From the IMG/VR virus record IMGVR_UViG_3300048035_000179, positions 1 to 64,000 of that record: a stretch of 64,000 bases of DNA; one strand, given 5' to 3'. How positions within the stretch are numbered: the first letter of the stretch is position 1; each line of letters starts with the position of its first letter. The stretch is from a virus. This document shows, in pieces, positions 1 to 64,000 of the stretch. Under the pieces are notes generated by a model. It was not told the DNA's origin. It was given only the letters and a program-made list of their open reading frames with translations, and ran no database searches. The translations under genes were made by a program, and so were the position numbers.

Positions 1-169
1 GTCAGAGGCTTATGCTAATATGTTAGCACATATTCCTGTTGACTATACTGTTGTTGAATCAAGACTTCCCTTTTATAAAAATCAATTGACAAGTCAACAA
101 ATGACTGAATTAAAAAAGTTGATTAATATTGAAAAGGCAAAAAAAGCAGTAGCAAAGGCTACTAAATAA
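1..169 (+). CDS. 3' end of Rad52/ERF-like single-strand annealing protein (continues from the right end)
   Basis: This is the C-terminal 55 codons, frame starting at base 2, stop TAA at 167-169. The same sequence ends the window, so the intact gene is the one starting at 63465 when the contig is closed into a circle. The tail is basic and Lys/Ala-rich. Base 128 (A) differs from its partner 63960 (G), an Ile to Val change. See the entry at 63465 for function. Confidence 0.85.
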   Translation, partial: SEAYANMLAHIPVDYTVVESRLPFYKNQLTSQQMTELKKLINIEKAKKAVAKATK

Positions 170-177
170 AAACCATA

Positions 178-248
178 GGGGAAGGATTTCATAACCAACA
201 ACAAGAATAAGTAACCCATAACAAGCGTTACTGCCTTCCCCTTTTTTT
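178..248 (+). terminator. extended hairpin plus T-run after the annealing-protein gene
   Basis: GGGGAAGG (178-185) pairs perfectly with CCTTCCCC (234-241), followed at once by a run of seven T. A second, inner stem is AGTAAC (210-215) with GTTACT (227-232). This looks like an intrinsic terminator or attenuator between the annealing protein and the gene at 262. The long arm between the stems makes attenuation or protein control possible, but that is inference. Confidence 0.6.
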
Positions 249-261
249 CAAAATTTTAAAG

Positions 262-417
262 ATGGCTAGAGGAGTACAGAAAGAAAAAAAATCCAATAGA
301 ATTACTTTTAGGATGACCCCAACTGAAATAGATAGGTTGAACAAGGTCAGTAAATCATTAGAAATAAATGTTTCCCAAACAATAAGGAAAGCATTAAAAA
401 ACACATTCGAAATATGA
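262..417 (+). CDS. ribbon-helix-helix (Arc/CopG-like) small DNA-binding protein
   Basis: A 51-residue basic protein. Its centre, ITFRMTPTEIDRLNKVSKSL, reads as a beta strand followed by helix one of a ribbon-helix-helix domain, and VSQTIRKALKNTF is a fitting helix two. Such proteins are usually dimeric repressors. Its stop overlaps the start of the exonuclease gene (ATGA at 414-417), so the two are translationally coupled. It sits between the annealing protein and the exonuclease and probably regulates the recombination/replication operon; the operator is unknown. It is below the size most ORF callers report. Confidence 0.7.
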   Translation: MARGVQKEKKSNRITFRMTPTEIDRLNKVSKSLEINVSQTIRKALKNTFEI

Positions 418-1433
418 AAATGACAAGAATACCGACAGGTAAACTCACTTATGAGGAGTGGGTAGAATTAAGAAAGTCTTTAGTATACAAGGGTATGGTC
501 GGAGGGTCTGATGCATCAACACTGCTAGGATTAAATCCATGGACTTCAAAAATTACAAGATGGAACCAATCTGTAGGGACTGCAAATATCAAGAATATTG
601 ATAACGAGGTTATGTTTCATGGTCGTCTATTAGAAGACTATGTCGCTGATCTTTGGCAATATTGGACAGGAGACCCTATAGTAATGATAAATAATTATCA
701 GTCTAAAAATAAACTTAGAAAATCTATAAGAAGAAACTCTATTTTCATTAATGATGATTATCCATTTCTGTTTGCTAATATAGATAGACAAATTACTAAG
801 CACGATGAAATTTCTGGTAAAGGAGTTTTAGAAATTAAAACTATTTCGGGATATAATGCTGATAAGTGGGATGGTGGAATTCCTCCTTATTACATCGCAC
901 AAATTCAATTATATATGTTGGTTTTAGGTTATGCCTATGGTCAGTTTGCTTTTCTTAAAGACGGAAGACATATGGATGTATTTACTGTTGAGGCTAATAA
1001 AAACATCCAAGAAACAATTATAGAAGAGGCAAAGCAGTTTTACCTAAGTGTGCAAATGGCTAGAGAAATTATAGAAAGTGGAAGACCACTTAATCAGAAC
1101 GAAGCATACAAAATGGTATCTCACCTAGAACCAAGTGTAGAAGACCAATACAAAGTCGATCTTGATCAATTTCTTTCAGAGAAGCATAAGGCAATGGTAA
1201 ATAGAGTTAGGATAGATTCAGATGATGAGTTGTTAAAATTAACAAGAGAATATATAGAGAGTAGAGATGAAGAGAAGGTTGCTAAAAACAACAAACAACT
1301 AGCAATGCAACAGATAAAACAAATCTTAATTCATCGAGGAGCACAAGAGGTAGATTTTGGTGATAGTGGGAAGATTGTGTGGGGAAAGACATTTAATGTA
1401 AGGTTTAAAGAAAAAGAAGAAATTAATTTTTAA
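414..1433 (+). CDS. YqaJ-like phage recombination exonuclease (PD-(D/E)XK)
   Basis: 339 residues. The N-terminal GGSDASTLLGLNPWTS (about 30-45) is the hallmark of the YqaJ/lambda-exonuclease-like viral recombinase family. The nuclease core is visible as D124 (NIDRQI), E140 and K142 (LEIKT), followed by the Gln-rich helix IAQIQLYMLVLG. These enzymes resect duplex DNA 5' to 3' and pass single strands to an annealing partner. That partner is encoded just upstream (63465 to 169), making a two-component recombination module. The C-terminal third (about 250-300) is charged and helical. Start chosen by the 4-nt overlap with the preceding gene. Confidence 0.85.
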   Translation: MKMTRIPTGKLTYEEWVELRKSLVYKGMVGGSDASTLLGLNPWTSKITRWNQSVGTANIKNIDNEVMFHGRLLEDYVADLWQYWTGDPIVMINNYQSKNKLRKSIRRNSIFINDDYPFLFANIDRQITKHDEISGKGVLEIKTISGYNADKWDGGIPPYYIAQIQLYMLVLGYAYGQFAFLKDGRHMDVFTVEANKNIQETIIEEAKQFYLSVQMAREIIESGRPLNQNEAYKMVSHLEPSVEDQYKVDLDQFLSEKHKAMVNRVRIDSDDELLKLTREYIESRDEEKVAKNNKQLAMQQIKQILIHRGAQEVDFGDSGKIVWGKTFNVRFKEKEEINF

Positions 1434-1434
1434 G

Positions 1435-1800
1435 ATGGATTTAAGTAAAATAAGAAAGGGTATATTAAAAAATTTAGCGGTAAAAAACCCTCATACGCTA
1501 GAGGTAAACTCAGTTATAGAAGGCAACTCGTACTTTGGGCTTTGTATATTTATAGGCTTAGGGCTTATGTTTGGTCACTCCCACAAAACTATAGCAGAAT
1601 ATTTATCAGAAGATGTTGATCATGTTAAGTTTTTAGAAGAAAAGTTTATCAGTATTTTAAGTGATTACTTTAACACAAAAAAACCAACAACTACTGCAAA
1701 AGGTTTTTACACAAAGACAAGTCTAGTCTTAAACTTTATAAACAATAATTATGGTAAAAAGGTATCACTTGCTGAGGTGATTAAAGATAAAATAAAATAA
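1435..1800 (+). CDS. unknown 121-aa protein with a helix-turn-helix-like segment
   Basis: Not firmly recognised. Residues about 33-62 (GLCIFIGLGLMFGHSHKTIAEYLSED is the core region) look like two helices joined by a turn. They loosely recall the DnaA domain IV or HTH pattern of a hydrophobic helix followed by a recognition helix. The gene starts 1 nt after the exonuclease stop and ends 1 nt before the next ATG, so it is firmly inside the replication operon. A DNA-binding or replication accessory role is plausible by context only. Confidence 0.6.
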   Translation: MDLSKIRKGILKNLAVKNPHTLEVNSVIEGNSYFGLCIFIGLGLMFGHSHKTIAEYLSEDVDHVKFLEEKFISILSDYFNTKKPTTTAKGFYTKTSLVLNFINNNYGKKVSLAEVIKDKIK

Positions 1801-1801
1801 T

Positions 1802-2071
1802 ATGAATATAAGTGTAAACGGACAAATAAGATTTATATCACAAGTAAATAAAGTTGAATCAAAAACTGACGATTTATCTCAACATATTTTTAAAATATTA
1901 GTTATCGAAACTTTAGACAACTCATACCTTGCAATTCATTGTTGGGATGGAGCAGTTGAAAAGATAAAAGATTATAAGGTAAAAGATCTTGTTGAGTTGG
2001 AATGCAGATTAGAGTCACATAGAAACAGGAAAAACAAAGATTTGTGGTATCATAAACTGTTATTAAGATGA
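1802..2071 (+). CDS. small OB-fold-like protein (DUF3127-like), probable ssDNA-binding accessory
   Basis: 89 residues, mostly alternating beta strands. The pattern (strand, then LAIHCWDGAVEKIKDYKVKD, then LVELECRLES and a final LWYHKLLLR) resembles the DUF3127 proteins common in Bacteroidota and their phages, which are OB folds likened to single-strand binding proteins. It overlaps the next gene by 4 nt (ATGA). A second, longer relative lies at 5264. Assignment rests on pattern and context, not on an invariant motif. Confidence 0.55.
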   Translation: MNISVNGQIRFISQVNKVESKTDDLSQHIFKILVIETLDNSYLAIHCWDGAVEKIKDYKVKDLVELECRLESHRNRKNKDLWYHKLLLR

Positions 2072-2682
2072 TAAGAAGCACAACTGTAATTTATGAAGTC
2101 TTGAGAAGATATGATCTTTCTCCTATAGCCTATATGTTAAGCGATTTAATTTATAAATACACATCTCATGATGGGTACTGTGATAAGAATTTAAAAGACT
2201 TGTCAGAGGAGTTAAATTGTTCACCTCGATCACTAACAAGATATGTTTCAGATTTGGTAGAAAAAAAATTTATTGAAAACATTGGTACGAAATCTCATCC
2301 AAAGTACAGAACAACTCCACTTTGGTTTAGACTAGGAGTTTCAGATGGTATTGAGGTTATATCTTTAGAATATCAAAAAACATGTAAAGATGTTATTGAT
2401 TATATAAATAATAAATACAACAAAAAATACAATCCAAGAACATACGAGAAAAGATTTAAAAGTATTCTCTCAAAAAAGTTTAATGGAGAACCTATAACAG
2501 GTAAAATTATGGTTAATGTATTTGATTGGTGTAAATCACAATGGAGTGAAAAGTATCAATCATCAGTAACCCCCGAAGTTATATTCGGAAACAAATTCAC
2601 AGAGAAATATTTAATTCAATATACAGAGTGGGATTCAATTAATAAGGTATCCCCCAACAGAAAAAGAGTAGCAATTATATGA
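2068..2682 (+). CDS. replication initiator / helicase-loader-like protein (winged helix + Phg_2220_C-like domain)
   Basis: 204 residues in two parts. Residues 1-85 look like a winged helix (KNLKDLSEELNCSPRSLTRY, then LVEKKFIENIG). Residues about 108-190, with VIDYINNKYNKKYNPRT, WCKSQWSE and TPEVIFGNKF, match the conserved phage C-terminal domain found in replisome-organizer proteins. Such proteins melt or mark the phage origin and bring in the helicase. It lies directly upstream of the primase-helicase and overlaps it by 4 nt, which supports that role. Confidence 0.7.
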   Translation: MIRSTTVIYEVLRRYDLSPIAYMLSDLIYKYTSHDGYCDKNLKDLSEELNCSPRSLTRYVSDLVEKKFIENIGTKSHPKYRTTPLWFRLGVSDGIEVISLEYQKTCKDVIDYINNKYNKKYNPRTYEKRFKSILSKKFNGEPITGKIMVNVFDWCKSQWSEKYQSSVTPEVIFGNKFTEKYLIQYTEWDSINKVSPNRKRVAII

Positions 2683-4394
2683 CAAACTATTTATCAAAAC
2701 TACAAGCACTTGGCATCGATGTCAAGAATGGCACAGGCACTGAACCTCAAAAAACTAAGTGTCCAAAATGTTCTCACACTAGAAAAAAGAACAAAAACGA
2801 AAAATGTCTTAGGGTATGGGTAGAGACAGGAACTTATTACTGCCATCATTGTGGTGACAATGGTTCTGTTGCAGAGTATGAAACCGAATATGAATTACCA
2901 ACTGTAAAAGCATCTCCTTTATCTCCTAAAATATTAAAATTTTTCAAGGATAGAGGTATAAATGAAAGCACAATAGAATACTTTGGTGTTACGGAGGGTG
3001 TAGAGTATATGCCACAAGTACAAAGTGAAAGACCTGTAATACAGTTTAATTACATTAGAAAGGGTAGGAGAATTAACATAAAATTTAGAGACTCTCAAAA
3101 GAATTTTAAACTAAACAAAGGTTCAGAAATGATCATGTATGGTTTAGATTTAATTAATCCTGCAACTTGGTGTATTATAACAGAAGGTGAGTTTGATGCA
3201 ATGGCTTTTTACGAGGCAGGATTGCAAGAAAATAGACTTATGTTTGCTTGTTCTGTACCAAATGGCGCATCTACAGGAAATCAAAATCTCACATACTTAG
3301 ATAATAGTATCGATGAGTTTGAAAATAAAGACAAAATATATTTAGCATTAGATAATGATGCACCAGGAATAAAACTAAGAGACGAGTTGTCAAGGCGACT
3401 AGGTAAGGATAGAGTTTGGTTAGTAAACTTTCCCGATGGATGTAAAGATGCCAATGATGTTTTACTCAAACATGGGTCGTTTGAATTAATTAAGTGTATA
3501 GACTCTGCAAAACCCTTTCCTTTGGAGGGGGTGAGTAAAGCATCTGACTCTCGTAAAGAAATACATAATCTTTATAATCATGGAATGCCAAAGGGTGATG
3601 AGATTGGTTATAAAGAGTTTGACCAACTTATGTCATGGAGACCAAGTGAATTTACACTAGTTACAGGAGTTCCTGGTCATGGTAAGTCGTCTTTCGTTGA
3701 TCAAGTTATAGTAGAGTTAGCGAGACAAGGATGGAAGTTTGGAATATTTTCAGCAGAAAAACAACCAATAAAAGTACATGTTGCAGAATTGATAGAAAAA
3801 TATACAGGTAAAAGATTTGGTAAAGGTTCAGTAGATAATTTGCAACCACACGAATTAGACCCTGCAATAGACTTTGTAAACAAACATTTCTTCTTCATAA
3901 ATCTTAAGGATAATGATTTAACAGTAGAAGGTATATTGAATAAAGGAAAAGAGTTAGTTAAAAAAATGGGAATAAACTGCTTAATTATTGACAATTGGGC
4001 GTTTGTAGAGCATAAGATAGAGAGAGGAATGAATGAACATCAATATACAGGACTTCAACTATCTAAAATAAAAATATTTAAAGAGGCTTATGACTGCGGT
4101 GTAATACTTGTTGCTCACCCTCAAAAATTAAAAAAAGAGAATGGGAAGGTAGAGGTCGCTTCAGGTTACAGCGTAAGTGGCTCTTCCCACTTCTTTAATA
4201 AAGTAGATAATGGAATTACTGTATACCGAGATTTTGAAAGAGAACTTGTCGAGGTGCATGTTTGGAAGGTTCGATGGAGGTTCACAGGAAAAACAGGTAT
4301 GCAGGAATTCAAATATAATTTAAATACTACTTGTTACACTGAATATGAAGAAACAACACATAACGGTCAATATGCGAAATTCCAAGGACAATAA
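2679..4394 (+). CDS. bifunctional primase-helicase (T7 gp4-like)
   Basis: 571 residues. A zinc ribbon has cysteines at 28, 31, 55 and 58 (CPKC...CHHC). A TOPRIM primase core follows with E169 (TEGEFDAM) and the acidic pair D225/D227 (ALDNDAPG). The C-terminal half is a DnaB/RecA-type helicase, with Walker A GVPGHGKS at 330-337 and Walker B aspartate D438 (CLIIDNWAF). It makes primers and unwinds DNA at the fork. It is translationally coupled to the initiator-like gene upstream. The end overlaps the next gene by about 23 nt. Confidence 0.92.
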   Translation: MTNYLSKLQALGIDVKNGTGTEPQKTKCPKCSHTRKKNKNEKCLRVWVETGTYYCHHCGDNGSVAEYETEYELPTVKASPLSPKILKFFKDRGINESTIEYFGVTEGVEYMPQVQSERPVIQFNYIRKGRRINIKFRDSQKNFKLNKGSEMIMYGLDLINPATWCIITEGEFDAMAFYEAGLQENRLMFACSVPNGASTGNQNLTYLDNSIDEFENKDKIYLALDNDAPGIKLRDELSRRLGKDRVWLVNFPDGCKDANDVLLKHGSFELIKCIDSAKPFPLEGVSKASDSRKEIHNLYNHGMPKGDEIGYKEFDQLMSWRPSEFTLVTGVPGHGKSSFVDQVIVELARQGWKFGIFSAEKQPIKVHVAELIEKYTGKRFGKGSVDNLQPHELDPAIDFVNKHFFFINLKDNDLTVEGILNKGKELVKKMGINCLIIDNWAFVEHKIERGMNEHQYTGLQLSKIKIFKEAYDCGVILVAHPQKLKKENGKVEVASGYSVSGSSHFFNKVDNGITVYRDFERELVEVHVWKVRWRFTGKTGMQEFKYNLNTTCYTEYEETTHNGQYAKFQGQ

Positions 4395-4671
4395 ACAAAA
4401 ACTATATAAGGTTGTGTGGGGTAGAAACAAATGGGGTACGTCTATAGGAAAGCAGAAAGTATTTGAAAGTGGAGACTTTTTAAGACCTGCGATGCTTGAT
4501 GAGGTTGTGCCTGATAAAGAAGAGTACTTTATAAGACCTAATGGAACAGGTGATTGTTATTATCTGCTTTATAAAGGTTTTGATAAGAGTGTTAAATATG
4601 ATGATATAAAAACATTTGTAGAGCACAAAATGGTTTATGTCTATAAAGATTTTAATGTATATGGGAAATAA
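4372..4671 (+). CDS. unknown 99-aa replication-operon protein
   Basis: Not recognised. A basic N terminus (MRNSKDNKQKLYKVVWGRNK) is followed by a compact mixed domain rich in aromatic and acidic residues. An in-frame ATG exists at 4345, but 4372 gives a shorter overlap with the primase-helicase gene. The 3' end overlaps the next gene (ATG at 4661). Context suggests a small replication or repair accessory; nothing in the sequence shows an activity. Confidence 0.55.
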   Translation: MRNSKDNKQKLYKVVWGRNKWGTSIGKQKVFESGDFLRPAMLDEVVPDKEEYFIRPNGTGDCYYLLYKGFDKSVKYDDIKTFVEHKMVYVYKDFNVYGK

Positions 4672-5008
4672 AAACAGAAGAAAAGGTCACGATTATGAGC
4701 GTGAATTAGTTAAAGATTTTAAAAAATTAGGATTTACAAATTGTGTTACCTCTAGGTATGGCTCAAAAATGCTAGATGATCAAGGAATTGATCTTATGTA
4801 TACAGGAGATTTTGCAGTACAAGCAAAATGTTACACAAGAAATCCAAACTACAGAAAAGTATTAGAAGAGATGCAGATTAGACCTACAGATATTCCAATA
4901 GTGTTTCATAAAGTTCCAAGAGGAAGAGAGTACTGTGTTCTTTATAAGGAAGATATGATAGAGTTAATAGAAATGTTAGTAACAAACAAAATAATAAATA
5001 CACCATAA
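4661..5008 (+). CDS. PD-(D/E)XK endonuclease, Holliday-junction-resolvase-like
   Basis: About 115 residues with the start at MGNKNRRKGHDYERELVKD, overlapping the previous stop. The order of residues fits an archaeal-type resolvase or VRR-like nuclease: E in HDYERE, D in DDQGIDLMY, and Q-x-K in FAVQAKCYT. Such enzymes cut branched DNA, which fits a recombination/replication operon. A longer frame to 4637 exists, but it would overlap the preceding gene more. Exact substrate is unknown. Confidence 0.7.
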   Translation: MGNKNRRKGHDYERELVKDFKKLGFTNCVTSRYGSKMLDDQGIDLMYTGDFAVQAKCYTRNPNYRKVLEEMQIRPTDIPIVFHKVPRGREYCVLYKEDMIELIEMLVTNKIINTP

Positions 5009-5245
5009 ATGAAAGAGATGCCTGTAAATTATAAAATTAGAATACCTACAATCGACAAGTTACTTACAGAACATAATGAGGCTCATGTAAACATTGTATC
5101 GGTAAACAACACAAAAGAAGAAATTAAAAAACTAAGAGAGTTAGATAACACTCTTGTAAAGCAAATAGATGATGTTAATAGCATTGTCTGTGAAGTCCTT
5201 GAATATTTTGAGGCGAGAGGCTTAAACACCTCTGAATATATATAA
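5009..5245 (+). CDS. unknown 78-aa helical protein
   Basis: No family recognised. Residues about 28-70 are heptad-like (NTKEEIKKLRELDNTLVKQI) and should form a coiled coil or long helix. It starts immediately after the nuclease stop with no gap, so it belongs to the same transcript. Confidence 0.55.
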   Translation: MKEMPVNYKIRIPTIDKLLTEHNEAHVNIVSVNNTKEEIKKLRELDNTLVKQIDDVNSIVCEVLEYFEARGLNTSEYI

Positions 5246-5263
5246 CACTTTAATATTTTAATT

Positions 5264-5626
5264 ATGTCAAATTCAGTAGAATTACAAGGTCGCATCAAAG
5301 AAATCTCAGATGCACAAACCATTCAAACTCAAAAAGGAGATCTTGAAAAAAGAGTACTTACAGTTGAATTAGGAGGAGACTCTCAGTATCCTGTTAATTA
5401 TCCTGTAGAGGCTATTGGAGCCAAAGCAAATTTATTCAATGCTTACAATGTAGGTGATGAAGTAAAAGTTTCTGTTAACCTAAGAAGTTATACAGATCGT
5501 AATGGCGAACTAAGAACAGCAAACGCTAATGCATGGAAAATTACTTATGCGGATGGTAATATCCCTAGTAACAACAATACCCACGCAAAGAATGTTGAAG
5601 ATGCAGTAAATGATCTTGCATTTTAA
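5264..5626 (+). CDS. DUF3127-type OB-fold protein, candidate phage SSB
   Basis: 120 residues. The strands ELQGRIKEISDAQTIQTQ, KRVLTVELGG and YNVGDEVKVSVNLRSYTDR, ending in NANAWKI, follow the DUF3127 pattern known from Bacteroidota. The last residues, EDAVNDLAF, are acidic and end in a hydrophobic Phe, like the C-terminal tip by which bacterial SSB recruits partners. I infer an SSB-like role for the phage replisome. Upstream gap is only 18 nt. The following start overlaps its stop (TAATG). Confidence 0.7.
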   Translation: MSNSVELQGRIKEISDAQTIQTQKGDLEKRVLTVELGGDSQYPVNYPVEAIGAKANLFNAYNVGDEVKVSVNLRSYTDRNGELRTANANAWKITYADGNIPSNNNTHAKNVEDAVNDLAF

Positions 5627-5949
5627 TGGATACTAGAGAGAAAATTGAGAGGGTTGGTGCTGAAATCATCAGCCTTCTCATCTCTAAAAACGCTGATTAT
5701 GGTGATAGTGCTACATCTCCAATAAGTGTTTTTGGTGACGGAGATCCAATAAAATCTTTATGTGCCAGAATAGATGATAAAATATCTAGGATAAAACAAA
5801 AGGGTATTTATGACAAGACAGAAGATACTGTTAAAGATCTTACAGGTTATTTAATTTTGTTACTTATAGCATTACGAGATCAAGAAGAAAATAAGGATGA
5901 TGAAAAAACACCATCTAGGTATTTCACAAACAATAGTTGGGGGATTTAG
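5626..5949 (+). CDS. DUF1599 / Nmad1-like (MazG-related) protein
   Basis: 107 residues. Motifs SKNADYGDSAT, CARIDDKISRIKQ and TVKDLTGYLILLLIALRD match the DUF1599 family, an all-helical group resembling MazG. The family has been linked by context to nucleotide metabolism or modified bases in phages. It is the last gene of the rightward replication operon, and its stop lies inside the terminator hairpin. Confidence 0.75.
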   Translation: MDTREKIERVGAEIISLLISKNADYGDSATSPISVFGDGDPIKSLCARIDDKISRIKQKGIYDKTEDTVKDLTGYLILLLIALRDQEENKDDEKTPSRYFTNNSWGI

Positions 5950-5968
5950 GTCTCCTAACTATTTTTTT
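5934..5968 (+). terminator. intrinsic terminator at the convergent junction
   Basis: An 11-bp stem with two G-T pairs, TAGTTGGGGGA (5934-5944) with TCTCCTAACTA (5951-5961), has a 6-nt loop and is followed by seven T. It ends the rightward replication operon. The stem also overlaps the stop codon of the leftward holin gene, so both transcripts end here. Confidence 0.8.
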
Positions 5969-6420
5969 ATTGTGTTATACTTTTCAAATCCTCTACTTCC
6001 AAAGTATGCTACATAAATAGTAACTAATAATGTTTTTAAAAGTTCTATCCAACTAGCATCAATTTCAAATGCAATATCTAAAGCGTCTAATAATATATAC
6101 AAAGACGTTATAACTGTAAGATATATTAATGTTAGAGGTCTCGTATTTTTCGAAAGCCATGAGTCAGATTTCATATCAGACTCCCATCTTTTACTAACCT
6201 CTTGTAACTCGATCATATCAAGTTCTAATAACTTCATTGCTTTTTCTTTGTCCTCTGGAGGTAGTACAGCAGGATCTTCCTTATCAATTAAGTTTTTTAC
6301 AATACCTAAAACACCAGAACTAGGTAACATATCACCTACAACATCTGCTATTTTAGAACCACTCCCAAGCAAGAACTTTCCTACTTTAGTGTCTTTAAAT
6401 TTTTTCTTTGGTTTACTCAT
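5959..6420 (-). CDS. holin, GTA-type 3-TM family
   Basis: 153 residues. The block EVSKRWESDMKSDSWLSKN followed by TRPLTLIYLTVITSLYILL is typical of the GTA_holin_3TM family. Hydrophobic stretches lie near 95-115 and 125-142. The N terminus is basic and soluble. Holins permeabilise the inner membrane so that the endolysin can reach the cell wall. It is the last gene of the late operon, next to the amidase, forming the lysis cassette. Confidence 0.8.
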   Translation of the reverse strand: MSKPKKKFKDTKVGKFLLGSGSKIADVVGDMLPSSGVLGIVKNLIDKEDPAVLPPEDKEKAMKLLELDMIELQEVSKRWESDMKSDSWLSKNTRPLTLIYLTVITSLYILLDALDIAFEIDASWIELLKTLLVTIYVAYFGSRGFEKYNTIKK

Positions 6421-6580
6421 TTCCTTCCCACCATTTTATATGTAACATAAAAAATATGAAATATAAGTTTAATTCATACCAGTCTTCATCTCCTTCAGGA
6501 GTAAAGAACGCCCAACCTAACATCGGACCTATTCTGAATCTTTCTGAGATTACTACCTCATAACCTATATTATCGAACAT
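6413..6580 (-). CDS. unknown 55-aa protein between amidase and holin
   Basis: The start at 6580 (MFDNIGYEVVISERF) gives an 11-nt overlap with the amidase gene and an 8-nt overlap with the holin gene. A longer frame back to 6697 would run deep into the amidase gene. The C-terminal half, LNLYFIFFMLHIKWW, is strongly hydrophobic and could sit in a membrane. A lysis accessory role is possible by position, but no family is recognised. Confidence 0.55.
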   Translation of the reverse strand: MFDNIGYEVVISERFRIGPMLGWAFFTPEGDEDWYELNLYFIFFMLHIKWWEGNE

Positions 6581-6995
6581 ATTTGTCTTGTATTGATTTG
6601 TATTCTTCTTTAGCGTCATAACTTGGACATGCCTTCGAGGAGAAGTCTCTATGACCATATACCTCAGCACCTGGATAACTAGCACAAAGATAACCAACTA
6701 AATACTCTAGGCTGTCAATTTGAGCATCCGTTCTGGTGTCTTTTGGATTCATATCCGCATCACATCCTCCGACATATGTAATACCTATACTGTATTTGTT
6801 ATGTCCCTTTACGTGAGCACCTGATATATTTAGAGGTCGCCCCTGATTAATAGTTCCATCAAGTTGCACAACATAGTGATATCCTATCTGTGACCATCCT
6901 CTTTGTTTGTGCCATGAATCAATTTCCTCTACTGAAACTGGTCTACCTTCAGGAGTAGCAGTACAGTGTACTACAATCTTGTTTATTTTTCTCAT
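6570..6995 (-). CDS. endolysin: N-acetylmuramoyl-L-alanine amidase (T7 lysozyme-like)
   Basis: 141 residues, a single amidase_2 domain. Zinc ligands H10 (VVHCTA), H115 (YGHRDF) and C123 (KACPSYD), plus Y39 and K121, fall at the spacing of T7 lysozyme H17, Y46, H122, K128 and C130. It cleaves the bond between muramic acid and the stem peptide. No signal peptide is seen, so it should need the neighbouring holin. It overlaps the 2664-aa gene by 4 nt. Confidence 0.9.
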   Translation of the reverse strand: MRKINKIVVHCTATPEGRPVSVEEIDSWHKQRGWSQIGYHYVVQLDGTINQGRPLNISGAHVKGHNKYSIGITYVGGCDADMNPKDTRTDAQIDSLEYLVGYLCASYPGAEVYGHRDFSSKACPSYDAKEEYKSIQDKYVR

Positions 6996-9900
6996 TCTTT
7001 TCTATATTTTTCGTATCCACCACTGTAAAAAACATCAATAAATGCTGCATCCCTAGCCTCTTTTTTTAAGGTTGCTACAAAATCCTGCATTACTTCGGTT
7101 TGATTTGTTTTACTTAAATTTCTTAACGTTTCAAGATTTCGTCTTAAAGCCTTTCCTGTTTCTTTAGCAGCCCTAATTTTATAAACCATATACTCATCAG
7201 AGGTCATATCTCTATTTTCTCCTGTTTCAAAGTTTATAGTTTTTCTTTGGTTACTTGGAAACCCTATAAATATTCCGTTATTAGTTAAAAGTTTTGCAAT
7301 CGGATCAGCGTCATCCCCTATAGCAAACTCGAATGGAATATATTTTTCAGATTGGTTTGGTATAACTGGGTCACCCATTGAATCAACTAAATCATATAAA
7401 CCGCTATTTGCCATTGGAATATCTCTGTAAAGTTGACTCATTGCAGAAGCAAAAGTTCCATTTGCTCTGGATTTTATTGGATCGTCTAAAATATCCATCA
7501 TAAGTCTTATTTTTTGCTTGTGGAAATTAGGTATAACAATAGAAGAAATAGTTCCAAATAACTTATTTGCTACCTTTTTGTCCCAATCTTCTCTATTCAT
7601 TAACCCACCTAAATCTTCAATACCTTGAAGCCAAGATTGTCCCGTCATACTCATTGCTGTTTGACCCACAACATATGCTGCAAGATCATCTTCTATTACG
7701 TTTCCATACTTATTAGATTCGTATAAAGTTCCTGCTGAAACAAAAATAAAAAACATAGGGTGATCTTTATATGAGAAACTAACATCGCCAAATGAGACTG
7801 TAAAAGGTTTCCAACCACCTTTTTGTAACTCATACCTCTTTTTATAATCAGTAGGACCTGCGGCTGTTATTTTAAACCATTGATCTTCATCAGGCTCATC
7901 TAGTCCCTTCATTAAAGTAGCATATAATCCTAGCATAGTTGATGTACCTATTGTGGCTTTTATCATAAGATCAGATTTCTCATCTGAAGTTAATGCTCTT
8001 ACTTTTCCTCCTGTAACTCTGACACTTGCCTCATTTTTCAAGCGTTTTTTTCCATTACTATCTGTAGTAAATTTTAATCCAGAAAAGGGTATAAATTCTT
8101 TAATACCACTTTTTCCTGATTTAGTTGCGGTAATGAAACCTACAGGTGTCCAATGTAAAAATCTATTGAACACGTTGGTTAACACCCTTGCAAAAGGAAT
8201 AAATGTGGTTATTATTGGACCAATTTTTTCCCTGTTCCTTAACATAACAACACCATCGTATATGTAACTTAAACCACCTTCAGGATCATAGTTAAATGTA
8301 GTTTTAGATCCAAACGATTCTGCTGTACCTTGAATTGTTAAATCTCTTTTAGCCTCAACTAATTCATGAACCCTAATTTTAAATTCAGTTGTTCCTTCTT
8401 CAAACCCTTCTGTTTTGGCTTCTTTGACTGCATCCTCTATGTATTCTTTTGGAGGATTTAATATATCATTTGCTTTCTTTAAATCTTCTGGAGTTACATT
8501 TTTGCCTCTCTTTAATTTTGATGCAAGTGCAAATGCCTGCATATCTTTAGCAGCATGATAAAACATTTGATCAAATGCAACCATACCTCTGTTAACATAT
8601 TTCAATACATTTGGAGACCAAGGATTTAACGTGTACCATGGAGAGTTTAAGGCTTTATTTAATCCTTTACTGTTTGTGTTCCATCTCCACCACTCTAAAA
8701 GTTGTGGGTTATCCATTTTATCTGCTCTTGCTGATCTAACACCAGTCTTAAGAATGTTTTTAGCATTTAACCAACCTTTCGCAAAACCTTTAATCATACC
8801 TAGTGGTGCATAAAACATAGCCTGTGGATTACCTTTCATAGCCTCTCTTACAGATGTGACTAATAACTCACTAGTGATTGACATCCAGTTTGCTACAATG
8901 TTTCTTTCCTGAGTAGTAACCCCTGATAGTATTGCTCCATAAAAATATGCTTCAAACAAATCCTTACCACTTGCGCCTAGTATAGACATCTTATATTTAT
9001 ACAGTTCTGCTACTGCTTTAGATTTCGGTAATCCTTCTGCCGCAGCCTTTTCAGTTTTAATTAAATCCTTTAACTTATTTTTCTCCTCTTCAGTTAAGGG
9101 GTTTTTACCATTCTGTTCCAGTTGTTTTTCTATAAGTGCAATGGTTCTGTCTGCGGACAAAGCATTAAGCATTCTAAAGGCTTGTATAAATCTACCTGAC
9201 CTTGTTCCTTCTTTAGACATCATCTCTACAATACCATTAATTCCTGCTGATATTGTTTCTGATTCAGCAAGTTTACCTTCATCTCTGAGTTTTTGAACTT
9301 CGGATTCCAACTCTACTATAACCTTATTAGTAAGTGCAATTCTAACCTCTGGTAGTAAATACTCAGGGTTTTGTTTTATAACTTTTACAGACTCATCAAC
9401 CCCTAATTGATCAAACATAATTTGAGCCTCAGCATCTGTTATTTGATTAGATCTAGGAACATATTTTTTAGCGTCTTCTGACAATGCTTCAAATGTTTCT
9501 GAACTTAATACCTCAGCCAATCTACTAGTATATTTTCTATTAGCACTAGGCTTGTCGGATTCAGGAGTTATATTACCTTCATATAGTTCACTTAATCTTT
9601 CTGTAGTATAGTCAGGGAATCTTCTATTTAAGTAATCTATAACTTTAGCCTTATCTAATCCATTATCTTTTGCTCTTTGTAATGCTTGATTTATTTGATC
9701 TTCAGTTACTGGGTTTTTTCCGTCTAATTGAAAGGATGGTGAATATTCTTTAGGTTTATTTTCCTCTGTAAAATATTCTACATTCCCTCTTGCATAAACC
9801 TTAGTTCCTACAATAGTGACTTCGTCTGCTCTTTTTACTGGCTTACCATCAGAGTCAACAAACAGACTGTTTTTCATAGGATTAAAACCTATTTCAACTC

Positions 9901-12900
9901 CACTGTAATTTTGCTTATCTAACGGTACTTCTTGATATTTACCATCTACTGAGGCAAGTGGAAATTTGTTTTTTATTTTATTCTTTACCTCATAAACAGA
10001 TTTTTGATGCGTGTTAAAATGTGCATCTTTAATAGTTACAGCAGCCTTGTAAGTTAAAGCCTCACCTCTGAAGTTTCCTACTACACCGTTTACTTTTTTA
10101 TAGTTATCTGTTTTAGACCCTTTGTGTATAGTTTGTACAGGGACTTTAGTATTCTTAAATACATTTAAGTTTAATCTAACACCAACATTATCTCCTGTCT
10201 TTGGATTTATTCCTTTAGCAAGTATTCTTTGTGATGTCTTATCAGTACTTAATGCTTCATCAACTTGCTCTTGAGTTATTTTATTAGTAGTTGGTAATGA
10301 GAATAATGCAAGATCAGACTCATTTACTACGTCAGCCTCAGATACTATTTCGTCTGATTTTTGGTCACTCTTAACTTTTAAAGATGTTGTAGTTACACCG
10401 TAACTTGGATATATCTGTTTTAATGTTTTCTTAGAACCATCTTCATTTACTTGATCATCTATTTCAAAACTTTCAGACCATGTTTTTCTATCGGTTAATA
10501 TATTTAATTTAACTTTTGAATCTTTATTTGCCATCTGTATGGCTTTAGGGTAAGATTCATGATCCTTTGAATCTACTGCCTTTACAGGACCTTCAGCCTC
10601 TAATACAGCATACACTTTACCAGATTCTGTTTCGTTTCTTAAAATAGGTTCTCCAATAATATAACTAACAGCAGATCTAAGATTACTCATAGATACTTTA
10701 CCTCCCGTTGAGGTCATTCCTGGGAACTGTCTCTTAAAAAAGTTGGCTAGTTTTTTTGATGCATTGACATTTTGTTTGTTGAGTTTATTTGCAATACTTC
10801 TAAAAACCTCATCTGAAAACAACTTTCTATCATTAAATGTTGAATTATCAGCACCAAGTTTTTTTCTTATTTCAGATTTAATTTCTTCTAAAGACATTTT
10901 GTTAGATAGATTCATACCTAATCCAACATCCTTTAGTTTAAATTCTTCTTTCCCTGTTTTAGGGTTTTCTACTTTAATTCTTATTTTTTTTGATGTATTT
11001 GCCGCTATAACTAAAGATCTTTTAGTTCTTTGTTCTGTTAAACCTAAAGTTTTAACAAAAGAATCTGAAGTAAATAAATCGACTACACCATTTGCGGCAG
11101 TTGTAGACGACATAACTTTAGTTGGAGGTGCGGTAGTAAGTGCCATTCTTATTTTACCGTCTGGAGAACTTGCTAATGCTTCGTTTAAAAGTTTAACCAT
11201 ACTATTCGCAGCACCTGAAGTAGATGCCCAAAAGAAACCTTTATCATGAAACTTAATAGGATAATACATACCACCTTTACCCTCTATAAGTACATTACCA
11301 TCCTTAGATATCTGTCCAGAGAACGCAAAATCAGGAGAATGAAGAATCATGTTTGTTCCTGCAAAGTCAGAAAGTTTTTTAGATTTATCAATAAAACCAT
11401 CTTCTACTAACTGAGCGAAAACTTCTCCATTCTTATCGTAGGTAAACTCTATTCCAGTTTCAGGATCAATGTAGTTTGCTTGGAATAATAATGTTTGTCC
11501 GTTTTCATCAACCTTAACTTCAGGTTCAGATTTTATTTCTGTAGGTGCTATTTGTTCACCTGTTATAATCTCTGTTGATGCGAGTTCGATAAACTCCCGT
11601 AAAGTTAAATCTTCTATCGCTTGCTTGGGATCAATACCAAATTGTTGTTTAATAAAATCAAAAACATCTTTTAAATACTGTTCCCATTTAGATTGCTGCG
11701 TAGAATCTTCATACAATTTAGCACCTCTTCTACCAATGGCAATTGCCAAGGCTTCATCTAATATTTTCTCCTCTGTATATACCTTAGCCTGATCAGGGTC
11801 ACTTGCTATTCTTTCCCTAAGTTCTTGTTCTATTTTACTACCTTTAATTAATTCTAAACCTTTCTTATGTAGTTCAGGTCTTTGTGTTTCAGCAACTTTA
11901 CTCCACACATGTCCAAATTCATGGATTGGTGTGTCTTTGGTCGCAGTCTTAGGGTTGATAATAATAGTATTGTTAGCGGGATTGAATACACCTTTTGCAC
12001 CTTTTGCTGATGCATCTGTTACCCCTGCTTTTTTAGCAAGATCAGTTATCGCTTTTTCATCTACAACAACCTCTACTCCTGGAAAGTTTTTCTTTAGTTT
12101 TTCAATTAAAGGAGTTAAGTAATCGTTGTTTGCTTTTGCTGTGTTAACCTCTTCTTTTGTAAATATTGGTTTTGGGTTTGTTTTAGTCTTAGTATTTGTA
12201 ACTTCTACAGGGTCTGCGATGATAGTGTTATCTGTAGTAGATTCATTTGTTTTAGTTTGATCTGTTTGTTGGTCACCCTCAACTTCAGGTTTTGGTTCAC
12301 TCTCAATATTTTCTTCAGTAGAAACCTCTGGTCTAGCACCAAATATATCCTCAAATGTATTATCAAAACCCTTGTCCTCTGCAACCTGTTGTTCAGTTCT
12401 TACAGGAGGTGTTTCTGTTTTACTATCCGCTTCTTTTTTAGTTTTACTTTCTGCTACTATCTCCTCAATAGATTTTTTATTACCATCAAGTATGTTGTAT
12501 ATAGCATCTTGTATTTTAGCGTTTTCTTTGTCAAGTTTTTCTCTAACAGCAGGAATATAATTTATTCCTTTCATTGACTCCTGAATATTATTTGATCTTT
12601 GAATTAAACTTAGTAATTCTGTTTCAGTTTCTGGAGTTAAGTCTTTTGTTCCAACAGTTGCTTTTTCCATCTGATTAAACAGATCCTTAAACCTTGTTTT
12701 AGTTACATCAGCCTGTTCTTTTGTATAAAATAACATATCTCCAGACTCTGGGTCCATATATTGCTTCCCAACTAAATCATCTGTTCTTTTAAAAAACTTA
12801 TCTTGCGCTTTGTATGCAGAATATGTAGCCATTTGTTGAAGTGCTGATTGACTAGTAATATTCATTGGACCTGTACCAGTACCTGCTGCTAAACCGTAAA

Positions 12901-14986
12901 TTGCTGCATCAACAGCCTCACCTCTAGACCACTCTATTTCAAACTTTTTTTCAGGAGTTAAAAACTGATTAAACCCATATCTTGTAGCATTTAGAAATGG
13001 AATTTCTGCCAACTCTTCTGCCATTTCTTTTCCACCTTGTTTAAAAACCTCTTGCATTGCAAACTTAAAAGACTGTTTTTTAGTCTCACCTTTAGCCAGA
13101 AAATCTATATATCTTTTTGTTAATTCTGATGCTGCCTTTTTTTCTCCTATTAAATAGAACTGTGGGTTAAATTGAGCAATTCCTGCAACGACTAAAGAAC
13201 CTGATAATGCGAAAGCACTTGCTTCAGCAGGAGACATTCCATTTCTTATAGCCTCCTCATACAAACCATTATGCGTCTGTCCAGTTACTGCGGCTGTTAA
13301 ACCAATTCTATTTGCTACAGATGATTTACTTAAAAAGTTACCAACTTTAGTTCCTTTTGCAAGAGTACCTGTACCTTTTACACCTGCTCCAATACCTTTT
13401 GTACCAAACATAAGTATTCCAAGGTCTGCTACAACGCCAGTAAAAGTAGGCAAAGCACTCTCATAGTTCCACTGTCCCTCAGATTTATAATCTTCTGGGT
13501 TTGCTTCATATTTTTCTATTACACTCTTAACTATCTTTGGGTCTTTTACAATAAAACCATCAGCATCTCGTACAGATTTTGGGGTTTTAGTTTTATCTCC
13601 TAGATAATTATCCGTAAGTGTTAACTGGTAGTCGTCTACTCTTGCAACCTCTTCAAACAAACCTCTTTCTTTTCTTGATGAGATTCCAGTTGACATTAAC
13701 GTGTTTTGACTGAACTCCTTACTTAACATTCTCTCCGCACCTTCGGCAAATGCATCTGTCCAACCATACTCGTTATTAAATGATAGAGTTCTTGGAAGGG
13801 CTGCCAATTCTCTAATACCTTTGGCTAACGCACCAAGTATTGGTTTTGATATTCCATCTACCAAGAAGTTTGGCATAGGACCTTGAGTTGTAAATACAGG
13901 TAGATCATACTTATCTTGCATGTCAATAAACTCCTGTGTTTTCTCTAGTTTCTTTTGATTTTCTACAAACTCTGGATTTCTATTTTTAAAATCCTCACTT
14001 ACGTCTCTTAACTTGTGAAGAATATTTATGGCTCTTTGATAGTTTTTAAACTCAGGCAAACTATTTAGTTGCTGAAATCTATCTTGCATATCATTATAAC
14101 TGCCATATATAAGTTGTTTTTTACCCGCAGCCTTTTTATCTAAATTTATTTCAGCACCCTCATCTAGTAAATCATTTATTTGATCTTGTAAATCAGCAAC
14201 CAACTCAGGGTCTTTAGCAACCTCGATCTTTTTTTGTAGATCTTTTATTTGTGTACTTGTAGAATTAAGTTGATTTATTAAAAAGCCATACTCATCTCCA
14301 TAATCTTTCCATACTTGACTGTTTTCTGTGTTATCTACAACAGCAAACATATCTTTAGATATTTTGTTTATAGCCTTTTGCTCAAACTGACCTTTTTCTA
14401 TGCCAGTTAATTTTCCTTCATTATAATTTAATTGTCCTGCTAAAAGATTTTCTTCAGAATTTATAGAATAATTTCTAACAACATCCTCAAAACTAGCACC
14501 TTTAGTCACTAAATCAGATGCTGACGCAGCACCTTTTTTTGCACGTTCTAAGGCAACTTGTTGTTCTGCCTTTTTCTTTTTTTCTTTATTAGAATCTATT
14601 ATTGCCTGAGTTCTAGGTGATATTCTTCTAGAATTTCCACCTGGACCACCACCCAATGTTTTAGGGTTAGTCATATTACTTCTAACAGCATCAGTTGATT
14701 GATCTACAAAAGTAGAAGAGGAAGCATTAAATCTAGGTAAGTTATCCGCTGTAGTTGGTACATCATTTATTTTAAGTTCTGGTGCAGGAAGAAATTTATC
14801 TGCGTTGAACTGATTAAAATTGTCGTAACCAAAAATATCTTTCTGAGAGTCTCCTACTTTTTCAAATACTTTTTTTCTGTATTCTTCTGACTGCATTTGA
14901 AATTTAAACTCATCAAATGTCCTTTTCTGAGGACCATACAATCTTGTTATCTCGTCATATGCGGCAAGTAATTCTTTATCCTCCAT
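6992..14986 (-). CDS. giant (2664-aa) polyvalent internal virion protein with a zinc-metallopeptidase motif
   Basis: The largest gene. Residues 1-450 are charged and helical with coiled-coil-like segments (about 230-340). Residues about 550-760 are Gly/Ala-rich and partly hydrophobic. A low-complexity Pro/Thr/Glu linker spans about 860-940. Residues 1022-1026, HEFGH, within TPIHEFGHVW are a classic zinc-peptidase motif. Residues about 1150-1330 are a mixed domain, and about 1900-2100 are hydrophobic (YFYGAILSGVTTQERNIVAN). This architecture is that of phage large polyvalent proteins, packaged in the head and ejected with the DNA. Position, after the tail genes and with two other candidate internal proteins, agrees. 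Peptidase activity and ejection are inferred. Confidence 0.75.
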   Translation of the reverse strand: MEDKELLAAYDEITRLYGPQKRTFDEFKFQMQSEEYRKKVFEKVGDSQKDIFGYDNFNQFNADKFLPAPELKINDVPTTADNLPRFNASSSTFVDQSTDAVRSNMTNPKTLGGGPGGNSRRISPRTQAIIDSNKEKKKKAEQQVALERAKKGAASASDLVTKGASFEDVVRNYSINSEENLLAGQLNYNEGKLTGIEKGQFEQKAINKISKDMFAVVDNTENSQVWKDYGDEYGFLINQLNSTSTQIKDLQKKIEVAKDPELVADLQDQINDLLDEGAEINLDKKAAGKKQLIYGSYNDMQDRFQQLNSLPEFKNYQRAINILHKLRDVSEDFKNRNPEFVENQKKLEKTQEFIDMQDKYDLPVFTTQGPMPNFLVDGISKPILGALAKGIRELAALPRTLSFNNEYGWTDAFAEGAERMLSKEFSQNTLMSTGISSRKERGLFEEVARVDDYQLTLTDNYLGDKTKTPKSVRDADGFIVKDPKIVKSVIEKYEANPEDYKSEGQWNYESALPTFTGVVADLGILMFGTKGIGAGVKGTGTLAKGTKVGNFLSKSSVANRIGLTAAVTGQTHNGLYEEAIRNGMSPAEASAFALSGSLVVAGIAQFNPQFYLIGEKKAASELTKRYIDFLAKGETKKQSFKFAMQEVFKQGGKEMAEELAEIPFLNATRYGFNQFLTPEKKFEIEWSRGEAVDAAIYGLAAGTGTGPMNITSQSALQQMATYSAYKAQDKFFKRTDDLVGKQYMDPESGDMLFYTKEQADVTKTRFKDLFNQMEKATVGTKDLTPETETELLSLIQRSNNIQESMKGINYIPAVREKLDKENAKIQDAIYNILDGNKKSIEEIVAESKTKKEADSKTETPPVRTEQQVAEDKGFDNTFEDIFGARPEVSTEENIESEPKPEVEGDQQTDQTKTNESTTDNTIIADPVEVTNTKTKTNPKPIFTKEEVNTAKANNDYLTPLIEKLKKNFPGVEVVVDEKAITDLAKKAGVTDASAKGAKGVFNPANNTIIINPKTATKDTPIHEFGHVWSKVAETQRPELHKKGLELIKGSKIEQELRERIASDPDQAKVYTEEKILDEALAIAIGRRGAKLYEDSTQQSKWEQYLKDVFDFIKQQFGIDPKQAIEDLTLREFIELASTEIITGEQIAPTEIKSEPEVKVDENGQTLLFQANYIDPETGIEFTYDKNGEVFAQLVEDGFIDKSKKLSDFAGTNMILHSPDFAFSGQISKDGNVLIEGKGGMYYPIKFHDKGFFWASTSGAANSMVKLLNEALASSPDGKIRMALTTAPPTKVMSSTTAANGVVDLFTSDSFVKTLGLTEQRTKRSLVIAANTSKKIRIKVENPKTGKEEFKLKDVGLGMNLSNKMSLEEIKSEIRKKLGADNSTFNDRKLFSDEVFRSIANKLNKQNVNASKKLANFFKRQFPGMTSTGGKVSMSNLRSAVSYIIGEPILRNETESGKVYAVLEAEGPVKAVDSKDHESYPKAIQMANKDSKVKLNILTDRKTWSESFEIDDQVNEDGSKKTLKQIYPSYGVTTTSLKVKSDQKSDEIVSEADVVNESDLALFSLPTTNKITQEQVDEALSTDKTSQRILAKGINPKTGDNVGVRLNLNVFKNTKVPVQTIHKGSKTDNYKKVNGVVGNFRGEALTYKAAVTIKDAHFNTHQKSVYEVKNKIKNKFPLASVDGKYQEVPLDKQNYSGVEIGFNPMKNSLFVDSDGKPVKRADEVTIVGTKVYARGNVEYFTEENKPKEYSPSFQLDGKNPVTEDQINQALQRAKDNGLDKAKVIDYLNRRFPDYTTERLSELYEGNITPESDKPSANRKYTSRLAEVLSSETFEALSEDAKKYVPRSNQITDAEAQIMFDQLGVDESVKVIKQNPEYLLPEVRIALTNKVIVELESEVQKLRDEGKLAESETISAGINGIVEMMSKEGTRSGRFIQAFRMLNALSADRTIALIEKQLEQNGKNPLTEEEKNKLKDLIKTEKAAAEGLPKSKAVAELYKYKMSILGASGKDLFEAYFYGAILSGVTTQERNIVANWMSITSELLVTSVREAMKGNPQAMFYAPLGMIKGFAKGWLNAKNILKTGVRSARADKMDNPQLLEWWRWNTNSKGLNKALNSPWYTLNPWSPNVLKYVNRGMVAFDQMFYHAAKDMQAFALASKLKRGKNVTPEDLKKANDILNPPKEYIEDAVKEAKTEGFEEGTTEFKIRVHELVEAKRDLTIQGTAESFGSKTTFNYDPEGGLSYIYDGVVMLRNREKIGPIITTFIPFARVLTNVFNRFLHWTPVGFITATKSGKSGIKEFIPFSGLKFTTDSNGKKRLKNEASVRVTGGKVRALTSDEKSDLMIKATIGTSTMLGLYATLMKGLDEPDEDQWFKITAAGPTDYKKRYELQKGGWKPFTVSFGDVSFSYKDHPMFFIFVSAGTLYESNKYGNVIEDDLAAYVVGQTAMSMTGQSWLQGIEDLGGLMNREDWDKKVANKLFGTISSIVIPNFHKQKIRLMMDILDDPIKSRANGTFASAMSQLYRDIPMANSGLYDLVDSMGDPVIPNQSEKYIPFEFAIGDDADPIAKLLTNNGIFIGFPSNQRKTINFETGENRDMTSDEYMVYKIRAAKETGKALRRNLETLRNLSKTNQTEVMQDFVATLKKEARDAAFIDVFYSGGYEKYRKE

Positions 14987-14998
14987 AATAAAATTTAT

Positions 14999-16792
14999 TT
15001 ATAAAACGTCACCATCTAAAATTAATGCCATATCCTCACCAGATAGAACCTGTTTCTCTGTGTCATCATTAAAATATACAACGTAATTAAATTTACCAGA
15101 GCCCGCAATTCCAATATTAGGTGCACCCTTTTCTATACTTTTGATAATAGCACCTCCACCTAGTTTCTCAACAGATTTACCAACCAATGCCGTGTTTAAT
15201 GCTTTAGCATATTTTGTTATCTGATCGACATTTTTAGTTGTAGCCATATCTTTGAAAGAAAAACCATCAATTGTCTGAAGTGATGTTGCTGCTCTAAGTT
15301 GATTTGCTCTAGCCTCGTTAGTATTGTCTTCATTTAAAATTCTTCTCCTATAGTCAAACCCTTGTAATGATTTATTTGCAGGCTCCCAATTACCACTAGA
15401 GAAATCCTCTGGAGTCATTTGACTTGCGGGTTTTGTTTTTCCAGATTTGTCTTTATAGAACTGTTCAATCTCGAAAGCACCTCTTCCTTGGTTATAGTAT
15501 TGTGAGGTATTAGCGTCTGTCATACTGAAACCATTATCTGCTTCAGCAGCCATAGTTACAAGCATGTTAAACTCACTCTTACCATATTTTTTTATTCCTT
15601 TACCATCCCCTAAATCAACATATAATGCATCCTCATTAGGTACTGATAACACTGATGTTGGAGGTAAACTTCCTCCTTTTCCTGAAAGTTTTCTAAGGTT
15701 AATATTTTGGAACTGATCGGTTATATCAAAACCTTTCTTTACCTTATTTTCAAAATTAAATTGTTCTTGAGATCTATCTCCAATGATAGAGTCATCTCCA
15801 GTAATTGCTCTTGCTAAAGTTGTTAATGTAATATCTGCACTATTAGCCTGATTTTTAGGAGCACTATTTTGTCCAGGTTGGAAGTTAGCGTTTTTCTGAG
15901 AAACAGACTTGTAATCTGGGATTACTTGTTTCATTTGTTCATTGATAAACTCTTTTCTTGTTGCTACTTCAAATGCCTTAAGTGCTTCTGGAGTGAAAGA
16001 TTGACCCTTAAGTTTGTCACGAACATATGAATCCATCATAGCCATGTTTGCCTTACCTGATGTGTACCATTTATCAACTAACTCTTGTGGAACATCAGAT
16101 GCTTTTTCAAAAACTGGAACAGATTGACCACCTTTTAGTTTATAAAACATGGTTTTTTCACTGTTATAAACACTTTGAGTCATAGTTTTAAAATCTCCAA
16201 TATCTTCACCTTCTCCCACATTAGAACTACCGTATACTAATTTACCAATCTTGTCTACAAAGTCCTCTCTAACTAAATCTTGATTTACGTTTTTTACGTT
16301 TCCTAAAAAGCCTTTATAACCATTAGCATACGCCTTATTAGTAAGTTCTATGTTTGTACTATCTTCCTGAAACTTAAAAAAGTTTTCTTCTTTATAGTAC
16401 TTACTATCTTCGTCTGTATCATAATTATCTTTACCCCTAGCAAGTGTTGCTGTAACGTTTGCTTGCTTTTGAGTGGCAACTTTAAGTTTTGCGGTTGCTT
16501 TATTTAAGGCTGTAGCATACTCTTTAGAGTTTGAGTTATAACCTGTAAGGTTAGCAATATCATCCATTACGTCTTTAGTAATCTCTGTACTAAAGTGTCC
16601 AGAAATAACTCCATCCATTAACGCTTGCTCACGCTCATACTTCTGTTTTTTTTCATTAGTAATAGCCTGATTCAAGGACTCAGAAACTGCGTTTGTCGCT
16701 TGATTACCATCACTAATAAAACCTGGTATAAAATTAGGAGGAAGTTTTGTAGTTGTATCCTGTCCTAAAAGGGTTGCTGTGTATTTTGCCAT
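14999..16792 (-). CDS. putative internal virion protein, 597 aa
   Basis: No named family recognised. It is Ala/Lys/Gln-rich and mostly helical in the first 150 residues (TKAYATALNKATAKLKVATQ-like heptads), with a more mixed C terminus. It lies between the 201-aa and 2664-aa genes in the block where short-tailed phages encode the proteins ejected into the cell, comparable in position to T7 gp15. Role is inferred from size, composition and place. Confidence 0.6.
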   Translation of the reverse strand: MAKYTATLLGQDTTTKLPPNFIPGFISDGNQATNAVSESLNQAITNEKKQKYEREQALMDGVISGHFSTEITKDVMDDIANLTGYNSNSKEYATALNKATAKLKVATQKQANVTATLARGKDNYDTDEDSKYYKEENFFKFQEDSTNIELTNKAYANGYKGFLGNVKNVNQDLVREDFVDKIGKLVYGSSNVGEGEDIGDFKTMTQSVYNSEKTMFYKLKGGQSVPVFEKASDVPQELVDKWYTSGKANMAMMDSYVRDKLKGQSFTPEALKAFEVATRKEFINEQMKQVIPDYKSVSQKNANFQPGQNSAPKNQANSADITLTTLARAITGDDSIIGDRSQEQFNFENKVKKGFDITDQFQNINLRKLSGKGGSLPPTSVLSVPNEDALYVDLGDGKGIKKYGKSEFNMLVTMAAEADNGFSMTDANTSQYYNQGRGAFEIEQFYKDKSGKTKPASQMTPEDFSSGNWEPANKSLQGFDYRRRILNEDNTNEARANQLRAATSLQTIDGFSFKDMATTKNVDQITKYAKALNTALVGKSVEKLGGGAIIKSIEKGAPNIGIAGSGKFNYVVYFNDDTEKQVLSGEDMALILDGDVL

Positions 16793-16804
16793 AATTATTT
16801 TTTA

Positions 16805-17410
16805 TTATCCGTTTCCAAAGAAACCTGTGTTACCTGCTGCAATACCTGATTTTTGCATATTCATAAGACCTTGACCTGTTTGCTGTAACCCACCAAAAGT
16901 CATCTGTCTTGAGGCTGCATTATTAGCCATAGTCATCTGAACCTTTTGATTAAATGGATCTAACTCATTTAATTTAAAAGCCTGATCTTTTGCTTGTGCA
17001 AGATTTACTAATGATTGAGATAATTTTGCTTCTCTTTTATCACGCTCTGCTGCGCCAGACATTCTATTCTTAATTAAGGCATCTTGCATTGATGCATCTG
17101 CTGAAACACCAACTGCTAACATATCTTCTAGAGAACCTGATCCCCTTGAAACATTAGCCAACTGATTTTGTTTATTAGTGAACAACGCATTTTTCATATC
17201 TTGCTGATCATCAAGCCTACCGTCAATCCTTGTTCTTGCACGCTCCATGTCTTGTGATATTTCTTTAGGAATTTGATACGTTGGTCTCTCTGCTAAAAGG
17301 CGTTCAATTTCTCTTTGACGCTTCTTTTTTCCAAAAATACCTGAAGCCATTTGTGCTAATCCACCTACCGCTTGCATTCCTGCTCCAACTAAACCTGCTG
17401 TTAATGCCAT
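16805..17410 (-). CDS. putative internal virion / ejection protein, 201 aa (T7 gp14-like position)
   Basis: It begins with a Gly/Ala/Met-rich hydrophobic helix (ALTAGLVGAGMQAVGGLAQM), then a KKKRQREIERLL basic segment, then long polar helices rich in Gln, Asn and Met. Small proteins of this kind, with an N-terminal amphipathic segment and a Gln/Ala-rich body, are usual just before the large ejection proteins of podoviruses. It would help form the channel through the envelope. No invariant motif is available, so this is composition plus context. Confidence 0.55.
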   Translation of the reverse strand: MALTAGLVGAGMQAVGGLAQMASGIFGKKKRQREIERLLAERPTYQIPKEISQDMERARTRIDGRLDDQQDMKNALFTNKQNQLANVSRGSGSLEDMLAVGVSADASMQDALIKNRMSGAAERDKREAKLSQSLVNLAQAKDQAFKLNELDPFNQKVQMTMANNAASRQMTFGGLQQTGQGLMNMQKSGIAAGNTGFFGNG

Positions 17411-17420
17411 AATGTATATT

Positions 17421-18917
17421 TTATGTTGTGTGTCCTTTACTCGTTATATATCCGATATTAGAGTGTTTTACCTCTAAATCATTGTCTCTAAAAGTCATGA
17501 AAACTTTTAAATATTGTCCTCTTAGTTTTGTCCCCCTCATTAATCTATCCCCATATGTGGCGTTATCACTAACGTTAGGATCATTAACATCCCCAAACAT
17601 ATCTGAGTAATAAGTACCTTCTCTTTTTATATAGTCATCTGATAGAAGATCACTATTCATTACCCAGTTATCTACCGTTTCAAATTTAGTTATTCTAGGT
17701 TTTGCGTTACCCTCAACTGCATGAGTCATAAAAACCTTTGGTTGTGACGGAGCCACATTCTCAATGTAACTAACTTGAGTAGGATATTTACCGTTGTAAA
17801 AATAGTTTTTATTATTTACATCATCATGAATAAATAACTCTCCATTTACAAATGAAGCAAATGTTGTTTTGAATGTAGAATAGTACTCTGGTGTAAAAGA
17901 ATATCTTGTAACCCATCTACTTGCATCTTGACTCCAGGCTATCGTTTGCTTCGCACCTACCTGTATTTCCTGAGTGACTTCTTCAACTTTTTTGTAAATT
18001 TTTACATTAGTTTGCCAATCATAATTACCTGTATTACTATTAGTGAAATTAAAATCTATTTGTGGATTAGACCCATGAGTTTCAGATATAGTTACCTCAA
18101 CACCAGAATTAGAATACCCACTTGCTAAATCATTAACAGAAAAAATATTTGTATCTGCATAACCCATTGTAATATCTAAATCAGTCTCAGCAGTTGTAGC
18201 AGTGTCAGAGTCAACTATTTTGTATATAATACCACCACCAAATATATCACCTACAGAAACATTATCTGTTGTTGTCTGACGTCTAACTGCTCTAACTCTA
18301 AAATTATGATGTTTTTCTCTACCAAACTGTGCCCCTCCCGCAGAATTAGGATTAAAAGACATACTAAAAACTGGCGTTCTTGTCTGTAAATAACTAGATT
18401 CAAATGAAGCCCAGTAATTTTTTACAATAGCCCATTCATGATTTTTTCTAAGTTTTGAACCTCCGTTATTTGTAATAATAGGATCTAATACAGACATTAA
18501 ATTATACAAAACGCTTAACTCATATACCGTAGGTAGATACCAATCATTATATGTTACTCCACCTACAGTTCTTGAAATATCTGATGCGATCTTAGCAGCA
18601 GACGATTCGTGTTTTTCTTGATTTATTATTTGAGTAGTATTGTATGCCCCATCTGAACTTGAAGCACCTGCATAATAATTTTCATTAGTTTCTTGAACAC
18701 TTCCACGAACATTACTCCAATGAATGTTTTCTGATTTAACTGTTTGATAATCACTTCTTGATAAATTTTCCTCTGCAATAGAATGAGGATTACCTTCCTG
18801 CAAATCAACAATGTAAACTGTTTTATCAGTGGTAGTAGGAATCTCATTACTAATATCAAAAACTATCTTGATTTCGTCTCCTGGGTTAAAGTCTGTATTT
18901 ATAGTGAAATTACTCAT
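17421..18917 (-). CDS. virion protein with a DUF1566/Lcl C-type-lectin-like domain
   Basis: 498 residues. Residues about 70-230 carry the Lcl/DUF1566 signature: DWYLPTVYELSVLY, YWASFESS and FRVRAVRRQ. This is followed by VGDIFGGGIIYKIVD, a strand pair often seen in the same family. This fold occurs in surface adhesins. Around it are beta-rich segments with many Asn/Thr. It follows the nozzle-like gene, so it is probably a distal tail or receptor-binding protein. The receptor is unknown. Confidence 0.65.
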   Translation of the reverse strand: MSNFTINTDFNPGDEIKIVFDISNEIPTTTDKTVYIVDLQEGNPHSIAEENLSRSDYQTVKSENIHWSNVRGSVQETNENYYAGASSSDGAYNTTQIINQEKHESSAAKIASDISRTVGGVTYNDWYLPTVYELSVLYNLMSVLDPIITNNGGSKLRKNHEWAIVKNYWASFESSYLQTRTPVFSMSFNPNSAGGAQFGREKHHNFRVRAVRRQTTTDNVSVGDIFGGGIIYKIVDSDTATTAETDLDITMGYADTNIFSVNDLASGYSNSGVEVTISETHGSNPQIDFNFTNSNTGNYDWQTNVKIYKKVEEVTQEIQVGAKQTIAWSQDASRWVTRYSFTPEYYSTFKTTFASFVNGELFIHDDVNNKNYFYNGKYPTQVSYIENVAPSQPKVFMTHAVEGNAKPRITKFETVDNWVMNSDLLSDDYIKREGTYYSDMFGDVNDPNVSDNATYGDRLMRGTKLRGQYLKVFMTFRDNDLEVKHSNIGYITSKGHTT

Positions 18918-18922
18918 ATTCC

Positions 18923-21900
18923 TTATTGAAAATTATTTGATGACTGTTGAGAAACTGTACCTGTTATACTTACAGGTGTTGATTGTCCTGTAACATTTGA
19001 TATACCAGTAAATGAACTCACCTTGAAATTTAAATACCTTGTGCCTCCAACAAAATTACCAGGAACATAAACTTGAACTGAATCTATAGTTTGAGTATTT
19101 GTAAATGCAACGTCTACTGTTTCAGACTCTATAATAGAGTTGTTTGAGTCTATTACTACTGTTATAGATCCTGATGCCACTCCTGTAGGTTGGCTTTTAC
19201 TAACATCTATCTGTACATAACCACCGTTAGAATTTACAGAGTTGCTTTGTAGTGAAAAACCACCTATTCCTAATGTTGAACTAGATGTTGTAAATGAAAC
19301 AACACTTCCATAAGTAGTTCCAATATCATTTTTAGCATATGCTCTGAAATAATATGTAGCACCTTCAGCCAACAAATTAGTATTACTAGTAAATGTATAA
19401 GGGAAAGTTGAAATTGCAGACTGTGATGACTGAATTTTTGTTACTCCACTTTCACCTATTGTTGGAGTTTGGTCTGTTATAGAGTGAACAAAACCTCTCT
19501 CAGTAATACCATTAGTTCCTGAAGTTGAACCTCCATTACTATCTATCCTACCTTTTAAAATGTTACCCGAAGAATTATAATCGAGTGTAGTTACTGTAGG
19601 TGCTGTATTGCTTGATGAACCTGTTGCCTGACTGTTTACTGAACTATATCTTGTTCCAAAATTAGAGATTAAATACGCTTTAGCGTACACAGTTGTTTCT
19701 GCACTTAGGCTTGTGACACTATGAGACATATTTGTAATATCTCCTGATAAAACTTGTTTGGTCACCCCAGATGCCCCTATAACTGGGTTAGTATCTGTAG
19801 TAGAATAAACAAAACCAAATTCTGTTGCTGTCTCTTTGTTTAATATTATAGAAGCATTTAAGTCTAATCCTGATGTTGTAATGTCATCAAAATTCACATT
19901 TGAAATACTTGCTCTTTTTAATGGTCTTGAATCTATAACTATAGAATCAATATCTTCTTCAATACCTGTGATAGTGATATTAAAACTGCCTGGTTGATAT
20001 CCAATAGTTGATCCTGATACTGTTATCGCTGTAGCATTTGTGGTTACTCTATTTGATGCAATATCCGAGCAAACTCCTAATTCACATTCTGTAAAGTTAG
20101 TTGAGTTGTCATTTGATGCACCAAATTGCCATGGCACACTTGATGTGCATGGTATCGTTAATGTTCCGTTAGAAGAATTTAAAGTTTTTTCTTCGAACAT
20201 AGGAAATGTACCAGATGAAGCACCTGTAACTCTTATAGGCGTATCACCACTATTCTGATAACCAAACTGATAAAGTTTATCATTTGCGTATTCTGTAAAG
20301 TTTGATACAACAATGCTATTAGAAGAAGGAAGAATATACCTTGTTAATTGCAATTCTATATTTTCAATATCTCCAAAAACCTTATCTATAGTTAGTGACT
20401 TAGTACCCATCTCATAAAAACCATCATTAGGGTTTAGAATAAATCCACCACTTGTAGCGTTTGTTACTGTAATATCAGTTCCTGTAGGCTTTACAACAAC
20501 GCCAGAAGGTATTGTAAAACCATATATTGATGTAAAAGTTAAATCACCCTTACCATCAATTATAGTAACATCTTTTGTTATATTCCATGGTTCTTTTATA
20601 GTCACACTAACCAACCTTGTAGATGGAGCACTACCTTCGTTTATAATTTCAATTACTGGTTCATCTGGATAATAAGGATCTTCCTGAAGAACTGTTACCA
20701 CCTCTCCTGTTTGTGGTAGGGTTAGTATATATTCTGAATTATAATCATCGTATGTTCCTGTTATAAAGTAAGGAGTGGTGTCACTAGAAATAATGCTAGA
20801 CTTTTGTTTAAAGAAAGTTTTCATTTTAACATCCCCTATAGGAGTTAACCCATTATTATCATACCTTATAACTGTCTCGTTTTTTACATCAAACCAATAC
20901 GCAGTTCCCTCATTTATTACTACTGATTCAGGATGTTCAGTACCAAAAGAACCTTGTAAAGTATTCATAGTACCTATAACCCCTGAAGATACAGCCAAAA
21001 ACTGACCACCACTAGATGTTTGTTGAAGTTGTTGTTCCCCTAAGTAAATACTCGTAGTTTCATTCTCAGAAATTGCCAACATAACAGTTCCTGTAGATTG
21101 TGTTTTACTCGTAATAACTAACGACCTTAATGGTCCTGTAACATCATCTAGTCTCTTTTCATCTAAAGCACTAAATTTAGATAAACCATTGATTTTACTT
21201 CCTGGAATTTTAGTTTCACTAAAAACTATACCTGTTGTTTTTATTTGACTACTTACTTCTTTTGGAACTAGGTTTGGTTTACCTGTTATCTGAATCCAGT
21301 TCAAAAAATAATCATTACTTGGATTCATTGATTCTGCTGCATAAGCAAATTCATCAGCCAAGTCAACTGTGATGTTATTAGTTGAGCGAACAGTTCTTCC
21401 CCAGTCTCCATTTTGAGAAAAAACACCCTCATAAATCATATGTATTTGAGTTCCGTCACTGTTACTGACTGTAGTTCCTGCGCCTGTAGCACTATCTAAA
21501 ATATTTAGACAAGCCATACCCCCATTAGAATTATCTATTGTTCCACGTCTAAAAGCGAAATTTGTAGCACCACCTTGGGCTTGGGCAATTGTATCTACTC
21601 CCAAATCAGTTTCCCAAAACAACTCTTCAATATTTGAATATGTTTGATCAACTTCATTAAAGTCTATTTCCCATCTTCTTTCTGTATAAGAATTAAAACC
21701 AGTTTTGTTTTTATATTCTTTAAAAAACAACCTAACTTCTGAACCAACTAATATAGATCCGTTTGGAGGTGATGAGAATATACCATAAGCCCTTCGTGTT
21801 TCATTATCCATAGCAGAATTATCCGCTATTTTTGCATTAACAACCCACCTGTCATTAACTGTATGACCAGTTGTAGAATCAAAAGTTATTTGAACCCCAT

Positions 21901-24157
21901 TATCTAAGGTTTGTGCAGACCCTGTAATATTTACCTCGCTACTATATGCGGTGTTTACTCCTATCTGACTTCTTGATCTTTTTCTCCAAACAAACTTATC
22001 AGGTGTGCCTGTAGAACTTATTTTTACATCATATCGATAGTCATTAGTGTGAGTACCGTTATTTGAACCTGAATTACAAGTTAAATCATTATTACCATCT
22101 CCGTAAAAAACAGGAATGTCTATGTATTTTATTTCACCTTTTATTTCGTTGTCCTGAGCATCTTTAGTACTTGAAGTTCCTTCAAAGAAAAAGTTTTCTA
22201 TGCTACTTGTATCTGCCTCTAATGATCTTAAATAAACATCTCCGATTAAATTACCTGTCACATCTGAAAAAGACGCTGAGGAACCATCCCTTAATATTCT
22301 ACCATTAAAGCATTCGTAGTAAAACTCATTTGGTTGTATTTTGTGTGGGCTATATATTTCATAAACAACAGAATAATCAACATTCGATAATGCGGTTGAA
22401 TTAAAATAACTTGGATCATTAAGGTCATATAAGTTTGTTTTTACATACTTACCTTCTTGTCCTATTATTGCTGCCTCTAATACATTGTCTTCTGTTATTA
22501 ATTTTACTCGGTCACCCTCTTGATAAGTGTAACCCTGTTTGTAAGAAACAAGATCTCCTAAGCCTATTGCAACCCCTTCGTGATCTGTTGAAAATGTTAC
22601 AAGTTCGGCATCAGAAAATGTTCCGTTAGGAGTCCCAGTAATTGCTTTATCATCATTATCATTACTTTGAGGATATAAGTTCTCTACGTTTACGGTAAAA
22701 CCTCCTAATGAATCTGTTTTAAAATATCTTATTTTGTCAGAAAGATTAGAAATAGTAAAGTCTTTAGTTAAGTTTTTAGTTCTTACTACAGCATAATATT
22801 CTGCCCAATCTGGAATCTTGTTTTTTAAAGAGTCATTCAAGGTAAATTTTATCGAAGAATTATAATTGTTTAAAGAAACACCTCTTTCAGGTGTTATAAC
22901 TTTTAAACTGTCATCTGTTAAAACTCCTCCAGTTCTACCTGCAAAATCATAGAAAGCAATACCTATTTGATAAGCAGATGAATGAGCAAAACCAACCTTA
23001 CCACCTCTGTTTCTATCATATTGTGAAAAACTATCAGAAAAAGAAGTTGATATTAATTCTAAAGAAATATCTGAAGAATCTATCTGCCTTGGATTTATTC
23101 TACCTTCTTTAATATTTCCTAAAAACATTCTGTTTCTTGCAATACTTAATGCCTCTGCTTCATAAGGAACTGTGTCATAAAGTTTTATAGAATTTGTATC
23201 ATCTACTGCAAAACCTAAAACATCATTGTAAAAGTCAGCGGTTATAACCCCTAACTGACTGTTTGTTTGATTTCCAAACTCTGTTGAATGTGTTACATAG
23301 TCAAATTCTTTCCAGATAAAATAAGAGGTATCGCTATCAAATTTTACAGCATACTGTATTTTGTTAACATCCTGTGATACACCATAACTTTCCGCCTCAT
23401 ACATTGGAAAATCTACTTTTATCTTTTTAGATGTTTTATGATTATCATCATCCATATCCTGATTTGGATAATGGTGTGAAGTAGGGGAGAATACACTTGT
23501 TTCTCCATCCTTATAAACATAACGATAAGCAAAAGTATGTGCTCGTGATTTTAAAAATGATGTATCTCTTTCATTATCTTCCTGAACTGTTATATTCAAG
23601 GGTAACATAGGAGGTTTTCTAATTAAAGTAATTATAGATTTTCCTATTGGTTGAACATAAGGTGATTCTGTAGTAACATAATCAACATTATTTGTTGCTA
23701 TTCCTCTTTCTACATTTATTCTAAAAGGCTCTCTTCCGTCAACACCTGTCCAATATAATATATCATCAATATAACCTATTCCTGTTATTGGTTTTTCGAC
23801 ATTAAAATTTAACTTGTATGAAGAACTTAAATTACTGTCTGACAGTACTTTATATATGTTTTCTTGTTTTGGTTTATAGCAAAAAATTGAAGACGAATTA
23901 TCATCTGTATTAACTACAAAGTAGAAAACATTATTAGTGGTCGCATCCTCGTAAGAACCTATAACCTTTGTGTTTTTAGTAGATTGTGTTTGAGGTATTT
24001 TTCTTGTACCATTAACATTCGACATTGCACCTGATTTCCCTTCTGATGAAGATATTACTCTTGCGTTAAGAGCATCTAAATTATCTTGACCAGTTAAGGA
24101 AAAAAAAGAGTCATCGGTATTTAAACCCGCTATAAATGTTTTCTTTGAATTCTCCAT
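18923..24157 (-). CDS. large tail nozzle ('muzzle'-like) protein with C-terminal FN3-like repeats
   Basis: 1744 residues. The first ~1150 are beta-rich and begin KKTFIAGLNTDDSFFSLTG, then many short strand repeats such as YIDDILYWTG and RNRMFLGNIKEG. This looks like the propeller-type nozzle of short-tailed phages (T7 gp12, crAss-like muzzle). Residues about 1420-1635 hold two tandem repeats containing EFGFVYSTTDTNP and ERGFVHSITDQTP, the FN3-like 'GFVYS' modules common in Bacteroidota surface proteins. These may bind the host cell. It lies next to two ring-type genes. Assignment is by architecture and order. Confidence 0.6.
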   Translation of the reverse strand: MENSKKTFIAGLNTDDSFFSLTGQDNLDALNARVISSSEGKSGAMSNVNGTRKIPQTQSTKNTKVIGSYEDATTNNVFYFVVNTDDNSSSIFCYKPKQENIYKVLSDSNLSSSYKLNFNVEKPITGIGYIDDILYWTGVDGREPFRINVERGIATNNVDYVTTESPYVQPIGKSIITLIRKPPMLPLNITVQEDNERDTSFLKSRAHTFAYRYVYKDGETSVFSPTSHHYPNQDMDDDNHKTSKKIKVDFPMYEAESYGVSQDVNKIQYAVKFDSDTSYFIWKEFDYVTHSTEFGNQTNSQLGVITADFYNDVLGFAVDDTNSIKLYDTVPYEAEALSIARNRMFLGNIKEGRINPRQIDSSDISLELISTSFSDSFSQYDRNRGGKVGFAHSSAYQIGIAFYDFAGRTGGVLTDDSLKVITPERGVSLNNYNSSIKFTLNDSLKNKIPDWAEYYAVVRTKNLTKDFTISNLSDKIRYFKTDSLGGFTVNVENLYPQSNDNDDKAITGTPNGTFSDAELVTFSTDHEGVAIGLGDLVSYKQGYTYQEGDRVKLITEDNVLEAAIIGQEGKYVKTNLYDLNDPSYFNSTALSNVDYSVVYEIYSPHKIQPNEFYYECFNGRILRDGSSASFSDVTGNLIGDVYLRSLEADTSSIENFFFEGTSSTKDAQDNEIKGEIKYIDIPVFYGDGNNDLTCNSGSNNGTHTNDYRYDVKISSTGTPDKFVWRKRSRSQIGVNTAYSSEVNITGSAQTLDNGVQITFDSTTGHTVNDRWVVNAKIADNSAMDNETRRAYGIFSSPPNGSILVGSEVRLFFKEYKNKTGFNSYTERRWEIDFNEVDQTYSNIEELFWETDLGVDTIAQAQGGATNFAFRRGTIDNSNGGMACLNILDSATGAGTTVSNSDGTQIHMIYEGVFSQNGDWGRTVRSTNNITVDLADEFAYAAESMNPSNDYFLNWIQITGKPNLVPKEVSSQIKTTGIVFSETKIPGSKINGLSKFSALDEKRLDDVTGPLRSLVITSKTQSTGTVMLAISENETTSIYLGEQQLQQTSSGGQFLAVSSGVIGTMNTLQGSFGTEHPESVVINEGTAYWFDVKNETVIRYDNNGLTPIGDVKMKTFFKQKSSIISSDTTPYFITGTYDDYNSEYILTLPQTGEVVTVLQEDPYYPDEPVIEIINEGSAPSTRLVSVTIKEPWNITKDVTIIDGKGDLTFTSIYGFTIPSGVVVKPTGTDITVTNATSGGFILNPNDGFYEMGTKSLTIDKVFGDIENIELQLTRYILPSSNSIVVSNFTEYANDKLYQFGYQNSGDTPIRVTGASSGTFPMFEEKTLNSSNGTLTIPCTSSVPWQFGASNDNSTNFTECELGVCSDIASNRVTTNATAITVSGSTIGYQPGSFNITITGIEEDIDSIVIDSRPLKRASISNVNFDDITTSGLDLNASIILNKETATEFGFVYSTTDTNPVIGASGVTKQVLSGDITNMSHSVTSLSAETTVYAKAYLISNFGTRYSSVNSQATGSSSNTAPTVTTLDYNSSGNILKGRIDSNGGSTSGTNGITERGFVHSITDQTPTIGESGVTKIQSSQSAISTFPYTFTSNTNLLAEGATYYFRAYAKNDIGTTYGSVVSFTTSSSTLGIGGFSLQSNSVNSNGGYVQIDVSKSQPTGVASGSITVVIDSNNSIIESETVDVAFTNTQTIDSVQVYVPGNFVGGTRYLNFKVSSFTGISNVTGQSTPVSITGTVSQQSSNNFQ

Positions 24158-24159
24158 TC

Positions 24160-24921
24160 TTAAGATTTAATAGCCGCATATGTATGTGATCTTAAAGACT
24201 TAAGAACATCATCTAACGACAACTGATAGTTTCTACTTCTATATCTTTTATGTGCTTGTATCCACTCTTCTTTAGCCATCATTTTTTGATTCATAGGAAC
24301 TGTTCTATCGTGTTCAGTGAACCTCCATAGAATATATCTTTCTACCGCTTCTCCTGCATAAGCAGGTAGGGTAGTAGCATCAGTTCCACTATCTGAGAAT
24401 CCAGTAGTTATATAATCAACAACTATTTCTGTTGCCTTATGTAAAGAAGGATCAAGCATAATTTTATTTCTTTCTGGAATCACCATGAAAGAGTTTTTGT
24501 ATGTGGACTTATGTCCAAAATGTCTTCCTATATGTTCACTTTTATCATTCCCATGAGATGAGTAATAATGAGAGTCAGAATAAATCAAGTCCTGATCAGA
24601 TTCTACATCTGGATATGGTATTTGATTACCATCTGAATCTAAATTCATTAACCTATTAAATGAATCTTTTTCTATTAATTTTTGAACATATTGACCTTGT
24701 TCCCATCCAACTCTTATATAATCAACAAAGTCGTCTGGTAGTGTTATTTCAAGGTTTGCATCAACAGTTAATTTTGTTGACTTAATTTTAAATGGCGAAT
24801 CAAACCCAATTTCTTTAACAGCCTTAAGTGCATAATGTAAATAATGCATATAATAATGTATTGGCTTACCTGTTGTAAGTAAGGCTGATCGCACTATTTC
24901 GTTTACTGTATATACTTTCAT
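24160..24921 (-). CDS. putative tail ring / adaptor protein, 253 aa
   Basis: It starts MKVYTVNEIVRSALLTTGKP and continues with a helical part, a beta strand block LEITLPDDFVDYIRVGWEQG, and a helical C terminus with RYILWRFTEHDR. This helix-strand-helix plan resembles gp4/gp11-like adaptor and tail ring proteins of short-tailed phages. It sits between another ring candidate (4-nt overlap) and the nozzle gene. No specific family motif is recognised. Confidence 0.55.
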   Translation of the reverse strand: MKVYTVNEIVRSALLTTGKPIHYYMHYLHYALKAVKEIGFDSPFKIKSTKLTVDANLEITLPDDFVDYIRVGWEQGQYVQKLIEKDSFNRLMNLDSDGNQIPYPDVESDQDLIYSDSHYYSSHGNDKSEHIGRHFGHKSTYKNSFMVIPERNKIMLDPSLHKATEIVVDYITTGFSDSGTDATTLPAYAGEAVERYILWRFTEHDRTVPMNQKMMAKEEWIQAHKRYRSRNYQLSLDDVLKSLRSHTYAAIKS

Positions 24922-25559
24922 ATCTGACTATTTGAATCTGAGACCTTATCCACTACTTTAGGTAGCGCACCAATCAATGTTAAAACTTCTTTTACTACTG
25001 CCTCTTCCATCTCAATAGGTATCTGCAAATAATCATACTCACCTAAAATTGTAGGATCTACAACTAATAATTGTACTCTAACTTTAGTTACGTTAAAGGG
25101 ACTTTCTGTGATATCAGTTAAAAAATTTATCACATTTCCTTCTACCCAATATCCAACCTGTGTTTCTAAGAATTTTAATTGATCTTGAGATGACACTAAA
25201 GATTGTTGTCCTGTCTGAAGAGGTATGTACTCATCTCTTGTTCCCGCACTGTTACTTACTGACCAAACACCCATATTTCTAGGTAGAGATATAGGCATAA
25301 CTGGTAAAAACGCATGCACATATTCATTTTGCTCTGTATTGCTTGTTAAATTAACATAATACGTTGTTATCAATGTATGTGGAGGAAACATTTCTCCTGC
25401 TTGCATATTAACAGCCAAATGCTCAGTTTTGAGCAATCTATTAATTACTTGACCCACCAAAAGATTTATATCATCTCTTGACATTTCTTTATCATCAGAA
25501 GGATTTCCACCTGTGTACAGTCTTAATATCTGATCTGTTATTTTACCTTTTGTTATCAT
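24918..25559 (-). CDS. putative tail ring protein, 213 aa
   Basis: The N-terminal helices (TKGKITDQILRLYTGG, DDINLLVGQVINRLL) are followed by beta-rich segments and a C-terminal helix (EMEEAVVKEVLTLIG). It overlaps both neighbours by 4 nt, so the three genes 25556-26431, 24918-25559 and 24160-24921 form a tightly coupled unit. I infer a head-tail connector or tail-ring role from that unit and its place before the nozzle gene. Confidence 0.5.
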   Translation of the reverse strand: MITKGKITDQILRLYTGGNPSDDKEMSRDDINLLVGQVINRLLKTEHLAVNMQAGEMFPPHTLITTYYVNLTSNTEQNEYVHAFLPVMPISLPRNMGVWSVSNSAGTRDEYIPLQTGQQSLVSSQDQLKFLETQVGYWVEGNVINFLTDITESPFNVTKVRVQLLVVDPTILGEYDYLQIPIEMEEAVVKEVLTLIGALPKVVDKVSDSNSQI

Positions 25560-26431
25560 AATCCTTCTTTGTTTTTAGACTCAGTATAGTTATACACATT
25601 TACATCTTCTAAATGAACGCCAAGTGAGGTCAAAGCCCTATTAATTATATCATTAATACAGTCCTCAGCCCAATCTAAATTTAAAGAGGGGACTAATGAA
25701 TAAGATGTACCTGCTGAAACAGTAGTTCCATTTGGAAGTGTTAGAGCATTGTTTGCTGTAAATGTTGCCGCTGATGTTGTGGAAGGATTATGAACTATCT
25801 TTCTACCATCAACCACATGACTAAATCTAGGTTTTGTAGGTCTAGTTAAATACATTATATAACCTGAATGCTGTGTCTCTGGAAATATTTGTATTTTTTT
25901 ACCGCTATCCCCTAATATACCTATAGGAGAGGTTGTACTAGGTGCTGCAACTTGAGATATTAGTCTATCTGCTAATTGATCTTCATTTACTATTTTAACA
26001 GCCTTACTAAATGTCTTATTTACAGTAGATTGACTAAAAGTAATGGTTCCATCGGTTATTGTATATGTATTGCTTGGTGTGTTATTTAAAGTACCAACAA
26101 CATATAGACCTAACAAATGAAGATATTCAGGATTATTACCTCCACCACTGTTAGTAAAATTTTCTAAATCTAAAACACCACTACTATTAGTAGTGAATTG
26201 TCTTCGCATTTTAAAATGCCTAAGATCATCAGATATTTTTTGTGTCTGACCATATGCTATAGGAGGAATAGGTCTGCCTGGCTGATGTAACTTTGGGTTA
26301 CTATACAGTTCAACAAACTTAGACATTTGACCCCTATCTATAGCAGCGTCAATATCAGTGTGAGAGACATACCCTGTAGTCTCTTTGTTAAGTATGAATA
26401 CTATGTAATCATGAATCTCCTTTATTGTCAT
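25556..26431 (-). CDS. putative tail ring / connector protein, 291 aa
   Basis: The N-terminal helical region (IKEIHDYIVFILNKE, HTDIDAAIDRGQMSKF) starts like connector proteins that count out a first helix for ring packing. A beta-rich centre with many Thr/Ser/Asn follows, and the C-terminal LDWAEDCINDIINRALTSLG helix closes it. Its 5' end overlaps the 95-aa gene by 23 nt. The role is inferred from neighbouring tail genes; no motif is decisive. Confidence 0.5.
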   Translation of the reverse strand: MTIKEIHDYIVFILNKETTGYVSHTDIDAAIDRGQMSKFVELYSNPKLHQPGRPIPPIAYGQTQKISDDLRHFKMRRQFTTNSSGVLDLENFTNSGGGNNPEYLHLLGLYVVGTLNNTPSNTYTITDGTITFSQSTVNKTFSKAVKIVNEDQLADRLISQVAAPSTTSPIGILGDSGKKIQIFPETQHSGYIMYLTRPTKPRFSHVVDGRKIVHNPSTTSAATFTANNALTLPNGTTVSAGTSYSLVPSLNLDWAEDCINDIINRALTSLGVHLEDVNVYNYTESKNKEGL

Positions 26432-26696
26432 CTTGCTCTACATTTGCAGGAGCAGCATCTTCAATAATTTCACCTGTTTTGATATCAATTGTAACTTCAC
26501 CGTAAGATTCTTTTAAACTATTTTGAATCTCTTGTTGTTCTGTAACCGATTCATTCCAAAGGTTTAGTAATTCTGCCTTCCTCTGATCATACGATTGCTT
26601 CGCTATTACCATATCACCCAGTTGAGTTTTGATTTCAAACTGCTTCTGATTATTTTTTTGAACTTTTTCTAGTTCGGCTTTTTTAATCTTTGCCAT
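26409..26696 (-). CDS. unknown 95-aa coiled-coil protein
   Basis: Almost entirely helical and charged, with heptads across residues 5-70 (KKAELEKVQKNNQKQFEIKT) and an acidic tail (AANVEQDDNKG). Short coiled-coil proteins next to tail genes can be chaperones or virion spacers. First gene of the tail-ring group, after an 80-nt gap that could hold a promoter. Confidence 0.5.
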   Translation of the reverse strand: MAKIKKAELEKVQKNNQKQFEIKTQLGDMVIAKQSYDQRKAELLNLWNESVTEQQEIQNSLKESYGEVTIDIKTGEIIEDAAPANVEQDDNKGDS

Positions 26697-26776
26697 AATA
26701 AATGTTGTTTTAATTTTTGTTTATACAAATAAAGTGAAATAATATAAAGGACAGGTATTTTTTTACTGTTCAGTTT

Positions 26777-27442
26777 TTAAGTGAAAATAAATGTTTTTTC
26801 GTGACCTAGTTTTACAGACAAATCAAAGTTAATATCGTATCCTGCCGCCTTTATTTTTCTAAAGAAAACAACGTCTTCTCCGTAGTTTTTATCTGCTTGA
26901 TCATCAAACCATAGTGGCGGAGTAAGTTTAGCAAAAACTTCTTTTTTTATTAGAGTCCAACCAAGACCTGCAAAGTCACCTTGTACCATCTGATCTTTGT
27001 GTTTTTCTACATACTCATCATTAATCCAGTCTCCTCCTTCTGATTGGTCACCCCCAACCCATGCTGACCAAGCATTATCAGGTTTTATCCTATATATACC
27101 TGAAACAACAGGAACATCTCTTGATATTAAATTCTCTAAGTCTTTAGGGTGAAAGGTCATGTCAGAGTCGATAAGTAACATGTAATCAAAATCAAACTTA
27201 CCATCAAAGGGTTGTGCTGAATTATGAGACGTACCCATAACCTTATCTCTTGAAGTTTGTATAAGTGAACTGTAATCAATATTAGATGTAAACACATAAC
27301 CGTTGTTTACTATCCACATAATTAGGTTTGTCCAAGAATTTAAAAAATTGTTTGAAAATCTATTTCCTGGACATGCAATAAAAATTCTAGGTTTGTTTTG
27401 ATCTCTGCAATCTACGCATGGTTCTTCTTTGTTTTCTATCAT
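26777..27442 (-). CDS. glycosyltransferase, GT-A fold
   Basis: 221 residues. After an N-terminal IFIACPGNRFSNNF nucleotide-sugar region comes the metal-binding motif LIDSDMTF, a DSD variant of the GT-A DXD motif. Then come VVSGIYRIK, GLGWTLIKKEVF and GEDVVFFRK, the last being a typical catalytic acidic site (ED) of GT2-type enzymes. It should transfer a sugar using UDP- or GDP-sugar. It is embedded in the late operon between fibre and ring genes, suggesting it decorates a virion protein or alters host glycans. The substrate is unknown. A short Cys pair (CVDC) lies at the N terminus. Confidence 0.75.
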   Translation of the reverse strand: MIENKEEPCVDCRDQNKPRIFIACPGNRFSNNFLNSWTNLIMWIVNNGYVFTSNIDYSSLIQTSRDKVMGTSHNSAQPFDGKFDFDYMLLIDSDMTFHPKDLENLISRDVPVVSGIYRIKPDNAWSAWVGGDQSEGGDWINDEYVEKHKDQMVQGDFAGLGWTLIKKEVFAKLTPPLWFDDQADKNYGEDVVFFRKIKAAGYDINFDLSVKLGHEKTFIFT

Positions 27443-27463
27443 TGTTGTTTGTTTTAATTAAAA

Positions 27464-28522
27464 TTACTCTTCTGCGAAATAGAGATAAGTATCATCTATA
27501 TTTCCGCCTCCATTTTGATTGTTTTTAAATGAAATAATATTATACTGATTACCACCTGGATATCCATTCAAAGTAAACGATGATGATGGGAAAGAACCAG
27601 TTCTCCAACCAGTCCCGTTAAAAGCAACTTCAGTTCCTGCACTACTATTTGTTTGATATATTGTGTTTCCTATAGCCCAAGCACTTCCTGCACACTGATG
27701 AATGTAAGCAGTACTCCAAGAAGAACTATTATATCTTTGACTATACCCATGATTCCAAGCACTTACAGCAGAAGCATATTGGTAGGCAGTTGAAGAGGCA
27801 CTTCCTAATAACGGTACAGCATACATTGTTCCATTATAAGAACAAGATCCATTAACATAGAACTGATCAAATGAAGCAGATCTTGAAGCGGATGAATTTG
27901 GGGTTGATCCAAAATATATTGTTAAATCTGACCCAGAATTAAGTGTTCCTGTAAATGTTTGGTATCCTGTTGAAGTGTGTGTATGGACTAATGTTTGATT
28001 TATTAAAGTGTAACCTGTTGTTGAGGTTTGAGTTCCTTTATATATTTTTAATTCACACTGATCGCTATACTGCCTATAAACTCTTATATTATAAGTTACT
28101 GAACTACTAGAATTGTTTCTATATCTACCAAACCTTGAAAGATAACCAAACCCACTCCCTCCCCCTGGGTTTACTGCTCCTGTTGCACCTGCAATTGCGG
28201 TTGCACTACTACAGCCTGTTTGTGAACCTGGGGTCATAAAAGTACTATCTATAATTAATAAACATTTACCTGTTGAACCTGAAGCATCGTGATCGTAACC
28301 ATACCACTCACTCATAGCGTGAGGAGCCACTGTGTCTGGTTTATTTGCAGAATTATTATTAGTAGGAGGGTATTCTTCACTATTACCATAAGCATCACCA
28401 CTTAGAGCCATGTCGGTAAGACTGTAAGGTCCGCTACCATCATCACCATCATTATAGTCGTTACTAAGTTTTTCATTACCTATAGAAAATAGGCTTAAAG
28501 TTCCACTACTAGGTACTGCCAT
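27464..28522 (-). CDS. tail fibre / adhesin-like protein, 352 aa
   Basis: It starts MAVPSSGTLSLFSIGNEKLS and has APHAMSEWYGYDHD near residue 87, an arrangement I associate with short phage structural proteins that begin AVPSSG. The rest is extremely Ser/Thr/Asn/Gly/Tyr-rich beta structure. Located between the glycosyltransferase and the fibre genes, it is probably a distal appendage or receptor-binding protein. Its serine/threonine surface would be a reasonable target for the adjacent glycosyltransferase (inference). Confidence 0.6.
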   Translation of the reverse strand: MAVPSSGTLSLFSIGNEKLSNDYNDGDDGSGPYSLTDMALSGDAYGNSEEYPPTNNNSANKPDTVAPHAMSEWYGYDHDASGSTGKCLLIIDSTFMTPGSQTGCSSATAIAGATGAVNPGGGSGFGYLSRFGRYRNNSSSSVTYNIRVYRQYSDQCELKIYKGTQTSTTGYTLINQTLVHTHTSTGYQTFTGTLNSGSDLTIYFGSTPNSSASRSASFDQFYVNGSCSYNGTMYAVPLLGSASSTAYQYASAVSAWNHGYSQRYNSSSWSTAYIHQCAGSAWAIGNTIYQTNSSAGTEVAFNGTGWRTGSFPSSSFTLNGYPGGNQYNIISFKNNQNGGGNIDDTYLYFAEE

Positions 28523-28918
28523 TTATTCATCGTTTTGTGCGTTCTGAGCATCTATTTCCTCTTGACCTGGAGGTAATGCCTCCCAAGGCATTATATCAGG
28601 CTTTACGTATTTTTGCTGTTCAATTATATTTATTTGATTATCTAAAACCCTATAAACCCTTAACTCTTCTTCTTCAGGTAGCCTACACCAATCCTGAGCC
28701 ATCTCATAAGTAACGTCACTGTAATCAATATAAGACTCTGTACTTGGTGACCCCATCATTTTGACCCCTGTGAAATTTGTTACAGTTCCTGTTTCTGATG
28801 TAGCCTCATATCTCCAATCTACCTTTGTAATAACATTGATTAGTTCTGATTCTTCATCAATATTTTGTACAGGTTGCACATAAATTTGATCAATTAATAA
28901 TAAGTAAGTATTCGCCAT
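28523..28918 (-). CDS. fibre-associated protein, 131 aa
   Basis: The N-terminal strands (YLLLIDQIYVQPV, VITKVDWRYEATSETG) are followed by an acidic C-terminal tail (LPPGQEEIDAQNAQN). Small proteins with this VDWRY...G.VTNF layout sit beside fibres in many marine phages, where they are thought to assist fibre assembly. It lies 1 nt from the 352-aa gene and 5 nt from the S74 fibre gene. No function is demonstrated. Confidence 0.5.
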   Translation of the reverse strand: MANTYLLLIDQIYVQPVQNIDEESELINVITKVDWRYEATSETGTVTNFTGVKMMGSPSTESYIDYSDVTYEMAQDWCRLPEEEELRVYRVLDNQINIIEQQKYVKPDIMPWEALPPGQEEIDAQNAQNDE

Positions 28919-28923
28919 AATTT

Positions 28924-31900
28924 CTATTTTTTACATTTACATGACTTTGCATTATACATAGCCATTTGGGATTTTAATTCATCTATTTGTTTTTGCTGTT
29001 CTTTCATCGCACCAATTAATGTAGAAACTAAGTGTTCGTAATCAACTTGCTTATACTCTTCACCTTCTGTTTTTTCATCATGATGTCTAGACTGTAATCT
29101 AACTACTTCAGGCACAACTTCTTCAACCTCTTGAGCAATAAGACCAATTTCTTTTACTCCCTCTCTAGGTCCTTCTTTCCATGTGTACTCTACAGGATTT
29201 AAAGATAATATCTTATCTAGGTTGTTCTCTGTTTTTTTAATATTGGTTTTTAACCTTCTATCAGAAAAACTGTAGTATGCAACAACATCACCTGCCATTC
29301 TAAGAACCCCTGCGGAGGAAACAGTACCACAATAACCACTGTTACCTGTACCAAAATATATGTTTGTTGATGCTCCGTAGTAATAATTTAAATAAAGAGC
29401 ATTACCATCAGCCGAATCAATATGTAGATTACCATTTGTTGTTGCTAATCTAGATTTTTTGTTAGCAGTAGAACCATGTAAATATAAATATCTATTACCA
29501 GTATCCGCTGCGGTTCCTATATTTAAACTACCACATATAGTTGAGTCTGCTTTAGTACCGTAAGAAATATTCATTCCTCCATAAGTAGATAGACCTTTAT
29601 CTGGTGTATCAGTTTGTCCTTGACCCCATCCGCTTGGGTGACCTATACCTACTTTGTTATATAAATGAATATATTCATTAGTATTAGCACCTCTTGCACC
29701 TTTTAAGCCTATAGACTCAGCGGCTGTAAATGATACTTTATGAGTTGCTGTGTCAGTAGCGTCACTTCTTATAAATGAAGCAGCATGCAATCCATCAACC
29801 TTATCTGCGTCAAGATTACCTCCACTACCTAAAGTAAAATTATGTGAAGTCCATACATTTGTCCATGGATTCCAACCTTGACAACAATCTCTTAAAGATC
29901 TAATTTTTAATGGTGTAGTTGATGCACTAACCCAATCAATAGAAAGTTCGAAACCTTGACCAGTAGTTGACATAAACTGTGCTGTAGTGTCATATGTGTG
30001 AGGTCTGTTTGCTCCTGTACTATAACCTTCATAAATAGTAAGACCCGCCCCATAGTTATCTCTATAGTCGCCACTTGTACCACCGCTTGCAATATAATCT
30101 TGATTATTTAAAACCCTTACGAGTTGAGAACCTGAAGGTATTGTAGGTTCACCTGTCAAGTTAGTGTAAGCCATAGTACCTAACTCAGTATAAGTAGGTT
30201 TATGACCTTCAGAATATAATGCATGACCATTATGCCTTAAATGACTACTCGCATGAGTAGAAAAAGCAATACCATCATTAGCGTCATTCATTGAACTAAT
30301 TAATAACACAGATCCTGAGTGTCCACCTTGATTAGTATCGTGTTTAATGAAGGCATTGTCACTATTGTCTCCAGTTCCTTCTTTATCCCAACCTGTCCAA
30401 AAAATACCAAAATCTTCACTACTAGTTTGTGATACATTATGTGTAAATTCTAGATTACCTTTAAGCATAGCACCATCTTCATTCATACTGAAGATTTTTT
30501 GATCCATTAAATAGAAAGCAATACCATTTACAGCATCTTGCCCATCAATATCACCAATATCTATCTGACCTCCTGAACCCTCTATAAAAGCATTTTCATA
30601 TAATTCTAAACGGTTTTCATCAAGGTCAATGTCACCATTCATAGTACCACCTACTAACTTTAAATAGGTAGTATCGTGATTATGAGTGCTCGGAGGAAAC
30701 GTAGAAGGTTTGTTTAAAATAAATGCATCACTAGTAGTAGTGGTTTCATTCCAATCAGCCTGAACATTTACTTCAGCATTATCAGCAACTCCTGTAGCAG
30801 TTGAATACCCTGCGGCTGTATGCGTTCTATTAGTAAAAGCATTTAAGTTACTAGGTTCTGTCGACTGATCAGTTGTGGTATTTTCATCATACCAAGTAAC
30901 TGTAGGGCTCGCTTCATTTGTACTATCCTTTCTTATGTAATCAAACTCTCTCCAAGCATTTGTTTTTACCCATATTTCTACAGTGTCACTAGATATAGTG
31001 TATTTTATCCAACCATTTGTATTTTCTAAAGTTTGAGTTGGATTAAAATCCTCATACCATGCACCATAAACGACTGCTGTGGTGTTGTTACTGCTACTAA
31101 CATGTATTCCTGCTGTACCAGAAGCGTATCTTCCTGTCCAATCAAAAGTAGCATTATAATCAACGAAACTTGATGGGACAACTATAGTCGCAAGTTTATG
31201 ATACCTCACTGATCCACTATTTCCATATCCGACTCTAATCCAGTTTGCTCGATAGTTTGTTTTTAAATAAACTCCATCATGTGCTCCATAATTTGGAGGT
31301 ATAGTAGGTTTATTTAAAATCTGTGAATCTCCACTGGTTGAATTCCAGTCAGCGTTAACATTTGCTTCAGCATCTGTTGGAGCAAAAGTTGTAGGAAGAG
31401 CAGAGATATCTACTCCATCAACTGTTCCTGATACTGTTATATTTCCCGCAACATCTATATTATCTAAGAAATAAACATCTTTATCATGATTTATATACAT
31501 AGCCGCCTTAGAACCTGTAGCATATGAATCAGTTGTAGAAAAATACATCTTAGTACCATAACTACCATCTGATCTAATATATATACCTGCTTGTGCATTT
31601 GTACCATTAGAAGCATCAGAAGCACCAAATGTTATTGCCCCACCTCCATGATCTGTACTTATTTCAGGGTCAATATGTAATGATCCAGTAGATTTACCCT
31701 GTGTTGTAGCACTCCAAACATTCCCATTTTTTATACCTATTTGACCTGAAAAATCCCCACCGTTTGCAGCAGATACAAAGTCTGTTTGGTTTACTACTGT
31801 ACTAGAAGCAGCATCAGTTATACCATACCCTGCTAAAGTTGTTGGTGTTGTTGCTATTTCAGCAAATGTAGGTTTATGACCTTCGTGATATACTTGTTTC

Positions 31901-33225
31901 CAAGAATTTTCAGTACCATTACTAATAGTTCTAACATACATGTTAGCACTAGTAGAATTTGAAATAACAATTTGACCACTATAATTATAACTAGAGGTAT
32001 TAGATACATGAGGTAAAGTTAATCCCCAATACCAACCTGTTGAAGGAGTCCAATCTGCACCATTTGCATCCCAACCACTAAAACTATATTGAGAAAACTC
32101 AGTTGAATCCCAACTGTCCGCTGCTGTTGAAACATCTGACTTTGGATATCTACCATCGTGATTATGTGAACTAGGCGGGAACGTACTAGGTTTGTTTAAA
32201 ATAAATGCATCACTAGTCGTGGTAGTCTCTGTCCAATCTGCTTGTACATTTGCTTCTGCATCTGTTGGAGCAAAAGATGTTGGTAATCCAGATATGTCTA
32301 CTCCATCAACTGTGGCATTTGCTGCCATTACAATATTACCTGCAAAAGTTGCGCTTTGGTCTGGTTTTAAAGTTAGCGTTAAATCCTCGTCTGTTGTTCC
32401 GTCTGCGTTAGAAGTATAAAACCTCATTTCTTGGTTGTAACCACCAGTATTAGCGGTTCTTATACTACCTAGTAAATCACTACCGTTAGATGTTATTCCT
32501 CTTAGCAACACCGACTCTTGGTTTGTAGAGTTTGTACCAACAATATTTACTGTACCTGCAAAAGTTGCATTACCTGAATTATCAATATTAAAAGTTTCTG
32601 TTGTGCTTCCTGCACTATTATCATACCATTGAAATTGTAATTTATTACCACCTGATCCTCTTACTATATAAATGTCATTAGCATCGGTAAATGAGTTTGT
32701 GTCTGTAAACCCTAGTGTTGGTCTTGATGAATTTATATATATACTAGCATCTCCGCTGTTTGAGGTTGATGTAATGTTGCCCGCAGTTATACCACCTGTT
32801 GTTATAGTAAGATCTGCGTCTATGGTAACTGCACCATTAAAATAACTTGTTCCATCATTGTAGAAATCATAACTAGCATGAACATCAGTTGACTTTACAG
32901 CAAACTTTCCTGAAGCATTACCAGAAGTCATTTTTGCATGGTCTGTAATTACCAAACTATCAGAAAAGGTCCATCTAGTGTTAGCCTCATCCCATATTAA
33001 TGTTGCGTTAGATCCTGCAATAGTAATTCCTGCACCTTGACTAGATGCTTCATTGCCACCATAATTTAGTGTTATATTTTTATCCTCTACATCTAATGTA
33101 GCGGTGTTAATAGTAGTTTGGCTACCGTTGACAAATAAATCACCGCCAACAGTAACGTCTCCGTTACTTGTATAAGTATCAGATGTAACTAATAAATGTC
33201 TTTTTGATGATGTAACTGTAGCCAT
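28924..33225 (-). CDS. large tail fibre with S74 self-cleaving chaperone domain
   Basis: 1433 residues. The body is beta-helix-like, with three copies of a module of the type EANVQADWTETTTTSDAFIL ending in an HNHDGRY-like metal-binding turn (near 32.2, 31.35 and 30.7 kb). The C terminus from about 1318 is an intramolecular chaperone of the S74 family. The Ser-Lys dyad S1321/K1326 (SDRRLK) is intact, as is IGLIAQEVEEVVPEVV, followed by a coiled coil and a Cys/Lys tail. The domain trimerises the fibre and then cuts itself off before S1321. It shares its repeats with the fibre gene at 35177. Confidence 0.85.
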   Translation of the reverse strand: MATVTSSKRHLLVTSDTYTSNGDVTVGGDLFVNGSQTTINTATLDVEDKNITLNYGGNEASSQGAGITIAGSNATLIWDEANTRWTFSDSLVITDHAKMTSGNASGKFAVKSTDVHASYDFYNDGTSYFNGAVTIDADLTITTGGITAGNITSTSNSGDASIYINSSRPTLGFTDTNSFTDANDIYIVRGSGGNKLQFQWYDNSAGSTTETFNIDNSGNATFAGTVNIVGTNSTNQESVLLRGITSNGSDLLGSIRTANTGGYNQEMRFYTSNADGTTDEDLTLTLKPDQSATFAGNIVMAANATVDGVDISGLPTSFAPTDAEANVQADWTETTTTSDAFILNKPSTFPPSSHNHDGRYPKSDVSTAADSWDSTEFSQYSFSGWDANGADWTPSTGWYWGLTLPHVSNTSSYNYSGQIVISNSTSANMYVRTISNGTENSWKQVYHEGHKPTFAEIATTPTTLAGYGITDAASSTVVNQTDFVSAANGGDFSGQIGIKNGNVWSATTQGKSTGSLHIDPEISTDHGGGAITFGASDASNGTNAQAGIYIRSDGSYGTKMYFSTTDSYATGSKAAMYINHDKDVYFLDNIDVAGNITVSGTVDGVDISALPTTFAPTDAEANVNADWNSTSGDSQILNKPTIPPNYGAHDGVYLKTNYRANWIRVGYGNSGSVRYHKLATIVVPSSFVDYNATFDWTGRYASGTAGIHVSSSNNTTAVVYGAWYEDFNPTQTLENTNGWIKYTISSDTVEIWVKTNAWREFDYIRKDSTNEASPTVTWYDENTTTDQSTEPSNLNAFTNRTHTAAGYSTATGVADNAEVNVQADWNETTTTSDAFILNKPSTFPPSTHNHDTTYLKLVGGTMNGDIDLDENRLELYENAFIEGSGGQIDIGDIDGQDAVNGIAFYLMDQKIFSMNEDGAMLKGNLEFTHNVSQTSSEDFGIFWTGWDKEGTGDNSDNAFIKHDTNQGGHSGSVLLISSMNDANDGIAFSTHASSHLRHNGHALYSEGHKPTYTELGTMAYTNLTGEPTIPSGSQLVRVLNNQDYIASGGTSGDYRDNYGAGLTIYEGYSTGANRPHTYDTTAQFMSTTGQGFELSIDWVSASTTPLKIRSLRDCCQGWNPWTNVWTSHNFTLGSGGNLDADKVDGLHAASFIRSDATDTATHKVSFTAAESIGLKGARGANTNEYIHLYNKVGIGHPSGWGQGQTDTPDKGLSTYGGMNISYGTKADSTICGSLNIGTAADTGNRYLYLHGSTANKKSRLATTNGNLHIDSADGNALYLNYYYGASTNIYFGTGNSGYCGTVSSAGVLRMAGDVVAYYSFSDRRLKTNIKKTENNLDKILSLNPVEYTWKEGPREGVKEIGLIAQEVEEVVPEVVRLQSRHHDEKTEGEEYKQVDYEHLVSTLIGAMKEQQKQIDELKSQMAMYNAKSCKCKK

Positions 33226-33226
33226 A

Positions 33227-35023
33227 TTATCTTAATCTTTTACGAGTTATTTTAAATTTAATGTTTGAGTTTTTAGCAGCGTCATGCATAGATCCGTAAT
33301 CAACAGCAAGCCCTGATTTACTTTGTAAAAAAGGTGCTTTGTTTGGGTGACCTGATGCTGACACCTTAACCCTTAATTGTGTTCCTGTGGTAGAAAACAC
33401 ATGTGCTTCATTTGAGTCCTTATCATAAGTTTCCCAACTTGAGCCATTATTATTACTAACATAAACAGTCAACCCACAGTTAGAAGGTATAATAAAATCA
33501 TCTATGCCTGCAACAAAAACCATGTCTACATTAGCACTATTATCTAAAGTAAATGTACCAAAAACAACCTCCCAGTTTCCGCATAACTGTATTGGGTTTG
33601 TAGCCTCGGACCATATTCTAAAACTATGACCATCACCACCATACCCCATACGAATCCAATACTTTGTACCGTTTGCAGAAGACATTAAAACAGGATTTAT
33701 TCCATAATCCGATTGCCAACTTCTACCTCTTGCACTACCTCCGTATACACTTGATTGATCTTCTATGTAGTTACTTAATGTCCTTACATTATATATTTGA
33801 AATGTACTAAGGTCTAAAAATCCTCCATCCACTTTTCCATAACCTCTATCACCTGACATAGGAATCCAATCTCCTGCGTACCCTGGCATTTTATCCATAG
33901 GTGTGCCAGATGTTTTTTGATACTTTGTTCCAAACCTAGCAATACTATTAAGATCAATACCGTTTGTATAATTTCTTATGTAAATTCTATCTTTAACATA
34001 AGGCGGATTGCCACTAAAACAATTAGTATAATCTACTTTTAATATGTAGTCATATCCTGGAATTATAACAACATTTGGTTCATTACTAGGGTCTGGCACA
34101 AATAAACCAGACTCTCTACAGTATCCATTTTGTGTATAATCAGAATTTGTCCCTGCTACTGTATCTTCAAGATCACACCATAATGTTTCTGGTGTACTTG
34201 TAGAAGCATCAAGTATTACAGTAAAAGCACCATTACCTTCATAGTCCCAATAATAAACTCTGTCATTTACTTCGTCATATGATAAAAAGGCTCTGTAACC
34301 ATTTCTATCGTTAGCCGCAGATCCACTATATCTATCTGATCCTGCACCATCTAAAAATTCTTGATCACCTGTAGATAAATTTCTTCTAGGGAATTTTTTG
34401 TAATGTCTACTAGAATCATGCTCTGATGCATAAACCCAGTTTCCTGCTGCTACTAATCCTCCTGCATACCAATAACCAACTCTTCTTACATATCCATTTG
34501 ACCTAGAATTAGTCCCTGAAGGATCTATAAAATCTGTAGGATTTGTATGTGAAGGTCTAGCCTCTCTAATTACATTACCACTATTAGTAGTACCATCTTT
34601 AGCACCTCTATAATCAAATATAGAATACCCATATACGTTGTAACTCATCACTACCGCTTTACCTGCACTCTTTGCCATTGCTACAGATTGCATATGGTTA
34701 TATGTACTTCCTGTATCTCTATATAAAGCATTGTTGTCGTGATATAGTTTTGTCATAGACCCATCATTATTAAGTCTTCTAAACGATACACCATCGCCCC
34801 AACCCGCTGTCATTAATATATCTCCATCTATATCATATCCATTATGAAAACCAATAACCCTATCTCCTCCATCATACTCACCACTACCAGAAGACACAAT
34901 AGTATTACCTGAACCTCCTCTTTGAACAGGTCCAATAGTTGTATTATCAAACTCGTACATACCCGCACCAGTTATAGTAATAACATCACTTCTTGTAATT
35001 TTTGTATGTTTAAACTTGCCCAT
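33227..35023 (-). CDS. tail-associated beta-propeller-like protein, 598 aa
   Basis: Repeated short blades such as VGYWYAGGLVAAGNWVYA, RAFLSYDEVNDRVYYWDYEG and YDYILKVDYTN recur at roughly 50-residue spacing, suggesting a beta-propeller. The C-terminal ~120 residues look like a beta sandwich (WEVVFGTFTLDNSANVDMVF). It lies between two fibre genes and begins 14 nt inside a 55-aa gene. Probably an adhesin or tailspike. No glycosidase motif could be picked out. Confidence 0.55.
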   Translation of the reverse strand: MGKFKHTKITRSDVITITGAGMYEFDNTTIGPVQRGGSGNTIVSSGSGEYDGGDRVIGFHNGYDIDGDILMTAGWGDGVSFRRLNNDGSMTKLYHDNNALYRDTGSTYNHMQSVAMAKSAGKAVVMSYNVYGYSIFDYRGAKDGTTNSGNVIREARPSHTNPTDFIDPSGTNSRSNGYVRRVGYWYAGGLVAAGNWVYASEHDSSRHYKKFPRRNLSTGDQEFLDGAGSDRYSGSAANDRNGYRAFLSYDEVNDRVYYWDYEGNGAFTVILDASTSTPETLWCDLEDTVAGTNSDYTQNGYCRESGLFVPDPSNEPNVVIIPGYDYILKVDYTNCFSGNPPYVKDRIYIRNYTNGIDLNSIARFGTKYQKTSGTPMDKMPGYAGDWIPMSGDRGYGKVDGGFLDLSTFQIYNVRTLSNYIEDQSSVYGGSARGRSWQSDYGINPVLMSSANGTKYWIRMGYGGDGHSFRIWSEATNPIQLCGNWEVVFGTFTLDNSANVDMVFVAGIDDFIIPSNCGLTVYVSNNNGSSWETYDKDSNEAHVFSTTGTQLRVKVSASGHPNKAPFLQSKSGLAVDYGSMHDAAKNSNIKFKITRKRLR

Positions 35024-35177
35024 TTAATTCGTCTAGTTTTTTTTGTGCCTCTTCTTTACCATCTATTAATAATTTCATCAAATTTGCATCAGGGCTACCA
35101 ATAGCCTCTTCTGCTTCAATGTCTTTTGTTCTTTGGTTTACAACCCATTTCCAGTATGTCTTATTATCTCCCTTCAT
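35010..35177 (-). CDS. 55-aa small protein between fibre genes
   Basis: It starts at 35177 by sharing a base with the stop of the upstream fibre gene (TAATG) and ends inside the start of the next gene. That tight coupling is the main evidence it is real. The sequence begins MKGDNKTYWKWVVNQRTKDI and ends in a Lys/Glu helix. It has the look of a small charged assembly protein. Function unknown. Confidence 0.6.
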   Translation of the reverse strand: MKGDNKTYWKWVVNQRTKDIEAEEAIGSPDANLMKLLIDGKEEAQKKLDELNGQV

Positions 35178-37747
35178 TATGCTATTGTTGTTTCTACCCA
35201 GAATTGATGAAAGTTACCGTTATTTGCTCCACTAATCTGATACATGTAACTGGTGTTTAAACCAGAATATATTAGAGTTGCAGAAGATCTCGATAAACTA
35301 CTTTGAGTAGCGTGTTCATGTTTATATACACTGTATGCTGTAACAAACCTTACGTTTGCACTAGGCGGATCCCACTGTACATAATAAGCCTTATTTAAAT
35401 TAACTACGCTCATGTTAGTAGGTTCTAGTGGTGCTGTTACAGAGTAAGACTTACTACCTGTTAGAGGTGATGAGTATACTCCGTTTTTAACCGCATACAC
35501 TCTATATGCTTGTGTTCCTGTTGCATCAAATGAATCGTCAATTATTGACATGGTCGCCCCAAAATCAGCAGGAGGAATCACAGATATCAATCCATAATCC
35601 CCACCATCTACAGAACTAAATACTAAATAGTAATCTATATTAGTTGTTGTAGATGCTGTAAAGGTTACATTGATTGTACTGTTTACAATTGTTGTTGTAA
35701 GACCTGAAGGTGCATTAACTGTTAAAGTGTATTTTGCAGTACCTACACTTGCATCGCCTGGAAAAGTAGTTATTCCATTGTTTTGGAATCTCCACTCTTT
35801 TCTCGCTGACCATCCACCAGATAGGTTATCTGGAAATGCAAATACTTTTAGACCTCCTTCAGCACCAATGAAAACAGTTTCTTCTCCGTTATTGATGTTA
35901 CTATTCATCGTGCCTGATGTATCACCACCTGCAAGAATTATAGAATCATCATGACCAATAGTAAGTCCTCCATTTGCAGTAGTTCTTTCTAATATAGTTT
36001 GGTTATCTACTTTAAGTATTGCACCAGTATCAGGAGTAAAATCTAATGCTCCTGAGAATTGACCTCCACCAACAGGAATATATAACCCATCATGGTCTCC
36101 ATGATCAGTAGGTATTGTAGGCTTGTTCTGTATAAAAGCATCACTTGTTGTAGTGGTTTCGTTCCAGTCCGCCTGCACATTCGCTTCAGCGTCTGTGGGT
36201 GCGTGAGCAGCCTGTGAATGCGTATACGCAGTATCGTAGTTAGTTTTATTAGTTGTTGTTAATTGATCTGTAGTCCATACCTGTGCCCAGTCTGTTTGCC
36301 AAGTTCCATTCTTCTTACTTTTTATATGTAGAGTTCTGTTATGGAAATCTTGAAAAGACGCTGTCGCCCAAAAAGATGAATCCCAGTATTTTATTGTAAG
36401 CAATCCATCTGCTGCCCCTGTAGGTTCATCGTCAGCCTCACTTACATCCCAGATATAAACACCTGATGTAGTAATTGTATCAAGGTCGTCTGAGTACCTT
36501 GCGTGTGTTCTTAAGTATCTTCCATCGTGATTATGAGTACTCGGAGGAAACGTAGAAGGTTTATTTTTAATATAAGCATCATCTGTGTCAGTAGTCTCTG
36601 TCCAATCTGCTTGAACGTTTGCCTCGGCATCCGTAGGTGCATAAGAAGTAGGAATGTTATCTGCTGTTACATTTCCTGAAACAGTAAGATTTGCATTTCC
36701 ATTACTAGCAGGTTTTAAAACCATTGCATCATAAAGAGTACTTCCTGAAGGTGTAAATCTCCATCTCCACCAATCATTATTATTGTCATCAGTTAAATTA
36801 AAATCAAAGTAAGTATGCGTACCATCTATAGTTGTTGTTATAGATGCAGAATCTGATGATTGTGCAGCAAATGTCAAGTTTGTAACTCCTGTTAACGAAG
36901 TATGGTTGTGAGCACTTGGTGCAAACGTAGTAGGTTTATTTTTTATATAAGCATCATCAGTGACAGTAGTCTCTGTCCAATCTGCTTGTACATTTGCTTC
37001 TGCATCTGTAGGAGCGTGGGTTGCTTGACTATGATCGTATGCGGTTTTCCAATCAGTAGAGTCACCATCTGATCCTGTTGAAATTGTACCTACAGAATGT
37101 AAAGATGTGTCAGTACTTCTATTCCAATAACCTACTAATGTAGAAGTGCTTGAAATTAATCCCCAATACTCAAAACGATCACTCGCTCCATTGTATCTAA
37201 CTTTAAAATTTTCATAACCATCTAATTCAGCAAAAACAATTTCTCCATTAGGAGTTCCGTTTGCTCCTGAGTTGTCATAAAATGTTAGTTTAGGGTCTGT
37301 TTTTTTTATCTCTATATCCCCTGTAACATCTCCTCCACCTATAGGTAAATATAACCCATCGTGATCGCCCCATCCATATGCTGTGTTCCAATTAGTAACA
37401 TTAGTTGTACTAAAATGCGAATCATTCCATAATCTACTGTAATCTCCAAAAGTTTCTGAAGCGTTAGCAGATCTAATAAATAAATCGTTTGTATTGGTAG
37501 ATAACGCTAACTGAGTATAGTAATTACCTGTATGTGTTTGAAAAGAAAGTATACCTACTCCATTGTGAGATCCCGCAGGCTTAGTTCCTGCACCCCAACT
37601 ACCATCTGTTGGAGAAAGTATATAAGAGCCTAAAGCATCATTATCGAATCCTGTTGCTCCATTGCCTGATGCTCGTTCTATTGTAAGACCCTTTAGGTTT
37701 ATTTCACCCGCAGGTATTTTAATTCCATTTAAGAATTCTAATGCCAT
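35177..37747 (-). CDS. tail fibre protein with ADW/HNH-type repeats, 856 aa
   Basis: It starts MALEFLNGIKIPAGEINLKG. It carries three copies of the EANVQADW...KNKPTTFAP module (near 37.0, 36.6 and 36.15 kb) and two DHDGLY(L/I)P(I/V)GGG segments. The C-terminal ~200 residues form two FN3-like domains (APSGLTTTIVNSTINVTFTA; LEPTNMSVVNLNKAYYVQWD). The repeats are close to those in the S74 fibre, so the two genes probably exchange or duplicate segments. A trimeric fibre is expected. Confidence 0.75.
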   Translation of the reverse strand: MALEFLNGIKIPAGEINLKGLTIERASGNGATGFDNDALGSYILSPTDGSWGAGTKPAGSHNGVGILSFQTHTGNYYTQLALSTNTNDLFIRSANASETFGDYSRLWNDSHFSTTNVTNWNTAYGWGDHDGLYLPIGGGDVTGDIEIKKTDPKLTFYDNSGANGTPNGEIVFAELDGYENFKVRYNGASDRFEYWGLISSTSTLVGYWNRSTDTSLHSVGTISTGSDGDSTDWKTAYDHSQATHAPTDAEANVQADWTETTVTDDAYIKNKPTTFAPSAHNHTSLTGVTNLTFAAQSSDSASITTTIDGTHTYFDFNLTDDNNNDWWRWRFTPSGSTLYDAMVLKPASNGNANLTVSGNVTADNIPTSYAPTDAEANVQADWTETTDTDDAYIKNKPSTFPPSTHNHDGRYLRTHARYSDDLDTITTSGVYIWDVSEADDEPTGAADGLLTIKYWDSSFWATASFQDFHNRTLHIKSKKNGTWQTDWAQVWTTDQLTTTNKTNYDTAYTHSQAAHAPTDAEANVQADWNETTTTSDAFIQNKPTIPTDHGDHDGLYIPVGGGQFSGALDFTPDTGAILKVDNQTILERTTANGGLTIGHDDSIILAGGDTSGTMNSNINNGEETVFIGAEGGLKVFAFPDNLSGGWSARKEWRFQNNGITTFPGDASVGTAKYTLTVNAPSGLTTTIVNSTINVTFTASTTTNIDYYLVFSSVDGGDYGLISVIPPADFGATMSIIDDSFDATGTQAYRVYAVKNGVYSSPLTGSKSYSVTAPLEPTNMSVVNLNKAYYVQWDPPSANVRFVTAYSVYKHEHATQSSLSRSSATLIYSGLNTSYMYQISGANNGNFHQFWVETTIA

Positions 37748-37761
37748 GTTCTGCTATTTTT

Positions 37762-39003
37762 TTATGATGCAGCAGAAAGAACGTTTACTGTTATACTATC
37801 TGCTACTTGTCCTGATGCAAAAATTATCTTAACATTATTACTGTCTGTTAATTCTACTTCACAGTGAACTACTTTATTAGACTTATATGTTTGAACAATT
37901 ACGTTTGATGTACCCAAACCATGGTTAAAAGTAAAATCAGTGTCATTGTCTGCCGCAGGTCCTGTCCCGTTTGCTGCCTTATTTTTTACGGTATCTAATG
38001 CAATAGATACATTCCCAAGATCTGTCATTGTTCCAGAACCAGTAACATCTCCTGTTAGGGTTATTGTTGGATCTTTAGTCAGAACAAAGTCTAGATTTTT
38101 ATTTGTAGTATCATAAGTTACTGATAATCCAGTTTCCGTATTATTAGAAACCATACCTCCAACAATATCCTTAACACCATCATCTGATCTTAATTGATTA
38201 GTTAAAGCAATAGTACCATTTGCATTAGGAAGGTTGATTGTTCTGTCCGCTGTTGGATCTACAATAGATAGTGTAGTTTCATGTGCGTCTTGTGATGCAC
38301 CCTCAAACACAAAGGCGTTTTGAACATTAACCTGTGTTTGGTTAACCGTTACTGTTGATCCCTCTACATTAAGATTACCTTTAATTGTTACAGTATCAGT
38401 AGTAGCGTTACCTAAAGTTACGTTACCATCTACTGATAAGGCTCCTGCAACACTAACATCGTTACCAAAATCACCGTCTTGAGCAACAGTTAATGAGTCA
38501 GTAACATTAACATTTTGGAATTCTACATCATTTGATGTTCCTACCGCCTGACCAATAGCAACCTCACCATCAGTTACTGTAACACCAGTACCACCTGTAA
38601 TAGCAGCCTGAGCCAAAGCGTCAGTATATTGCGTGATAGTGGTAGCAATCTCACCATCAGTAATTGTAATACCTGTACCATTTGTAAAGTGTGCTCTTAC
38701 TTCTGCTGCACTTGGACCTGTATATGTAAATACACCTGTAGAACTGTCATAAGAAAAACTACCATCACCTCCTGCGTCAGATGCAGAAATCATTGCTCTT
38801 ACCTCAGATTCATCTAGTTCATCTTGTAGGTTTAACCATGAAGATCCATCGTAAAACTGAAACTTACTTAAGGTTGTGTTGAAGATAACATGACCTGCCG
38901 CAGCAGTCATTGCGTCTCTCTGTGTCGTAGTCTTATTGTCTAATTTTACGTTTTGTATCTCATTGTCGCTGAGATTAATGTGATGTAAATATTCTATTGC
39001 CAT
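37762..39003 (-). CDS. structural/fibre protein, 413 aa
   Basis: The N terminus (MAIEYLHHINLSDNEIQN, then HVIFNTTLSKFQFYDGSSW) is of the type that attaches fibres to the particle. Thr/Val/Asn-rich beta repeats follow (NVNVTDSLTVAQDGDFGNDV). The end, FNHGLGTSNVIVQTYKSN and onward, is the 'HxLGTsxVivQvy' knob domain seen at the tips of several phage fibres. The next gene ends in a related module. Confidence 0.7.
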   Translation of the reverse strand: MAIEYLHHINLSDNEIQNVKLDNKTTTQRDAMTAAAGHVIFNTTLSKFQFYDGSSWLNLQDELDESEVRAMISASDAGGDGSFSYDSSTGVFTYTGPSAAEVRAHFTNGTGITITDGEIATTITQYTDALAQAAITGGTGVTVTDGEVAIGQAVGTSNDVEFQNVNVTDSLTVAQDGDFGNDVSVAGALSVDGNVTLGNATTDTVTIKGNLNVEGSTVTVNQTQVNVQNAFVFEGASQDAHETTLSIVDPTADRTINLPNANGTIALTNQLRSDDGVKDIVGGMVSNNTETGLSVTYDTTNKNLDFVLTKDPTITLTGDVTGSGTMTDLGNVSIALDTVKNKAANGTGPAADNDTDFTFNHGLGTSNVIVQTYKSNKVVHCEVELTDSNNVKIIFASGQVADSITVNVLSAAS

Positions 39004-39009
39004 AATGCT

Positions 39010-40236
39010 TTAATTTAAATATACTTTACCTTTTGTGAGGGTTCTGAATGTGATTTTTATAACGTTCAAATTTACGTATTCTACAGCACCATACACAATA
39101 TTATCGTATTCATCAACGAGTGTGACTGATGGCTTCTTGTTTAAACTATGTGTTACATCCCATTGAGTGGTCGCTGTAGCAAATGTTTTTTCATATGTAG
39201 CAAAAGGATTATAAGTTGGAACATTCTCGATAGATGTCCATGTAACACTAATTCCTGTTGAGTAAATTTGTAGAGAAACATTAGTTAACTCATCTCCTGT
39301 ATGTTCTCTAGGAACATCATTTCTAAGGATGCCTAATATATCTCTTAAAATATCTGTATTGTCATCGTCTGATAAACCTGCATCAAGTCTTTTTACTAAA
39401 AGATCAAAACTAGTTATAACAAACTCATAATTTTTTGAGTACTTATCATATAAGGATTTATTATATCCGTCATATGTTTCTACTAAATTTCTTAAAGTAT
39501 TAAAATAAGATATCATCTCTAACTTTGTAGGAACCTTATGAACCTTTACAATATCTCTTCTTGAACTTTTTGATTTTACACTAAACCAACTAAATGAAGA
39601 ATGCTGATGTGTTAGGGTCACCTCTAAATCAACAGTATACTTACTGTCGTAAACCTTTGAAGATGTGTCTACTAAAGAAAACTCTCTAGCATCACTAGTG
39701 TTTTCTGTAGTGGTTTGATTATTTATTGCAGAACCACTTTTATTGTTTTGACCAATAAAAAGTCTACTTATACTACTTAAATTATAATTAGTTACATCAT
39801 AACTTGGAGTTGTATCTTTTACTTTAATAAGTGGAGTAAATTCATTTATATCTTGAAATGTTGTTAGTTCTATTTTCTTAAAATCATATGATATTGTTTT
39901 AGTGACAGTTACAGGATCGTCAGATCCTACGGTAAAAGAATATTCAACTCTATAAGAACCCTTGCTAACTCTTCCATCATTTGGAGATAAAGGCAAATTA
40001 TAATCTTCAAAAATTGGTAAACTACCAGAATCCCCTGTAATATCAGCAACACCTTCTGCTTGATGGTTTCTAACTATTCCATCTGGTCTAGTAATTTTTA
40101 AATATATTTTTATTCCTGATTGCGCTGAAGAATAAGTAGAGTTGTCTGTAACCTTCAACTTTGGAGTTGAGGTTAAATCAAATTGTATTGAAAAATCTAC
40201 AGATACATTACCAGTATCATTAGTGAATGTGCTCAT
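39010..40236 (-). CDS. structural protein with fibre-type C-terminal domain, 408 aa
   Basis: It has a beta-rich N terminus, a helical segment around 230-300 (TKLEMISYFNTLRNLVETYD), and a C-terminal VTHSLNKKPSVTLVDEYDN...GKVYLN module. That module recalls the tip domain of the neighbouring fibre gene. It is the first gene behind a strong terminator whose T-run ends about 10 nt before its start, so it depends on readthrough or a very short promoter region. A head fibre or tail appendage is likely; not identified further. Confidence 0.55.
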   Translation of the reverse strand: MSTFTNDTGNVSVDFSIQFDLTSTPKLKVTDNSTYSSAQSGIKIYLKITRPDGIVRNHQAEGVADITGDSGSLPIFEDYNLPLSPNDGRVSKGSYRVEYSFTVGSDDPVTVTKTISYDFKKIELTTFQDINEFTPLIKVKDTTPSYDVTNYNLSSISRLFIGQNNKSGSAINNQTTTENTSDAREFSLVDTSSKVYDSKYTVDLEVTLTHQHSSFSWFSVKSKSSRRDIVKVHKVPTKLEMISYFNTLRNLVETYDGYNKSLYDKYSKNYEFVITSFDLLVKRLDAGLSDDDNTDILRDILGILRNDVPREHTGDELTNVSLQIYSTGISVTWTSIENVPTYNPFATYEKTFATATTQWDVTHSLNKKPSVTLVDEYDNIVYGAVEYVNLNVIKITFRTLTKGKVYLN

Positions 40237-40245
40237 ATTTTAAGT

Positions 40246-40289
40246 AAAAAAAAAAGTCGACCTCAGTACTAATTTCCCTTGGTCGACTT
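40246..40289 (-). terminator. strong intrinsic terminator after the 273-aa gene
   Basis: A perfect 9-bp stem, AAGTCGACC (40254-40262) with GGTCGACTT (40281-40289), carries an 18-nt loop and, on the - strand, runs straight into ten T. It lies between genes of the same orientation, so it should lower expression of all fibre and tail genes relative to the capsid genes. Confidence 0.85.
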
Positions 40290-40309
40290 CAAAACAAACC
40301 AACAACAAA

Positions 40310-41131
40310 TTATTTAAGCAATTTTACGATTTCTTCGTAAACTAATTCCCCATTTTTGTTACTCAAAACAAAGTTGGTGAAGCCCTGTAAATAACTTGTT
40401 TTAGATGATCTTGGAACCTGCACTATTGTTTCTCCAGTTGAAACCCAAAGGAACGTGCTTGATGCCTTATCAAACCTAATTACTTTTTTATCAATTGCTT
40501 TTTTGCAATTTGCTTGAATAGATTTATTCTTATCCTTACTTAATGTGATAAATTGTTGAGGATCTTTTTCTGCCATGATCTCTAATTCATCTCTAAGAAT
40601 AGAAATATCTCTTTTTTCGTCTTTATTTAAAGCAGCGATAAACTCTCTTACTTCAGCAGCAGAAAGTTCAGCAGCAACATTCATTGCATCTCGCCTCATA
40701 GTTCTTTGTTTTCTAGAATCAGAAGCCTCTTTCTTAGGTTCTACTAATTTAAACAAAGGAACAATACTTGAGTCTCTATCTGGATTTGAAGCATTATAGT
40801 TCGACAACATAAGATATTGATATATCTCTCTGTCACCTGTTTTTGAACCTCTTACCGCTAATAATCCTTTTTCTTTTTTTGTAAATTGAATAGTGTTAAA
40901 TTGTGGTTTACCACCTACACCTAATGAAGCAATTGATGCTATATCAATATAATCATCAGATTCTTTATCATAGACCCTATCAATTTGAGGAATCATATGA
41001 ATCGAAGGCATAATTACTTTTCCTGGATTTTGAGGATCTTTTTTTACACCTAAATATTGAAAAACCTTTACCTCATTTCTTTTTAATTGAGGAGGGGTTT
41101 TAATGTTGTTGTATTCTTTAGTCTTTATCAT
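40310..41131 (-). CDS. unknown 273-aa protein next to the major capsid gene
   Basis: Lys-rich and soluble, with a helical centre (DAMNVAAELSAAEVREFIAA) and no recognised family. It is bracketed by terminators on both sides, as if its dose is set apart from capsid and fibres. Possible roles by position are a head decoration or head completion protein, but no motif supports either. Confidence 0.5.
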   Translation of the reverse strand: MIKTKEYNNIKTPPQLKRNEVKVFQYLGVKKDPQNPGKVIMPSIHMIPQIDRVYDKESDDYIDIASIASLGVGGKPQFNTIQFTKKEKGLLAVRGSKTGDREIYQYLMLSNYNASNPDRDSSIVPLFKLVEPKKEASDSRKQRTMRRDAMNVAAELSAAEVREFIAALNKDEKRDISILRDELEIMAEKDPQQFITLSKDKNKSIQANCKKAIDKKVIRFDKASSTFLWVSTGETIVQVPRSSKTSYLQGFTNFVLSNKNGELVYEEIVKLLK

Positions 41132-41145
41132 AATTGTTGGGTTTT

Positions 41146-41175
41146 AAAAAAAAGAGGGGAGGTTAGTCCCCTCTT
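41146..41175 (-). terminator. strong intrinsic terminator after the major capsid gene
   Basis: A perfect 9-bp stem, AAGAGGGGA (41152-41160) with TCCCCTCTT (41167-41175), has a 6-nt loop and is followed on the - strand by eight T. Placed 12 nt after the capsid stop and 15 nt before the next start, it should make the capsid transcript the most abundant late RNA. Confidence 0.88.
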
Positions 41176-41187
41176 AATTGATTAATA

Positions 41188-42501
41188 TTAGAATCCTGTT
41201 ACAAGTGCACAGTGTTCTTTTCCTAAAACTTCAAGACCCATAATAGCCTGGTAGTTTACGTCAAGAATTGCATCAGCACTTGTTGGAGTTGGAGCAAGTC
41301 CACCTGTCAAAGTTTCTCTGAAAGAGAAGTTGTTTCCATCTCCTTCTAAGTAACGTACTTGTAAGTAGTCTTGTGATCCACCGCCACCTGCTGTTTTAAC
41401 TTGTCCAGTTGGTACAAGGTAAATCTCACCAGATCCAGTTACTGTAGAACCTAGTTCATTGTGATCTAAAATAGATAATTGCTTTTTGTTCCAAGTTCTT
41501 CCGTATAGGCTAAACTTGTCAATTCCTAAGTCAATCTCTCTTCCGTCAACTGAGAATCTAGCACCTGTTAAAACAGTTCCAGATAATCCGTTTAAAGCAT
41601 TGTCAATAGCAATGTTAGCAGAAGTTCCTAACCACATCCAGTAGTCTTTTGGTGCTCTTGCTTTGTTTAAAGCAGCAGTCAAAGTAGACAATGTTGCAAG
41701 AACATCAGCACCATGATCATAAGGAGAACCAGAATTCAAGATACCACCAGACTTAAGTTCTTGCTTAAGACCGTTAGTAGTTTGTACTGCGTTTCCTCCA
41801 ATATTCATATCTCCAACAGTTGCACCTGCGTAGAAATCACCTGATCCTTTACCAAACATTAAAGCGTTAGAGATATCTCCTCTAAATCTTTGTAATGCTT
41901 CGTAAGTACCTTTGTACATGAAGTAAGGCTTACCTTTGTACTCAACAGTAATCTTAGATGCTTTAGCAACATCAGAGATTCTGTATTTGTTTTTAAAGAT
42001 CTGCACTCTGTTAGACTGCTTAGTAAGACCATACTTGATTGGGTCTGGAGATCCAGAACCTTCTCCTTGTGCATTAGAGAAAACAACAAACTTGTCTCCT
42101 GATGCATCGTAGTCAGTTGCAACACCTGCACCATCTACCGCTACAAAATCAACTTCATTTGAAGCAGAGATTGCAGTAATTAAGTATACTTCACCAGAAG
42201 CACCCATCATTAAGTCACCTACACGAGCATTTCCAATTGCAGAAGTTGCAATACCTGCTTGTTTTCCTGTACCTGAACCTGCTTCAGAGATAGTGATTGC
42301 GTTGTCTTTATACAATGCCTCGTTTACGAATGCATGGTATACTGGTTGGCTAGTAGGCTTTAATTTACCTAATGCCTGCATAACGTCAAGGAATCCTTCC
42401 TCTTCGTTTTGTACGTCTAAGACGCTTGATAAGATCTCTCTTCCTTGCACGAATGAGTGCTGTAGGAATGATAAAGAACTTATATAACTAGAATTTTCCA
42501 T
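41188..42501 (-). CDS. major capsid protein (HK97-fold candidate)
   Basis: 437 residues. The order terminase, portal, Glu-rich scaffold-like protein, then this gene is the standard head module. The leader is the strongest A-rich leader in the window (poly-A/T directly before ATG) and a strong terminator follows, both expected for the most abundant virion protein. Segments such as HSFVQGREILSSVLD (N arm) and MWLGTSANIAIDNALNGLSG (spine-like helix), with Gly/Ala-rich beta structure, fit the fold. No delta-domain protease is visible nearby. Confidence 0.8.
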   Translation of the reverse strand: MENSSYISSLSFLQHSFVQGREILSSVLDVQNEEEGFLDVMQALGKLKPTSQPVYHAFVNEALYKDNAITISEAGSGTGKQAGIATSAIGNARVGDLMMGASGEVYLITAISASNEVDFVAVDGAGVATDYDASGDKFVVFSNAQGEGSGSPDPIKYGLTKQSNRVQIFKNKYRISDVAKASKITVEYKGKPYFMYKGTYEALQRFRGDISNALMFGKGSGDFYAGATVGDMNIGGNAVQTTNGLKQELKSGGILNSGSPYDHGADVLATLSTLTAALNKARAPKDYWMWLGTSANIAIDNALNGLSGTVLTGARFSVDGREIDLGIDKFSLYGRTWNKKQLSILDHNELGSTVTGSGEIYLVPTGQVKTAGGGGSQDYLQVRYLEGDGNNFSFRETLTGGLAPTPTSADAILDVNYQAIMGLEVLGKEHCALVTGF

Positions 42502-42523
42502 TTTTTTTAATTTTTAATTTTAT

Positions 42524-43696
42524 TTAACGAATGATTTTAACATCTGAGTCCCCTCTACTCAGAGCACCAATTAATCCCTCTATAGGGTTAGAAGGTGTTT
42601 TATATTCCTTAGAACTTTTCATAGGCTTTTCAGTATTCTTCATATTAGATACGAGTTTTTCCTGACCCATTTCTTGTCCATGAGCAATAAGGGATGAATC
42701 GTAAACATCAGGGTTTGTTGCGTAAGCCAAAACTTTATACCATTTTTCAAAATCGATATTCTCGTTTTCGTCTTTAAATAAAGAAAAGAACTTGTTATTA
42801 TCTACAGTCATATCCTGTAAATCTTGTGGGTTCTCTACCTCATAAGTAAACTTACTACCTCCATACTCAACTGAAATACTTTTGTTCTCCAACATATTTT
42901 TAGTTACAGCATGATTTGAGACAGTTTCTGTCCACTGTTCAATGATTTTGTCTTGACTTTCAGTTTCTTGCCCTTCAGTTTTAGGAGGTTGTGTGAATTT
43001 ATTTTGTTCGTCAACAAAATCTTTTCTTAGTTTTTGTGCTTCTGCTTTCAGAAGTTCCTTACCAAGTTCCACCTCATCCTCATCGAATTTATCCTCATCT
43101 AATGTATACTTGTCAATAACATCTCTTTGAAACAATCTTTCAATGTTTCTTTCAGATAATGTAGGATTAGACTTAATTAAGTTACGTCTCATAACTTGTT
43201 CGTCTGACATTTCCTCATAATTGACAGATGTAGCCTCTAGATAAGGCGTTAAGTTTCCGTTTGCATGATAATATTCGACTGCATTTTTAATGAAGTCATC
43301 TTTAAATTGAGTTTCTGACGAATCTCTCATTCGCTTGTACTCTTCAAAAAATTCTTCTAATGTATTGGCTTTACCATCACTCAAGTCTTTAGAAATATTA
43401 TCTAATTCTTGAAATAATTCTTCTGGCTTACCAATATTTTCATCAGATTCAACTTGCTCTTCTTCTGAAACTTGTTCAGCAGGTTGATCTTCAGTTTCTT
43501 CAGAAACAGTTTCTTTTACCTCTGTTTCATCTTCGGAGGTATCTTCTACCCCTGTTTCTTTTGCTAAATCATCAGCAGCCTCTTTTAACGCTTCGTTTGG
43601 TTGTTCTTCTTCTTGTGGAGTTTCCACAGGTTGAGCCTCACCATTTTCGTCAATGACTTTGACTTCTGATAGATCAAAATTTTCTTCTAATGCCAT
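42524..43696 (-). CDS. scaffold-like capsid assembly protein, 390 aa
   Basis: The first ~110 residues are extremely acidic (Glu/Asp with Val/Thr, e.g. ETEVKETVSEETEDQPAEQV). The rest is charged helix with coiled-coil character. Acidic helical proteins between portal and capsid genes are typically scaffolds that guide head assembly. It lies 22 nt upstream of the capsid gene. It could also be an internal head protein. Confidence 0.65.
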   Translation of the reverse strand: MALEENFDLSEVKVIDENGEAQPVETPQEEEQPNEALKEAADDLAKETGVEDTSEDETEVKETVSEETEDQPAEQVSEEEQVESDENIGKPEELFQELDNISKDLSDGKANTLEEFFEEYKRMRDSSETQFKDDFIKNAVEYYHANGNLTPYLEATSVNYEEMSDEQVMRRNLIKSNPTLSERNIERLFQRDVIDKYTLDEDKFDEDEVELGKELLKAEAQKLRKDFVDEQNKFTQPPKTEGQETESQDKIIEQWTETVSNHAVTKNMLENKSISVEYGGSKFTYEVENPQDLQDMTVDNNKFFSLFKDENENIDFEKWYKVLAYATNPDVYDSSLIAHGQEMGQEKLVSNMKNTEKPMKSSKEYKTPSNPIEGLIGALSRGDSDVKIIR

Positions 43697-43727
43697 AATT
43701 TTATAATTTGTTGTTTATGTTTAATTA

Positions 43728-46004
43728 CTATGAGTTATCCTCTATAACCTTCATACCTAACTCTTTAGTTGGCAAATTATCCATTGCATTTCTTTCTAAG
43801 TTAGATGCTTGTCTTATTTCTTCTATTTGTAACTCGTATTTATATTTTTCATCTTGCAGTTTTAAATCTAGTTCTAGTTTTAATTTTTCCATTTCCATTT
43901 TCATCTGCATTTCCATCTGCAAAGTTTGTTGCTTTGCTTGTTCTGCCGCTTGAGCAGATTGCATTTGAATTTCACCGTTCATTTGTTGCTGTCTAATAGC
44001 CTTGGCTTCCGCTTCTTCTCGCTTCTTTTTAATTCTATAAGCCAACACCTGCTGCGCTTGTTTTAAATTCTTTATTTGCTCTATAAATACAGCATCTTCA
44101 AAATCAACCTGACCCTGTGCTACAGAACCCTGTAATATTTGCATTAATCTTTGTTTTTGCTCCTCTGTAGGTCTATCCTCAATTTTTACACCAAACTCAT
44201 GCTTAGAAACAGTTGGAGACATTTCAAAAAACTTCATAGAGTTTTCTCCTAAAGATCTTACATAACCTTTAATTGGATTCCTTTTTATTGAGTCTTGTAA
44301 TCTTACAACACAAGCACTTGCAAGTTTCTCTAACAAGTATCTTTCTCCTTGCTCTATATGCGCTAAAGCATTATTAGTTGCTTGGGCTGCTAATTTAGCA
44401 GTCGTTGTTAATGATCTGGCGTCTGGAGTTGAACCGTCTGTAAATTCATTTAACCCTGTGATCTGACGAATCATCTCAATATTATTTTGAATAACCTGAT
44501 AGTATGTCATTGCATCCCTACCTAAACCATTTTCCAATTCTTCAATAGGTCTATAGTTAGTTGGTTTACCTCCAATATCATTACGTCTATAAACTAATGT
44601 ACCTGTCTTATTAAACAGATCAATTACATCCATAGGTTTCATTTGCTGACCACCTGAACCTAAAGGAATATCCTCTAAGGCTCCTAATTCTATCATAATA
44701 CCTTTTGGTCTAGCCTGATTAATTGTATTTTGAAGTCTATACCATGAAATTTGAATTTGATCAGCAATTGGAATTAATTGCTCCATAATACCTAAAGGTT
44801 TCATGTTGTGAAAATCTGGAGCGAACAAATGATAGGAAAGGTCTGTATCCATTAAGTTAGACTTAACCCTTTTCATATTAGTACATAAACCGTAATTAAA
44901 ACAATAATCTGAGTCTACAATCCAAGAAATCTTATAAACGGTTTTATAGGCTGATCTAATAAATTTATTTTTACGCTTATTTACACTGTTATATCCTGCT
45001 CTTCCAAATCTTTTATTACCTCTTCGGTCAACTCTTGACTCATAGACCATTTCGTCTACACTAAAGAACTCTAAATCTAAAACAAGTATTTTCCTATCGT
45101 CATAATGCTTATAGTATTTTTTATTTGATGGGAACATTTTAGTATCTCCCTGTCTCCCTGAAAACCTTTCAGCAATATCTTGATATTCTTTTTCTGTAAA
45201 CTGATTACCTGCTCTTTGTTTTAAATCTGATATTGACATTTCAGTAATCTCTCCAACATGAATTTTATCACTAAAATCTCTTTTATTACAATGAGATATC
45301 AAAAGTTTAGATGGATTTACAACTCTGGTTTTAACAGCACCATTACTGTCGATATATTCTTTATATCCTGCAACACCAAAATCAAAAAGATATTCCATTA
45401 TCTGCTTTCGCTTTTCATCCATGTCATTAGTATGAAAAACAAGTTCAATACCTTGTTCCATTTCTATTGCTGCATTGTGCTTAAAAGTATATGCCATATG
45501 CATATTTAACTCCTCATCATTTTCTGGTTCTCCAGGCTGTTTTTTTAGAGGGCTAAATTCTTCTATTCCAGGAATTTGTTTTGCAGCAGCATTTCTTAAG
45601 TCCATCTTCGCTTTAGTCTTCTTATAGTAATCTTCTATTTGAGACTGTGCTAAACTATCTATCGGAGTTACAGTTATGTTATATTCTGTCTTGTTTAGTT
45701 TACCTAAAGCAATTCTTCTAAATTTTGGAACTATAGGTAGAACTGACCAATCAATTGCAAACCAACTTTCATTGTCTGCATCGTCTACATTTAATAAACT
45801 TTTATATTTATTAATTGACTGATTACCTTGTGCATAATCTTTAACTTTAGAATATGAACCCCTGTTGTTATGAAATGACTGTGTACTATGTGTAGTATAG
45901 TCAGACCATGCTGCTTTTGCGTAAGATAAACACCAGTCCTTACCCTTTTCTCTTGGATCAATGGTATGGCTTGGGTAGTTTTCCTTGCTTTTATGTTTTA
46001 TCAT
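43728..46004 (-). CDS. portal protein, 758 aa
   Basis: It directly follows the large terminase (4-nt overlap) and is of the size of portals in large podoviruses. YHLFAPDFHNMKPLGIMEQL followed by the helical PIADQIQISWYRLQNTINQA has the look of the portal stem and clip. The last ~130 residues form a long Gln/Glu/Lys/Met coiled coil (AKQQTLQMEMQMKMEMEKLK), like the barrel extension of podovirus portals. It forms the dodecameric DNA gate. Confidence 0.8.
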   Translation of the reverse strand: MIKHKSKENYPSHTIDPREKGKDWCLSYAKAAWSDYTTHSTQSFHNNRGSYSKVKDYAQGNQSINKYKSLLNVDDADNESWFAIDWSVLPIVPKFRRIALGKLNKTEYNITVTPIDSLAQSQIEDYYKKTKAKMDLRNAAAKQIPGIEEFSPLKKQPGEPENDEELNMHMAYTFKHNAAIEMEQGIELVFHTNDMDEKRKQIMEYLFDFGVAGYKEYIDSNGAVKTRVVNPSKLLISHCNKRDFSDKIHVGEITEMSISDLKQRAGNQFTEKEYQDIAERFSGRQGDTKMFPSNKKYYKHYDDRKILVLDLEFFSVDEMVYESRVDRRGNKRFGRAGYNSVNKRKNKFIRSAYKTVYKISWIVDSDYCFNYGLCTNMKRVKSNLMDTDLSYHLFAPDFHNMKPLGIMEQLIPIADQIQISWYRLQNTINQARPKGIMIELGALEDIPLGSGGQQMKPMDVIDLFNKTGTLVYRRNDIGGKPTNYRPIEELENGLGRDAMTYYQVIQNNIEMIRQITGLNEFTDGSTPDARSLTTTAKLAAQATNNALAHIEQGERYLLEKLASACVVRLQDSIKRNPIKGYVRSLGENSMKFFEMSPTVSKHEFGVKIEDRPTEEQKQRLMQILQGSVAQGQVDFEDAVFIEQIKNLKQAQQVLAYRIKKKREEAEAKAIRQQQMNGEIQMQSAQAAEQAKQQTLQMEMQMKMEMEKLKLELDLKLQDEKYKYELQIEEIRQASNLERNAMDNLPTKELGMKVIEDNS

Positions 46005-47986
46005 CCTACCTTATGTCTTTTAAAAAATGTCTTTGCCTCGACAAAATTACCTTTTGCTATTTGATTCTTATATAAAATATACTTGTCTGCAATTAGTGTG
46101 TATCCTGCTGCCATAGCGGCATCAAACTTTGTTGTCTTACTTATATCAAACTCTAACCAATCTTTTAGCAGTTTTACAAAACACACATTATTTATATAGT
46201 TTTCAATATACTCCTCGGTCACCTCCGCTATTTGCTGATGAGTTTTAACTGATCCACTTAACCCTGGCTTTGAACTGCCAGGTAAATACATAAGAAAAGC
46301 AGCGTAACCCCTATCTTCAAAATAATTTTTTATACCAATTTTATTATCCTCAAACAAAAGTTCACATGAATAATAATGACAGCACTTCAAAACATCTTCA
46401 TAAAATTGTCTTGCAGTACTTGGTCGGTAAATATATTCAACTATAAATGAACTGTTATAAAAATTTGATACTGAGTTGTGTTTCTTGTAAACATAGAATG
46501 CACCATCAGACCTTCTGCCATCTACAGTAGAGTCATGATCGTATGGGTCACATCCCATAACAAACTCTCCTTTTCTTGTTGGAAGATAATTTTGACCTCT
46601 TTTAATTACATTATTTGCATCTTTAAAATCCTCAAACAAGTAAGAAACTTTAAATCTACCGTTACTCATTGGTTTAAATTCAACATACCCAGTTTCTTTA
46701 TCACCAACCCATTCAAAATTTCCTACTGTATAAAGATTTTCACTCCAAGATATCTGATCTATTCTATCATTTAATTTCATTGCATTATAGAGAGATCTTT
46801 CACCATCTATACGAAAAGCCTCTTCAATAGTGAACGGATTCCTGCGTATAATGCTCGACAAAGCACGATCATCGTTAATAAGATTTGCACGTTCAGCCAA
46901 ATAATATTCCTTAGCCCTAACTTCATCAGCATAACCATACTTGTCAAAGTAAAGGGTTTTATAAGAAGGTGTAAAAAATCGAAATAATCCACTGGCAGTC
47001 CTACCAGAACTATTTCTATCTTCCTGTGAACTATTGTCCCAAAGTCTTTTAAACGACTCACCACCTGATTCCATTTCCTCGACAGTGGTTGTATAAAGTA
47101 ATTTTCCAATATATTCGCCATCCAGTTCCGAACAGAAACGAACAACGTTGTGCCTTTCCCAGACATCCACTTCCATAGTTTTTCCAACCTCGTCACCAAG
47201 GTATCTGTGTAATTTTGTTCCATCATATGCATATTTATCTGAACTCTTCCAGTCTATTTGTGATTCGAGTTCGGGTTTACCTAAATCTTCGAGCGACTTT
47301 CGCCCACGTTTAGTTGTTCTATAAAATCTTAATTCTGAGGTAGGGGTGACCCCTTTAGACTGATCGTATACAGGTCTAAAGAAATCTGGTAGTTTTTTAA
47401 AAGGTGCTATAATACTTTTTTGGAATACATTATTCTTTGCATCCATAGCGGTTTTAGATTGTATACCTCCGTTTTTATTTTTAGACCTAGATATTAAATC
47501 AAACATAAAAACACCTGCCCTAACAGTTTTACCCTGCCTACGTTTTGTTAACTCTATCATGCCTAGACAATTAGGGTTTTCTACACAGGCTTGTAAAAAA
47601 TAAAAATATTCTTGGTCTACCTTTCTAAAACTTGGATAACCAACATCTATCTTCCACCAGTTTAAGAACAAGTAATGCATTCCAGTTATGTATTCTGCTT
47701 TACCATTATTCATAAACCAGACACCATTTAGTCTTCTATCCCATTCCTGAGACCTAAAGTTTTCTAACTCTACATCAAAATAATCTTTATCTTCTGCTTG
47801 TCTTGCTAACTCTTCTGTTCTCTTATAGTTATAACCTTCAGGGAGTGTAGTCCTAATCCAGACTTGATCTGCCTTTTTAGAAGAACTAGTAATCATGGGT
47901 CTTTTTTCTATTTCCTGAGAAATTACATTATAGACCTTTCCTTTAGGCGGAAGAGTAAATTCAACTCCTTGAATGTTTACTGTCAT
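46001..47986 (-). CDS. terL: terminase large subunit (TerL)
   Basis: 661 residues. The ATPase half has a Walker-A-like TKRRQGKT around 147-154 and the Walker B pair D265/E266 (YLGDEVGK). The C-terminal RNase-H-like nuclease begins with D in VMGCDPYDHD, followed by RSDGAFYVY, and has LFEDNKIGIKNYFED and DISKTTKFDAAMAAGYTLIAD. It pumps DNA into the head and cuts it. It overlaps the portal gene and the upstream candidate small subunit by 4 nt each. Confidence 0.92.
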   Translation of the reverse strand: MTVNIQGVEFTLPPKGKVYNVISQEIEKRPMITSSSKKADQVWIRTTLPEGYNYKRTEELARQAEDKDYFDVELENFRSQEWDRRLNGVWFMNNGKAEYITGMHYLFLNWWKIDVGYPSFRKVDQEYFYFLQACVENPNCLGMIELTKRRQGKTVRAGVFMFDLISRSKNKNGGIQSKTAMDAKNNVFQKSIIAPFKKLPDFFRPVYDQSKGVTPTSELRFYRTTKRGRKSLEDLGKPELESQIDWKSSDKYAYDGTKLHRYLGDEVGKTMEVDVWERHNVVRFCSELDGEYIGKLLYTTTVEEMESGGESFKRLWDNSSQEDRNSSGRTASGLFRFFTPSYKTLYFDKYGYADEVRAKEYYLAERANLINDDRALSSIIRRNPFTIEEAFRIDGERSLYNAMKLNDRIDQISWSENLYTVGNFEWVGDKETGYVEFKPMSNGRFKVSYLFEDFKDANNVIKRGQNYLPTRKGEFVMGCDPYDHDSTVDGRRSDGAFYVYKKHNSVSNFYNSSFIVEYIYRPSTARQFYEDVLKCCHYYSCELLFEDNKIGIKNYFEDRGYAAFLMYLPGSSKPGLSGSVKTHQQIAEVTEEYIENYINNVCFVKLLKDWLEFDISKTTKFDAAMAAGYTLIADKYILYKNQIAKGNFVEAKTFFKRHKVG

Positions 47987-48579
47987 AGATTCGCAATAAA
48001 TTCTGGTGTAAGCCTCTTATCTGCTTTTATTGTTTTCAACAACTCCTGATCTTCTCCATACAATTTCATATAGTATGAATCTAACCTGTCGTTTATAGTG
48101 TTCAAGTCATCCATTATCTTGGACTTAATCTGCAAGGCTTGTAGTATATCCTTGTCTCTATCTCCCTCAACTGGACTTAGTAATTTTGTCTGGTATTCAA
48201 AGAATGTTTGCTCATTAGAAACAATCATTGACCATATTCTGTTGTTTTGTTTTCTTAAAAACTCATCAACCATATCAACTAACTCACTAGACTGAAAGAA
48301 AAATATATTGTGTAAAACTTCATTATCTTTCACAAGATCATATCCAGAAAGTAAAGCGGCTTGCTCTTTTCTTATTTTAAGATCTGGAAACTGTTCTTTC
48401 ATTGGTGTGTTTTGATCATACATATAAAGAACATATGCAATCATCTGATCATCAGCAGACTGGAAACTGCTAAACATTTTCATTTTTGGATACTTTTTCT
48501 TTAATGATCCTTTAACCTTAAATGGATTAAATATCATCTTCCTAAAGTCCTCTGTATTGAAGATTTCCGTTAAAGACAT
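47983..48579 (-). CDS. candidate small terminase subunit, 198 aa
   Basis: No motif is decisive. It is the first gene of the late operon and overlaps TerL by 4 nt, the usual place for TerS. The sequence is helical throughout, with a C-terminal coiled-coil-like part (QALQIKSKIMDDLNTINDRL). It should bind the packaging site if the assignment holds. It could instead be a late regulatory protein. Confidence 0.5.
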   Translation of the reverse strand: MSLTEIFNTEDFRKMIFNPFKVKGSLKKKYPKMKMFSSFQSADDQMIAYVLYMYDQNTPMKEQFPDLKIRKEQAALLSGYDLVKDNEVLHNIFFFQSSELVDMVDEFLRKQNNRIWSMIVSNEQTFFEYQTKLLSPVEGDRDKDILQALQIKSKIMDDLNTINDRLDSYYMKLYGEDQELLKTIKADKRLTPEFIANL

Positions 48580-48659
48580 TATGTTGGTTTTTGGTAAAAG
48601 TAAAATTTAATATTATGATAGATATAAAAATTTAAGTCTCGCTTTATACACTATTATGA
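48580..48659. promoter_or_regulatory. divergent promoter region between late operon and rightward small-gene operon
   Basis: Non-coding gap between the TerS candidate (leftward) and the rightward small-gene run. It is very AT-rich. The - strand reads TAAATTTT twice, one base off the TAnnTTTG -7 element of Bacteroidota promoters. I see no convincing -33 partner on either strand, so exact promoters are not assigned. Confidence 0.4.
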
Positions 48660-48761
48660 ATGGAAAATATTTGTAGTGCTACTACTGCCAAATATTATAT
48701 TTACCAAAAATTAGTTTCAATGGCATTGCATCAAGGTAAGAGTGTTACACTCAATAAAATA

Positions 48762-48965
48762 ATGAAGTCAGAACGAGCAGCAAAAAAAAGCAAGGTTTAT
48801 GTAAAAAAACCTAATGGCAAAGTTACTGTTGTTCATTTCGGTGATCCTAATATGAAAATCAAAAAAAATATACCTAGCAGAAGAAAATCTTTTAGGGCTA
48901 GACATAAATGTGATAATCCAGGTCCTCGTTGGAAAGCGAGATATTGGGCTTGTAAAACGTGGTAA
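48762..48965 (+). CDS. conserved small basic phage protein (GDPNM...RARHxCDNPGP family), unknown role
   Basis: A core of 67 residues, MKSERAAKKSKVYVKKPNGK then VHFGDPNMKIKK, SFRARHKCDNPGPRWKA and YWACKTW. I know this as a short, strongly conserved protein of many marine phages without assigned function. Two Cys and one His could bind a metal. The reading frame is open back to 48660, so a 101-aa form is possible. The ATG at 48762 has the A-rich leader and matches the usual family length. Confidence 0.65.
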   Translation: MKSERAAKKSKVYVKKPNGKVTVVHFGDPNMKIKKNIPSRRKSFRARHKCDNPGPRWKARYWACKTW

Positions 48966-48975
48966 AAAAAATAAT

Positions 48976-49263
48976 ATGACACAAAAAATCAGTGAATCAA
49001 CAGAGGTAAAACTTGATTTAAAAACAATTGGAATTATAATTGGCTTTGTAATGAGTCTTGCAACTGTGTTTTTTACATTAAAAGCAGATATTGCATTGGC
49101 TAAAGAATTACCTAAACCTCCAGTATCTAGATCAGAATACGACCTAAAAGATCAGTTAATAAGAGAACAAATAATGAATACGGGTGCTCAAGTACAAGAG
49201 AATGGCAAAAAGTTGGATATGATTGAAGAAAGATTGTACGAACTAAGCATTAAAAAAAATTAA
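48976..49263 (+). CDS. single-pass membrane protein with coiled coil, 95 aa
   Basis: Start MTQKISESTEVKLDLKT at 48976, behind an A-rich leader; the longer frame from 48910 would overlap the previous gene. One membrane helix (IGIIIGFVMSLATVFFTL) is followed by KELPKPPVSRSEY and a charged helix (QENGKKLDMIEERLYELS). The layout, short N-in segment, one TM and a periplasmic coiled coil, resembles inner-membrane spanins or superinfection-exclusion proteins. Which one is not clear. Confidence 0.65.
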   Translation: MTQKISESTEVKLDLKTIGIIIGFVMSLATVFFTLKADIALAKELPKPPVSRSEYDLKDQLIREQIMNTGAQVQENGKKLDMIEERLYELSIKKN

Positions 49264-49269
49264 TAAGCC

Positions 49270-49620
49270 ATGAAAAATATTTTTGTCTTCATCATTCTAT
49301 TTTTTATACCATTAAATTCATCACCAACAAAAATTACACTTCCTTCAGACGATACATTGAGTAAAATTATCGTTTATCAAATAAATTCCGATTGGAATGA
49401 AAGCAATTCAATAAAGAATCTAGAAAAACTAAGAGGCTGTAGATATGTTTACGGATATTTAGAAGATCAACCAAATGATTTAAAAGAAAAAATTAAATCT
49501 GTACCTGCTGTTTTTATTACAAAAGAAGGTAGGGTTATTTATAGATATCAAGCAGGTCTTTCATTAGTTCCAACGATTGGCTATAAAGAAATACAATCAG
49601 TTGTAAACAAACATAAATAA
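49270..49620 (+). CDS. secreted thioredoxin-like-fold protein, 116 aa
   Basis: An N-terminal signal peptide (MKNIFVFIILFFIPLNSS) is followed by a small alpha/beta domain: a strand IIVYQINSDWN, a helix, then SVPAVFITKEGRVIYRYQAG. The last recalls the cis-Pro region of thioredoxins. No CxxC is present, so it is unlikely to be an oxidoreductase. Probably periplasmic. Its stop shares a base with the next start (TAATG). Confidence 0.6.
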   Translation: MKNIFVFIILFFIPLNSSPTKITLPSDDTLSKIIVYQINSDWNESNSIKNLEKLRGCRYVYGYLEDQPNDLKEKIKSVPAVFITKEGRVIYRYQAGLSLVPTIGYKEIQSVVNKHK

Positions 49621-49838
49621 TGGGGAGAGACTATAAAGATGAATATAAGAAGTTTCAATCTTCACCCGCAATGATTAGGTATCGTTCTTTGTTAAATAAG
49701 TATAACAGAAAAAAAGGTACTTATGGCAATGGAGACAATAAAGATGCCTCTCATAAAGGAGATAAAATAGTTGGTTTTGAAGATCAGTCTAAAAACAGAG
49801 GTAGAAGAGAAAAAAGTAGAATTAAAAAAAAGAAATAA
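49620..49838 (+). CDS. small basic protein, 72 aa, unknown
   Basis: Begins MGRDYKDEYKKFQSSPAMIR and ends in a Lys/Arg-rich tail (KSRIKKKK). The middle has GDNKDASHKG, reminiscent of a degenerate HNH-like segment found in small marine phage proteins. Likely nucleic-acid binding. Part of a chain of genes with 0-10 nt spacing. Confidence 0.55.
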   Translation: MGRDYKDEYKKFQSSPAMIRYRSLLNKYNRKKGTYGNGDNKDASHKGDKIVGFEDQSKNRGRREKSRIKKKK

Positions 49839-49841
49839 ATC

Positions 49842-50117
49842 ATGGATGAAGAAAAATTAAAAAAAATCAGGGCTAGAATTAAATATTTGCGAAAAATTGG
49901 TAAAAATCAAAAGGCTGATCAATTAGTAAATAAAATAACAAAGGTTAACGCTAAAAAAGAATATAAAAAAGAACGTGGTAAAACTGGAGTAGGAAGTTTT
50001 ATTAAAAAAGTGGGTTCTGGAGTTAAAAATGCAGCAAAAACTGTAGTAAATGAGGTTAAAGAAACCGCTGATACAGTAAAGAAAGTAAAAGAAATAAAGA
50101 AATCTAAAAAAAATTAA
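49842..50117 (+). CDS. Lys-rich small protein, 91 aa, unknown
   Basis: About one third Lys/Arg. The N-terminal helix is KLKKIRARIKYLRKIGKNQK, the C-terminal amphipathic helix is NAAKTVVNEVKETADTVKKV. Histone-like or DNA-condensing behaviour is conceivable from composition only. Confidence 0.5.
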   Translation: MDEEKLKKIRARIKYLRKIGKNQKADQLVNKITKVNAKKEYKKERGKTGVGSFIKKVGSGVKNAAKTVVNEVKETADTVKKVKEIKKSKKN

Positions 50118-50119
50118 TC

Positions 50120-50194
50120 ATGGCATATCCTAAAATCAAAAAAAAGTGCAAGTGCGGTAAACCTTATAGTAAATGTAAAGGCTGTAAGAAGTAA
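50120..50194 (+). CDS. 24-aa Cys/Lys microprotein, possible zinc knuckle
   Basis: The peptide is MAYPKIKKKCKCGKPYSKC followed by KGCKK. Four Cys (spacing C-x-C and C-x2-C) could bind one zinc. The ATG is 2 nt after the preceding stop, and the stop shares a base with the next ATG (TAATG), so it fits the operon exactly. Too short for most gene callers. Confidence 0.5.
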   Translation: MAYPKIKKKCKCGKPYSKCKGCKK

Positions 50195-50346
50195 TGGCAA
50201 AGATTAAAAAACCAAAACCAACCAAACCAGGTCTATGGAGTAGCGCAATTGCCGCTGCTAAAAAAAAGTTTAAGGTTTATCCTAGCGCATATGCAAATGC
50301 TTGGGCTAGTAAATGGTATAAGTCTAAAGGAGGATCATGGAAATAA
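50194..50346 (+). CDS. 50-aa small basic protein (YPSAYAxxW..KxG-type), unknown
   Basis: A Lys/Pro-rich N terminus (MAKIKKPKPTKPGLWSSAIA) is followed by KVYPSAYANAWASKWYKSKG. The 'YPSAYAxAW' pattern recurs in small conserved phage proteins and resembles the end of DUF5872-like proteins, whose other half seems to be encoded at 50412. Start by TAATG coupling to the upstream microgene. Confidence 0.55.
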   Translation: MAKIKKPKPTKPGLWSSAIAAAKKKFKVYPSAYANAWASKWYKSKGGSWK

Positions 50347-50402
50347 CGAAAATAAAAAAATTCATTTTTGATTACTGGGTTAAACCCTGGGTTCAATTAT
50401 AA
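50337..50402 (+). CDS. possible 21-aa peptide behind the clearest Shine-Dalgarno sequence in the window
   Basis: AAAGGAGG at 50326-50333 precedes ATG 50337 by 3 nt, in a genome that otherwise lacks Shine-Dalgarno sites. The peptide MEITKIKKFIFDYWVKPWVQ(L) is amphipathic and aromatic. The same bases encode Lys-Gly-Gly in the preceding gene, so the Shine-Dalgarno match may be coincidence. Reported as possible only. Confidence 0.3.
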   Translation: MEITKIKKFIFDYWVKPWVQL

Positions 50403-50411
50403 TTATTCACA

Positions 50412-50669
50412 ATGGCTTACCAAGGAGGTTTAAGAAAATGGTTTAAAGAAAACTGGATTAATACATCCACAGGTAAAGCATGCGGTGAAGGTGACTCTGT
50501 TCAAAGTACTGGTAAATATTGTAGACCTACAAATAGGGTAGACTCATCAACTCCTAAAACAGTAGGGGAGATTAAAAAAAGTACTTTAGCAAGAAAAAAG
50601 GCTGAGAAAAAGAAAAAAAGTAATAGTGGACCAACACCCACTAAAGTTAAACCGTTAAAAAGAGTATAA
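50412..50669 (+). CDS. conserved 'GLRKWFKENW' phage protein (DUF5872-like), 85 aa
   Basis: GGLRKWFKENWINTSTGKAC, then GKYCRPTNRVDSSTPKT, then a Lys-rich tail. This pattern is widespread in marine phage and algal-virus small proteins; the function is unknown. Two conserved Cys and the charged tail suggest a structural or nucleic-acid-associated protein. Confidence 0.6.
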   Translation: MAYQGGLRKWFKENWINTSTGKACGEGDSVQSTGKYCRPTNRVDSSTPKTVGEIKKSTLARKKAEKKKKSNSGPTPTKVKPLKRV

Positions 50670-50670
50670 T

Positions 50671-50853
50671 ATGTCAGAAAACAATCAAGCGTATGTTATA
50701 AGTGATCAAAACACTGCGGATGTTTTGACTATTAGAAAAATTGAAATGTTACTTGATGTTTTAGCGGCATTAGAAACCTCTAACGCTCCAGAGATTTACG
50801 GTATTAAGATATCGGTTATTGATAAACTAGATAAGTTAATTAACAATCTGTAA
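50671..50853 (+). CDS. unknown 60-aa helical protein
   Basis: Starts 1 nt after the preceding stop; the last of the rightward chain. Mostly helical (TIRKIEMLLDVLAALETSNA). Its 3' end overlaps the 3' end of the leftward gene at 50840, so the two operons converge with no obvious terminator hairpin. Confidence 0.5.
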   Translation: MSENNQAYVISDQNTADVLTIRKIEMLLDVLAALETSNAPEIYGIKISVIDKLDKLINNL

Positions 50854-50998
50854 CCATATTATCCCAATGAACTTGAAGTATTTTTATAGAAGGGTGGTAT
50901 GGACAATCTATCTTCATTTGTAAGATATATTCCCCTAATAATGTTTTTGGCAGTTCAATCGCTGCTAAGTGATTTGTAAATTTTTTTGACTCTTTCAT
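50840..50998 (-). CDS. unknown 52-aa protein, last of the GroES-like operon
   Basis: With the start at 50998 (MKESKKFTNHLAAIELPKTL) it overlaps the HNH gene by 44 nt. An upstream in-frame ATG would overlap it further. Contains two Cys and an aromatic C terminus. No family recognised. Confidence 0.4.
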   Translation of the reverse strand: MKESKKFTNHLAAIELPKTLLGEYILQMKIDCPYHPSIKILQVHWDNMVTDC

Positions 50999-51290
50999 GA
51001 TGCATAACTCGAAGCATATTTTTAAATTTCTTTTTATCTCCAAAGTATGAATGACACTCTCTACATAATGCCATCAAGTTCTCAGGGCTATCTTTCTCTG
51101 TTGAACCTCCCATACCTCTGGGATCTATATGGTGTATATCGACAGCGGTAGTATCACATACTTCACAACCTATCCAATCACCAGGATCGTACATAAATGC
51201 TTCATGGTATAATTTAACGTGTTTTTTCAAAACAGCAAGTAAATTAAGTATCCGAAAGTAACGTTGAGGTTTACAGCCACAATATTCCAT
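50955..51290 (-). CDS. HNH endonuclease
   Basis: 111 residues. GCEVCDTTAVDIHHIDPRGM, then SPENLMALCRECHSYFG is a textbook HNH nuclease with its two CxxC zinc pairs. Free-standing HNH proteins in phages act in packaging or as homing or anti-host nucleases. This one is far from the terminase. The start at 51290 overlaps the membrane-protein gene by 64 nt; ATG 51194 would give a 79-aa protein holding the whole domain and no overlap. Confidence 0.8.
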   Translation of the reverse strand: MEYCGCKPQRYFRILNLLAVLKKHVKLYHEAFMYDPGDWIGCEVCDTTAVDIHHIDPRGMGGSTEKDSPENLMALCRECHSYFGDKKKFKNMLRVMHHERVKKIYKSLSSD

Positions 51291-51556
51291 TGCTTTGCTA
51301 CAAACACCTGTGGTATTGAAAGGATGCCTCCGATCACATATGTAACCGCACCTATGTTATCATATCTCAATAAATAGGGCGATATCATAATAAACGCTGT
51401 ACCCATATATCCCAGTCGATTCGAAATTTTTTCGATGGGGGTTAGTTTACGTTGTTTTACTAGATACCTTAAGAACTTCATATACCATGGCATCTTATTA
51501 AAAGGTATCTTTAATCGGGGGTGTCCTGCGTGATGGTTTGGATTTTTTCTACTCAT
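51227..51556 (-). CDS. small multi-pass membrane protein, 109 aa
   Basis: A basic N-terminal 45 residues (HAGHPRLKIPFNKMPWYMKF) are followed by three hydrophobic segments: YMGTAFIMISPYLL, GAVTYVIGGILSIPQVFVA, and VNLNVTFGYLIYLLF. The last resembles small PnuC-like or lipid-facing proteins only in general. Function unknown. Confidence 0.55.
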   Translation of the reverse strand: MSRKNPNHHAGHPRLKIPFNKMPWYMKFLRYLVKQRKLTPIEKISNRLGYMGTAFIMISPYLLRYDNIGAVTYVIGGILSIPQVFVAKQWNIVAVNLNVTFGYLIYLLF

Positions 51557-51582
51557 TTTAAAAAATTTTTATTTGGGGGTAT

Positions 51583-51819
51583 TTATATATCCCAACACCA
51601 TATAGGTGTGTTAATCCCAAGAACTGATCCACTCACATTATAAGTGAAGTATTCTAAAGCGTCTATTTCATCCATTTCTTCTTTAAGTATCTCAATACAT
51701 AAGTGAACTGAATAAATCAAAACCATCTTGTTTAACTCTAAACCTATGACAGCCTCATCAAACCCATCCGCAGTTAAAAAATTTTCATCTGGGTAATTAT
51801 CTAAAATTCTTTCTAACAT
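51583..51819 (-). CDS. conserved phage protein (ALEYFxxNVxG...NTPIW type), 78 aa
   Basis: LNKMVLIYSVHLCIEILKEE, then DEIDALEYFTYNVSGSVLGI and NTPIWCWDI. This combination is a recurrent short protein in many tailed phages, with no established function. The C-terminal aromatic strand is the most conserved part. Confidence 0.6.
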   Translation of the reverse strand: MLERILDNYPDENFLTADGFDEAVIGLELNKMVLIYSVHLCIEILKEEMDEIDALEYFTYNVSGSVLGINTPIWCWDI

Positions 51820-51824
51820 AACTT

Positions 51825-51926
51825 CTATTCATCTTCCCAGTCTTCAGGAAATAATATTTTTGACAACTTCTTTGAAACTACGGACACTATTATAGCGACC
51901 ATTATCCATCCTAACGCTTTTATCAT
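51825..51926 (-). CDS. 33-aa single-TM microprotein
   Basis: The peptide MIKALGWIMVAIIVSVVSKK is a membrane helix and is followed by an acidic tail LFPEDWEDE. The start overlaps the stop of the PD-(D/E)XK gene by 4 nt (ATGA) and the stop lies 5 nt before the next start. Coupling on both sides argues that it is expressed. Could anchor or regulate a partner at the membrane. Confidence 0.5.
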   Translation of the reverse strand: MIKALGWIMVAIIVSVVSKKLSKILFPEDWEDE

Positions 51927-52471
51927 GATTTTACTTGTTTTGGGGTGTCATATCTATATCTACGTTTGTCTATCTTAAACTCGTAGTACTTATTTCTCTC
52001 GTTTATCGTTACTAGGTTCCACTCCTTTATATCTTCCTTCTTAAAGTTTAGTAAAACATACCTTTGTCCCGATAAGAATAATACAAACAATACATAGTCA
52101 ACATCTAACTTATCAATAGTAAACATGTTTACTTTGAGTGATCTCTCACAACCCTTAACATCAATCTTTTTGTCGTTAACCACTAAGTCAGCATCACTAA
52201 CACCTTTCTCCTTAACAAAGGCTGAAGTTGTATAGTTTGTCCCTTTTAAATCAAAGTTATGACGAACTAGTAACTCCGCTAGTATACCCTTAAAGTCTGT
52301 GTAAAATTCGTTGTCGACTGGGTGGTCAAACAATATTGGGTGTTTGTATTCATATTTTCTAGACTTCCAATAAAGTTTCTTGTAATGATCTCTATTAGCC
52401 ATAACTCTAGTATCAACATAAAGTCTAGCGTGATCAAATATACATTTTGGTATTTCAAATGGTCCCTCCAA
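51923..52471 (-). CDS. PD-(D/E)XK-like nuclease, 182 aa
   Basis: The order of residues matches the nuclease core: E in FKGILAELLVRHNF, D in VSDADLVVND, and D-x-K in KKIDVKGCE, followed by a strand DVDYVLFVLFLSG. It may cut DNA in host degradation, repair or defence against other phages. It overlaps the GroES-like gene by 17 nt. Confidence 0.65.
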   Translation of the reverse strand: MEGPFEIPKCIFDHARLYVDTRVMANRDHYKKLYWKSRKYEYKHPILFDHPVDNEFYTDFKGILAELLVRHNFDLKGTNYTTSAFVKEKGVSDADLVVNDKKIDVKGCERSLKVNMFTIDKLDVDYVLFVLFLSGQRYVLLNFKKEDIKEWNLVTINERNKYYEFKIDKRRYRYDTPKQVKS

Positions 52472-53054
52472 TAATCTTTCCTAATAAATCATCCTGTCTC
52501 ATCACGTAATAATCAACTCCCTCGATTTTGTTTAGAAAAGCATTTCTTTCATGAAACCTTACCTTATCTCCACTAACCAAACCCAGTTCATCCTTGCCCT
52601 TTAGTGGTAGACTTATATGCCTTACATAACCCTCGGTCTCACTCTTCTTAGGTACGCCTACATATATAGACCCTATCTTCTCCTCAACCTCATCAGGTTC
52701 CACTAATACATGATTGGAAATAGCAGTAAGACTTCCGCTCCTCACAAAACAAAAGCATTCTTCTAAATCGACAAGGTAGACGTCACTCTCTCCAGTTACA
52801 AGATTATCAGGCTGTACAGTCAGATAATTAAAATAGGCGAGATCGCCATCTTGCAACTCCTGTTTGATCCAATCCCCTCTTGTGTTTTTACACCACTCTC
52901 CTCTAGGCAAAGCCACGACCACTCCACATATTGTAACGTGGTGTTCTGGATTCCATGTAACGTCTAAATATAGTTTTTCTCCAGACGAAAATTCAACCTC
53001 ATCGTTGTATTTCTTCGAAATCTTAACCGCTATTTTTTGACCAATCATATTCAT
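52455..53054 (-). CDS. tandem GroES-like co-chaperonin, 199 aa
   Basis: Two GroES-type halves. The C-terminal half (about 110-197) is clear: AISNHVLVEPDEVEEKIGSI, then TEGYVRHISLPLKG, LGLVSGDKVRFHE and YYVMRQDDLLGKI follow Cpn10 strand by strand. The N-terminal half (about 3-100) has a weaker copy: IGQKIAVKISKK, ICGVVVALPRG, LQDGDLAYFNYL, YLVDLEECFCFV. Phage co-chaperonins such as T4 gp31 replace GroES to fold the capsid protein in GroEL. The double form recalls plastid Cpn20. The first gene of a leftward early operon. Confidence 0.75.
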   Translation of the reverse strand: MNMIGQKIAVKISKKYNDEVEFSSGEKLYLDVTWNPEHHVTICGVVVALPRGEWCKNTRGDWIKQELQDGDLAYFNYLTVQPDNLVTGESDVYLVDLEECFCFVRSGSLTAISNHVLVEPDEVEEKIGSIYVGVPKKSETEGYVRHISLPLKGKDELGLVSGDKVRFHERNAFLNKIEGVDYYVMRQDDLLGKIIGGTI

Positions 53055-53594
53055 ATGTCATGCAATTTAAAAAAATGAACCATTGTTCAATGCCGATTGA
53101 TTAAGTTTTTATTAACACGAAATTAACTGATAGACATTATGTCTAGCACTGGTAGACAAATTGGCTACCCAAAAATAAATTTGGTAGTTAGATATATATT
53201 AGTATATTATATATATATTATATATTATACTAGTATTATAAATTAAACTATTATAATACATGATCACCCCGAATTGAATTTAAGAGGTTTTAAGAGACTC
53301 TAAAATAATCGGCTTTATAATACCATTATTATTTCGTGAAAGTTTCTTAAATTTGCTCAGAATGATTGTAGATGGCTTTTTGTGGTAATACATATATATA
53401 CTACCCGTTGACGCAAAAAGGGAAGTGGATTTTGGCAAGTGGGTAGGTCGGCATTTAGGAGTTGTAAAACGAAATCGGATTCTCATTAGGAATCCACACA
53501 AACCACATAACCTATTGACATTCAGTCTTTTGCATAGTATCTCACGTTGTTTTGTGTAGATTTTGCTACCAGGTAACACTAAAAAAGGGAAACG
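53055..53594. other. 540-bp intergenic region between divergent operons: AT-rich core, dyads and possible structured RNA
   Basis: No credible gene. It holds GGTAG...CTACC and CCAAA...TTTGG dyads (about 53150-53185), then about 70 bp of almost pure A/T with TATATATT/AGTATA repeats (53188-53262). Next comes a less AT-rich part with CTACCC (53401-53406) pairing to GGGTAG (53441-53446) and GGATTC...GAATCC near 53490. A - strand -7-like TATTTTTG lies at 53170-53177. TTGACA (53515-53520) with TATCTC 17 nt later resembles a sigma-70 promoter facing right. An origin or regulatory hub is likely; exact function is not shown. Confidence 0.5.
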
Positions 53595-53690
53595 ATGCAA
53601 CAAACTAAACGAACAAAGAAAAATTTCCTCCTCTTTAAAGAGATGGAGTTATACAATGAACGAAACCAACAACAAACAATTGACACGTGA
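53595..53690 (+). CDS. possible 31-aa leader peptide
   Basis: ATG at 53595 after AAAAAAGGGAAACG. The peptide is polar and Gln/Lys/Asn-rich (KRTKKNFLLFKEMELYNERN). Its stop overlaps the GTG start of the next gene (GTGA), the kind of coupling seen elsewhere in this genome. Evidence is limited to that overlap. Confidence 0.35.
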   Translation: MQQTKRTKKNFLLFKEMELYNERNQQQTIDT

Positions 53691-54073
53691 AAGTAGGACA
53701 AAAGTTAAGAGAATTATTTAGTCATCAGAAAGCAATACAAAAGTATCTTAAGAGTATTGACAATGACTTCACACCTAAAACAATTTACATCTTTTTAGGA
53801 TGTAGTATAATAGAATCAGAATGTAAATCAGACTTCAGTTACTACGAAATAAAATCAGTGTTAAGGTTACTAGATAAAATGGAACTTGTCAAGTCAACTA
53901 ACCCTCATCAATTCTACAGAGAACACAAGAAACTTTTGAACGAAGGTTTTATAGAACGTCAAACAAAACGAGCCAAGTACACCAAACAACAATTCAACGT
54001 GACTATCTATGGTCGTATGCAGTTAAGACGTATCTATAACTATCTTATACGTGAGTTGTATACTTCCCTATAG
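53687..54073 (+). CDS. winged-helix (MarR-like) regulator candidate, 128 aa
   Basis: The frame opens just after an in-frame stop, and GTG at 53687 is the only early start codon. SYYEIKSVLRLLDKMELVKS, then LNEGFIERQTKRAKY and FNVTIYGRMQLRRIYNYL read as two helices, recognition helix and wing of a winged-helix protein, ending in a dimerisation helix. Its place beside the large regulatory intergenic region suggests it controls one of the divergent operons. Confidence 0.55.
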   Translation: MKVGQKLRELFSHQKAIQKYLKSIDNDFTPKTIYIFLGCSIIESECKSDFSYYEIKSVLRLLDKMELVKSTNPHQFYREHKKLLNEGFIERQTKRAKYTKQQFNVTIYGRMQLRRIYNYLIRELYTSL

Positions 54074-54277
54074 TAATTTAATAAGGTCACCCCAAAACCA
54101 TATGTAAAGTAAACGCCAAAAACTATACACAATACAATTGTTATGTAAAGATAATCAACGTTTTACATCAGATAAATTATGATCGATACAAGTCTATAAA
54201 TTACCCCCCAAAAAAAATCTCGGTCGACCAAAAAATGTGTGCAGTAAATGTGCAACAATGCATTTTATGTTTGCAGT
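54074..54277. promoter_or_regulatory. regulatory spacer with repeated ATGTAAA sites, a GGTCGACC palindrome and one GGTCRCCC
   Basis: ATGTAAA occurs at 54102-54108 and 54143-54149 and inverted (TTTACAT) at 54162-54168. GGTCGACC (54222-54229) is a perfect palindrome. GGTCACCC lies at 54085-54092. These look like operators or iterons for the nearby regulators. Which protein binds is unknown. Confidence 0.4.
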
Positions 54278-54439
54278 ATGAAAAAATATAATTGGACAAA
54301 CTTATCAGTACAACAGAAAATTAATGTAAAACAACATGCAATCAATTTGTATGGTAAAAGATGGCACACATCCAAACCAAACTTCTGTAGCAAATTAAAC
54401 TATTTAGAAATCTATAGCATACTACATAGTTATACCTAA
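54278..54439 (+). CDS. unknown 53-aa basic protein
   Basis: MKKYNWTNLSVQQKINVKQH then NLYGKRWHTSKPNF, aromatic and basic. I chose ATG 54278, which follows an AT-rich leader; the frame is open to 54248. No neighbour overlap supports it, so it is less certain than the operon genes further right. Confidence 0.45.
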   Translation: MKKYNWTNLSVQQKINVKQHAINLYGKRWHTSKPNFCSKLNYLEIYSILHSYT

Positions 54440-54466
54440 CGAAACCAAAGTCGAACTTTTTTAAAA

Positions 54467-54484
54467 CTATATAGTCTTATATAG
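54467..54484 (+). other. small hairpin carrying the CTATATA motif
   Basis: CTATATA (54467-54473), loop GTCT, TATATAG (54478-54484). It is preceded by TTAAAA, so the left half matches the AAAACTATATA start-codon motif used by genes to the right, but here no start codon follows. Confidence 0.4.
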
Positions 54485-54558
54485 AATGTTCTTCCCTCTA
54501 TAGATATTTAACAATCGTTCAAGGTCACCCCAAACTAAAATCATTCTGTATGACATTT

Positions 54559-54590
54559 TTATGCACATATTTTGTGGATAACTAAATTTG
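54559..54590 (+). promoter_or_regulatory. Bacteroidota-type promoter with an inverted DnaA-box pair in its spacer
   Basis: The -7 element TAAATTTG (54583-54590) matches TAnnTTTG exactly. TATG ends 19 nt before it, in the -33 (TTTG) position. Between them sit TTATGCACA (54559-54567) and TGTGGATAA (54573-54581), 5 nt apart and facing each other. The second is the reverse complement of the consensus DnaA box TTATCCACA, the first fits TTATNCACA. It should drive the gene at 54674 and beyond, under control of host DnaA or the phage DnaA-like protein. Confidence 0.6.
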
Positions 54591-54606
54591 TTGTATATTG
54601 CCAACT

Positions 54607-54638
54607 GAACGAGCGTTCATAACGACATATCGAACGCT
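54607..54638 (+). promoter_or_regulatory. operator-like GAACG/CGTTC dyads in the leader
   Basis: GAACGAGCGTTC (54607-54618) is a palindrome with a 2-nt centre. AGCGTTC (54612-54618) also pairs with GAACGCT (54632-54638). They lie just after the predicted start of transcription, so they could be a repressor site or an RNA hairpin in the leader. Confidence 0.45.
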
Positions 54639-54673
54639 AACAAACTGAAAATCAATTATTTAAACTAAAAATT

Positions 54674-54946
54674 ATGATGCTTAACAAAATTAACCTTTCC
54701 ACAATTGATGACAATACGCTTGACCAAGCGATGAATATTTTTGATTGTATTCCTTTTACTATTCTAGACCATTACTCAAAGAAATTTAATATAGGTACAC
54801 TTGATTTATGTGTAGATGTTTTATTATCTAATAAAGAATGGCATTTGAGACTTTCACACCCTATGACATATACAACTCTTGAAGATATAATTCACGACTT
54901 TATTGGTTTAGCAAATAGAGACGAACACTTTGTTCCTAGGATTTAA
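54674..54946 (+). CDS. unknown 90-aa protein, first gene of the accessory operon
   Basis: Not recognised. An acidic/hydrophobic helical protein (DDNTLDQAMNIFDCIPFTIL, then TLEDIIHDFIGLANRDEHF). Its stop (54944-54946) is immediately followed by the hammerhead ribozyme, so ribozyme cleavage would separate its mRNA from that of the next gene and leave the ribozyme on its 3' end. Confidence 0.6.
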   Translation: MMLNKINLSTIDDNTLDQAMNIFDCIPFTILDHYSKKFNIGTLDLCVDVLLSNKEWHLRLSHPMTYTTLEDIIHDFIGLANRDEHFVPRI

Positions 54947-54996
54947 GGCTAACTGATGAGGATTTAATATCCGAAACGCTGTGAAGCGTCTTAGTC
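54947..54996 (+). ncRNA. type I hammerhead self-cleaving ribozyme
   Basis: Every core position is present. CTGATGA is at 54953-54959. Stem II is GGAT (54960-54963) with ATCC (54969-54972), starting with the canonical G-C pair. GAA is at 54973-54975. Stem III is ACGCT (54976-54980) with AGCGT (54985-54989) closed by a GTGA (GNRA) tetraloop. The cleavage nucleotide is C54990 after the stem III U. Stem I is GGCTAA (54947-54952) with TTAGTC (54991-54996), 6 bp with one G-U. The open end is at stem I, so it is type I. Cleavage after C54990 leaves a 5'-OH RNA with 10 nt before the next AUG. Activity is predicted, not shown. Confidence 0.9.
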
Positions 54997-55000
54997 AATA

Positions 55001-55969
55001 ATGACAAATAATTTAAACTATTACACTATGTATGTAAACTCAAATGGTCAATTAACAGACATTCACGCTGACCACGTGAATCCAACTCAAGCACAACAAC
55101 TACTTCACAAATTCAATTTAGATTGGGAGGTAAAAAAATTCCCTCTTCAGTTTGAGACTCCATCTTCATTTAGCGATGACTCTAGACTTAACCAAAAGCA
55201 CGATAGTGGTTTTTATGGTGTTGTAAGAACAGACAACAACGATTGCTTTGGAGCATTCACAGACCAATACGAAACTTTTCAGAACTCTGAACTTGCTGAA
55301 CTTGTGTTAGAAATTGCTGATGCTATTGGTCAACCTATCTCAAATGGTGCAGAATTCAAAGGTGGTAGAAAAGTGATGTTGCAAGTTGATTTGAATCCCG
55401 TTAAAATTGGTGACGATACAATCACTAGAAAAGCAACTGCTATCAATTCTCACGATGGCTCTACTTCATTACGATGGGGAACAACGGGAACAACTATTTC
55501 TTGTGCAAATCAATTCAGTGCAATCAGCAAAGAATTAGAGAACTCTGTACGTCACACACGTAATATGCGAGATGCTATCTCTAGGTCTCTACGTATTCTT
55601 GAGAATATGGAAAAAGCAGATAAGTCTTTATTTGAGATATTCTCTTCTATGACTGATTACAAGGTCACCCAAAAACAAGTGAACGAGACAATCAATTTAA
55701 TTACTGGTGTTGATGTCAATATGGGTGAAACCAAAGCACGTGAGCAGTATTCTACTAGAAAGTTAAATCAGACTCAAGACTTGGTGCAATCTATCGTTAA
55801 AGAGATGTCTTACAAGGGCGATACACTATGGGGATTGTTTAGTGGTGTAACACACTACACAACTCACAAAGGTGGCTCAGATAGAACTAGAGAAGAATCC
55901 AAGTATGTTGGAGGTCTTCAGAGACTCGACCAAAAGGTCTTCAACAAGTTTGCAACTTTAGTATCATAA
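55001..55969 (+). CDS. DUF932 phage/plasmid-like protein, 322 aa
   Basis: FPLQFETPSSFSDDSRLNQK, GFYGVVRTDNNDCFGAFTDQ then a long body with NSHDGSTSLRWGTTGTTISC and a C-terminal DTLWGLFSGVTHYTTHKGG match the DUF932 (phage/plasmid-like TIGR03299) family. These proteins are common on mobile elements and of unknown biochemical role. This is the largest gene of the accessory operon. Its mRNA would be released by the upstream hammerhead and is followed by a GNRA-capped hairpin, so it may be processed as a separate unit. Confidence 0.82.
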   Translation: MTNNLNYYTMYVNSNGQLTDIHADHVNPTQAQQLLHKFNLDWEVKKFPLQFETPSSFSDDSRLNQKHDSGFYGVVRTDNNDCFGAFTDQYETFQNSELAELVLEIADAIGQPISNGAEFKGGRKVMLQVDLNPVKIGDDTITRKATAINSHDGSTSLRWGTTGTTISCANQFSAISKELENSVRHTRNMRDAISRSLRILENMEKADKSLFEIFSSMTDYKVTQKQVNETINLITGVDVNMGETKAREQYSTRKLNQTQDLVQSIVKEMSYKGDTLWGLFSGVTHYTTHKGGSDRTREESKYVGGLQRLDQKVFNKFATLVS

Positions 55970-55991
55970 GCAAACTAACCAATCGCTAATG

Positions 55992-56013
55992 CCTTGCACA
56001 GAAATGTGCGAGG
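55992..56013 (+). ncRNA. GNRA-capped hairpin downstream of DUF932
   Basis: CCTTGCACA (55992-56000), tetraloop GAAA (56001-56004), TGTGCGAGG (56005-56013): nine pairs with one T-G. It is followed by a short T-run and a GGCA/TGCC mini-hairpin near 56030. It may be a weak terminator, a 3'-end stabiliser for the DUF932 RNA, or part of a larger RNA element. It also shows that ATG 55989, inside this structure, is unlikely to be a start codon. Confidence 0.5.
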
Positions 56014-56060
56014 TTTTGGTGGTAAAGGGCAATAATGCCATATCATTTAAACTATATAAT

Positions 56061-56195
56061 ATGAATTTAAAATTAATGATTCAAAAATCAATTATCTACA
56101 CATTGACTTCATTGGTCGCAATTACTTGGACAATGCTTGTCTTTCATTTACTAACCAAAGGCATTGATGCGAACGCATCATTTGGTCTTTATTAA
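56061..56195 (+). CDS. 44-aa single-TM protein
   Basis: The start is set by the AAACTATATAATATG motif ending at 56063; the frame continues to 55989, but that part covers the hairpin. The peptide MNLKLMIQKSIIYTLTSLVA continues hydrophobic (ITWTMLVFHLLTKG). It weakly recalls the beginning of DUF2061 membrane proteins. Confidence 0.6.
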   Translation: MNLKLMIQKSIIYTLTSLVAITWTMLVFHLLTKGIDANASFGLY

Positions 56196-56209
56196 AACTA
56201 TATAATATG
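56194..56209 (+). repeat. start-codon motif AAAACTATATAAKATG (representative copy)
   Basis: Near-identical copies end in the ATG of the genes at 56061, 56207, 57103, 57680, 58487, 58720 and 59273. Weaker forms precede 56723, 57966 and 60334. In most cases the gap from the preceding stop to the ATG is exactly 11 nt. It may act as the translation initiation signal in place of a Shine-Dalgarno site. Confidence 0.75.
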
Positions 56210-56650
56210 AAACAGAATAGTAAAGAAATTACACTTTGGGCGAGACGATGCTCAGTAACACTACAAGGAATGAATGCAGGTTATGTATGGGATGATGGAT
56301 GTTATTATTGTGTTGATGATGATGAAATTGCTAATGCTGAATTTAGAAAAGACAGAGAGCATATCATTAGTTACATTCCAAAAAATTTATCTGATATTGA
56401 TTTCTTCGATGATTATGATGAACACGATGAGGAAAACTATCTGTCAGCAATAGATAGAGTAAAACAAAACAAGGATACTGATGAAGACTTAAAAACTCTC
56501 TCTTATTTATTTGGCTTACACTACTACACAGAATGGATGGATGATGATGATATTCAGTATGTCGAGATAGATGGTGTAATCTATAATGAAGAAGATAAAC
56601 AATTTATTATGGCGATGGAATTGAATAAGGTCGCCCAAAATTTAGGATAG
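56207..56650 (+). CDS. acidic protein of unknown function, 147 aa
   Basis: Strongly acidic, with several Asp/Glu runs (IDFFDDYDEHDEENYLSAID; TEWMDDDDIQYVEIDG). Highly acidic small phage proteins often mimic DNA or block host proteins, but no known anti-restriction family is recognised. Its stop codon forms part of the tRNA-like hairpin that follows. Confidence 0.6.
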   Translation: MKQNSKEITLWARRCSVTLQGMNAGYVWDDGCYYCVDDDEIANAEFRKDREHIISYIPKNLSDIDFFDDYDEHDEENYLSAIDRVKQNKDTDEDLKTLSYLFGLHYYTEWMDDDDIQYVEIDGVIYNEEDKQFIMAMELNKVAQNLG

Positions 56651-56689
56651 TATGGTACTTAGGGAGCGTTCGATTCCTCCCTATCCACA
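56645..56689 (+). ncRNA. tRNA-like hairpin (acceptor/T-arm mimic)
   Basis: GGATA (56645-56649) pairs with TATCC (56682-56686). Stacked directly on it, GGGAG (56662-56666) pairs with CTCCC (56677-56681). With C67 bulged, G68-C76 closes a loop TTCGATT that fits the tRNA T-loop consensus TTCRANY. The 3' end reads ACA. D and anticodon arms are absent, so it is not a full tRNA. Alternatives are a tRNA-derived attachment site, a tRNA-mimicking regulatory RNA, or chance. Confidence 0.45.
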
Positions 56690-56690
56690 A

Positions 56691-56702
56691 TGCAATATTG
56701 CA
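56691..56702 (+). promoter_or_regulatory. perfect 12-nt palindrome before gene 56723
   Basis: TGCAATATTGCA is a perfect inverted repeat, placed between the tRNA-like hairpin and the AAACTAAACAATATG start motif. It could be a protein operator. Confidence 0.4.
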
Positions 56703-56722
56703 GATTATTTAAACTAAACAAT

Positions 56723-57091
56723 ATGGGATACAACACAGATTTTAGAGGAACGTTAGAATTCAACAAGCCTCTTACAGAAGAAATGATCAAAACTTATGAA
56801 TCATTTAAAGAGATGAGACACGAAGATGGCTATCAGCCAAATGGAAAGCCTTCAATATGGTTACAATGGGAAATCGTAGAAGATGATGGAAAGCATTATC
56901 TAGAATGGGATGGAGGAGAAAAGTTTTACAAGTATGTAGAATGGCTTGAGTACGTAATTAAGTACATCTTCAAAGGATGGGGATTATTACTGAATGGTCG
57001 AATAGAATGGAGAGGTGAAGAGTGGGATGATGTTGGCTATATCGAGGTCGAAAATAACAAAGTTAAAAGTGGAGATTTACAATTTCAATAA
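56723..57091 (+). CDS. unknown small phage protein, 122 aa (GLLLNGRIEWxGE type)
   Basis: Start MGYNTDFRGTLEFNKPLTEE at 56723, set by the variant start motif; the frame is open to 56690. The pattern WLEYVIKYIFKGWGLLLNGR then IEWRGEEWDDVGYIEVENN is shared by a small phage family of unknown role in which a helix packs on a beta sheet. Confidence 0.65.
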   Translation: MGYNTDFRGTLEFNKPLTEEMIKTYESFKEMRHEDGYQPNGKPSIWLQWEIVEDDGKHYLEWDGGEKFYKYVEWLEYVIKYIFKGWGLLLNGRIEWRGEEWDDVGYIEVENNKVKSGDLQFQ

Positions 57092-57102
57092 AACTATATA
57101 AG

Positions 57103-57678
57103 ATGGCAAATAACTGCAACAATTGGATAAGTTTTGTCGGTAGCAAAACTTCCCTTAAGAGACTAGAAAAGAAACTTAAAACTTATGACAAATCTAAATA
57201 CTTTACAGAGTGGAGCGAGTATGTTATAGGAATAGGTGAACTTGATGGAGGAGAAGGTTTCAAATTGAAATATGGAACTGACCATAATGTATATTATATG
57301 TATGGAACTAGATGGTTTGATTTCTTCATTGAGGAAGAGGATAACCTTTTAAGAGTATATGGGGATTCTGCTTGGTCGCCCCCAATCAAATTTGTAGAGG
57401 AGGTTTGTAAAAAATTTAAACTCAAGGCTGAAATGGATTACGAGGAGTGTGGATGTGACTTTGGAGGTCGAGCATTTTTTGATGAACAAGGAATTATCGA
57501 ACGAAAAGATTATTCATATGATCATTGGAGATACATAGATAATTATGAGGGATGGGAAGATGAATTATCTGATAGATTTGCTGACGAGGATTTGTCTTTG
57601 GAAGAGGCTTTGGAAGAACACCCTTATGCAAAAAAAGAAGAAATAGAAAAAATATATAATAAATCAAAAACTATATAA
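57103..57678 (+). CDS. YubB/DUF1281-like ferredoxin-fold protein, 191 aa
   Basis: MANNCNNWISFVGSKTSLKR, YGTRWFDFFIEEEDN, YGDSAWSPPIKFVEEVCKKF and YEECGCDFGG follow the pattern of the YubB ferredoxin-like/DUF1281 family, found on plasmids and phages. The family role is unknown. The last ~55 residues are acidic and helical. Start set by the AAAACTATATAAGATG motif. Confidence 0.7.
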   Translation: MANNCNNWISFVGSKTSLKRLEKKLKTYDKSKYFTEWSEYVIGIGELDGGEGFKLKYGTDHNVYYMYGTRWFDFFIEEEDNLLRVYGDSAWSPPIKFVEEVCKKFKLKAEMDYEECGCDFGGRAFFDEQGIIERKDYSYDHWRYIDNYEGWEDELSDRFADEDLSLEEALEEHPYAKKEEIEKIYNKSKTI

Positions 57679-57679
57679 T

Positions 57680-57964
57680 ATGAAAAACAATAAACTTATA
57701 GCAGAATTTATGGGGATGACTTATGGAGATTCTTGGTATCGCAAATCAATGAGATACAACGTTTCTTGGGATTGGCTGATGCCCGTAGTTGAAAAGATTG
57801 AAAGCCTTGGTTATGAATTTACAATAGTTGAGAATAGATGTAAAGTGAGCAACAATACTGACCATTCTGTAGAAGAGTTATTTCATATAGAAACAATAGG
57901 TAGTAAGTTTAAAACTACATACGATGCCGTAGTAGAATTTATTAAAAACTATAAAAACAAATAA
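57680..57964 (+). CDS. phage ABA-sandwich domain protein, 94 aa
   Basis: NKLIAEFMGMTYGDSWY, then VSWDWLMPVVEKIESLGYEF and TYDAVVEFIKNYKN match the phage ABA-sandwich family, a small fold of unknown function common in Bacteroidota phages. The following gene is a paralogue. Start set by the start-codon motif, whose TATATAA includes the stop of the previous gene. Confidence 0.75.
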   Translation: MKNNKLIAEFMGMTYGDSWYRKSMRYNVSWDWLMPVVEKIESLGYEFTIVENRCKVSNNTDHSVEELFHIETIGSKFKTTYDAVVEFIKNYKNK

Positions 57965-57965
57965 G

Positions 57966-58475
57966 ATGAATAGCAATAACCTTATAGCAGAATTTATGGG
58001 AATAAATGTTGTCACTATTGATAATGTTAGAAAAAACAAGAATCCCTATATCTCATCAGCAGATGGATACCTTGAAGACGATTTAAAATACCATTGCTCT
58101 TGGGATTGGCTGATGCCTGTAGTTGAGAAAATAGAAAGCGATGAAAGGTATGATGTTAATATACTACAACATGGCACTTGTATTTTCGATAATCAAAGAG
58201 AGATAGTTAACAATATTGCCAACATTTCATTTGATAAAAAAATTGAGCATACATATGATGCAGTATTACATTTCATCAAAGATTATAATACAAAAAAGAT
58301 AGACTATTTATATCTAGTCATTTCATCTATTATGACAAGATATGGTAGTTTAAATAATCTCAAATGTCAACTAAGAGAGGATTCCGATGTCGCATATGTC
58401 AACATTGCTGATGATACAAATATGGTAGTAAATGAACACGAAGTAGAAGATATAATTAATCAATTAATAAGATAA
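57966..58475 (+). CDS. ABA-sandwich paralogue with a C-terminal extension, 169 aa
   Basis: NNLIAEFMGINVVT, CSWDWLMPVVEKIESDERYD and TYDAVLHFIKDYNTK repeat the motifs of the upstream gene, so this is a tandem duplicate. About 65 extra residues follow (LYLVISSIMTRYGSLNNLKC) and look like a separate small helical/strand domain. It lacks a close copy of the start motif. Confidence 0.7.
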   Translation: MNSNNLIAEFMGINVVTIDNVRKNKNPYISSADGYLEDDLKYHCSWDWLMPVVEKIESDERYDVNILQHGTCIFDNQREIVNNIANISFDKKIEHTYDAVLHFIKDYNTKKIDYLYLVISSIMTRYGSLNNLKCQLREDSDVAYVNIADDTNMVVNEHEVEDIINQLIR

Positions 58476-58486
58476 AACTATATAAG

Positions 58487-58708
58487 ATGGCAAGATTTAT
58501 TTTAGATGTTATGACAGAAGACATAATAAAAGTATTGGATGTAATTGAAAGAGATCATTTTCTTTCAGACAAGGTCACCTCAATAAGATGTATTGATGAG
58601 ACAAATGATAATCAGTTTTATTCTTGGGATGAAGACACATCACCAATGATGAATGTGCTGAGTAAAAAACAATTAAAAACCGACAGAGATATTCTGTCAA
58701 AATATTAA
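58487..58708 (+). CDS. unknown 73-aa protein
   Basis: Start fixed by AAAACTATATAAGATG. The peptide MARFILDVMTEDIIKVLDVI is followed by TSIRCIDETNDNQFYSWDED. A small alpha/beta protein with no recognised family. Confidence 0.6.
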   Translation: MARFILDVMTEDIIKVLDVIERDHFLSDKVTSIRCIDETNDNQFYSWDEDTSPMMNVLSKKQLKTDRDILSKY

Positions 58709-58719
58709 AACTATATAAT

Positions 58720-59118
58720 ATGAAAGTAAATTTAGAAGGTAGATATACATCTACATATGGTTTTGTTGGAAACAACGGATTGGAAAAACACGCTGAAATG
58801 ACGTTCGGTAAAAATTGGGAAGCCGAAGATGACGTTGAACAAATACAACAACTTTGTGACTATATTGAATATGAAAGATACCAAGTTGATTGTATTGAAA
58901 CTAGAGATGAAGAAGATATAATAGTAAGGGAAGTAGATAATTGGAAAGAACTCAAAAAATCATTTTCTGATTTGCAAATTGCATTAGAAATAAACAAGAG
59001 CAACTTAATGCAACTTGATTGGTTTAATGATTTCGTTGACTTTGTTCAAGAATATGACGACAACATATATAATAAGGCTCGTGAGTGGGCAGATAATCAA
59101 GAAGCAAAAAAAGAATGA
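58720..59118 (+). CDS. unknown acidic 132-aa protein
   Basis: It starts MKVNLEGRYTSTYGFVGNNG behind the start-codon motif. The later part is helical and acidic (SFSDLQIALEINKSNLMQLD). Not recognised. The stop overlaps the next start by 3 nt. Confidence 0.6.
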   Translation: MKVNLEGRYTSTYGFVGNNGLEKHAEMTFGKNWEAEDDVEQIQQLCDYIEYERYQVDCIETRDEEDIIVREVDNWKELKKSFSDLQIALEINKSNLMQLDWFNDFVDFVQEYDDNIYNKAREWADNQEAKKE

Positions 59119-59261
59119 TTATTCTGGTGGTAAATAAAAATAGATATCTCATCAATGATAAGTCAGTAGTCGCTGATGAGGTATGTTCAAAGATACTTAA
59201 ACAATATCCTTCTGATGCTGAAGTATACTTTGACGAAGTAAAACTTACTGACGTTATTTAA
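59115..59261 (+). CDS. unknown 48-aa protein
   Basis: Starts within the preceding stop (ATGA) and ends 11 nt before the next motif-linked ATG, exactly the operon spacing. The peptide MIILVVNKNRYLINDKSVVA then VCSKILKQYPSDAEVYFDEV reads as a compact alpha/beta unit. Confidence 0.6.
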   Translation: MIILVVNKNRYLINDKSVVADEVCSKILKQYPSDAEVYFDEVKLTDVI

Positions 59262-59272
59262 AACTATATAAT

Positions 59273-59551
59273 ATGATTACAAATGAAATTTTTGAGTCTT
59301 ACAGAGAAGACCAAGTTAAACAAAAAGAAGCAAAAGGATTTTTAGAAAGTCAAGGATACTTTGTAGGTAATTTATGGCACGTAGATGACGTGATGAATGA
59401 TTACAAGTGCAGTAGTGAGGATGCACAAGACATACTTTATTCTGCCCTTACCAATAACGCTACAATGGAAAGGATATGGTTTGCAATTCAATATCACGCT
59501 GAGAATGAATATAATCTTAAAAGGAAAAGTGATGATAGTGAAAAAAATTAA
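59273..59551 (+). CDS. unknown 92-aa helical protein
   Basis: Start set by the AAAACTATATAATATG motif. DDVMNDYKCSSEDAQDILYS then NATMERIWFAIQYHAENEYN suggests a helical bundle. This SSEDAQDIL...IWFAIxxHAxE pattern is common in small phage and plasmid proteins without known function. Confidence 0.6.
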   Translation: MITNEIFESYREDQVKQKEAKGFLESQGYFVGNLWHVDDVMNDYKCSSEDAQDILYSALTNNATMERIWFAIQYHAENEYNLKRKSDDSEKN

Positions 59552-59879
59552 AACATATAAGTATAAAGAACTAGATGATCTTGCAAAAGTTGATGTGAAG
59601 TTTTGGCTTGATCAAAACCCTATAGACTACGAGAGGGAGGATGGAACCATTGTAATTGAGTATTTCTCAGATATGGATGAGTGGAGCGTTAACGAACATT
59701 GCGAGTTGAACGATTATTTCTTCACTAAAAAAGGTCAGCCTATACATAACATAGTAGTGCAAAATAAATATGTCGGTCAAGGAAGAAGAGAACGTCAAGC
59801 AGTTAATAACAACAAAATTATGATTTTTTCTTTTATAGGATTTTTGGCTTGTGTGATTTATTTGATACTTACAAGATGA
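59532..59879 (+). CDS. unknown 115-aa protein with C-terminal membrane anchor
   Basis: The start at 59532 (MIVKKIKTYKYKELDDLAK) overlaps the previous gene by 20 nt; the longer frame to 59397 would lie wholly inside it. A soluble acidic domain (YFSDMDEWSVNEHCELNDYF) precedes a single membrane helix (IMIFSFIGFLACVIYLIL). The tail-anchored layout suggests a cytoplasmic domain tethered to the inner membrane. Confidence 0.6.
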   Translation: MIVKKIKTYKYKELDDLAKVDVKFWLDQNPIDYEREDGTIVIEYFSDMDEWSVNEHCELNDYFFTKKGQPIHNIVVQNKYVGQGRRERQAVNNNKIMIFSFIGFLACVIYLILTR

Positions 59880-59974
59880 GAAGAAAAAATAGTTTAGGAG
59901 AAAACGCATTCACGTTCATGCTACTTTCTTGGATGTGTTTTATAATAATCAAAGTGGTAATAAATATATTATAA
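59876..59974 (+). CDS. 32-aa membrane microprotein
   Basis: The peptide MRRKNSLGENAFTFMLLSWM continues CFIIIKVVINIL, a basic N terminus and one membrane helix. Coupled on both sides: ATGA with the previous stop and TAATG with the next start. Confidence 0.5.
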   Translation: MRRKNSLGENAFTFMLLSWMCFIIIKVVINIL

Positions 59975-60330
59975 TGAAAGATAAAACTTATATTTCCGTT
60001 GTTAAGGCTAGTTTCTACGCACAACTCTTGTTAGAGGCTCTTGACGATTTAGAACAAACTCCAATATTTAGACAATCTCTAAAGTTTAAAGTTAAACAAG
60101 CACAATTAGAGTTAGAAAAACAAAACTCAAGATTCATTGAGACAATGTTTAAAAATGATGAAGAATTTTTATCAAATCTTCAGAAGCATACTGATGAGTT
60201 AATTGATAGATTATCAAAACTTGGGATAGATGAATTACCATTAGTAAATAAAATACTAGAAGAGTATGAAAAAGATTCAGATCATTGGAAAGAAAATTTA
60301 ACAATTCAATTTACAAAACTAAATACATAG
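59974..60330 (+). CDS. unknown 118-aa helical protein
   Basis: The start at 59974 (MKDKTYISVVKASFYAQLLL) shares a base with the previous stop; a longer frame to 59929 is possible but would overlap the microgene. Almost all helix, with heptads through residues 45-95 (KVKQAQLELEKQNSRFIETM). Confidence 0.6.
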   Translation: MKDKTYISVVKASFYAQLLLEALDDLEQTPIFRQSLKFKVKQAQLELEKQNSRFIETMFKNDEEFLSNLQKHTDELIDRLSKLGIDELPLVNKILEEYEKDSDHWKENLTIQFTKLNT

Positions 60331-60333
60331 AAT

Positions 60334-60699
60334 ATGTCAGAAATAAAAATGGAAACCTTTTTAAAGGAAAACGTGATGGAGGTAGTATCAAAGAAATACA
60401 AGTATGCTCCAGAGTCTCTAAAATATTTAAGAGACATTAAAGAACAGTTATTAAGTGTTATTTCTACAGTAGATGAAACTATAGAATATATGAATAAGAT
60501 TCAAAAAGTTAAAGACCAAAACAATGGAGTAGTTTATCCTTTTGATGAGGGAGATGATTATTGGGTTATTGAAAATGGAAAGGCAGTCTGGTCGTGTTGG
60601 GATGATATAAGCGAAGAATACCACAGAGACAATCCTAACAGAGAATACTTTATGAGTGAAGAAAGTGCAAACCAACAACTTAAAAATTTTCAAAAATGA
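60334..60699 (+). CDS. unknown 121-aa protein
   Basis: A helical N-terminal half (YLRDIKEQLLSVISTVDETI) is followed by YPFDEGDDYWVIENGKAVWS, a strand pair with conserved-looking Trp. The second part resembles small 'GDDYWxIExGxVxxSxWD' domains seen in many phage proteins of unknown role. The stop overlaps the next start (ATGA). Confidence 0.6.
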   Translation: MSEIKMETFLKENVMEVVSKKYKYAPESLKYLRDIKEQLLSVISTVDETIEYMNKIQKVKDQNNGVVYPFDEGDDYWVIENGKAVWSCWDDISEEYHRDNPNREYFMSEESANQQLKNFQK

Positions 60700-60854
60700 T
60701 CAGAGATAAAAAATTATTCTTTAAAATAAAAGAAATGTTTCCTGATGCTCCTGATGAGTTTATTAGAAATATGTATCACAACATAAATGGGAAAAAATTT
60801 TTATGGAAATTAACTGAAGGAATGAACGATGATTCAAACTCAGATGTAAAATAA
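60696..60854 (+). CDS. unknown 52-aa protein
   Basis: Starts inside the previous stop (ATGA). MIRDKKLFFKIKEMFPDAPD then FIRNMYHNINGKKFLWKL. Last gene of the accessory operon, just before a new promoter. Confidence 0.5.
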   Translation: MIRDKKLFFKIKEMFPDAPDEFIRNMYHNINGKKFLWKLTEGMNDDSNSDVK

Positions 60855-60885
60855 TTTGGTAAGACAATAATAAATGTTATTTTAG
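60855..60885 (+). promoter_or_regulatory. Bacteroidota-type promoter for the DnaA-like/integrase block
   Basis: TTTG (60855-60858), 19-nt spacer, TATTTTAG (60878-60885). This differs from the TTTG-N19-TAnnTTTG consensus by one base. Transcription would start near 60892, about 35 nt before the next ATG. Confidence 0.5.
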
Positions 60886-60927
60886 CAGTGTCAGACTTAT
60901 TATCAAACTAAAAAAAAAACTGAAATA

Positions 60928-61239
60928 ATGAACGAAAGTAAAATTAAATTACTGCAAGAGCAGTTCGGTTACAAACTTTACCAAGACTTAATTGACTCTG
61001 GTGAAGCATGGAAAATTGGTGGTGAGACTACTAAAAAATGTAAAGACTTACTAATTAAAGGAGTCTGTTTCCTTCCACACAAATCGGTTTATATAAATCT
61101 ATTTGTATCAATTCCCTCAAGACATCAAGTAAAAAATACGGATTTTGGCTCGTTATATCGCTCAAAAAAATATTGGGCAGATGAATGGAATATGTCTACG
61201 GAGATTGGTAAAAACATAATGAAAAGTGTAACAATTTAA
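60928..61239 (+). CDS. unknown 103-aa protein
   Basis: MNESKIKLLQEQFGYKLYQD, then GVCFLPHKSVYINLFVSIPS. Not recognised. First gene after the predicted promoter and 13 nt before the DnaA-like gene, so probably co-transcribed with it. Confidence 0.55.
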   Translation: MNESKIKLLQEQFGYKLYQDLIDSGEAWKIGGETTKKCKDLLIKGVCFLPHKSVYINLFVSIPSRHQVKNTDFGSLYRSKKYWADEWNMSTEIGKNIMKSVTI

Positions 61240-61252
61240 AAAAGACAAACCA

Positions 61253-61804
61253 ATGACAAATAATATGAAACTACAGTTAGACGCTGTGGTAAAGACAATT
61301 AATGCTGTAACAGGAGCAGATGTAACTGCTAAAGACAGACACAGAGATAATGTAGATGCTAGATTAATTTTCTACAAAGTAGCAAGAGATATATTTAATA
61401 TTTCATATACTAAAATAGGCACATACTTAGGTAAGCATCACGCAACTGTTTTACATGGACTTAAACAGTTTGATAATATTTATGATCAAGATAAAGGATT
61501 ACGAAATTGTTATGAAGCAGTTATTAATTTATTAGATCAAACCGATCTTGACGAATACATTGTAGAAAGCAAAGATTTAGTAGTTAAATATGTTCAAGAA
61601 AAAAATGCACACCTTTTGTTGAAGCAAAAACATAAAGTTTTTAATGAAAAAATAGAGGATAAGGCTTATGAATATATAACAAATATGATTTCTGAATTTC
61701 GTTCCACAACACTTGAAAGAATTTTGCTTGACAGGAGTGTTCCACATAAATTATCAAATATTCTTGTAGAAGCCTTGGAAAGCAGAGATAAAACAGTATA
61801 TTGA
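61253..61804 (+). CDS. DnaA domain-IV-like DNA-binding protein, 183 aa
   Basis: Residues about 28-75 match DnaA domain IV: ARLIFYKVARDIFNISYTKI then GTYLGKHHATVLHGLKQF. R37 aligns with the minor-groove arginine (E. coli R399). KHHAT replaces the RDHTT signature, keeping the key His and the last Thr. No AAA+ ATPase is present. The remaining ~105 residues are helical and unknown. It should bind DnaA boxes without ATP-driven origin melting, and could compete with host DnaA or act as a repressor. Boxes of the right type lie at 54559-54581. Confidence 0.8.
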   Translation: MTNNMKLQLDAVVKTINAVTGADVTAKDRHRDNVDARLIFYKVARDIFNISYTKIGTYLGKHHATVLHGLKQFDNIYDQDKGLRNCYEAVINLLDQTDLDEYIVESKDLVVKYVQEKNAHLLLKQKHKVFNEKIEDKAYEYITNMISEFRSTTLERILLDRSVPHKLSNILVEALESRDKTVY

Positions 61805-61827
61805 ATAACTAATTGAACCATTGACTT

Positions 61828-62052
61828 ATGAAGACTCATTCTAAATACAAAACTATAGCCTTAAATTTATTACAAATTAAGGAAATACCTACAACTGAAG
61901 TATGTGAACATATATACGGTTGTAAATCAAAAAAGAGTACTTTAAATCAAAAAAAGACTGGTCTTTCCCCTTTACAATTCAGTGAATCCACTAGGATTAT
62001 TGAGTTCTACGGAAACCTAGCAGAAAAAATAAATAACATTTTAGATGAGTAG
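61828..62052 (+). CDS. 74-aa small protein, possible excisionase or Cro-like regulator
   Basis: TTEVCEHIYGCKSKKSTLNQ then SESTRIIEFYGNLAEKINNI suggests a small helix-turn-helix-type protein. It lies just before the integrase, where recombination directionality factors are often found. It is closed by its own terminator, so it is not simply read through into the integrase. Role is inferred from position. Confidence 0.5.
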   Translation: MKTHSKYKTIALNLLQIKEIPTTEVCEHIYGCKSKKSTLNQKKTGLSPLQFSESTRIIEFYGNLAEKINNILDE

Positions 62053-62055
62053 TGT

Positions 62056-62072
62056 ATGAACACTTGTGCAGA
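62056..62072 (+). repeat. 17-bp direct repeat, left copy beside the integrase
   Basis: ATGAACACTTGTGCAGA here and ATGAACGCTTGTGCAGA at 63175-63191 differ at one base and bracket the integrase gene. The left copy continues into a strong hairpin, TTGTGCAG (62064-62071) with CTGCACAA (62085-62092). Both copies begin with ATG and could encode Met-Asn-Thr/Ala-Cys-Ala-Asp. They may be integrase arm or core sites, or duplicated control elements. Confidence 0.65.
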
Positions 62073-62096
62073 TTCCCCTAGGGACTGCACAAATCG

Positions 62097-62126
62097 CCCT
62101 TTCTGATCAATAGAGAGGGTTTTTTT
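62097..62126 (+). terminator. intrinsic terminator before the integrase
   Basis: CCCTTTCT (62097-62104) with AGAGAGGG (62112-62119), 8 pairs including one T-G, loop 7 nt, then seven T. It separates the integrase from the upstream operon. Confidence 0.8.
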
Positions 62127-62186
62127 ACCCTACATATCAAAACTTATTTATTCAACTGATTTTTTTAACTTTTAAATCATTTAACG

Positions 62187-63146
62187 ATGAAGAAAAATTC
62201 TTTTTTGTATTTATTACAAGACATAACGCAACAACTAAAAGATGGTGACATTCTTAATTATGGGAAGAGATTCTCAAAGAAAACTATAAACTCTTATGAG
62301 CAAGTTTACAACACCATGTCATCCTTCAAATATAATTTCAACTTAGACTCTGTTGACTTAAATAATGTGAGCAGTAGGAGAGAGAGACTTAAAGTTTCTA
62401 GACAGATGCAAAGATATGTTAACGACTATCTTAATATCCTGCAAGAAAAAAGGTATCATCCTAATACAAGGAAGTCTCATCTTAAAACTATAAGGACTAC
62501 CTTAAAGAAAGGAGAGAAGTACTATGGCTATATGTTTCCTAAGATAGAAAGTATGAGAGAGTTGAAGACGGAGGTGGTCACCCTCAATCCGTATCAAGTA
62601 AACCTAATTCACACTACACCTCCAAAGAAAAGCCTAAAAGATATGTGGTACTATACCAGGATTGCTTTATACTCATGTATGAGAATAAGTGATCTTATAA
62701 ATTTTGAATGTACAATGGATGGTAATGTTGTTACGATATTAACTAAGAAAGGAATGGGAGCATTATCTACATTTTACTTACCCGATGATGTATGTGAATT
62801 TATAAAAGAAAAAGGCTCACCTAAATTTTCAAAAAATCATTTTAGAAGTTTACTAAAAGAACTCCTACAAGAGTACTCAGAGTTTTGGAAAAAGAAAACG
62901 GTATATAAATATGACCACGAAGGTAATCCTACACAGGAAACAAGTTATTTATGGGAGTTAATTACACCTCATAAACTAAGAAGTAGTGGAATTACTTTTC
63001 ATCTTACAAATGGACTAACTGAGTTAGATGTTCGGAGAATTAGTGGACACGCCAACAATTCTTCTGCGTTTTACAGATACGTCAATGCAAGTGATACAAA
63101 ATCTTTGAAACAACAAAAAGAAAATTCGGTTGTTAAAATTAGTTAA
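62187..63146 (+). CDS. int: tyrosine recombinase / integrase
   Basis: 319 residues. N-terminal SAM-like helical domain (about 20-125), then the catalytic domain: R166 (SCMRISDL), K187/K188 on the beta hairpin (LTKKGMG), H262 and R265 (TPHKLRSSG), H288 (ISGHANN), and the nucleophile Y298 (or Y296) in FYRYVN. All catalytic residues are present, so it should integrate and/or excise the phage genome at att sites. It is preceded by its own terminator-bounded leader and flanked by 17-bp direct repeats. The target site could not be identified. Confidence 0.88.
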   Translation: MKKNSFLYLLQDITQQLKDGDILNYGKRFSKKTINSYEQVYNTMSSFKYNFNLDSVDLNNVSSRRERLKVSRQMQRYVNDYLNILQEKRYHPNTRKSHLKTIRTTLKKGEKYYGYMFPKIESMRELKTEVVTLNPYQVNLIHTTPPKKSLKDMWYYTRIALYSCMRISDLINFECTMDGNVVTILTKKGMGALSTFYLPDDVCEFIKEKGSPKFSKNHFRSLLKELLQEYSEFWKKKTVYKYDHEGNPTQETSYLWELITPHKLRSSGITFHLTNGLTELDVRRISGHANNSSAFYRYVNASDTKSLKQQKENSVVKIS

Positions 63147-63150
63147 CTGT

Positions 63151-63168
63151 TAATATATAGTTAATAAG
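63151..63168 (+). repeat. cluster of GTTAA sites after the integrase
   Basis: GTTAAC, GTTAAT and GTTAAT occur in about 25 bp behind the integrase stop, adjacent to the right direct repeat. Short clustered repeats next to an integrase often are arm-type binding sites; here this is only suggestive. Confidence 0.35.
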
Positions 63169-63174
63169 TCTGAC

Positions 63175-63191
63175 ATGAACGCTTGTGCAGA
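63175..63191 (+). repeat. 17-bp direct repeat, right copy beside the integrase
   Basis: Partner of 62056-62072 (16 of 17 identical), lying between the integrase stop and the next gene. The possible GTG start of the gene at 63185 falls inside it. Confidence 0.65.
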
Positions 63192-63499
63192 CTAATATTT
63201 TGTTTTACATTCGAGTAAATAAACCACGACATGATAAATACCAATATGAAATGGTCAGATTTGACTACGAAAATAGCGAGATTATTCATGATCGTAAAAG
63301 GTTTTCACTGAGAGATTTTAAAATTTTTCTGTTAACACATTACGAAGAAGTTTGTATGGAGCGCAGAATCACAGGATGGATTTTTGATTGGGAATCTATA
63401 TTCTTTCACACACGAAAGTATTATATAGTAAATTTTTATTTAAACAATTTAATAGATTATAACAATGGCAAAACTAAAAAGAAAACTAAAGACTACTAA
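63185..63499 (+). CDS. unknown 104-aa protein before the annealing-protein gene
   Basis: The frame begins with GTG 63185 inside the right direct repeat; the next ATG is 63251. FDYENSEIIHDRKRFSLRDF then ITGWIFDWESIFFHTRKYYI reads as a small alpha/beta protein with many aromatics. It overlaps the next gene by 35 nt. Not recognised; possibly a regulator of the recombination operon. Confidence 0.5.
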   Translation: MQTNILFYIRVNKPRHDKYQYEMVRFDYENSEIIHDRKRFSLRDFKIFLLTHYEEVCMERRITGWIFDWESIFFHTRKYYIVNFYLNNLIDYNNGKTKKKTKDY

Positions 63500-64000
63500 A
63501 ATCTCTGGAGGAAAAGAAATTGTTCCTTGGGTGGAGAGATTAAATTACTTCAATGATTACTTCAGACCTGAAGGATATGTTTTAAAAACAGACATTATAG
63601 AAATGAACGATAGTGTTATCGTTATGCAAGGTCAAGTGCTAAACTCTGATGGAAGACTTGTTTCTGATGGTATAGCATTTAAAAAATCTAATGAACATTT
63701 TGCTTATCAAAAGTGTCAGTCTGGTGCATTAAACAGAGCCTTATTTATTTTAGGTATTGTTAATAGTGGTGAAGATACTATAATGGATGAAGATGAGGCA
63801 AAAGAACTTACAAGAAATAAACTTCAAGATGCGTCAGAGGCTTATGCTAATATGTTAGCACATATTCCTGTTGACTATACTGTTGTTGAATCAAGACTTC
63901 CCTTTTATAAAAATCAATTGACAAGTCAACAAATGACTGAATTAAAAAAGTTGATTAATGTTGAAAAGGCAAAAAAAGCAGTAGCAAAGGCTACTAAATA
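63465..64000 (+). CDS. Rad52/ERF-like single-strand annealing protein (stop lies in the overlap)
   Basis: 178 residues when joined to 1-169; the window ends two bases into the stop codon. After a basic start, a strand-rich part (LNYFNDYFRPEGYVLKTDII, SVIVMQGQVLNSDGRLVSDG) leads to AYQKCQSGALNRALFILGIV. That matches the hydrophobic helix with the 'S-A-x-x-R-A-L' signature of ERF/Rad52-type annealing proteins. It would anneal the strands produced by the YqaJ-type exonuclease at 414. The Lys/Ala-rich C terminus may contact DNA. ERF versus another Rad52-fold family is not settled. Confidence 0.7.
   Translation, partial: MAKLKRKLKTTKISGGKEIVPWVERLNYFNDYFRPEGYVLKTDIIEMNDSVIVMQGQVLNSDGRLVSDGIAFKKSNEHFAYQKCQSGALNRALFILGIVNSGEDTIMDEDEAKELTRNKLQDASEAYANMLAHIPVDYTVVESRLPFYKNQLTSQQMTELKKLINVEKAKKAVAKATK

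Follow-up and report, generated by a model that had tools for sequence, protein, structure and literature searches.

The window, by which we mean the whole 64,000-nucleotide stretch analyzed (positions 1 to 64,000 of IMG/VR virus record IMGVR_UViG_3300048035_000179), derives from a phage whose host is probably a member of the Flavobacteria, and it contains two divergent operons with the gene at 53687..54073 (plus strand) lying between their promoters. This gene encodes a highly conserved 128-aa protein with a predicted MarR/PadR-like winged helix; no Pfam match exceeded the cut-off, and the best Foldseek matches of its model (pLDDT 83) were MarR proteins (best E 1.7e-3, TM 0.5-0.6). Its probable -7 element is TAAATTTG at 53348..53355 (plus strand), which many relatives keep as TATATTTG, TAGATTTG or a similar sequence. 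The rightward operon is headed by a 90-aa gene (54674..54946, plus strand) for which a single-protein scan found no relatives and whose place is taken by other genes in related contigs, followed by a conserved second gene encoding a DUF932/TIGR03299-like phage protein (55001..55969, plus strand). If the record is circularly permuted, the rightward genes run on to those at 414-4394 for an exonuclease, an initiation-like protein and a primase-helicase; the leftward genes include the terminase and portal. On these grounds the rightward operon would, by analogy, be early and the leftward operon late. A blastn search against phages returned no relatives, and a scan of prokaryote genomes with the DUF932 alignment gave no match and hence no evidence of a prophage.

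The rightward operon also carries candidate structured RNAs. A type I-like hammerhead ribozyme sequence lies between the accessory genes at 54946-55000 and folds as a hammerhead, though a search of the window against Rfam reported none. Hammerhead-like sequences recur between cassette genes in relatives (L001 at 777-825 and in a second copy, L003, L058, L061, L063 and L064); the window's sequence and one of the L001 copies fold as expected, and the helix sequences differ. In L010 (4129-4172) and L011 (about 4480-4530) the intergenic place of the other relatives' hammerheads is occupied by a tRNA-like minihelix, consisting of an acceptor stem and T arm only, which is a possible RNA-processing signal. 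A stem sequence, CTACCAACTTGC..GAGTTTTTGGTGG, is conserved between the genes before DUF932 in L002, L004 and L008.

Converging DnaA-type boxes at the rightward promoter

Positions 54559-54581 read TTATGCACA TATTT TGTGGATAA, in which a left DnaA-type box, TTATGCACA (54559..54567, plus strand), converges across a 5-nt gap on a right box, TTATCCACA (54573..54581, minus strand; TGTGGATAA on the plus strand), confirming the first-pass annotation's claim of two boxes facing each other across 5 nt. Both boxes fit the DnaA-box consensus TTWTNCACA, which is not enriched in the window as a whole (10 boxes seen versus 12 expected), and TTATCCACA has no other exact match there. A single converging match to TTATNCACA-N3-8-TGTGNATAA is present in the window, compared with zero across 100 shuffles; this pair pattern was chosen post hoc, and conservation is a better test than rarity against shuffled sequence. 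Elsewhere in the window, the top single box match, TTATTCACA at 50403-50411, abuts the ATG of the open reading frame at 50412.

Placement of the boxes relative to the promoter rests on the promoter classes of Flavobacterium psychrophilum, in which sigma-A promoters carry TAnnTTTG and the SM5 class carries TAnnTTGY, both at -12 to -5 (PMC9723704). The sequence TATATTGC at 54594..54601 (plus strand) is an exact fit to TAnnTTGY, and we take it as the probable -7 element of a flavobacterial sigma-A/SM5-type promoter; its position is conserved in relatives, whose element beside the downstream operator reads TATATTTG, TATTATTG, TACTATTG or TATATTGC. This fit puts the inferred +1 at 54606 and the probable -33 element, on the basis of sequence, alignment and inference, at the TTTG of 54571-54574 (plus strand), the center of the box dyad. 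The left box then spans about -47 to -39 and the right box about -33 to -25, so that the pair straddles and overlaps the -33 rather than filling the gap between -33 and -7. In most relatives the aligned -33 is likewise TTTG or TATTG and lies within the inter-box gap or spans it. The first-pass annotation had the boxes fill the space between a TATG at -33 and a TAnnTTTG at -7, which was not borne out, the conserved -7 sitting 11 nt further downstream. That promoter, TATG followed by TAAATTTG at 54583-54590, was dropped: neither element is conserved in relatives and TATG does not match the TTTG of a -33 element. TAnnTTTG itself occurs at chance level in the window (109 seen versus 95 expected). 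A separate conserved element, AAGGTCACCCCAAA, is found at 54083-54096, just after gene 53687, and again at 54521-54534 before the rightward promoter; in relatives it lies directly 3' of the 53687 stop codon.

Beginning at the inferred +1 is a conserved operator-like sequence, TGAACGAGCGTTCA (54606..54619, plus strand), which the window carries twice. The second copy (53076..53089, minus strand; TGAACAATGGTTCA on that strand) lies 21 nt upstream of the first ATG of the leftward operon (53054). Exactly two copies of TGAACNNNNGTTCA are thus present against 0.06 expected, and most relatives retain both in exact or near form. A further DnaA-type box, TTATTAACA (53109..53117, plus strand; TGTTAATAA on the minus strand), precedes the leftward operator by 28 nt and is the window's second-highest single site by a matrix built from relatives, in nearly all of which, counting from the operator, the leftward box falls at -27 to -29. 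The right arm at the rightward promoter lies at a similar distance in many relatives, and at -33 in the window itself. As judged from sequence, the rightward pair is one half of a two-promoter system in which the divergent operon shares a DnaA-type box and TGAACNNNNGTTCA.

The presence of two kinds of site at both starts raises the question of which regulator reads which. Were the adjacent, highly conserved and predicted MarR-like 53687 protein, or another phage regulator, to bind the box dyad, its likeness to DnaA boxes would be incidental. We regard this as highly improbable: the arms hold DnaA-box positions 4 and 7-9 invariant, and a MarR-type dimer is better matched by the separate palindrome TGAACNNNNGTTCA, whose conservation does not depend on the boxes: part of it persists in L003, L062 and L064, which have no rightward pair. 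At both starts, the TGAACNNNNGTTCA operators are more likely to be read by the 53687 protein.

Conservation of the pair among relatives

Related viral contigs were recruited via the products of genes 55001 (DUF932) and 53687 (128 aa), and 17 rightward promoters, including that of the window, were aligned on the TGAACNNNNGTTCA-like operator; an eighteenth locus, L002, has neither operator nor pair and stands outside the alignment. A converging pair occurs at the same place in 14 of the 17 promoters and in seven of nine clades, the window's clade included, although several loci are closely related and these counts are not fully independent. In each of the 14, the pair lies -42 to -48 from the operator and was matched by at most 2 of 1000 shuffles, using box matrices that leave out the promoter's own clade, with clades assigned by eye. 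No converging rightward pair was found in L003, L064 or L062 among the aligned promoters, nor in L002; the first three retain the leftward box despite missing the rightward pair. With a matrix built from relatives only, the window's sequence excluded and the arms picked by eye, the window pair ranks first genome-wide among converging pairs, scoring 19.9 compared with 13.5 for the next pair and 19.4 for the best in 40 simulated genomes. These results support the box pair, as a sequence feature, being a conserved promoter element. The full composite pattern drawn from the first-pass annotation was also sought; it recurs in one other viral contig (L015), which lacks a Bac_DnaA_C protein, probably by chance. 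In L002, the one relative without DnaA-type boxes or a TGAAC operator, the promoter is preceded by another perfect dyad, ATGTACGATTGTACAT (9526-9541).

The arms themselves bear on whether the host initiator reads the site. Host DnaA binding to the pair would tie early phage transcription to the level or activity of host DnaA, comparable to lambda pR/oriLambda, where DnaA-protected, DnaA-box-like sites lie near promoters (PMC3985674), and the boxes of the window and of L011 do fit, or nearly fit, the DnaA consensus. In most relatives, however, position 6 is A in one arm or in both, which falls outside TTWTNCACA; 13 of the 20 relatives' arms counted have this A, many being TTATNAACA, which fits the consensus poorly at that position. 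The leftward boxes are mostly of the A-at-position-6 type as well. Because so many conserved arms deviate in this way, host DnaA is less likely than a phage protein to be the ligand, and the phage group has a domain IV protein of its own; we therefore consider a host DnaA operator unlikely.

The phage-encoded domain IV protein and a proposed switch

The candidate phage ligand is a 183-aa protein encoded at 61253..61804 (plus strand). It matches Pfam Bac_DnaA_C (PF08299) above the cut-off (E 1.5e-10), and profile search gave no ATPase domain match, so the earlier description of a DnaA-box-binding-type domain without an ATPase stands. Nor does it resemble a full-length DnaA initiator with an AAA+ domain III, since TIGR00362 aligns only at positions 354-435 and far below its cut-off. 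Compared with the box-bound structure of E. coli DnaA domain IV (1j1v), the protein gives a phmmer E of 5.7e-4, and its AF2 model (mean pLDDT 84) superposes on 1j1v with a TM of 0.84 by target length and an rmsd of 1.6 A over 91 columns. The 61253 protein is, by profile and predicted fold, a stand-alone DnaA domain IV, after which the model predicts a long C-terminal helix (residues 106-146). Equivalents of E. coli R399, R401, R407 and H434 are invariant in 14 aligned phage proteins including the window's, and R399, R407 and H434 are what we take to be DNA-contact residues of domain IV. At positions 433, 435 and 437, some or all of the phage proteins depart from the E. coli residue. A one-to-one link between box position 6 (C/A) and recognition-helix residue 437 (V/G) was considered and rejected, fitting L004, L009 and L010 and not the set in general.

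A single-protein scan with 61253 found no relatives; homologues are present in those recruited relatives whose contigs reach the locus, and the several short or partial contigs that show none are uninformative. The first-pass annotation had proposed checking whether relatives keep the boxes and the protein together. For the most part they do, but L003, L064 and L062 carry the protein without the rightward pair, and L002 carries it with neither pair nor operator, which counts against the 61253 protein as the reader of the pair. So do box variation that maps uncleanly onto recognition-helix variation and the cultured Flavobacterium phages that encode a shorter, distant DnaA-like protein without such a pair.

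These points notwithstanding, boxes placed across the -33, in a phage with a box-reading domain of its own, point to an operator at which the 61253 protein would act, and this protein is the most likely binder of the pair. From the computed sites, their position and conservation, the predicted domain IV fold with its conserved arginines and histidine, and the co-occurrence of protein and boxes, we infer the following model of binding, dimerization, repression and early timing, and of the assignment of proteins to sites. The 61253 protein, probably a dimer via its long C-terminal helix, would bind the two boxes straddling the rightward -33 and hinder RNA polymerase, limiting the early operon or shutting it off. 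Should transcription of the operon extend as far as 61253, this would constitute negative feedback on 61253 itself, comparable to bacterial DnaA at dnaA, for which autoregulation via a DnaA box is established (PMC5835720). The protein probably also acts at the single leftward box, possibly with the opposite effect. We hold at about an even chance that the pair is an operator read by the 61253 protein to limit or shut off the early operon; the likeliest reading overall is that the virus would be reusing part of the bacterial replication starter as a gene switch.

The position of the pair alone is also compatible with activation or with an origin function. The 61253 protein might bind the pair and activate or switch the promoter, with the left box bringing it into contact with RNA polymerase and a low-affinity right box. 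The arms are indeed unequal in clades with TTATTCACA/TTATTAACA, and the leftward operon, having no clear host -7, might need an activator. The right box overlaps the -33, however, and an exact sigma-A type -7 is present at several rightward promoters, where an activator therefore seems superfluous; on balance we are doubtful that activation is the correct account.

Alternatively, the region could be the phage replication origin and the boxes initiator sites, with any effects on transcription secondary. Four TGKCTAnC-like copies in alternating orientation (53129..53169, minus strand) and an AT-rich tract (53190..53260) are conserved in relatives, together spanning 53129-53260, and the cumulative GC skew has its minimum at 54-56 kb. 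An origin near 53120-53260 is therefore plausible; it is the pair's part in it that is improbable, since 1.3 kb separates these features from the pair, the skew minimum falls where gene direction switches, an initiation-like protein and a primase-helicase are encoded by the phage itself (2068-4394), and in relatives the pair is locked to the -33/-7 and the operator. Inspection of the initiator-like gene at 2068 turned up no repeat cluster pointing to an origin there. On the first-pass alternative of an origin role, the origin-like features nearby are at 53120-53260 and not at the pair, which its sequence context ties to promoter elements.

Relation to known systems

DnaA is known as an initiator and occasional transcription factor, and both DnaA boxes at promoters and domain IV outside DnaA have been described, the latter in TnpA-REP-like HuH proteins (PMC6006769) and in Flavobacterium phages. 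A literature search covering few subscription journals turned up no account of a stand-alone domain IV protein from a phage at work on promoters. If the proposed model is true, a phage lineage would use the box-reading domain alone as a promoter regulator, showing that this domain is separable from replication; phage proteins annotated merely as 'DnaA helix-turn-helix' would gain a testable function, and a control region would be defined for a little-known group of uncultured phages.

A parallel in gene content is the 'bacterial helix-turn-helix protein' (PF08299) of the Flavobacterium phages Muminvirus and Hattifnattvirus, which is likewise a stand-alone domain IV in a rightward operon; it differs in having 112 aa and about 30% identity over half of the window protein, and no matching box pair was found in these cultured phages. 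Lambda has DnaA-type sites in a phage promoter region (pR/pO and oriLambda) but relies on host DnaA and is not known to encode a domain IV protein of its own. The TnpA-REP-like HuH proteins of subclass 2.1, with their C-terminal Bac_DnaA_C, also reuse domain IV outside DnaA; theirs is fused to a nuclease, and their flanking repeats are unlike DnaA boxes (PMC6006769). E. coli dnaA autorepression shares with the present system a DnaA-type box at the promoter, the domain IV fold and, as proposed here, negative feedback, whereas the candidate regulator in this case is a phage protein that lacks the ATPase domain, and the site consists of two converging boxes placed across a Bacteroidetes-type -33.

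Follow-up and report, generated by a model that had tools for sequence, protein, structure and literature searches.

A type I hammerhead ribozyme at a phage gene junction as a likely gene separator

The window, by which we mean the whole 64,000-nt stretch of viral DNA that was analyzed, carries on its plus strand a small gene of 90 amino acids (gene 54674, 54674–54946), followed by a type I hammerhead ribozyme with an open stem I (54947–54996) and a DUF932 gene (55028–55969; Pfam PF06067, E 4.1e-20). Searches for families and for relatives of gene 54674 returned neither. Upstream of it, a palindrome (TGAACGANNGTTCA) lies within a promoter-like region, at 54606–54619 on the plus strand (TGAACGAGCGTTCA), and a scan of the region for terminators and sigma-70 promoters gave nothing that exceeds chance. 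The same phage encodes a GroES-like protein (52455–53054), an Api92-like protein (DUF1281_C, 57103–57678) and a protein with a DnaA C-terminal domain (61253–61804).

The hammerhead was identified by direct reading, folding and a covariance model. Stem I is formed by GGCTAA (54947–54952) and by TTAGTC, read directly at 54991–54996, with one G-U pair, and the upstream stop codon of gene 54674 (TAA) abuts its first nucleotide (distance 0), directly behind the gene as had been proposed. The core elements CTGATGA (54953–54959) and GAA (54973–54975) are both invariant in an alignment of 32 sequences. Between them lies stem II (GGAT/ATCC, 54960–54972), capped by a TTAAT pentaloop that matches the common T-N-A-A-T pattern, and they are followed by stem III (ACGCT/AGCGT with the GNRA loop GTGA, 54976–54989), for which fold and covariation agree. 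C17 is at 54990, so that by the hammerhead consensus position cleavage is predicted between 54990 and 54991, as the original prediction had placed it. The window copy therefore has the core CUGANGA...GAA with H17 after U16.1, an open stem I with loop-closed stems II and III, and the core-adjacent pairs 1.1-2.1 (A-U), 10.1-11.1 (G-C) and 15.1-16.1 (A-U) used as criteria by Perreault et al. (2011). A T-N-A-A-T pentaloop and A/AA next to stem I, both present in the window copy, occur often in the class and may take part in a tertiary contact between loop II and stem I. When 54947–54996 is folded alone, the minimum-energy fold is exactly the hammerhead structure (−13 kcal/mol, z −2.15). In a long fold that includes the upstream gene, stems II and III form while the 5′ strand of stem I pairs upstream, so that the ribozyme might have to fold as it is transcribed in order to be active. 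Reading, fold and covariation thus bear out the complete core, three stems and GNRA loop of the original prediction, and at the level of sequence we regard 54947–54996 as a confirmed type I hammerhead with correct coordinates and cut site.

The start of the downstream gene differs from that in the open reading frame list, which places it at 55001. DUF932 homologs in ten relatives (L001–L009 and L011) begin with MY(V/L/I)N, and nearly all have in-frame stops just upstream; therefore, the start almost certainly lies at 55028, where the protein reads MYVNSNGQ. A message released by cleavage would then carry a 5′-OH leader of 37 nt (54991–55027, plus strand) with AATTTAAACTATTACACT before the AUG, and this leader ends in a conserved AATTTAAACTAT...ATG motif that is also found before neighboring genes. 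The distance of only 10 nt from cut to AUG given earlier is consequently wrong, and the near-leaderless DUF932 message derived from it is not supported, given the start at 55028. The expected split of the transcript and the 5′-OH end for DUF932, by contrast, are supported as predictions.

Several lines of evidence argue that the element is maintained as an RNA structure. For the gapped core pattern alone, with no stems required, the expectation is 0.06 occurrences per window, whereas the descriptor combining the core with three stems matched once in the window and had zero matches in five mononucleotide shuffles of the 1.22 Mb of loci, both strands searched. A covariance model built on 32 fixed-length viral type I hammerheads, the window copy among them, scored the window hammerhead at 68.1 bits (E 2.4e-22) and found no second match in the window. 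In this set of 32 sequences, 99.8% of the paired cells hold standard pairs, 12 of the 15 pairs show double-sided compensatory changes, and the covariation score is 0.730, compared with 0.136 for shuffled sequences and at most 0.076 for slid structures.

The Rfam hammerhead models, with which a search had been suggested as a check, did not report the window hammerhead at their own thresholds. Hammerhead_1 (RF00163) shares with it the open stem I topology, the core and an identical C17; however, the window sequence, with a stem I of 6 bp and no internal loop, scores below the gathering threshold, which is an operational cut-off and not a defining feature of hammerheads. The nearest Rfam ribozyme match was RAGATH-1-hammerhead (RF03152), a longer model of 77 positions, at 14.4 bits and thus far under its cut-off of 56.3. 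Intact hammerheads in the relatives L001, L003 and L011 are missed by Rfam as well, and we therefore dropped it as a judge, since it is too insensitive for this class.

Comparison with relatives indicates that the space between the palindrome and DUF932 is variable. In L009 and L010, the same palindrome element stands directly before DUF932, with the slot empty and without a ribozyme, and the ribozyme is thus not essential to DUF932 itself. A type I hammerhead precedes DUF932 in the window and in L001, where it is the second of two, while L003 (2917–2967) and L011 (2943–2997) have a type III hammerhead in this position and L002 and L004–L008 a conserved hairpin element. In the relatives other than L009 and L010, differing genes occupy the slot, and these elements lie at its final junction with DUF932. 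In L001, two identical hammerhead-leader copies flank a small gene, and both have the stem I of the window, while stems II and III differ between window and L001 with pairing kept. From this pattern of presence and absence, the slot appears to be a site for variable cassettes, with the DUF932 boundary kept by different RNA elements.

The hairpin element also occurs in the window at 55976–56052, in addition to L001, L002 and L004–L008. It is an intergenic element consisting of a hairpin (CTTGCAYAGARATRTGCGAG), KTTTTGGTGGTAAA and usually a second short hairpin, followed by a leader and the AUG. Its hairpin sequences vary among viral contigs while TTTTGGTGGTAAA is constant, and the combination of hairpin and UUUUGGUGGUAAA recurs in many viral contigs, although some of the pattern matches look coding. 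For 55976–56052, no Rfam family and no similar phage record were found; the element could serve as a terminator or a processing site, or could be a new ribozyme.

The placement seen in the window recurs across viral type I hammerheads. Since the contigs were picked by a hammerhead pattern, the following counts, all among the matches listed, apply to contigs that carry hammerheads rather than to phages at large. In 169 loci, a stop codon ends −12 to +3 nt from stem I in 175 of 241 copies (65 of 1205 controls), and an ATG lies 20–29 nt past the cut in 117 of 241 (44 of 1205 controls). Among 263 distinct copies, 197 have an upstream stop at −12 to +3 nt of stem I in the sense direction, compared with 24 in antisense, and 187 have an ATG 10–45 nt past the cut, compared with 10; the stop-ribozyme-AUG layout, with both criteria applied loosely, is found in 179 of the 263 in sense and in 3 in antisense. 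All 73 listed contigs with at least two hammerheads carry them on a single strand, and one contig (L039/L242/G015) has nine hammerheads within 4.3 kb, each between small genes. The precision with which the ribozyme sets the 5′ end of the downstream message had been singled out as deserving attention; it is real, but it is a rule for the class (as the 117 of 241 listed copies indicate) rather than a peculiarity of this locus.

Two contigs are especially dense in hammerheads, G022 (39.8 kb) with 15 and G029 (22.5 kb) with 14, on one strand in each. Hammerheads also occur in Methylophilales phage MEP301 (MW452941.1; L298, 702–753) and in an uncultured marine Pelagivirus (AP013542.1; L299, 849–909). 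A bacterial contig, from a Daejeonella sp. MAG (NZ_JAUXXZ010000033.1; L296, 3800–3856), has a hammerhead with a related stem I (GACTAA/TTAGTC), the downstream context of which is unlike a gene start.

Cultivated carriers are found among the Flavobacterium elemo phages. Among annotated phages, those with the large terminase closest to that of the window are Cellulophaga phages and the Flavobacterium elemo phages, at about 31% identity (31.5% for elemo). A search for the capsid protein in phage records gave no match. The elemo type I hammerhead (L297, 6002–6059, corresponding to NC_062743.1, 16952–17009, minus strand) scores 48.1 bits. Like the window, elemo (Elemovirus) combines a related terminase with a type I hammerhead, a stop codon (TAG) abutting stem I and an AUG soon after the cut; unlike the window, its stem III is longer and has a bulge, and the neighboring genes are others. 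The TAG at stem I ends a small unannotated ORF, and the only annotation over the hammerhead is an antisense hypothetical CDS (gp68), which is probably spurious. The hammerhead region is kept in all 68 matching cultivated elemo records, which come from one host strain. Within five aligned records, stem II changes from GGTT/AACC to GACT/AGTC by two compensatory pairs between near-identical flanks, and one isolate differs only at core position 7, the sole freely variable core base. Our literature search on elemo hammerheads surfaced no paper.

Taken together, we consider it likely that the window contains an active type I hammerhead which cuts its mRNA in cis between gene 54674 and DUF932 and serves as a modular gene separator. 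The ribozyme would cleave the polycistronic phage mRNA at this junction, probably co-transcriptionally, leaving an upstream message that ends, right behind its stop codon, in the folded ribozyme body with a 2′,3′-cyclic phosphate, and a DUF932 message that begins 5′-OH-UUAGUC with its 37-nt leader. Gene 54674 and the hammerhead resemble a cassette inserted downstream of the early promoter region and ahead of DUF932. Cleavage would restore to DUF932 its own 5′ end, such that neither the stability nor the translation of one message need depend on that of the other. Beyond the sequence, structure, covariation, junction placement and recurrence described here, we infer that the RNA is cut inside the cell and that this affects how stable the messages are and how they are translated.

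The idea of transcript cutting by phage hammerheads is not new. Reports of phage hammerheads date back to about 2011, and the general idea is pre-empted by Perreault et al. (2011; PMC3088659), who proposed that prophage hammerheads cut long phage transcripts into gene-length mRNAs. Comparable prophage hammerheads cleave in vitro, and the Agrobacterium tumefaciens set, which flanks ardA, also does so in E. coli (Perreault et al., 2011; PMC3088659). Those prophage clusters resemble the window in having hammerheads at small phage genes in one orientation, for which transcript cutting was proposed, and the sense placement at a junction by which they were characterized is also found here (stop adjacent, AUG 37 nt past the cut). 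They differ in that we deal with Bacteroidota-type phages, given the terminase near Flavobacterium and Cellulophaga phages, with a DUF932 neighbor, and with a class in which the stop-ribozyme-AUG layout is quantified and at least 15 copies occur on one contig. Reviews still call the role of prokaryotic hammerheads an open question (PMC6155905).

Alternative to a function in the mRNA, hammerheads might act at the DNA level as recombination joints that shuffle small accessory genes, the core giving short homology and stem I setting which cassettes are compatible, while cleavage would be secondary or merely keep cassettes apart. The variable genes between palindrome and DUF932, the small gene of L001 that lies between two identical copies of hammerhead plus leader and the sharing of stem I within genomes (see below) are all consistent with such joints. 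However, the RNA fold is under a strict selection, seen also in the compensatory changes of near-identical elemo isolates, that exceeds what a joint would need. The placement relative to stop and AUG is exact as well, and we hold this explanation to be quite improbable.

A further alternative starts from stem I. Across 50 multi-copy genomes, stem I identity within genomes is 0.76–0.78, compared with 0.46 under permuted labels (z 11–12), a sharing first seen in 39 genomes, whereas stem II is almost not shared (z 1.1–1.5). When 5′ strands are compared with the 3′ strands of other copies, 82% of positions pair within a contig and 52% between contigs; for example, the nine-hammerhead contig (as L242) has TTAATC in all copies despite different stems II. 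These data could suggest that the main role of the ribozymes is cutting followed by joining, since a released segment, beginning with UUAGUC, would pair with the ribozyme at its own 3′ end, and segments might circularize or join across genes through the shared stem I. Yet circular or spliced products were sought by Perreault et al. (2011; PMC3088659) and none were found, and one multi-hammerhead contig (L209) has six different stem I sequences, which speaks against a strict rule. In the nine usable genomes with type III hammerheads, where stem III is the open one, it does not appear to stand out, stems II and III being moderately shared. Leader positions are also partly common to the copies within genomes, which fits duplication of the ribozyme together with its leader. 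Moreover, the window has a single hammerhead, so that a circle is impossible there and the stem I pattern concerns the class and not the window itself. Joining as the main role is therefore very unlikely in our view.

The sharing of stem I may have arisen through duplication, with stem I and leader then diverging more slowly; other possible reasons are compatibility between cassettes and the joining of cleavage products. A single open-stem code per phage, by which cleavage products pair and join into circular or recombined mRNAs, or which sets cassette compatibility, is a speculative and rather unlikely extension of this pattern; if true, GGCUAA/UUAGUC would be the code of the lineage of the window.

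That the element is an inactive relic or a chance look-alike, to which only the sub-threshold Rfam scores would point, is hardly credible, given zero shuffle matches, strong covariation, an intact core and the orthologous L001 copy with compensated stems.

For the preferred explanation, cleavage in cis at gene junctions, the exact layout, the interchange of type I, type III, hairpin and empty states in one slot and the occurrence of up to 15 copies per contig argue in favor of gene separators. The comparison brings out how systematic this layout is, and the sharing of stem I within genomes and the cultivated elemo carriers are new leads. The interest of the window hammerhead accordingly lies mainly in a class that can be tested in cultivated phages, and the 68 cultivated elemo records, with their compensated natural variants, make the purpose of these hammerheads testable now.
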